Shown one piece after another: positions 1 through 25,479 of a DNA stretch of 25,479 nt. How positions within the stretch are numbered: the first letter of the stretch is position 1; the number at the start of each line of letters is the position of its first letter. A program made the translations under genes and the position numbers. This DNA comes from a virus. The notes beneath the pieces were generated by a model that did no database searches, was not told the origin of the DNA, and worked only from the letters and a program-made list of their open reading frames with translations. The DNA lies in the IMG/VR virus record IMGVR_UViG_3300027852_000159, positions 1 through 25,479 of that record, one strand, 5' to 3'.

Positions 1-105
1 TATTGTGGCGGGTATCTTGCAAAATCAAACACTTGGCAATGTATCTGGATGATCGCATTTAGTATTGCGATAGTTACTGTTCTTTTATTAAAATTGATCT
101 TTTAA
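1..105 (+). CDS. C-terminal end of a small membrane protein (partial)
   Basis: An open frame enters from the left edge and stops at TAA (103-105), giving 34 residues. Most of the visible part is one hydrophobic helix (IWMIAFSIAIVTVLLLKLIF) that ends the protein, so this is the C-terminal anchor of a membrane protein. The next gene starts 15 bases later on the same strand, which fits one operon. The start and the family lie outside the window, so no function can be given. Confidence 0.55.
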   Translation, partial: YCGGYLAKSNTWQCIWMIAFSIAIVTVLLLKLIF

Positions 106-120
106 GCTGAAGGGGGAAAC

Positions 121-324
121 ATGCAAAATTATCGGATTCAAATTAACGAAGTAAATCAAGAGGTGTACGAAACTTTTAAAAAAGTATTAAAGGAAAACGA
201 TGTTCCGACGACCGGATATCAGTCAGAATTAAATGAAATTAAAAATATCATATTTGAAAATGGACTAATGGAATTTAATAAAAACCCTAAGCGTTGGTTA
301 AAGAAATTGCAACAGGAGAAATAA
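121..324 (+). CDS. Hypothetical 67-residue protein
   Basis: An ATG follows a GGGGG-containing ribosome binding site (AAGGGGGAAAC), and the stop lies one base before the next start. The protein is charged and probably helical, rich in Lys, Glu and Asn, with a basic C-terminus (KRWLKKLQQEK). No Cys motif, membrane segment or known domain was seen. It sits at the head of the early operon, just before the Kelch-containing chimera. A small accessory or DNA-binding protein is possible, but that rests only on size and charge. Confidence 0.7.
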   Translation: MQNYRIQINEVNQEVYETFKKVLKENDVPTTGYQSELNEIKNIIFENGLMEFNKNPKRWLKKLQQEK

Positions 325-325
325 T

Positions 326-682
326 ATGAAAATTATCTCAAAAACTAAAGACAGATGTTTAATTGAGGCATACGATGGTAAAATATATGTAGGCACAAAA
401 GATGACAGAGGTTATTTGAAAGGCTGGTGGGCTTATGATATAGCCGAAAATACATGGACACGACTACTTGACTTCGCTGGAACTGCAAGATGTGATGCGG
501 TGGCAAAAGGCAAAATGAAAAAAAGAATAACAGATGAAGAAAACGAGAAAGAAATTGACGGGAATGTTCTTGTCTATCTGGAACAGGTCTATTACTGGAT
601 GGCGCATCTACCAGAAAGGTACGAAGATGATTATGAGACTATTCAAAAAATGATAAAACGTGTTGGAGGGGGTAATGGATAG
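326..682 (+). CDS. Chimeric early protein with one embedded Kelch-type blade
   Basis: 118 residues in three parts. Residues 1-15 (MKIISKTKDRCLIEA) look like the start of a common small phage early protein. Residues 16-60 are one Kelch-like blade with GKIYVGT, GYLKGWWAYD and NTWTRLLDF. Residues 61-118 are charged and helical and contain VYLEQVYYWMAHLPERYE. The middle part aligns without gaps to the tandem blades of the tail protein at 24534-25479: 33 of 45 residues and, by hand count, 101 of 135 bases are identical. The frame is open through both junctions. The 3' end overlaps the nuclease start by 8 bases (ATGGATAG), so the gene is part of a working operon. One blade cannot form a propeller, so a structural role is unlikely. 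That the blade replaced the middle of an ordinary early protein is inference. Confidence 0.8.
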   Translation: MKIISKTKDRCLIEAYDGKIYVGTKDDRGYLKGWWAYDIAENTWTRLLDFAGTARCDAVAKGKMKKRITDEENEKEIDGNVLVYLEQVYYWMAHLPERYEDDYETIQKMIKRVGGGNG

Positions 683-1625
683 ATTCATCGAGGTCGAAGC
701 AGTTGAAGAAATAAAGGCTGATTTCATTGACACGGATTACATTGTTGAGCCTATATATAAGATGAGCCGAGTCGATGTTGGAGGAAGCCGTCATTATATT
801 AAAGAAGATGACGGAGTGTTGACGCAAGCGCCGGCATTCACGACGATAATGAACAAAGTAGCGCCGATAAGTTATTATATCATCCAGTGGCAAATTGAGA
901 AAGGCAAGGAGAAAGCAAAGTGGTTGTTGAAAAATTCTGCTAATTATGGGACGTATTTACACGTACTGTGCGGTCAATATCTGCTTGGTCAATCGATGCC
1001 TTTAAGCAGTGGATTGTTGATGCTGTGTATGCAGGGTTTTTTTGAAGAGAAAAACTTTGACTTTTCAGAATGTCTAAAATGGATGAAGGAAGAAGGCAGG
1101 GATTTGCGAAAAGACATATACGGATTTTCTCGTTTTTGCAGAGACTTTAGCGTGAAGCCACTTGCAATTGAATACCCTATGATGCTCGACGATCGGTATG
1201 CGTGTACGTTAGACATTGTATGTAAAATGACGTACAAAAAGGAGATAATAACTGCCCTGATCGACATTAAATCGGGACAAAAAGGATTCCATGAAAGCCA
1301 TGAGATACAACTTGAAGCACAGAAGCAAGCATGGAATGCTGAGTTTCCCAATCAGCAAATAGACCGTGTTTTTAATTATGGCAGCCACAATTACAGGCTG
1401 CCTTTATCATCGAGAGTAACACCTTATAAGCTGAAAGACCAGACAGATTCTACTAATGCTTACAAGTGGGAGTTATATGTTAAGCTATGGCATGGAGATG
1501 TCAAGAAGCAGACCATAAAGCCTGTCACCGATTTTAACGGGGATAGTATCTTAACGATAGACAAAGAGCCTGAAGATGTCTTTGTGGAAATAGATCATCT
1601 TGATTATGAGGAGGTAGTATTTTGA
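675..1625 (+). CDS. PD-(D/E)XK nuclease, probable phage exonuclease (RecB/Cas4-like)
   Basis: 316 residues from the ATG at 675, chosen because GGAGGGGG lies just upstream. The GTG at 660 in the same frame has no such site. A central Asp sits in TLDIVCKM near residue 180, followed by the ALIDIKSGQKG strand (Asp about 197, Lys about 199) and a Gln helix (HEIQLEAQKQAW). This is the D, D/E-x-K, Q order of the PD-(D/E)XK superfamily, and the spacing is like RecB/Cas4-type and phage exonucleases. The expected role is metal-dependent DNA cleavage or end resection in phage recombination. It overlaps the preceding gene by 8 bases, and the XRE-type gene starts within its stop codon. The fold call is good; the exonuclease role is inferred from the fold and the neighbours. 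Confidence 0.8.
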   Translation: MDRFIEVEAVEEIKADFIDTDYIVEPIYKMSRVDVGGSRHYIKEDDGVLTQAPAFTTIMNKVAPISYYIIQWQIEKGKEKAKWLLKNSANYGTYLHVLCGQYLLGQSMPLSSGLLMLCMQGFFEEKNFDFSECLKWMKEEGRDLRKDIYGFSRFCRDFSVKPLAIEYPMMLDDRYACTLDIVCKMTYKKEIITALIDIKSGQKGFHESHEIQLEAQKQAWNAEFPNQQIDRVFNYGSHNYRLPLSSRVTPYKLKDQTDSTNAYKWELYVKLWHGDVKKQTIKPVTDFNGDSILTIDKEPEDVFVEIDHLDYEEVVF

Positions 1626-1975
1626 GCGAAAGAACAAACAAGAAAAAGAAAAAACAATCGAAAAAGGATGTTGCGATGGGGAAAACCTTGCGCCTTATCC
1701 GAACTATCAAAAATATATCTCTTGCTGAAATGGCTGAAAAACTTGAGATTTCTGTGTCCTATCTATCGGAGGTAGAAAACGGGAAGAAGTCAGTGTCTTG
1801 GTATATATGTTCCAATTATGGAGATATTGGGGAAACAAGTATAAGTTATATAGACAACTTTGCTTCACTGCTTGCTATATATCCTCGAAAAACTATGGAA
1901 TTGTGGCAAAGGAAAGCAATTGAAGCAATGGAACAGGTATCGAGTATAGGAAAAGATCATGGAGAAGAGGTATGA
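1622..1975 (+). CDS. XRE-type helix-turn-helix protein
   Basis: 117 residues from a TTG start overlapping the previous stop (TTGA). GAGGAGG lies about seven bases upstream, which supports TTG. After a very basic N-terminus (many Lys, residues 5-15), the segment LRLIRTIKNISLAEMAEKLE followed by ISVSYLSEVENGKKSVS is a typical XRE/Cro-CI helix-turn-helix. The recognition helix then runs into an extension (WYICSNYGDIGETSISYID) that is longer than usual before the last helices. It lies inside the early operon between the nuclease and the gp3-like gene, with overlaps on both sides. It is therefore made together with the recombination proteins rather than placed at a divergent lysogeny switch. Its target is unknown. 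Confidence 0.8.
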   Translation: MSERTNKKKKKQSKKDVAMGKTLRLIRTIKNISLAEMAEKLEISVSYLSEVENGKKSVSWYICSNYGDIGETSISYIDNFASLLAIYPRKTMELWQRKAIEAMEQVSSIGKDHGEEV

Positions 1976-3003
1976 ACGGAAGAATAAAAAGAGAAGGGGA
2001 AAAAGAAAAAATTGCTATCATCGGGAATATTAAAATAGGCAGGAAGAAAGACAATGGCCTTCCAGAGTCATTAGATTATTTCATCGCTGATAGCAAATAC
2101 AAGGCTCATTTTGATAGAGAATTTCCAGAAAAGCCTAAAAGCATTGAAGTTGTCTTTCTTTCCGACAATATTGAGGACGTATGCTTTGAGAGATACGAGA
2201 TCAGGCAAGGTGCAAAATTGTTTGGTTACGGCAATGGATTTGACTTTTTTGTTTGGGATGAGAAAACAATCGATCCTGTTACCGGCCAATTTGGAGCGTA
2301 TGCGCACAAGACGATTGAGGATGAGCCTGACATAAAGGAAAAGGTCGCAAAGCAGGTCGATGGGAAGTGGGACGAGATTTTAACCATGCGTTTCCTCATC
2401 CCACGCATTAAGGGCATTTGGGGGGTTTGGCAGTTATCCACGAAGGGCGCTCAAAGCTCGATACCGGGAATTGTTGGGGTTTTTGATGCTATTCAAAAGA
2501 TGGCTGGTACAGTCAAGAATATGGCTTTCGATCTATCAGTGAAAAAAGTCAAAAGTCAGAAGCCGGGAACGAAGTCTTTATTTCCTGTGCTTCAATTAGT
2601 TCCGAACTTGTCCCATGAGAACCTCCAGAAGGTCCATGATTTCCTTGACAATGGTATAGAATTCAGGGGAATATTGACAGAGGAAGCAATTGAGCAAATA
2701 GAACAAGCAAAACAGCCTTTGATTGAAGCTCCGGGAAAAGAATACTTGGAAAAGCACGACGAACCCATACGTACTCAGATGGGTCTTTCTGTGGAGAAAT
2801 TTGACGCTATTTGCAAGGCTCTGGATAAAATGCCTAAAAAAATTAAAGACTATTTTTTTGTAAATGACATGGGGGTAGATGCCCAATATGCGTTTTGCAA
2901 AGAAAGGAACGGCGATGAGAAGCTGATGATCGAAGAGATCAAGGCGTGGGAGATTTCAGAGCAGTTTAATCAAATTGATAATAATATGTCTATACCAGAT
3001 TAA
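1972..3003 (+). CDS. Phage protein resembling gp3-like recombination directionality factors
   Basis: 343 residues; the start overlaps the XRE stop as ATGA. The N-terminal half (IGRKKDNGLPESLDYFIADS, then FPEKPKSIEVVFLSDNIEDV and CFERYEIRQGAKLFGYGNG) is recalled as the conserved core of a phage family annotated as recombination directionality factor-like (gp3 of phiC31 type), often left as hypothetical. The central part (MRFLIPRIKGIWGVWQLSTK, then IPGIVGVFDAIQKMAG) is also typical of it. In phiC31 such a protein turns the serine integrase to excision. No integrase is visible here, so that role is not shown, and a general DNA-transaction role beside the nuclease is equally possible. The C-terminus is helical and acidic. 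Recognition is from memory of the family. Confidence 0.6.
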   Translation: MNGRIKREGEKEKIAIIGNIKIGRKKDNGLPESLDYFIADSKYKAHFDREFPEKPKSIEVVFLSDNIEDVCFERYEIRQGAKLFGYGNGFDFFVWDEKTIDPVTGQFGAYAHKTIEDEPDIKEKVAKQVDGKWDEILTMRFLIPRIKGIWGVWQLSTKGAQSSIPGIVGVFDAIQKMAGTVKNMAFDLSVKKVKSQKPGTKSLFPVLQLVPNLSHENLQKVHDFLDNGIEFRGILTEEAIEQIEQAKQPLIEAPGKEYLEKHDEPIRTQMGLSVEKFDAICKALDKMPKKIKDYFFVNDMGVDAQYAFCKERNGDEKLMIEEIKAWEISEQFNQIDNNMSIPD

Positions 3004-3025
3004 AAAGATGAAAAGGAGGAATATT

Positions 3026-3157
3026 GTGACGAAATCAGTAAGAATTGAAATAAACGAAAATGGTACATGGTCAGCATATATTTTTGATCATTGTATTTTT
3101 GTTGGAACTTATGAGGATTGTCGAATAGAATTGTTGTATCATGGGGAGTATGTATAA
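3026..3157 (+). CDS. Hypothetical 43-residue protein (GTG start)
   Basis: AAAAGGAGG six bases upstream selects the GTG at 3026. The in-frame ATG at 2975 lies inside the previous gene and has no ribosome binding site. The product is 43 residues, alternating polar and hydrophobic, with GTWSAYIFDHCIFVGTYEDC, so probably a small beta-rich fold. No family was recognised. It lies in the early operon. Confidence 0.6.
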   Translation: MTKSVRIEINENGTWSAYIFDHCIFVGTYEDCRIELLYHGEYV

Positions 3158-3186
3158 AAAAACAAGGAGTTGTCAAGGAGAAAATT

Positions 3187-3387
3187 ATGATTGATATAAT
3201 TTGGGTTGAAAAGAATCCAAGATTGGCTACGCTAAAACTCCAAGCACTTATGAAGGCCATAGAGCCTTTTGCTGAAAAACCTACAGAGCGAATGGACTTT
3301 TATTATTGCCATTACGATGTCACCACGAAGGAAGAGTGCGGGAGGTGTAGTCGTGCTATTGCAGCTTACGAAGCATTGAACATGTAA
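3187..3387 (+). CDS. Hypothetical 66-residue protein
   Basis: The ATG at 3187 follows AAGGAG at a good distance; the longer frame from 3118 overlaps the previous gene. The C-terminal half has FYYCHYDVTTKEECGRCSRA, which gives Cys and His residues that could bind a metal, but the spacing is not a clear zinc finger. It is one of a run of small Cys-containing early proteins between 3187 and 3959. Function unknown. Confidence 0.65.
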   Translation: MIDIIWVEKNPRLATLKLQALMKAIEPFAEKPTERMDFYYCHYDVTTKEECGRCSRAIAAYEALNM

Positions 3388-3418
3388 CAATAAATTACTA
3401 AAAAGAAGAAGTAAGATT

Positions 3419-3643
3419 ATGAAGCTATGTGACAGAAAATGTAATATATGCCCTATTGTTAATCATTCAAACAGTAGGATGGTGACAAGAATAATGAATG
3501 AAGCCTATGATAAATTTGGAAAGGAATTCTATCATATTGTTCAAAGTAATTGTCCGAATTTGACATGCTGTTTTGATTGTCAGTTTGATAATTTTTGTCA
3601 CATCGAGGGATGTAAAATAGTGGAAGATTTAGAAATAAGATAA
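3419..3643 (+). CDS. Cys-rich 74-residue protein, possible metal binder
   Basis: 74 residues with eleven Cys, arranged as CDRKCNICP at the N-terminus and CPNLTCCFDCQFDNFCHIEG towards the C-terminus. The pairs flank a helical middle. This suggests a zinc or iron-sulfur site, but the pattern matches no family that was recognised. The binding site is AGAAGAAGTAAG, weaker than its neighbours. The gene ends 10 bases before the next start. Confidence 0.7.
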   Translation: MKLCDRKCNICPIVNHSNSRMVTRIMNEAYDKFGKEFYHIVQSNCPNLTCCFDCQFDNFCHIEGCKIVEDLEIR

Positions 3644-3653
3644 GGAGAAAATA

Positions 3654-3959
3654 ATGAATAAACCGAATTTTTATTGTTCAAGTGATTATGCAGGATTGTC
3701 ATTTAAAAATGGAAGTTTTTATTATGGTTATGAGCATTCAATTTGCTCGGAATGTGGTAAAACCACTAAAAATGGAAGTGAATATTGCGATATCTGCGAG
3801 GATGCTGATAGAGAATGGTGCTTCATGGCTACAATTAACGGCGAAGAAATTGTGATTTCTTTCTCGAAGTTGGGAGCTACAGACATGTTCGATGTGGTTG
3901 AGTGCTTAAATATGGGTATAGGTTGGATATTAACAAAATACCGGTTGGTCAAGGAGTGA
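3654..3959 (+). CDS. Zinc-ribbon-containing hypothetical protein
   Basis: 101 residues after AAGGAGAAAATA. The middle carries a compact zinc ribbon: CSECGKTTKNGSEYCDICED, two CxxC knuckles about 12 residues apart. The N-terminus is aromatic and Gly-rich and the C-terminus is a hydrophobic, probably folded domain (FDVVECLNMGIGWILTKYRL). It may bind DNA, RNA or a host protein; nothing more specific can be said. It is co-transcribed with the flanking small genes. Confidence 0.75.
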   Translation: MNKPNFYCSSDYAGLSFKNGSFYYGYEHSICSECGKTTKNGSEYCDICEDADREWCFMATINGEEIVISFSKLGATDMFDVVECLNMGIGWILTKYRLVKE

Positions 3960-3963
3960 CGAG

Positions 3964-4185
3964 ATGAGAAAGAAAAAGATATTAGCAGAATTAGAGGATT
4001 TGCAGGCTAAAATGTATCGGATAAGAACATGGATTGACGCATATCCAGTTAAGATTTTCTCGGAGCCTGATTTTGAAAAGGCGCACAAGGTCTTAACGGA
4101 AAATGGTATGACTCTTGATTCGATTGCAGCAAGCAATATGCGTCATGTGCTGGATGGGATTAAAAAAATAATAGATTTGGAGTGA
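3964..4185 (+). CDS. Hypothetical 73-residue helical protein
   Basis: AAGGAGTGACGAG precedes the ATG, and the previous gene stops five bases upstream. The N-terminus (MRKKKILAELEDLQAKMYRI) is a basic amphipathic helix. The rest is also mostly helical and ends KKIIDLE. No cysteines and no membrane segment. No family was recognised. Confidence 0.65.
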   Translation: MRKKKILAELEDLQAKMYRIRTWIDAYPVKIFSEPDFEKAHKVLTENGMTLDSIAASNMRHVLDGIKKIIDLE

Positions 4186-4198
4186 AAGGAGGTGTAAA

Positions 4199-4339
4199 AT
4201 GTTAGCAACTATAGTTTATAATGAATTATTGATATTTTGCTTGGGAATATTAACCGGAATAGCTCTTGGATTATTTGTTAGCATATTAATAAAGGCTTTT
4301 CAAATACTTAAAGAGTATCAAGAATTTAATAATAAATGA
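4199..4339 (+). CDS. Single-span 46-residue membrane protein
   Basis: This short ORF has a full AAAGGAGGTG site seven bases before the ATG, which is strong support for translation. Residues about 9-33 form one hydrophobic helix (LLIFCLGILTGIALGLFVSI), followed by a charged cytoplasmic-type tail (KAFQILKEYQEFNNK). It is most likely an inner-membrane protein of the early operon. Single-span phage proteins of this size include holin-like, superinfection and host-takeover proteins, and nothing here decides between them. Confidence 0.65.
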   Translation: MLATIVYNELLIFCLGILTGIALGLFVSILIKAFQILKEYQEFNNK

Positions 4340-4351
4340 AAAGGAGGAATA

Positions 4352-4564
4352 ATGAAGGCACAATGTATAATAGAGCTTACAGACGAACAAATAGACGAAT
4401 TAGGAGAGTTACAAGATATGGCGGTGGAGGCAGATAAAAGCGGTAAGAAAGGAGCTATAGTTGCACAAGTAGTTCCGTCTAAAGGGATGATGTATTGTAC
4501 TTTTTGGTCAAATGGTATTATAATGAAAGTATGGGAGGCAATAGACGAAGATCCGCCTCATTAA
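4352..4564 (+). CDS. Hypothetical 70-residue protein
   Basis: AAAGGAGGAATA precedes the ATG. The N-terminal half is acidic (ELTDEQIDELGELQDMAVEA). The second half is beta-like (GAIVAQVVPSKGMMYCTFWS) and ends EDPPH. The layout of a short acidic helix followed by strands resembles many small phage early proteins. No domain was recognised. Confidence 0.65.
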   Translation: MKAQCIIELTDEQIDELGELQDMAVEADKSGKKGAIVAQVVPSKGMMYCTFWSNGIIMKVWEAIDEDPPH

Positions 4565-4581
4565 ATAAAAAAAAGGAGCGT

Positions 4582-4659
4582 ATGATCAGAGAGGATGTTT
4601 ACGACATTGCTGTTGCAGTCGGAAGGGATTTATATCGATGGAGGTTAAATAATGAATAA
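4582..4659 (+). CDS. 25-residue micropeptide
   Basis: AAAAAGGAGCGT lies directly before the ATG, and the stop overlaps the start of the next gene by 8 bases, as at other junctions of this operon. The product (MIREDVYDIAVAVGRDLYRW plus five residues) is a short amphipathic helix. The ribosome binding site and coupling suggest that it is translated, perhaps mainly to feed ribosomes into the next gene. Function unknown. Confidence 0.5.
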   Translation: MIREDVYDIAVAVGRDLYRWRLNNE

Positions 4660-5056
4660 AGTATGCGAGCAGATGAAAAAAAAAGAAGGTTATAACGCCA
4701 TTCCTACAAGCTGGTATAATAATGTTCAAAAAGGTCTAAATAATGTGGGATTTGATTTTGTAGCCTATTTGATATTGGTTGATATTTTGGATTGGTATAC
4801 ACCCATTGAAGCAATAGATATGGCGACTGAAAAGTTTATCGGATATAAGCAAAAGTTTAAAGGCGACAAGTTGCGGATAAATTGTCGATATTATTCACGC
4901 CTTTTTGAATTATCGGTATACACTGTCAATCAAGCAATAAATCATTTAGTCGAATTAGGGCTAATAACAAGAGATTACATCCGCCCTCTTGACAATGAAA
5001 TGTATTTAGAACCGATAATTAAAAATATATTAGCTATTACATATCCGGAGGAATAA
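4652..5056 (+). CDS. Winged-helix-like phage protein, possible replication accessory
   Basis: 134 residues after GGAGG. The segment DKLRINCRYYSRLFELSVYT followed by VNQAINHLVELGLITRDYI reads as a winged helix-turn-helix: helix, recognition helix, then a wing ending in RDYI. The layout resembles the N-terminal domain of phage replication initiators such as the one at 6201-7058, which has the same order of a residency domain and then a helix-turn-helix, but this protein has no C-terminal domain. It could bind DNA or act as a partner or antagonist of the initiator. The call rests on pattern only. Confidence 0.5.
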   Translation: MNKVCEQMKKKEGYNAIPTSWYNNVQKGLNNVGFDFVAYLILVDILDWYTPIEAIDMATEKFIGYKQKFKGDKLRINCRYYSRLFELSVYTVNQAINHLVELGLITRDYIRPLDNEMYLEPIIKNILAITYPEE

Positions 5057-5057
5057 T

Positions 5058-5381
5058 ATGGAAAAAGAAGAAAGGTTAGTGAAACCAGAAGTTACAAAAT
5101 ATGAAATAGATGTCTTGAAAGATGCACTCATTGACAGGAATGAGGGAATTTATTACCTACGAAAAGAATTAAAGGAGAAGCAAGACAAAACAGATATCAT
5201 GGAAGATGTGGTAAGAAGTAAGGACGAAGAAATAGATTTCCTGAAAGATGCATTAAAAGATAGGGAGGATGGGATATATATTCTGCGTGAAGAAAGAAGT
5301 AATCTTAAAGATGAAATAAACGATCTACAGAATGAAGTAACTGAATTAAGAGGGGAAATAAGATGTTTTAAGGAGGAATGA
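5058..5381 (+). CDS. Coiled-coil protein with an internal duplication
   Basis: 107 residues, almost entirely charged heptads, so a long coiled coil. Two segments match: residues 17-37 (IDVLKDALIDRNEGIYYLRK) and 59-79 (IDFLKDALKDREDGIYILRE). They lie exactly 42 residues, or six heptads, apart, so the duplication keeps the heptad phase. The start is two bases after the preceding stop. The protein probably forms a dimeric rod and acts as a scaffold or partner for its neighbours; the partner is unknown. Confidence 0.7.
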   Translation: MEKEERLVKPEVTKYEIDVLKDALIDRNEGIYYLRKELKEKQDKTDIMEDVVRSKDEEIDFLKDALKDREDGIYILREERSNLKDEINDLQNEVTELRGEIRCFKEE

Positions 5382-5382
5382 T

Positions 5383-5712
5383 ATGTGCAAGAATCAAATA
5401 ATGATAGACGATATAATAATTGATGCGGTTAGAAGGTTTGAGGCCATTGTTAACAGTCTTGACTGTGAACGTGATATAGACAATGGATATACATGCACAG
5501 TACATGCCGATAGAATTTTAGCTTGGGTGGCATTGAAAAAATTAGAAAATTATATTGAAGATATAGAAGAGACCAAAGAGGATAGAATTGTGTTGTTGGA
5601 GGAACGGGTCGAATTGTTAGAGAGGCAAAATAAAAAAAGGAAATGCCCTGGTGGTGTATATTATACCGACAATATTGATATCGACACTATACAATTGATA
5701 CCAATTCGTTGA
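5383..5712 (+). CDS. Hypothetical 109-residue protein
   Basis: The ATG follows AAGGAGG and overlaps closely with the end of the coiled-coil gene. Residues about 55-90 are charged and coiled-coil-like (EDIEETKEDRIVLLEERVEL) and precede a basic patch (RQNKKRKCPGG). The C-terminus is short and beta-like. It is the last gene before the control region at 5713-5957. It may pair with the coiled-coil protein upstream, but this is a guess from its makeup. Confidence 0.65.
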   Translation: MCKNQIMIDDIIIDAVRRFEAIVNSLDCERDIDNGYTCTVHADRILAWVALKKLENYIEDIEETKEDRIVLLEERVELLERQNKKRKCPGGVYYTDNIDIDTIQLIPIR

Positions 5713-5733
5713 TTAAAATATTTTCGTTTAATC
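5711..5733. promoter_or_regulatory. Inverted repeat, possible operator
   Basis: Perfect 7-bp arms GATTAAA (5711-5717) and TTTAATC (5727-5733) flank 9 AT-rich bases. The repeat lies 13 bases upstream of the -35 box of the promoter at 5747-5775, a position suited to an activator or repressor site. A weak hairpin is the alternative. The XRE-type protein at 1622-1975 is a candidate ligand by inference only. Confidence 0.35.
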
Positions 5734-5746
5734 CATAAAAAATTAC

Positions 5747-5775
5747 TTGACGGATAAACTGTAATATGAGATATT
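5747..5775 (+). promoter_or_regulatory. Sigma70-like promoter before the replication block
   Basis: TTGACG (5 of 6 matches) is separated by 17 bases from GATATT (4 of 6). Transcription would start near 5782. The RNA would carry a small stem-loop (CATAAAAGA 5787-5795 against TCTTTGCTTATG 5804-5815) and then the large hairpin at 5844-5926 before the first gene at 5958. The -10 box is imperfect, hence moderate confidence. Confidence 0.45.
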
Positions 5776-5843
5776 GAGCGTATGAGCATAAAAGATTTGC
5801 CAGTCTTTGCTTATGAAAACAAATAGAACGAATATAATAGATG

Positions 5844-5926
5844 ACGCTTTTTGTGAGAGATATAATATTCTGAACTTATTCGTTCGGCGGAATATTAATG
5901 GCAATCTCTCACGAAAGGCGTTTTTT
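5844..5926 (+). ncRNA. 83-nt structured leader hairpin ending in T6 (terminator or antiterminator-like)
   Basis: Arms 5844-5861 and 5904-5921 pair over 18 base pairs, of which two are G-U. Inside, TAATATTC (5863-5870) pairs with GAATATTA (5890-5897), and GAAC (5872-5875) with GTTC (5882-5885). The outer arm ends in a run of six T (5921-5926), as in an intrinsic terminator, though the stem is much longer than needed. It lies between a promoter and the replication genes, so it could be a conditional terminator, a put-like antitermination RNA, an RNase III site, or a cruciform used in replication. The structure is seen; the role is inference. Confidence 0.6.
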
Positions 5927-5957
5927 ATGTCAAAATCTAATAATAAGGAGATGTAAT

Positions 5958-6182
5958 ATGCAAGCAGAAGTTCTAAATGCGGGTATTTTGTCTATGCAGG
6001 TTTGCGTACCAATTGGTTGGACTGATTGTCAAGTTTTAATTTTTGCAAATTGCGCAAATGAGTGTGGTACGGAAAATGGATGGTGTATCCGGAAAGAAGG
6101 TGACCGATATTTGAAAGGTGATCCAGAAAGGAATCCATGTCAAGAGCGACAAGGATTTGTGCACGTTATGTTGGATGCATAA
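5958..6182 (+). CDS. Hypothetical 74-residue Cys-containing protein
   Basis: The start is the ATG at 5958 after AAGGAGATGTAAT. The in-frame ATG at 5898 lies in the hairpin and has no binding site. The protein has five Cys, including CQVLIFANCANECGTENGWC, which reads as a beta-rich fold with a possible metal or disulfide site. It is the first gene of the replication block. No family was recognised. Confidence 0.65.
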   Translation: MQAEVLNAGILSMQVCVPIGWTDCQVLIFANCANECGTENGWCIRKEGDRYLKGDPERNPCQERQGFVHVMLDA

Positions 6183-6200
6183 TCAATGGAGAGGAATAAT

Positions 6201-13532: not shown

Positions 13533-13668
13533 CCAGAAGTTTGAAACTGAAAAGTTTATATGTCCTAAGTGCGGGGAGGATTTAGTAGAAAGTATAGGGT
13601 GGGGTTTAGGATTCGTTTATGTTATGATTTTTTTGTTTGTGATGTATTGTCTGGGGTTAGCCTGTTAG
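13510..13668 (+). CDS. Zinc ribbon plus membrane anchor, 52 residues
   Basis: GAGAAGGGAG lies directly at the ATG. Residues 1-25 (MKHCVHCDQKFETEKFICPK and CGEDL) are a zinc ribbon with two CxxC knuckles. Residues about 31-52 (GWGLGFVYVMIFLFVMYCLG) are one membrane helix that ends the protein. A cytoplasmic zinc ribbon tethered to the membrane is the result. It stops with TAG immediately before the start of another membrane gene. Function unknown. Confidence 0.6.
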   Translation: MKHCVHCDQKFETEKFICPKCGEDLVESIGWGLGFVYVMIFLFVMYCLGLAC

Positions 13669-13791
13669 ATGAAACTGCTCTGGCGTGTTCTCTGGCGATT
13701 GTTTATGTATGCTGTAGTATGTATTATGTCTGGTATATTCGGACTATGTGTTGGATATATTTTGGGTTTGAAAATAAAATATTGGTGGTGA
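13669..13791 (+). CDS. 40-residue membrane peptide
   Basis: The ATG abuts the previous TAG, so translation is probably coupled, although no separate binding site is clear. A basic, amphipathic start (MKLLWRVLWRLFMYAV) is followed by a hydrophobic helix (VCIMSGIFGLCVGYILGLKI) and a short basic-aromatic tail. It would insert in the inner membrane. Its pairing with the preceding anchored zinc ribbon suggests a joint job, which is inference. A longer frame from 13569 in another register is less well supported. Confidence 0.45.
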   Translation: MKLLWRVLWRLFMYAVVCIMSGIFGLCVGYILGLKIKYWW

Positions 13792-13812
13792 AATTAAAAA
13801 AGGAGAAAGAAA

Positions 13813-14160
13813 ATGGGTCGTTGTTTGACTGATAAAGAAAAATATGGTTTATCTCTTGCAAAATTGGATGAGTTAATCGATTCTATGCCGAATCCTGATT
13901 TTTTTTTCGTAGAATGTAGTATGAAAAAGTTGATAGGTCATTTTGGCTCTTGGGTTCGGGTTCAAGTCGCTTTCTATGATTTTATCTTTGAGGTGTCTCT
14001 GAAAATGTGTGTGGGATGTACTAATCAACAGATGGTTGCTGGATTTGCTGATGGAGAAGATTTTTATGAGGATGCTGTAGAGGTGATTGAAGCTAAATTC
14101 AAGACTTTTGATGAAGCGTGGGAGGCTTTTAAACAATCAGTGATTGGCGTATCATGTTAG
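13813..14160 (+). CDS. Hypothetical 115-residue protein
   Basis: AAAAGGAGAAAGAAA precedes the ATG. The sequence is mixed alpha/beta, with a helical start (TDKEKYGLSLAKLDELIDSM) and an acidic C-terminal helix (FKTFDEAWEAFKQSVIGV). The ATG of the HNH-like gene lies 7 bases before its end. No family was recognised. Confidence 0.65.
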   Translation: MGRCLTDKEKYGLSLAKLDELIDSMPNPDFFFVECSMKKLIGHFGSWVRVQVAFYDFIFEVSLKMCVGCTNQQMVAGFADGEDFYEDAVEVIEAKFKTFDEAWEAFKQSVIGVSC

Positions 14161-14507
14161 ATGGAAATTTTAATGTGAAATGTAAATATTGCGGTAATCC
14201 AGCAACTGAAGAACATCATCGATTCAGTCAGTCAAAATCGAACATAAGGAAATATGGCAGGAAGCTGATAAACGACAAGCGGAACTTGGAAGATGTATGC
14301 TCCGCTTGCAATTCTTCTCATGCGGTTGTTAAGTCGATCAATGATCGGGAATTTTGTAGGGAGTTGGATATTATGAAGTGTATTTACTGTGCTTGTTATT
14401 TGAAGGGTGGTTGTGTTGTCGTTGAAAATCAATTCCCTGATGCTGAATCATGCAGGTTTTTTATATTCTCTCTGGATAAGTATAGCGCTAGTCCAAAACT
14501 GAACTGA
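14154..14507 (+). CDS. HNH-like endonuclease or zinc-binding protein
   Basis: 117 residues; the start overlaps the previous gene by 7 bases. The N-terminal block has KCKYCGN, then EEHHRFSQSKSN, then RNLEDVCSACNSSHA: CxxC, the His-His pair, an Asn and the second CxxC in the order of the zinc-bound HNH fold. A second CIYCACYLKGGC lies further on and is unusual. HNH proteins often stand near the terminase and assist packaging; here the terminase is 2.4 kb away, beyond a minus-strand island. A nuclease role is likely but not certain. Its stop abuts the stop of the convergent gene at 14508. Confidence 0.6.
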   Translation: MLDGNFNVKCKYCGNPATEEHHRFSQSKSNIRKYGRKLINDKRNLEDVCSACNSSHAVVKSINDREFCRELDIMKCIYCACYLKGGCVVVENQFPDAESCRFFIFSLDKYSASPKLN

Positions 14508-14624
14508 TTATATCGATACGAGCAAGAACATACACCATAAGGCAATTATACACAATGTGAACGAGGGCATACACCAAAAGGCAATAGTATATAATATAAA
14601 TGTCGTAAAGCGAATGTTTGCCAT
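14508..14624 (-). CDS. 38-residue hydrophobic peptide
   Basis: On the minus strand, AAAAGGAGAAAATC precedes the ATG at 14624. The product is almost wholly hydrophobic and contains a near-repeat: TIAFWCM and then IALWCM, coded by two imperfect copies of a roughly 45-bp unit. It would span the membrane once or twice. The size and makeup resemble small phage membrane or type I toxin-like peptides, but no antitoxin RNA was identified. Its stop abuts the stop of the convergent HNH-like gene. A 74-codon frame in another register covers the same DNA and is less supported. Confidence 0.5.
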   Translation of the reverse strand: MANIRFTTFILYTIAFWCMPSFTLCIIALWCMFLLVSI

Positions 14625-14639
14625 GATTTTCTCCTTTTA

Positions 14640-14680
14640 TTTTTTTGCCCCTGCCTTCAAGGAAAGCAAGGGTAAAAAAA
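14640..14680 (-). repeat. Intergenic hairpin repeat, copy 1
   Basis: On the minus strand a 7-base U run, CCCUUGC, a loop, GCAGGGG and a 7-base A run form a stem of about 14 pairs. A second copy lies at 15653-15694. Each copy separates two minus-strand genes, directly after one stop and before the ribosome binding site of the next. The T run is in the 5' arm, not after the stem, so this is not a normal terminator. mRNA protection or RNase III processing are alternatives. Confidence 0.5.
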
Positions 14681-15031
14681 CTATTTTTCTTCATTCTCAA
14701 AATAGCTGTCAATTTCTGCCTCTACTTCCTTGCTCTCTTCCAATTGCGCCTTGACTGCTTCCTTGATTTCCTTATACAACTCAAATATCTGCTTCATAGT
14801 CATTTCATGAATCAAAATTTTCTCTCCACAATTTTTCATGAAATCTTGGCAACTATTTGTAATAAAATCATAATCCCTACCTGCACTGTATTTTATGCTG
14901 CTATAACAATCGTTATACCCAGGATCCCCAGTACAACTTCCACACCATTCGTCCTCTTCCCGTGGGGTCTCAACTCCTTCTACTTTCCTCATTTCCTCAT
15001 GAATTTTTCTGATTAAATCTTTTTTGGTCAT
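14681..15031 (-). CDS. Hypothetical 116-residue Cys-containing protein
   Basis: The ATG at 15031 (minus) follows ACAAGGAGAGAATATC. The N-terminal part is acidic and helical (MTKKDLIRKIHEEMRKVEGV). The centre has several Cys (WCGSCTGDPGYNDC, and later SCQDFMKNCGE), perhaps a metal site. The C-terminus is a long charged helix (MTMKQIFELYKEIKEAVKAQ). It is the longest intact gene of the minus-strand island. Function unknown. Confidence 0.7.
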   Translation of the reverse strand: MTKKDLIRKIHEEMRKVEGVETPREEDEWCGSCTGDPGYNDCYSSIKYSAGRDYDFITNSCQDFMKNCGEKILIHEMTMKQIFELYKEIKEAVKAQLEESKEVEAEIDSYFENEEK

Positions 15032-15062
15032 GATATTCTCTCCTTGTATCTTTTTTTTGATT

Positions 15063-15104
15063 TGTGGGCGCTGGAATCGAACCAGCGCTTAAACCGTTCC
15101 CACG
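15063..15104 (-). other. tRNA acceptor/T-arm-like mini-element (42 nt)
   Basis: On the minus strand, GCTGG TTCGATT CCAGC forms a 5-bp stem with a 7-base loop that has every invariant of a tRNA T-arm (G53, T54, T55, C56, A58, C61). It is followed by GCCCACA in the acceptor position. Eleven bases before the T-arm stands CGTGGGA, which pairs with GCCCACA in the correct register at five of seven positions. D-arm and anticodon arm are missing, so it is no functional tRNA. It may be a deletion remnant of a tRNA, the core of an attachment site in a tRNA 3' end, or a tRNA-like fold of the mRNA. It lies in the gap between two minus-strand genes. Confidence 0.5.
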
Positions 15105-15108
15105 CGAA

Positions 15109-15399
15109 TTAAAAATCTTGAATAATTATGCTTGTGGAGCTTTGAATTACGGTGGTGTTTTCTTCTAGCTCTTCAAGCGTTGTGATGTCCGGGTGTTCTT
15201 TTGTGATTTCTTCCATATCTTCATATTCAGAATATTCACAACAAAAAGCGATAACATCAAGTTCAATCTACTTACCTGTATTTTCTTCAAGCTCTTCAAG
15301 ATAATCAAACAGCGCCTTAAGTCCGTCGTATGAAAAGTTGTCTGGTCTGATCTTGCGAAATGCGTCTTGAAAGTCGTGTGATGTGATTGTTTGTATCAT
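15109..15399 (-). pseudogene. Conserved small phage protein with an in-frame TAG
   Basis: On the minus strand the frame from ATG at 15399 to TAA at 15109 holds 95 codons and one TAG (15268-15270) after residue 43. Before it is FSYDGLKALFDYLEELEENT; after it IELDVIAFCCEYSEYEDMEE. This is recognised as a widespread uncharacterised phage family in which the interrupted place reads T-G-E/D-E-I-E-L-D-V-I-A. A single GAG to TAG change would explain it, and the rest of the frame is intact. The protein is either truncated to 43 residues, or TAG is read through. The binding site is GGAGCAAAACC. Confidence 0.75.
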
Positions 15400-15448
15400 G
15401 GTTTTGCTCCTTTTTTTAATTTTTTTGTTGCTTTTTTATTTCCCCTTT

Positions 15449-15631
15449 TTATAATGGTTGAACTGGGGAAAAGATGCCTTCTTGACCTCGGTATTGTCTG
15501 AGTCGATACATACAGAATCGAGGTGATAGCATTATTTCACCGGTGCGGGTGAAGTCTGCTATTTCTTTGTTGGTTAAGCTGTAGAGTGTACGCTCTGAAA
15601 CTTTCGACTTGTAAGTGTAAAATTTTTTCAT
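15449..15631 (-). CDS. Hypothetical 60-residue basic protein
   Basis: AAAAAAGGAGAAAACATC lies before the ATG at 15631 (minus). The N-terminus is basic and aromatic (MKKFYTYKSKVSERTLYSLT), and the middle holds several Arg (RFCMYRLRQYRGQEG). It may bind nucleic acid. It is preceded by hairpin repeat copy 2 and lies second in the island operon. Confidence 0.6.
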   Translation of the reverse strand: MKKFYTYKSKVSERTLYSLTNKEIADFTRTGEIMLSPRFCMYRLRQYRGQEGIFSPVQPL

Positions 15632-15652
15632 GATGTTTTCTCCTTTTTTAAT

Positions 15653-15694
15653 TTTATTGCCCCTGTCTTCAATCAGAAAGCAAGGGTAAAAAAA
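15653..15694 (-). repeat. Intergenic hairpin repeat, copy 2
   Basis: The same plan as copy 1: on the minus strand a 7-base U run, CCCUUG, a loop, CAGGGG and an A-rich arm. The loop differs, and the inner stem (UUUC with GAAG) is kept although the bases between have changed. It lies directly after the stop of the 51-residue gene and before the binding site of the 60-residue gene. Conservation of the arms with a changed loop suggests that the structure matters. Confidence 0.5.
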
Positions 15695-15850
15695 TTAAAT
15701 GATTATTTCATATGTTTTGCCAAAAAGTACAATCTCGATCAATTCAGGTGGTTGGCAAAAGGTTTCTAAATATTCTTCTCTCGTTTTTGGTGTCCAGTAT
15801 TTTTTGGCTTGTTCTGGTAGTTGATCGTATGATGGCTGGTTTAATGCCAT
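15695..15850 (-). CDS. Hypothetical 51-residue protein
   Basis: First gene of the minus-strand island. AAGGAGAAAAGAAC precedes the ATG at 15850, and a sigma70-like promoter ends about 40 bases upstream. The protein begins MALNQPSYDQLPEQAKKYWT and ends IEIVLFGKTYEIII. The middle is helical (KTREEYLETFCQPPEL). No family was recognised. The short distance to the promoter supports the assignment. Confidence 0.65.
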   Translation of the reverse strand: MALNQPSYDQLPEQAKKYWTPKTREEYLETFCQPPELIEIVLFGKTYEIII

Positions 15851-15889
15851 GTTCTTTTCTCCTTGTTTGATTTTGTTGCTTTCAATAGG

Positions 15890-15918
15890 ACAATACTAAT
15901 TATCGTTGTGTTTGTCAA
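15890..15918 (-). promoter_or_regulatory. Sigma70-like promoter of the minus-strand island
   Basis: On the minus strand TTGACA (6 of 6; plus-strand positions 15913-15918) is followed after exactly 17 bases by TATTGT (4 of 6; 15890-15895). The first gene begins about 40 bases downstream. It is well placed to drive all five genes down to 14508, in the direction opposite to the early and late genes. Confidence 0.7.
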
Positions 15919-16165
15919 GTCTTTTTTAGGAAAAAAGTAGTTAATAGAGAAAAAAGTTATAAAAAGGAGAAAGCTGCGATAAAGCTCATGCGAGAATCAA
16001 CGTACAGCTTGATTGTGAAAGCTCCTTGACATATTACTATAGAAGCATTAGAGATGTTAGAGAGTGTGGGAAAAAAGTTGCAAAGATAGGATGTATCAAG
16101 TAGTATATAGTAGTTAGTCTGCATTTAAGGAAGAGAGCGGTAATCTTGCATCAGGGAGCGCTTGA
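15919..16165 (+). other. Gene-poor stretch with decayed reading frames
   Basis: No intact gene with a binding site was found. A plus-strand frame starting at an ATG near 15988 reads for 13 codons, meets TGA, then continues open for about 20 more codons (HITIEALEMLESVGKKLQR) before TAG, which looks like the remains of a gene. A TTGACA occurs at 16026-16031, but no acceptable -10 box lies 16-18 bases away. AGCT-containing short repeats occur near 15972-16022. No other structure was recognised. Confidence 0.3.
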
Positions 16166-16324
16166 ATGGTTGGTAACTATCAAAGAAGAAAAGCAAGAGA
16201 GAGAATAAAGACTTTCCGAACAAGAGTTAGCGCCAAGAAAAACCATGAAGCTCCTGAAAAACCAAGAGAAATAAGTTTGTTAGAATGGATAGAAGCGAAA
16301 GCAGACAAAACAGGTGATAATTGA
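16166..16324 (+). CDS. 52-residue basic protein
   Basis: GGGAG lies seven bases before the ATG. The N-terminal half is strongly basic (MVGNYQRRKARERIKTFRTR) and could bind nucleic acid. The C-terminus is acidic (LLEWIEAKADKTGDN). The stop overlaps the TTG start of the next microgene (ATTGA). It lies between the minus-strand island and the terminase. No family was recognised. Confidence 0.45.
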   Translation: MVGNYQRRKARERIKTFRTRVSAKKNHEAPEKPREISLLEWIEAKADKTGDN

Positions 16325-16407
16325 GAGTGACTGAAAGAACCTTTTTAACTCTTCTTTACTTCATAGCAATAGCCTTGATTCTGTTTTACATGATTATAAA
16401 AGAGTAA
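16321..16407 (+). CDS. 28-residue single-span membrane peptide (TTG start)
   Basis: AGGTG about four bases before the TTG and a 4-base overlap with the preceding stop support coupled translation. RVTERTFLTLLYFIAIALIL then FYMIIKE is one membrane helix with a charged N-terminal end and a short tail. The size would suit a small membrane regulator or lysis-related peptide; nothing decides. TTG use and short length keep the confidence low. Confidence 0.4.
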   Translation: MRVTERTFLTLLYFIAIALILFYMIIKE

Positions 16408-16430
16408 GGAAGAACTATTGGGAAAGTTGG

Positions 16431-16516
16431 TTGAATGGGAAAATTATATTAAATGGGGAAAATACAACTGGTTAAATCGGGGAATTGCAACTGGTTAAAT
16501 CGGGGAATTAGTTTTT
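16431..16516. repeat. 23-bp tandem direct repeats (iteron-like)
   Basis: Units start at 16449, 16472 and 16495, exactly 23 bases apart: TTAAATSGGGAA, then a variable 4-5 bases, then CAACTGG (the last unit lacks this end). Units 2 and 3 agree over TTAAATCGGGGAATT. A degenerate unit (TTGAATGGGAAAA) begins at 16431. They lie about 125 bases upstream of the late promoter. Candidate roles are binding of a late regulator, terminase recognition (pac), or replication. The repeats are seen; the role is inferred. Confidence 0.6.
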
Positions 16517-16639
16517 ATCTCTTGTTTGTCTACCCATAGAATATTTCGATAGTTACTATTTAAATTTTAGATGTGTGTTTATTTATGTATCCGATTATAG
16601 TTATGGTTGGTAATGTGACATAAGATATGTTATCGGAAG

Positions 16640-16668
16640 TTGACAGTGCATGTGTATATTGTTATACT
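16640..16668 (+). promoter_or_regulatory. Sigma70-like promoter for packaging and virion genes
   Basis: TTGACA (6 of 6, 16640-16645) and TATACT (5 of 6, 16663-16668) with a 17-base spacer are close to consensus. Transcription would start near 16675, about 200 bases before the terminase small subunit. It is the strongest plus-strand promoter seen in the window and could be used by the host polymerase without a phage sigma factor. Confidence 0.75.
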
Positions 16669-16876
16669 ATAGTAAAGTGGTGTAGTATTATTTTTTTAGA
16701 TATGTTGGATGTGTGATGTTGAGGATTGATATAGTTTTATATGCGCATATATATCTAAACAAATAGTGGAAGATGTGCATTTATGTTTGTTTTGTATGGG
16801 GGGCAAGGTCATGTTTTCTGGCCATAATGTGTATAACTTCCCTCAATAAATTTCCGAAACACAGAATGGTTTTTTT
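16669..16876 (+). other. Untranslated leader of the late operon
   Basis: About 200 bases lie between the late promoter and the small terminase gene, with no gene of normal quality. A 14-codon frame at 16783-16827 has no binding site. A G6 run occurs near 16798, and palindromic ATGCGCAT is at 16741-16748. No Shine-Dalgarno sequence precedes the ATG at 16877; TTTTTTT does. A regulatory RNA structure could sit here but none was convincing by eye. Confidence 0.4.
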
Positions 16877-17347
16877 ATGGAAGATGTTAGTGTTTATTTC
16901 CCGGATTTACCGGAGGTAGATTCGAGTGAGGTTTACGAGTTGCCTGAGGGTTCTGGTTCGGAGCATTTTCGTGGTCGTGGTAGGGTTATTGCGATTGAGT
17001 ATTTTTTGGAGTTAGATGAGAAGGGTTTGTCGCAGTCGCAGATTGCTACTTTATTGGGTTGTAGTAGGATGACGGTTAATCGACGGTTGAAGAAGGCTGA
17101 TTTGGCGGGGTTGCGTCGTTTTAAGAAGCATGAGCCTGATGTTTTGTCTCATCAGCGTCGGCGGATAATTGATAAGATAACGGATGAGGATTTGGCGGAT
17201 GCTGGTTTGCGAGAGAAGGTGTCTTCGTATCAGATGTTGTTAAATTCGGAGCGTTTGTTGACTGATAAGAGTACGTCGAATGTTCACACGGTGCATTCGG
17301 ATGTTGCGAAGTTGAAGGAGTTAGATGCAGGAACGAAGGGAGATTGA
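16877..17347 (+). CDS. terS: Terminase small subunit (helix-turn-helix DNA recognition)
   Basis: 156 residues. The segment KGLSQSQIATLLGCSRMTVN followed by RRLKK is a clear helix-turn-helix, as used by small terminase subunits to find the packaging site. A basic linker and a C-terminal acidic-helical part follow (SYQMLLNSERLLTDKSTSNV). It precedes and overlaps the large subunit, which supports the name. No Shine-Dalgarno sequence lies before the ATG, unlike nearly all genes here. All 11 lysines use AAG and the coding strand is very rich in G and T, which also marks it off from its neighbours. An unrelated regulator in this position is the alternative. Confidence 0.75.
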   Translation: MEDVSVYFPDLPEVDSSEVYELPEGSGSEHFRGRGRVIAIEYFLELDEKGLSQSQIATLLGCSRMTVNRRLKKADLAGLRRFKKHEPDVLSHQRRRIIDKITDEDLADAGLREKVSSYQMLLNSERLLTDKSTSNVHTVHSDVAKLKELDAGTKGD

Positions 17348-18911
17348 GGATCGGTTAGAGCGTAAGCGTGGGGAAAATTTGACGTTTTTTTTTGAGCCTT
17401 ATCCTTGGCAGTTGGGTGCTTTGGGTGTGGTTCGGGAGAAGTCGATAGTTCCTTGTTTGAGTTCTAATAAGATAGGGAAGACTGCGTTTGGATGTAATGT
17501 TGTAATTTCGTGGGTCTTGGGTTATGAGCCTTGGAATTATGTTGATGAGTCGGATGAGGATGCGGTTGAGGTTGAGGGTTATTTTTACAGGAATTCGAGT
17601 TTAGGGATTGAGCCTCCGGTTGATATAGTTATTACTGGTGAAGATTGGAAGATGCACATAGGCCAGACGCTTATCCGTGAGTTAAAGAAGTGGTCTCCAA
17701 AGGGTTGGTATACTACTAAGAAGAACGAGCAGGGCATTCAGTATTTGTGGGAGTGGTTTAATGGTTCGACATTTACTTTAATGTGTTACACGCAGGATGA
17801 TAGTTTATTTGAGAGTTCTTTAGTACATGGTGTTTGGGCTGATGAGCCGATACCTAGATCGAAGTATGTAGGTTTGGCACGTGGTTTGATGTTAACGGGC
17901 GGTAAGACGTTATTGACTTTGACGCCGTTGAAGCAGGCTTGGTTGTTGGATGAGTTTGTGTTAAGTGAAAGGGACGATATAGGTGTAGTTTCGAATTTAA
18001 AGATCACTGATAATACGGATTTATACGAACATGACGTTTTGGAGTTGAGGCGTGGTGGTTTAACGGACGAGCAGGTAGAGGAATTTTTTAATAAACTATT
18101 GTGGGATAGTCCGAAGAATTATGTAAGTGACAGGGGTCGCAGGGCTAAGTCTTATTTGAGGGAGTTAACTGACCTTGATTTGAAGTTGAAGATTTTGAAG
18201 TTTGTGGAGGACATTGATCCTTCTGATGTGGGACCGAGATTATTTGGTGAGTTTAAGTCTTTAGTTGGTCGTATTTTAAAGAATTACGATAGTGGTGTTC
18301 ACCTTGTAGAGCCGTTTGAAGTGCCTACAGACTGGCCTGTTGTTGTAATGATAGATGTACATTTGAGTAAGCCTCAGGCGATAAGTTATTGGGCTGTTAA
18401 TAAGCAGGATGTTCATTATTGTATTAAGGAGACATGGGAGAATTTGTCGGCTGAGGAGGTTGCGGATAGTATTATCCGGAGTAAGAAGGTTAATACGTGG
18501 AATATTGAGAATGTTTTTATTGATCCTCTATCTAAGGGGGATAGCGCTTATATGAGGAATATGTTGGGTTCTGATATTAAGGATTCCTTTACTATTATAA
18601 ACGAGAGGTTAGGTCGGGACGGCATGGTTTTGCGGGTAGCCTCAAAAGATAAGGATTCTGGAATAAGGAATATCCAGTCTTACCTGAAGGGAGTAAACGG
18701 ATTGGCGACATGTTATTTATTTAATAATTTAGAGCGACATATTTATGAAATTTTAAGGTGGGTGTATGATGATGACGGCAAGCCTACTAAGGATTCGGAT
18801 GATCATTTTATGGAAAATTGGTATAGATACACGTTGACAGGCTCTAATTACAGCGATTCTGTTAGAGTTCCGTTACCTGCGATGCCTGATCGCCACTGGA
18901 TGAGCTTATAG
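17325..18911 (+). CDS. terL: Terminase large subunit
   Basis: 528 residues from the ATG after AAGGAG, overlapping the small subunit by 23 bases. The ATPase half has a Walker A variant SSNKIGKTA (residues 46-53), preceded by YPWQLGALGV, and Walker B with its catalytic Glu in GVWADEPIPRS. The nuclease half has VVMIDVHLSKPQAISYWAV and NVFIDPLSKGDSAYMRN, the Asp residues of an RNase H-like fold. It cuts concatemers and pumps DNA into the prohead through the portal. The length is normal for headful-type podovirus enzymes. AAG and GAG are preferred over AAA and GAA, as in the small subunit; later genes are more mixed. Confidence 0.9.
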   Translation: MQERREIEDRLERKRGENLTFFFEPYPWQLGALGVVREKSIVPCLSSNKIGKTAFGCNVVISWVLGYEPWNYVDESDEDAVEVEGYFYRNSSLGIEPPVDIVITGEDWKMHIGQTLIRELKKWSPKGWYTTKKNEQGIQYLWEWFNGSTFTLMCYTQDDSLFESSLVHGVWADEPIPRSKYVGLARGLMLTGGKTLLTLTPLKQAWLLDEFVLSERDDIGVVSNLKITDNTDLYEHDVLELRRGGLTDEQVEEFFNKLLWDSPKNYVSDRGRRAKSYLRELTDLDLKLKILKFVEDIDPSDVGPRLFGEFKSLVGRILKNYDSGVHLVEPFEVPTDWPVVVMIDVHLSKPQAISYWAVNKQDVHYCIKETWENLSAEEVADSIIRSKKVNTWNIENVFIDPLSKGDSAYMRNMLGSDIKDSFTIINERLGRDGMVLRVASKDKDSGIRNIQSYLKGVNGLATCYLFNNLERHIYEILRWVYDDDGKPTKDSDDHFMENWYRYTLTGSNYSDSVRVPLPAMPDRHWMSL

Positions 18912-18920
18912 GAAGGAACA

Positions 18921-19445
18921 ATGAAAGAACAGAACGTATATCTTATGATAGGGATTATAGGCAGCGGGAAATCAAGCTGGGCAAAAGATAAGGCAAAAAA
19001 TAATGATAATACAGTAATAATTAACAGAGATTCTTTGCGCCATATGATAAAAGGCGAAGAATATGTTTTCGATGAAAAATATGAAAGAATGATAAGGTAT
19101 AGCGCCTTCTCTTGTTTGCGACATGCTATTGAAGCAAAATTTGATGTCATAATAGATGAATCAAACATAAGTATGGAAAAAAGAATGGTGTGGCTTGATG
19201 TCATTGAACGTAGTATAACGCCGAATACAGTAAAAGTTACATACGTATGGTGTACCGAAATTGAAAGGAATTTAGATTTACGAATGCAATCGCCTAGAGG
19301 ATACTCAAAAAAGAGTTGGAAAGAGGTTTGTGATAAAATGATTGAAAGTTTTGAGCCTCCTACCATAGATGAGCTTCCTCCAAATGGAGATATTATACAA
19401 CACAAAATACCCGAAACTTTAACAGAAGGAGGGGCATGTTCCTGA
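18921..19445 (+). CDS. P-loop polynucleotide kinase-like protein (AAA_33 / T4 Pnk kinase type)
   Basis: 174 residues after AGGAAGGAAC. Walker A is GIIGSGKSS (residues 11-19). INRDSLRHMI matches the INRDD block of T4 Pnk. DVIIDESNISMEKRMVWLDV matches its ISDTNLNPERR region, and LDLRMQSPRG gives the Arg-containing lid. The expected reaction is transfer of a phosphate from ATP to a 5' hydroxyl of RNA or DNA. The 3' phosphatase domain of T4 Pnk is absent. It sits between terminase and portal and uses AAA and GAA codons heavily, unlike the terminase genes, so it looks like an insertion. No RNA ligase was seen in the window. A nucleotide kinase is the alternative. Confidence 0.75.
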   Translation: MKEQNVYLMIGIIGSGKSSWAKDKAKNNDNTVIINRDSLRHMIKGEEYVFDEKYERMIRYSAFSCLRHAIEAKFDVIIDESNISMEKRMVWLDVIERSITPNTVKVTYVWCTEIERNLDLRMQSPRGYSKKSWKEVCDKMIESFEPPTIDELPPNGDIIQHKIPETLTEGGACS

Positions 19446-19449
19446 TCTT

Positions 19450-21177
19450 ATGAATTTAGAGGAAATGAGAACTAATTACAAGACCTCTGTTGATGGCTGG
19501 CGCCATGTTTACGAGGCTTATGCAGAGGATATGAAGATGGTTTATGATATTGACGATGCTTATTGGCCTGCTAATGTCGTAGAAACCAGAGGTAAAAATC
19601 GTCCTCGAATTACTGTTAATAAACTTTTGAAGTTTGTCAGGAGTTTGCGTAGCAATCAGCTTATTAATCAAGCCAGTATGAATGTTATACCGGCAGACGC
19701 AGAGGGTAGTAAAGAAGTTGCTGAGATTTACGATGGTTTGATAAGGCAAATTGAATATTCCTCAACATCTTCGACTGCGATTGATACTGCTTTTATGAAT
19801 GCCGTGTCAGGTTCGGTGGGGTTTTTGAGATTAGACACTGATTTTGTAAAAGGGACTTTCGACCAGGAAATTGTTATTAAGCGGATAATCAACGTCCCTT
19901 CTGTTCACCTTGACCCTTCGGCTGTTGAGTTTACATATAGCGATGGTAAATGGGGGTTTATTGAGACTAGTTATACTGAGGATCAGTTTGAGGCGGAATG
20001 GCCGGATGCAGAAAAGAAGAATTTTGAACAGTTAGGGACTAGTAAAGACTATGGAGACTGGTTTTCAAAAGATACCGTCAGAATTGCTGAGTATTTTTAT
20101 AAAGATTTTTTTAATAAAGAAATAGCGCAAGTAATGGACGAGAATGGTATTATTAGCATCGTGGAGGTCACAAAGGAAAATCCTCTTAGTAGGATTAAGG
20201 AGTTTTTTGAGGTATTGCAAACTCGTAAATATAGAGATTATAAGGTTAAATGGGCTAAGGTTAGTGGGGCAGAGATTTTAGAGGAAGGTGTTTGGCCTGG
20301 GTCTAGTATACCGATAATCCCTGTCTTCGGTGACGAGGTTGTTGTAGATGGGAAAAAGCATTTTGAATCTTTGATTAGAGGGGCTAAAGGGTTAAGCCAG
20401 ATGTATTCATATTGGGCGAGTGCAGCGACGGAGAATGTAGCGCTAACTCCTAAAGCTCCTTTTATAGTAGATCATCGAGAGGTTAAAGATTATACGGGCG
20501 AATGGGACGAGGCTCATCTTACGAACCGCATGTATATGCGATATAACGATATAGGGCTTGGTAGACCCCAAAGGCAAACACAGACGACTATACCTGCGGG
20601 TATAATGAGCATGATGCAGACTACAGCTAACGACATAGAAGACTATCTAGGTAAGTATGAGTCTAGTAAAGGACAAACCTCTAACGAGAGAAGCGGAAAG
20701 GCTATTGAGGCGAGAATTGAGCAGTCTGATAAAAGCTCTCATGTTTTTGTAGATAATGCATTGAGATCACTAATGTATTTAAATCAGCAGATAATTGAGA
20801 TTATTCCTATCGTTTATGATACACATAGAATGTTAATGACAGTAGGGGACACAGGGGAGAGTTCGCTGGTTAATGTAAACAGTCCTAGTGTTGATGATCA
20901 TTCCGGAAATGCTGTCATTGTTAATAACTTAAAAGGGAATTATAGGTTAAATGCTAAAATAGGCGTTTCGTATAACTCACAAAGAGAAGAGATGGTTACT
21001 CACATGCTTGAATCGATGCAATACGCCCCGAATCATGCTCATATTATTGCGCCTTATATTTTTAAATATAGCGACTGGCCAGGGGCTAATGAAATATATA
21101 ATGAATTAAAACAAGAAACAGAAAGACAACGGAAAATGCAAGAACTGCAAAATACCGGTAGAAATACCGCAAAATAA
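19450..21177 (+). CDS. Portal protein, P22 type
   Basis: 575 residues. PRITVNKLLKFVRSLRSNQL near the N-terminus and the SNERSGKAIEARIEQSDKSS segment in the C-terminal half are typical of P22-like portals, as is ALRSLMYLNQQIIEIIPIVY after it. The P22 portal is about 150 residues longer; here the C-terminal barrel seems short. Twelve copies would form the ring at one vertex through which terminase pumps DNA and to which the gp4-like protein binds. The start lies 13 bases after GGAGGGG at the end of the kinase gene, a rather long spacing. Confidence 0.85.
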   Translation: MNLEEMRTNYKTSVDGWRHVYEAYAEDMKMVYDIDDAYWPANVVETRGKNRPRITVNKLLKFVRSLRSNQLINQASMNVIPADAEGSKEVAEIYDGLIRQIEYSSTSSTAIDTAFMNAVSGSVGFLRLDTDFVKGTFDQEIVIKRIINVPSVHLDPSAVEFTYSDGKWGFIETSYTEDQFEAEWPDAEKKNFEQLGTSKDYGDWFSKDTVRIAEYFYKDFFNKEIAQVMDENGIISIVEVTKENPLSRIKEFFEVLQTRKYRDYKVKWAKVSGAEILEEGVWPGSSIPIIPVFGDEVVVDGKKHFESLIRGAKGLSQMYSYWASAATENVALTPKAPFIVDHREVKDYTGEWDEAHLTNRMYMRYNDIGLGRPQRQTQTTIPAGIMSMMQTTANDIEDYLGKYESSKGQTSNERSGKAIEARIEQSDKSSHVFVDNALRSLMYLNQQIIEIIPIVYDTHRMLMTVGDTGESSLVNVNSPSVDDHSGNAVIVNNLKGNYRLNAKIGVSYNSQREEMVTHMLESMQYAPNHAHIIAPYIFKYSDWPGANEIYNELKQETERQRKMQELQNTGRNTAK

Positions 21178-21200
21178 ATCGTCATAGACGCGAGGTAATT

Positions 21201-21944
21201 ATGGAAAACGAAGAAGTAACCCAAGAAGCAACAGAGGAAGTAACCCAGGAAGTTACCCAAGAAGAACAATCGCTTGAGGAAACTCAAGCGCAAACCGAAG
21301 AACAAGCTCAAGAAGAGCCTGCAAGAAAGCAAACTGCTCAGGAGCGTATTAACGAGATTACTCGTTTATATCGTACTGAACAGAGAGCAAACGTAGAAAA
21401 AGACAGGGAATTAGAATCGTTACGCAATCCACAAGTTTCAGACCCGAACGAAAGGCCGAATTTGGATAATTATGATACGGTTGAGGAGTACGAGGATGAC
21501 TTGTACGAATGGCGTTACGCGAAACAAGAAGCAAGAAGGCAAGACCAACAGCAAAATCTCCAAAGGCAAGGTGAGTATTCAGCGTTGATCGATTCTTTTG
21601 AAGAGAGAGCGCAAGAGGCTCAAAAAACAATCCCGGACTATATCGAGGTTGTATCACAACCGCTTTTTACACCGATTATGAGGGACGTGTTTTTGAAGTC
21701 TGAAAATAAGGATTTGGCTTATGAGATGGGCAAGCGTCCTGCACTCGCGACAAAGATAGCAAAGATGCCGCCTCAGCAACAGTATCTTGAACTTGGCAAG
21801 TTTGAGGCGCGATTTGAAAGTAATTCAAGTTCAAACGCACCGGCTCCATTGAATACATTGGATAACGGCGCAAGTAGGGTAACAAAAAAAGAGCAGGATA
21901 TGGATGCTCAAGAATATTTAGAACATATTAGAAAAGAGGTTTAA
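21201..21944 (+). CDS. Scaffolding protein (candidate)
   Basis: 247 residues directly between portal and coat, the usual scaffold place. The N-terminus is an acidic Gln/Thr/Glu repeat (EEVTQEATEEVTQEVTQEEQ), followed by helices (TAQERINEITRLYRTEQRAN) and a charged, low-hydrophobic centre. The C-terminus (MDAQEYLEHIRKEV) is a short helix of the sort by which scaffolds bind coat protein. No enzyme motif. The name rests on position and makeup, not on sequence identity. Confidence 0.75.
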   Translation: MENEEVTQEATEEVTQEVTQEEQSLEETQAQTEEQAQEEPARKQTAQERINEITRLYRTEQRANVEKDRELESLRNPQVSDPNERPNLDNYDTVEEYEDDLYEWRYAKQEARRQDQQQNLQRQGEYSALIDSFEERAQEAQKTIPDYIEVVSQPLFTPIMRDVFLKSENKDLAYEMGKRPALATKIAKMPPQQQYLELGKFEARFESNSSSNAPAPLNTLDNGASRVTKKEQDMDAQEYLEHIRKEV

Positions 21945-21946
21945 TA

Positions 21947-23113
21947 ATGGCAGATACTTATATAACAAACTCCATGATTTTAGGGATGATGATGGATGTT
22001 TTTGAAAACAATCTCAAGATGGTCCCGTTAGTTTACAGGGGCTATGAGGACGAGTATAACGGCTCTCCCAAGAAAGGATCGAGTTTTAAAATCAAGAATC
22101 CGTGGCTTTTTGAGGTTCAAGACGGCCCGGTAATTGACGTAGTTGATTTAACCGAAACAACTATCGATATGACGGTAACAGACCACAAAGTTATTCCGTT
22201 TACTATAATGGAAACTGACAGGATGTGGAATGTTGATCGGTTTAAGGAACATTACCTAGAGGACGCAATGATTAAGTTGGCGAATGAAGCTGACATGGCA
22301 TTGTGTAATTTATATGCTGATGTTTCGAATTTTGTAGGCACGGCAGGTTCGGCTCCGGCTGCTTTCAGTAATTTCGGGGACGCAGCAGCACGGCTTGATT
22401 TAATGTCAACACCTCCGGCGAGGTCGTTAGTTTGCGATCCTATAGGCGCATGGTCAATGGCTGGAGTCTTAGGGGGACTTAATAACGATGCGTTGGTAAA
22501 GAAGTCAATCGAGACCGGAAAGATAACAGATATTGCGGGACTTGGGTCTTTATATTCGTCTCAGAATATAGCAAAGCATACCGCAGGAACAGGAGCGAGT
22601 TATCAGTCAGACCATGCTACAGCACAAACAGGTTCTACTATCCACATCGATACAGGAACAGGAACATTCCTTACTGGTGATATAGTTACCTTTGCAGGCT
22701 GTAATGCGATCAATCCTGTTAATTATCAAGATGCTGGTCATCTAAGACCATTTGCTGTAACTGCGGATTTCGCAGGTGACGGCGACGGTGACCTTTCAGT
22801 ATCGCCTGCGGTTGTTGCTACTGGGCCGACAAAGAATGTAACTAATGCGATTGCCAACAACCAAGCGGTGACTTTAGTCGCTTCGCACACTGCTAATTTA
22901 GCTTTTCACCAGAAGGCTTTTGCTTTTGTTTGTGTGAAGAATAGCGAATTGCCTGAGACTGCTACTGTAAAGGAGAAGATCACAAGTAATGGTCTGACTA
23001 TGACTTTGACAGCTGGATTCGACATTGTTAATTACAAGCAGACATTTAGGCTTGACATGGTGTATGGAGTCAAAACAATCCGTGGGGATTGGGCTACAAG
23101 AATTTTAGGATAA
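21947..23113 (+). CDS. Major capsid (coat) protein, P22-like
   Basis: 388 residues. The opening (MADTYITNSMILGMMMDVFE), then KKGSSFKIKNPW, and the near-C-terminal HTANLAFHQKAFAFVCV and FRLDMVYGVKTIRGDWATRI form the pattern of P22 coat proteins. These have the HK97 fold with an added insertion domain; the Gly/Ala/Thr-rich middle (near residues 205-300) may be that domain. It assembles with the scaffold into the prohead. It starts two bases after the scaffold stop; the binding site is AAAGAGGTTTAATA. Confidence 0.88.
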   Translation: MADTYITNSMILGMMMDVFENNLKMVPLVYRGYEDEYNGSPKKGSSFKIKNPWLFEVQDGPVIDVVDLTETTIDMTVTDHKVIPFTIMETDRMWNVDRFKEHYLEDAMIKLANEADMALCNLYADVSNFVGTAGSAPAAFSNFGDAAARLDLMSTPPARSLVCDPIGAWSMAGVLGGLNNDALVKKSIETGKITDIAGLGSLYSSQNIAKHTAGTGASYQSDHATAQTGSTIHIDTGTGTFLTGDIVTFAGCNAINPVNYQDAGHLRPFAVTADFAGDGDGDLSVSPAVVATGPTKNVTNAIANNQAVTLVASHTANLAFHQKAFAFVCVKNSELPETATVKEKITSNGLTMTLTAGFDIVNYKQTFRLDMVYGVKTIRGDWATRILG

Positions 23114-23123
23114 GGAGAAGATT

Positions 23124-23336
23124 ATGGCAGTAACATATTTAAGTGATGGAAACGATGATGGCACTTCATTAGGTCAATCTACTACCGACAAAATATCATT
23201 ATATGGAGTCGACCCTATTGTTCAGCCTGCGAGTGCAAATCAGGCGGTATGTGATGACGCCGCCTCGGTAATAGTTCTTGCAAATGAGCTGAGAACTGCT
23301 CTCATCGCTCTTGGTGCAATAAAAGGAAGTGCTTAG
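23124..23336 (+). CDS. Small head-associated protein downstream of the coat gene
   Basis: 70 residues after AAGGAGAAGATT. DGTSLGQSTTDKISLYGVDP and then IVQPASANQAVCDDAASVIV match a recurring pattern of small phage proteins found just after capsid genes (G-x-S-x-x-D-K-I/V-x-x-Y/F-G-x-x-P and a C-terminal ANELRTALIALGAIKGSA). Such sequences also occur at the ends of larger head fibre proteins. A decoration or fibre role is possible. The stop directly abuts the next start. Confidence 0.65.
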   Translation: MAVTYLSDGNDDGTSLGQSTTDKISLYGVDPIVQPASANQAVCDDAASVIVLANELRTALIALGAIKGSA

Positions 23337-24002
23337 ATGGCAACAGCAGACGATTTAATTATCGCAGCTTTTCGCAAGAGTCGTATAGGCAACTCTACCG
23401 TTGCCGATAGAACAGACGCCTTGGAGGACTTGAATAATTTGTTAAGTTCCCTAGGGCCGAAGTTTTTAAATGTTCCTGTCAGCGAGAGCTTTACGCTGAC
23501 TATCGGGACTGCTGAGTACACTATCGGCGATGGTGGAGACTTCAATACTGTAAGACCTCTTGCGATTAAGAATATTTTTTTGAGGAATTCAGACGATTAT
23601 GATTATCGTGTACGTCCTATATCCAATTTGGATTATGTTCGTATCGATGACAAAGCAGTCGAAGGAAGGCCTTATGAGTATTCTTTTATACAAGAATATC
23701 CTCTTGCTAAAGTTATTTTCAATAGAGAGCCCGATGAGGCTTATACGGCATATTTTAAGTTTATTAAGAATTTTGTTGAGTTAGACTCGTTAAATACGAC
23801 TGTAATATTACCGGATGAATATAAAGAGTTTTTGGTTTATAAACTTGCCGTGACTATAGCTGAAAACAGAGGAATTGAGCTTGCGAGGTCGGCTCATGCA
23901 AGGGGTCAGGAGTTGGAGCTGAATATTAGTAGGCTTGTTCATTCAGATATGCCTCCAGAAGCAGAGTTTGATTTTTACGTAGGTTATTATGAATCGGGAT
24001 AA
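23337..24002 (+). CDS. P22 gp4-like tail accessory (portal adaptor) protein
   Basis: 221 residues. ATADDLIIAAFRKSRIGNST near the start, then DALEDLNNLLSSLGPKFLNV, and later FTLTIGTAEYTIGDGGDFNT with RPLAIKNIFLRN are typical of the gp4 family. P22 gp4 binds below the portal ring, closes the head after packaging and carries the tail; it also has a cell-wall hydrolase activity in P22, not evident here. It overlaps the C1q-like gene by 14 bases. Confidence 0.82.
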   Translation: MATADDLIIAAFRKSRIGNSTVADRTDALEDLNNLLSSLGPKFLNVPVSESFTLTIGTAEYTIGDGGDFNTVRPLAIKNIFLRNSDDYDYRVRPISNLDYVRIDDKAVEGRPYEYSFIQEYPLAKVIFNREPDEAYTAYFKFIKNFVELDSLNTTVILPDEYKEFLVYKLAVTIAENRGIELARSAHARGQELELNISRLVHSDMPPEAEFDFYVGYYESG

Positions 24003-24534
24003 GCTTTATCCAAATTTAAACCTTGAAGAAGAAGACTGGCGCAGGTCTATGCTGGAGTTGATCAGAGGGTTGCGTGAGGATACTTACGATAAAATAAACG
24101 AGCCTGTCTCAAGATTCAGGGCAACTCGTGGAACTGTTCAATCAATACCGAATATTATTTGGACAAAGGTACAATATAATACAGAGGACTTTGATAATCT
24201 CGGAGAGTATGACCATGTTACAAATTTCCGGTTTACTGCACAAAAAGCGGGTTATTATCAGGTTAATGCTAGTATACTAACTACCAATATAAGTTTGACA
24301 GTAGACAAATACTGTATGATTGCAGTTTATAAAGATGGGAATAGATTTATCAGTGGTTTTCGGTGGGTGGCACCGTTAACACATTCATTTTATGTACATT
24401 CAGTTTGCAATGGTATGGTTTATTTAACAGCAGGGCAATATTTAGAAATATTTTGCTATCAAGATTCGGGAGCAGCGATTAACATTCATTATGATGAAAC
24501 ATTTAATTGCTTTTCAGTACACAGGCTAAGTTAA
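23989..24534 (+). CDS. Virion protein with a C1q-like beta-jellyroll domain
   Basis: 181 residues. The first 35 are a charged helix (LNLEEEDWRRSMLELIRGLR). Residues about 40-181 look like a C1q/TNF-type trimeric jellyroll: FRATRGTVQSIPN, then FTAQKAGYYQVNASI, CMIAVYKDGNRF, YLTAGQYLEIFCYQDSG and FNCFSVHRLS. C1q-like domains are known in phage and bacterial surface and adhesion proteins, usually trimeric. Its place between the gp4-like and propeller genes suggests a tail or fibre part. The shared TAATG links it to the propeller gene. Confidence 0.65.
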   Translation: MNRDKLYPNLNLEEEDWRRSMLELIRGLREDTYDKINEPVSRFRATRGTVQSIPNIIWTKVQYNTEDFDNLGEYDHVTNFRFTAQKAGYYQVNASILTTNISLTVDKYCMIAVYKDGNRFISGFRWVAPLTHSFYVHSVCNGMVYLTAGQYLEIFCYQDSGAAINIHYDETFNCFSVHRLS

Positions 24535-25479
24535 TGAAATATTTACCTATACCACAGCTTAAAGGACTTGTTAAGGACTATCATCGCCGTATGATAAGTG
24601 ATGACAGGGTCTCGGATTGTGAGAATATCATTTTTAAAGATGGCAAAGCTTCGCGGCGCTGGGGGTATGAGGTTTGGGGTGGTGGCAGTGGCTTGCCATT
24701 AGACGATGAGATTACTCACCTTGCAGTGTACGAGAAAGCGAAAACACAAGATACGTGGATACTTGCCTTTACGCCGAGAGATACTTATAAGTGTGGACTG
24801 AATAGATGGACGCAAATGACTGACTTCGGCGGAACTGCAAGAAGCTATGCGGTTGCAGCGGTATATAATGGTAAAATATACGTCGGTACAGGAAGTAGTG
24901 GTGGTTATTTAAAAGATTGGTGGGCTTATGACGTTACTGGGAATACGTGGACACAATTGCTTGACTTTGGCGGAACTGCAAGACGTGACGCGGTTGCAGC
25001 GGCGTACAACGGTAAAATATATGTCGGCACAGGTTATGTCGGTGAAGATTATACTGATGACTGGTGGGCTTATGACGTTACTGGGAATACGTGGACACAA
25101 TTGCTTGACTTTGGCGGAACTGCAAGACGTGACGCGGTTGCAGCGGCGTACAACGGTAAAATATATGTCGGCACAGGGCGTGATGGCACAGGTTATACTG
25201 ATGACTGGTGGGCTTACGATATAGCTGGGAATACGTGGACACAATTGCTTGACTTTGGTGGAACTGCAAGACGCGACGCTGTTGCAGCGGTGTACAACGG
25301 TAAAATATACGTAGGCACAGGGTATGACGAGGGGGGTCTTACTGATGATTGGTGGGCTTATGACGTTACTGGGAATACGTGGACACAATTGCTTGACTTT
25401 GGCGGAACTGCAAGACGTGACGCGGTTGCAGCGGCGTACAACGGTAAAATATATGTCGGCACAGGTAATGGCATCGGTG
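24534..25479 (+). CDS. Kelch-type beta-propeller tail protein (open at the window end)
   Basis: The ATG at 24534 shares its A with the previous stop (TAATG), and the frame stays open to the right edge (315 codons). The N-terminus (KYLPIPQLKGLVKDYHRRMI, then CENIIFKDGKASRRWGYEVW) resembles the start of P22 gp10-like tail hub proteins. From about residue 91, blades of 48 residues follow, each with NTWTQLLDFGGTARRDAVAA, YNGKIYVGTG and WWAYD. P22 gp10 also has a propeller fold, so a tail hub or receptor-binding role is inferred. The blades are almost identical in sequence except for a patch of 8-9 residues after GTG. Confidence 0.75.
   Translation, partial: MKYLPIPQLKGLVKDYHRRMISDDRVSDCENIIFKDGKASRRWGYEVWGGGSGLPLDDEITHLAVYEKAKTQDTWILAFTPRDTYKCGLNRWTQMTDFGGTARSYAVAAVYNGKIYVGTGSSGGYLKDWWAYDVTGNTWTQLLDFGGTARRDAVAAAYNGKIYVGTGYVGEDYTDDWWAYDVTGNTWTQLLDFGGTARRDAVAAAYNGKIYVGTGRDGTGYTDDWWAYDIAGNTWTQLLDFGGTARRDAVAAVYNGKIYVGTGYDEGGLTDDWWAYDVTGNTWTQLLDFGGTARRDAVAAAYNGKIYVGTGNGIG
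24804..25479 (+). repeat. Tandem 144-bp coding repeat (Kelch blades)
   Basis: TGGTGGGCTTA begins at 24918, 25062, 25206 and 25350, exactly 144 bases apart, so the repeat keeps the frame. A less similar unit starts near 24804 (RWTQMTDFGGTARSYAVAAV). Most of each unit is near-identical even at silent sites. The patch between GTG and WWAYD differs: SSGGYLKD, YVGEDYTDD, RDGTGYTDD, YDEGGLTDD. Silent-site identity suggests recent duplication or gene conversion. A diverged 135-bp copy lies at 371-505. Confidence 0.9.

Follow-up and report, generated by a model that had tools for sequence, protein, structure and literature searches.

Why should a small open reading frame (ORF) in the early region of a phage genome contain a piece that closely resembles the repeats of the tail gene? 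Beta-propellers are thought to arise by amplification of a single blade, and domain swapping is a known feature of phage proteins. The stretch of DNA analyzed here (the window) is a virus record of 25,479 bases, which is linear and probably a fragment. Its packaging genes at 17325-24000 (terminase, portal, scaffold, coat, and a gp4-like gene) are P22-like and are followed by a tail-hub-like gene with an array of Kelch repeats, whereas the early-type block at the end opposite to the tail gene (675-3003; an exonuclease, an HTH regulator, and a Gp3-like recombination directionality factor, with a DnaB helicase further on) is nearest to Bacteroidota phages. A previous sequence-only reading had proposed that a blade of the tail gene is embedded about 24.5 kb away in an early gene, ORF 326-682; this distance holds on the linear contig but only there, the contig ending inside the Kelch array. 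The features considered below are collected in Table 1.

Table 1. Coordinates of the lone Kelch period, the tail array, and the neighboring genes in the window
Feature	Position	Strand	Basis or remark
Small ORF upstream of ORF 326-682	121..324	+	67 aa; without relatives
Chimeric early-region ORF	326..682	+	118 aa; AGGAG ribosome-binding site; codon-frame scores
N-terminal flank MKIISKTKDRCLIE	326..367	+	without relatives; weakly predicted strands
Lone Kelch period E (AYDGKIYVGTKDDRGYLKGWWAYDIAENTWTRLLDFAGTARCDAVA)	368..505	+	homology to tail array
C-terminal flank	506..679	+	58 aa; predicted helical; without relatives
Exonuclease (phrog_298)	675..1625	+	~30-37% identity with its counterparts in Bacteroidota phages and in related IMG/VR contigs
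Gp3-like recombination directionality factor	1972..3003	+	39-45% identical to those adjoining the exonuclease in Bacteroidota phages
Tail-hub-like protein (P22 gp10 / head-closure position) with Kelch propeller	24534..25479	+	cut by contig end
Tail blade T1 (GYLKD loop)	24861..25001	+	103/138 nt identical to E
Tail blade T2	25002..25145	+	101/138 nt identical to E
Tail blade T3 (DIAGNTWT)	25146..25289	+	108/138 nt identical to E
Tail blade T4	25290..25433	+	100/138 nt identical to E

As judged from their sequences, period E and the tail repeats of the same phage clearly descend from a recent common ancestor. An exact recount of the ungapped alignment between 371-505 and 24864-24998 agreed with the 101 of 135 identical bases counted by hand in the sequence-only reading, and the 33 of 45 identical residues were also confirmed (33/46 over the full period against T1). 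This identity is far above that of unrelated Kelch repeats. Within 700-24,400 of the window, the best ungapped 135-mer reaches 57/135 only. When ORF 326-682 was searched by blastn against the whole window, the tail array alone rose above noise, with E-values of 1e-25 to 5e-18 for the best four pieces, and a protein-level search found the four tail blades (1e-19 to 1e-15) and nothing else; the local protein score between E and the tail was 186, with a maximum of 60 among 1000 shuffles. The match runs from the NGKIYVGT strand to the end of DAVA and thus spans one period, as had been claimed, but the unit is permuted and does not correspond to one structural blade. Extension of the match into either flank was no better than with shuffled sequence (p 0.16-0.58), no second Kelch blade was found in the window outside the tail array and E, and ORF 326-682 and the tail protein had no family matches in common outside the blade. 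ORF 326-682 holds one blade, in contrast to the four or more needed to close a ring, and stays below the Pfam gathering scores (14.3 bits vs 21.6 for Kelch_4 and 12.8 vs 20.1 for Kelch_1); the tail gene itself passes the Pfam Kelch gathering score. The Kelch unit is in frame in this early-region ORF, as the earlier reading stated, and the remainder of the ORF shows no Kelch homology; its two flanks, which that reading likened to a normal early protein, have no relatives.

The ribosome-binding site and the codon-frame scores are consistent with ORF 326-682 being a real gene. AGGAG precedes its ATG, and sites of this kind were found at 33 of 42 putative starts in the window versus 28% of random places. 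Such Shine-Dalgarno sites are hence common in the window; their frequent occurrence is unusual for a Bacteroidota host. The codon score of the ORF is best in its own frame and is positive in the N-terminal flank, the blade, and the C-terminal flank alike, and the frame is open across both blade borders without any stop or frameshift. Codon choice of the blade leans toward that of early genes, but not significantly, as 7% of the late-gene windows score equally high. Judging from the position of the ORF, which overlaps the exonuclease start at 675 by 8 bases, we infer that it is expressed early.

The place occupied by ORF 326-682 appears to be a slot that takes in additional genes. In Bacteroidota phages, the gene order is HTH, small membrane protein, and exonuclease, with the recombination directionality factor downstream; in relatives, the exonuclease usually comes directly after a small membrane protein or HTH gene. 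Coding sequence in bases 1-105 of the window corresponds to the last part of a small hydrophobic protein, which may be the counterpart of the small membrane protein in the relatives, albeit with weak similarity, and the slot between this fragment and the exonuclease is filled by ORFs 121-324 and 326-682. In L059, the closest relative in terms of the exonuclease, an HNH endonuclease-like ORF (judged by eye) lies just upstream of the exonuclease gene. Because the relatives thus differ at this position, usually having no gene and in L059 the HNH endonuclease-like ORF, the slot is considered to be open to extra genes. Also, the exonuclease at 675-1625 lacks the ~30-50 N-terminal residues found in its relatives in Bacteroidota phages, and that of L059 is of the short form as well. 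Elsewhere in the window, a D12-type DNA adenine methyltransferase gene (11090-11893) is interrupted by a single in-frame TAA at 11378-11380 with methyltransferase family matches on either side, which may represent a pseudogene, a sequencing error, or something else, and two adjoining small ORFs at 12341-12780 (IEVDGDKTLDFL and LEIDGDKTLDFM) resemble tandem paralogues.

No relative of ORF 326-682 was found among GenBank phages queried with the full, C-terminal, and N-terminal ORF, in IMG/VR searched with peptide patterns and blade DNA patterns, or in 80 exonuclease neighborhoods, 80 portal neighborhoods, and 50 whole virus records. Matches in 395 Bacteroidota genomes were at chance level only, PHROGs, Pfam, PADLOC, and PDB sequences contained no relative of the ORF or its flanks, and a query designed for a possible N-terminal family gave nothing useful. 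No stray single blade in a small ORF was found in three other phages with Kelch repeats, phiERICV, PhiPA3, and D6, the latter two of which were queried with the protein of PhiPA3 only. The sequence-only reading had named as a case against it that all relatives carry the segment in the early gene while their tail gene has none; no relative with the early gene but without a tail array was found in these searches for homologues of the ORF. In the closest packaging relative, L143 (terminase and portal 60% and 49% identical, respectively), the 13 kb that were inspected contained no Kelch match, and the Kelch array is therefore not general in this phage group. The hub-like gene of L143 seems, by eye, to be followed by BNR/Asp-box-like repeats instead of Kelch (L143:9204-11290), suggesting that the tail module exchanges its propeller type.

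Silent and replacement changes had both been noticed in the lone blade, and indeed E differs from the tail consensus outside the variable loop by 16 silent and 11 replacement changes. About 19 replacements are expected under neutrality, and a number as low as 11 was not reached in any of 2000 simulations. Omega between E and the four tail blades outside the loop was ~0.09-0.13 with bootstrap upper bounds of 0.24-0.35; free drift of E over half of the path would give a value near 0.5, and the bounds below it therefore point to protein-level constraint for most of the divergence. Amino acid constraint and the open frame thus support part of the proposal of an old copy that has been kept open; the copy need not be old in ORF 326-682, because the constraint may have acted either there or, before a later capture, in a tail gene, possibly that of another phage. 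Seven residues outside the loop are invariant in T1-T4 and altered in E (including FGG to FAG), and E has a longer branch in an unresolved protein tree of the blades, for which bacterial blades were extracted by HMM; these two features fit a partly relaxed structural demand on E. The identity between E and T3 (78%) is close to that between T3 and T1 (80%), and E would therefore have split off near the base of the present array or slightly earlier.

The model of the tail gene is a Kelch propeller, with blade pLDDT mostly of 55-84 and Foldseek E-values of 3e-11 to Kelch designs and 7e-10 to KLHL12. The single-sequence model of ORF 326-682 is of low confidence (pLDDT 51.5; ~60 in the N-terminal flank) and has strands at residues 2-8, 11-16, 19-25, and 31-38 with helices thereafter; the weakly predicted strands of the N-terminal flank could replace the missing blade strand.

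Several explanations for the lone blade can then be weighed against these results. The sequence-only reading had raised the possibility that E is a reservoir of sequence for converting blades of the tail gene. Such conversion, or its reverse, could be suggested by the combination in E of a GYLK loop as in T1 with DIA as in T3. This pattern is present, but descent from those particular blades is not needed to account for it; WWAYDIA is also found in Kelch proteins of Bacteroidota genomes (L007 and L010), and the mosaic is thus explicable by retained ancestral states. Judging from the exact stretches of 116-120 nt that they share, the tail blades do homogenize with one another, which would favor a reservoir, but no exact run shared by E and the tail exceeds 15 nt, and the mismatches are dispersed, with p 0.41 and 0.64 in the run test. 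Conversion involving E is therefore unsupported, and we consider the reservoir exceedingly unlikely. A template/variable pair of a diversity-generating retroelement likewise does not fit, because the differences are not confined to template adenines, all four bases differing in both copies; no reverse transcriptase was found among the scanned part of the proteins of the window, in which the genome is incomplete. An assembly chimera of tail-repeat reads with an early gene might be suspected from the Kelch array (24861-25479) running off the contig end, where the assembler evidently struggled and where the break is probably an assembly limit due to the long exact stretches shared by the blades. 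The ~25% divergence of E and its short exact runs, however, leave no k-mer for a false join, and the frame is open over both borders, making such a chimera scarcely credible. That ORF 326-682 is the remnant of a larger Kelch gene decayed in place, with one blade still recognizable, could be suggested by KGKM after DAVA, which faintly resembles the next NGKI, and by the loosely alignable N-terminal flank; nevertheless, the failure of the match to extend beyond shuffled levels and the absence of stops and frameshifts, together with constraint instead of decay, render this highly improbable. Alternatively, the lone blade might bind either subunits of the tail hub or the host ligand that the tail propeller recognizes, and so act as a decoy or regulator. 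Its homology to the tail blades and the packing of blade edges expected in propellers would speak for this. Single-blade constructs of WD40 were, however, reported as unfolded and non-oligomerizing monomers, and building blocks of differing blade number gave no hetero-oligomers when mixed (PMC6805158). While WD40 and not Kelch was examined there, it is accordingly unlikely that E forms a propeller or a homo-oligomer or serves as a ready decoy, and we regard the role of decoy or regulator as very unlikely.

Among the three functions raised by the sequence-only reading, a co-opted segment would thus be the best remaining choice. It has to be weighed against a recent, functionless capture from the diverged tail gene of another phage, where the low omega would have arisen, with the ORF simply tolerating the blade. 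Constraint along the path is not assignable to ORF 326-682, the ORF has no relatives, phage proteins often have fragments in common with unrelated proteins (PMC10684548), and young propeller genes often decay (PMC9218822). The frame, the ribosome-binding site, and the codon-frame signal are nonetheless intact over the flanks and the blade, and the blade leans, though not significantly, toward early codon choice; we regard such a capture as unlikely but far from negligible. Our preferred explanation, which we hold at slightly better than even, is the capture of one period from the tail gene followed by its putative use within a small interaction protein. Through illegitimate recombination, the tail-hub gene of the same phage, or that of a co-infecting close relative, would have donated a copy of one Kelch period (~140 bp) to a small ORF that lies in the accessory slot preceding the exonuclease, with transfer from the tail to the early region; the exonuclease and a NinB/Orf-like mediator, also encoded in the window, could provide the recombination route. 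The first two strands of the blade would then pair with the native N-terminal hairpin into a new small beta-sheet followed by the helical C terminus, the remainder of the blade would no longer be used as a blade, and the beta face of the small protein might serve as an interaction surface. As ORF 326-682 was found in one genome, the insertion, its direction, and its age are presumptive. A bolder proposal is that a lone blade, itself unable to close a ring, became through domestication a functional part of a new small phage protein. It would then exemplify how, in nature, a peptide below domain size is put to use in a new fold; in the extreme form of the proposal, the blade is related to the seed whose amplification gave rise to the tail propeller. 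This proposal appears rather improbable to us.

In terms of known systems, the closest comparison is with the domain mosaicism of phage proteins (PMC10684548, Nat Commun 2023), in which a fragment of >50% identity is likewise shared by two otherwise unrelated phage proteins. Here, too, a significant fragment is found in two proteins whose remainders have no detectable homology, but the piece is sub-domain in size, being one blade that is not expected to fold alone, and both copies are in one genome, where they connect a gene of the virion to an ORF of the early region. The tail array also resembles the beta-propellers that Pereira and Lupas (2022, PMC9218822) described as recently amplified and disrupted, in that its blades are near-identical and a stray one of the same kind is found elsewhere. 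The stray fragments in that study were sought directly beside the propeller gene in non-coding DNA, whereas the stray blade here is intact and forms an in-frame part of another ORF ~24 kb away on the contig; we rejected a decaying propeller fragment given the open frame of E, its distance on the contig, and its constraint. Kelch repeat proteins of Bacteroidota (e.g., L016 and L011) and Kelch propellers in PDB have the motifs YIGTG, FGGTAR, and WWAYD in common with the proteins described here, but ORF 326-682 differs from them in its single blade and its sub-threshold Pfam scores. Among short-tailed phages, the nozzle protein gp12 of T7 is a propeller, and propeller-like domains are predicted for gp10 of P22 (PMC6702177). 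The tail gene of the window likewise comes after P22-like portal, coat, and gp4-like genes and would place a beta-propeller in the nozzle or hub of a short tail, but it differs in having a Kelch-type array of near-identical blades. To our knowledge, no early-region copy of a blade accompanies T7 gp12 or P22 gp10.

Fragment sharing between unrelated phage proteins (PMC10684548) and the continual amplification and decay of blades (PMC9218822) are already known. The present case, in which a sub-domain unit lies intact within an ORF that appears unrelated but belongs to the same genome, is a variant of those processes. In the open-licence literature, we found no report of such a case. The lone blade is seen in one genome only, and it is therefore a lead and not a demonstrated principle. 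A constrained single blade in an unrelated ORF, in a phage that also has the amplified array, would be a concrete and testable instance in which pieces below domain size pass between virion and non-virion genes and acquire a new use.

Follow-up and report, generated by a model that had tools for sequence, protein, structure and literature searches.

The window analysed in this study, a virus record of 25,479 bases (GC 37.9%), contains at positions 5843-5922 of the + strand a real, unusually long, terminator-like hairpin (Table 1). It is read here, with about even confidence, as a promoter-proximal intrinsic terminator whose stem is unusually long and which acts as a gate within a rightward early-type gene run; a leaky attenuator is the alternative form of this reading. 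If the hairpin does terminate transcription, it would give a P22-like phage one place from which to set how much transcription enters the initiator gene and the putative origin. No published description of the hairpin was found at title level, a search that carries no wider claim about the literature.

Table 1. Features of the hairpin region and of the genes that follow it, in window coordinates
Feature	Position	Strand	Description and basis
Perfect 7-bp inverted repeat, possible operator	5711-5733	.	GATTAAA-N9-TTTAATC; sequence
Sigma-70-like promoter	5747-5775	+	TTGACG 5747-5752, 17 nt, GATATT 5770-5775; sequence, score
Small leader stem-loop	5782-5814	+	-8.9 kcal/mol; folding
Possible 14-codon leader ORF	5782-5826	+	MSIKDLPVFAYENK; translation; weak
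Element P	5826-5834	+	GAACGAATA; exact complement of hairpin loop segment
Long hairpin	5843-5922	+	19-bp basal stem 5843-5861/5904-5922, then inner helices; folding
Inner helices of long hairpin	5863-5870/5890-5897 (8-bp)	+	second helix 4-bp, GAAC/GUUC; folding
Element P'	5877-5885	+	TATTCGTTC; upper part of hairpin, complement of P
T6 run at stem base, terminator-like tail	5921-5926	+	sequence
Shine-Dalgarno and 74-aa gene	5944-6182	+	TAAGGAG, start 5958; small, conserved phage protein family
O-like replication initiation protein gene	6201-7058	+	phrog_9773, E 1.1e-22
Two iteron-like copies, in O-like gene	6537-6575	+	TTGCCCCAAA(A/G)GGATA; repeat search

The gene run and its long hairpin

The window encodes a P22-like portal protein (31-36% identity to 20 phage records, among the matches listed), a phrog_283 major head protein and a large terminase. 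Its + strand gene run spans 121 to approximately 14,500 and includes genes for an exonuclease-like protein, an HTH protein, a Gp3-like recombination directionality factor, the O-like initiator, DnaB and NinB. The gap holding the hairpin measures 245 nt, the largest between the + strand genes considered, and the initial annotation was correct in placing the hairpin before the replication genes, with one small gene (74 aa) intervening. The product of this gene contains Cys (MQVCVP...CGTENGW...VHVMLDA) and, with homologues at 36 loci (L055-L090; 57-60% identity in the first two), belongs to a small, conserved protein family that is widespread in phages, for which no model was found in Pfam, PHROGs or NCBIfam. 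The iteron-like copies within the O-like gene (16 nt each, at 6537 and 6560, spaced 23 nt) follow a pattern with three window matches at up to three mismatches compared to 0.43 expected, and a 12-nt tandem repeat lies 3' of them at 6605-6646, inside the same gene; the repeats at 6537-6646 are a candidate replication origin. At the left end of the window, 367-505 (within the first genes) shares 74-77% DNA identity with Kelch-like repeats at 24800-25479, the opposite contig end, for which a moved repeat copy and a trace of genome circularity are both candidate explanations.

Folding bore out the description of an 18-bp stem with two inner helices and a T6 end, the stem reaching 19 bp when the outermost G-U pair is included. 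The basal stem comprises seven G-C and three G-U pairs (hand count from the arms), and an asymmetric internal loop separates it from the 8-bp helix. Three G-C pairs at the stem base adjoin the T6 run, on the + strand only, and the first two T residues of the run sit in the outermost pairs of the stem. This is the arrangement looked for in an intrinsic terminator, namely a stable hairpin with a GC-rich base and a T-run directly after it. T6 words start at 58 of approximately 25,470 window positions, so the chance of a T6 run falling no more than three bases from a stem end is roughly 1%.

Minimum free energy folding, a check proposed in the initial annotation, placed the region far beyond its shuffles: 5782-5926 (+) has an energy of -44.6 kcal/mol compared to a shuffle mean of -25.4 (z -5.87), with none of 200 shuffles as good, and a scan of both strands with 5-nt steps found no 85-nt stretch more stable than the one from 5841. 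Of 13 intergenic stretches folded, 11 (two overlapping) ranged from z +1.2 to -1.6, and the two exceptions were the hairpin gap (z -4.2) and 13236-13373 (z -5.6). In a whole-window scan, values of z below -6 also occur elsewhere, including coding positions 11061 and 23401 (15 shuffles each), and thus the z-score alone is not unique to the hairpin. The longest helix in 20 shuffles of the window was 18 bp, helices of at least 16 bp occurred in most of the 20, and the window itself has another 19-bp helix besides the basal stem.

Promoter-like site, leader and transient pairing

The promoter named in the initial annotation is present, with TG preceding its second hexamer, and ranks above most sites without being exceptional. 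Its score, calculated from textbook sigma-70 frequencies, is reached by 32 of the 50,896 positions on both strands, a rate that predicts approximately 0.15 chance sites of this quality across the 245-nt gap; a simple promoter scan of 1-16000 returned 77 sites compared to 59.2 in shuffles. The site is a fair promoter-like candidate, and the position of its hexamer suggests a transcription start at 5780-5782. The inverted repeat said to lie just upstream is also there, without a mismatch, and overlaps the stop codon that ends the preceding gene. Perfect 7-bp repeats with a gap of 3-20 are at chance level (37 in the window compared to 34-50 in five shuffles) and the pattern does not recur as an operator (three window matches at up to three mismatches compared to 5.1 expected). 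The best + strand promoter-like site of the window lies at 16640-16668 (TTGACA-17-TATACT with TG before), within a 552-nt gap before an HTH/terminase-small-like gene at 16877, and is a candidate late promoter.

The small stem-loop described earlier was likewise recovered by folding, and a 28-nt spacer separates this 33-nt element from the 80-nt hairpin. No Shine-Dalgarno sequence was found for the leader ORF at 5782, which is weakly indicated and would be leaderless only if transcription starts at 5782. The complementarity between P and P' is new and was absent from the initial annotation. A comparable 9-mer complement occurs in 30 of 3632 other 61-nt stretches and in 2.1% of shuffled leaders, frequencies from a test picked post hoc, after the match was noticed. 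When growing prefixes of the RNA were folded, P:P' dominated from 5884 to approximately 5906 with a probability of 0.51 to 0.94 (peak 0.94 at 5886), dropped to 0.38 at 5908 and was at most 0.01 from 5910 as the basal stem won. The pairing is absent from the full-length fold, where no alternative structure survives, and forcing it in the complete RNA costs approximately 25 kcal/mol (-14.3 versus -39.0). Because of this cost and the loss by 5910, P:P' would be at most a transient competitor. A second 9-nt complement, CATAAAAAA/TTTTTTATG at 5734-5742/5921-5929, was set aside for its low complexity.

Approximately 12 RNA bases are hidden inside the polymerase, so a switch from P:P' to the stem would fall as the polymerase reaches the T-run. 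These modelled folds allow for a kinetic, timed terminator governed by P and P', which is quite unlikely. Here P would capture P' in the nascent RNA, with the 5' arm of the stem enclosed in a 42-nt loop, and the 19-bp stem would nucleate only once RNA to approximately 5908-5910 is free, with the polymerase near T6. Masking or stabilising P would then set the rate of termination, and hence the initiator dose and origin transcription; this could be the work of a phage protein, of a ribosome stopping at the leader ORF TAG (5824-5826), or of the pseudoknot itself.

Relatives and a second hairpin

Nucleotide searches of the blastn type against phages and plasmids returned nothing significant for the hairpin region, and single-protein scans with the O-like, 74-aa, DnaB and portal proteins found no relatives in viral_contigs. 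A scan with the inner stem arms gave five loci with no T-run at the stem and no blastn similarity to the window, which were dismissed as chance, and the only locus from a scan of genome_contigs (L002) was a spurious match within a Rieske-like frame. A mobile-repeat reading was rejected, with no plasmid copies and only short phage matches at E 0.7. With E values up to 1 allowed, no Rfam covariance model matched the window.

A degenerate pattern modelled on the end of the 74-aa protein matched 47 stretches, two contigs among them being true relatives, and the alignment of these led to the 36 loci (near-duplicates included, all used). The 200 nt upstream reached z <= -3 in one of the 36 (L066, -4.1, compared to -4.5 in the window). 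The hairpin in L066, a GC-rich phage, lies within 100 nt before position 2501 and is a canonical terminator-like one, unlike that of the window; no hairpin comparable to 5843-5922 was seen upstream of the 36 homologues, and the long hairpin is therefore no fixed companion of the 74-aa gene. A hairpin suspected in L040 was dropped, the same contig giving z +1.8 as L068. Other early proteins were matched in only two of the 36 loci (L055, L057). A portal alignment yielded 80 loci with a best identity of 49% (L096), on whose contig the replication region was not found. None of 30 early-region window proteins matched the 80 portal loci at E up to 1e-3, where the portal control matched all 80, and DnaB and the O-like protein had no match in the whole L096 and L097 records, which are possibly fragments. 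As a background for helices, 121 related-phage loci (L055-L175; 1,092,037 bases or 1.09 Mb, duplicates kept) contained 31 helices of at least 16 bp, including nine with at least 17 bp, at least six G-C pairs and at most four G-U pairs. None of these nine has a T-run on either side, and thus the combination of hairpin and T-run is not background.

The second intergenic stretch that stands out holds a larger hairpin at 13245-13356 (+), new beyond the initial annotation, with an energy of -52.4 kcal/mol (z -6.78) and none of 200 shuffles as good. Its helices of 19, 7 and 8 bp follow one another with single mismatches between, and it ends approximately 6 bases 5' of an AGGAGG ahead of a zinc-ribbon-like gene (start 13374). 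It has no T-run, so termination does not follow from the mere presence of a long hairpin in this gene run. By eye, its 5' arm carries a 19-codon hydrophobic frame, the ATG of which overlaps the upstream stop (ATGA). With two exceptional intergenic hairpins in one gene run, either processing or termination could be an organising principle of this phage, which is directly testable.

Termination and its alternatives

As an intrinsic terminator, the hairpin at 5843-5922 would act on RNA polymerase that starts near 5780-5782 or arrives from the upstream genes and makes the leader RNA. The base of the 19-bp hairpin would close during transcription of the T6 tract, and most transcripts would stop at approximately 5922-5926 to give a leader RNA of approximately 145 nt, while a read-through or antiterminated fraction would continue into the 74-aa gene, the O-like initiator with the putative origin, and DnaB. 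The conditional termination proposed initially stands in part: a stop before the replication genes fits the anatomy, while a start at this site, termination and its partial or regulated nature are what we infer. The promoter-like site lies approximately 70 nt upstream of the stem and the T-run 31 nt before the next start codon, so that the hairpin would gate, not isolate, genes without another promoter, affecting both the supply of initiator and the transcription of the putative origin. The T6 run directly at the GC-rich base tips the balance towards an intrinsic terminator for this hairpin, and the terminator-like hairpin before the 74-aa homologue of L066 also counts in favour. Against this reading counts the weak pairing predicted in longer folds between some T residues of the run and 5837-5841, as does the stem-plus-internal-loop shape, which suits RNase III too. 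The size of the stem-loop also counts against it, exceeding the TransTermHP limits as stated in PMC12207403 (stem-loop up to 59 nt, loop 3-13), which are the detection bounds of one program and not the definition of a terminator. Gates of this size fall beyond the range of the usual terminator searches and may escape annotation.

The main rival, a real but lesser possibility, is that the hairpin is an RNase III site and mRNA-end stabiliser, cut in a polycistronic early mRNA, with an incidental T-run; cutting would leave the mRNA of the 74-aa and replication genes with a free 5' end, as in the T7 early region. A long interrupted duplex of about two helical turns, with stem, asymmetric internal loop and stem as in T7 sites, is consistent with this, as are two exceptional hairpins in one gene run, each before a well-marked ribosome-binding site, the larger lacking a T-run and the 11 other gap stretches being unremarkable. 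However, a processing site would not be expected to carry a T6 run right at the GC-rich base of its stem, and the hairpin ends approximately 36 nt, and its internal loop lies approximately 55-60 nt, before the start codon. T7 sites are mostly nearer, and most are cut roughly 30 nt before the start codon. It is unlikely that the region specifies a free-standing phage small RNA of approximately 145 nt, trans-acting or titrating, with its own promoter and terminator and with the replication genes served by other promoters. While the promoter-like site, small stem-loop, single-stranded A-rich linker and U-tailed hairpin do make a compact unit, the lack of an Rfam match and of relatives in the searches above argues against it, exact complements elsewhere in the window are at most 12 nt, and the 31 nt from T-run to start codon would leave the downstream genes dependent on read-through or on a promoter inside the hairpin.

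The put-like role raised in the initial annotation, in which the RNA would modify RNA polymerase so that antitermination becomes processive, found no support and is scarcely credible. Two stem-loops near a promoter-like site recall put RNAs, which PMC9378689 describes as measuring approximately 70 nt, having two stem-loops and lying near early promoters. Here, however, the stem-loops measure 33 and 80 nt and stand 28 nt apart instead of adjoining within approximately 70 nt, the second is followed by U6, and 5734-5960 had no HK022 match at E up to 1 (blastn, which a short diverged put could escape). It is also very unlikely that the hairpin acts at DNA level or is a palindrome that arose by chance, without any role as RNA: no conservation could be demonstrated and the window has a second 19-bp helix, but the T-run is on one strand only and both energy and length are beyond all shuffles tested.

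In early operons of phages, intrinsic terminators can act as gates (lambda tR1/tL1, T7 TE), and the window hairpin resembles them in having a GC-rich stem base, then directly a T-run, before a gene block. It differs from usual terminators in its stem-loop of approximately 80 nt, 19-bp basal stem, inner helices and 42-nt stretch above the stem; T7 TE, in contrast, is a simple 8-bp hairpin. Attenuators with alternative pairing present a promoter, leader, complementary leader element and terminator in the same order as here, whereas P:P' engages neither arm of the stem and is lost once the full-length RNA is folded, and a ligand or translated leader is not supported. The RNase III sites of T7 are interrupted long intergenic hairpins before gene starts, as in this early-type run, but they have shorter helices and no adjacent T6, compared to the 19-bp stem and T6 of the window. 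Folded at the positions assumed for them, R0.3, R0.5, R1, R1.1 and R1.3 gave -22 to -30 kcal/mol, and R0.7 gave no hairpin at its assumed position, which may be wrong. The HK022 put RNA shares two stem-loops by a promoter with the window and differs in spacer, U-run and sequence. In lambda, the origin is located inside O, and here the iteron-like copies and tandem repeats of the candidate origin likewise lie within the O-like gene.
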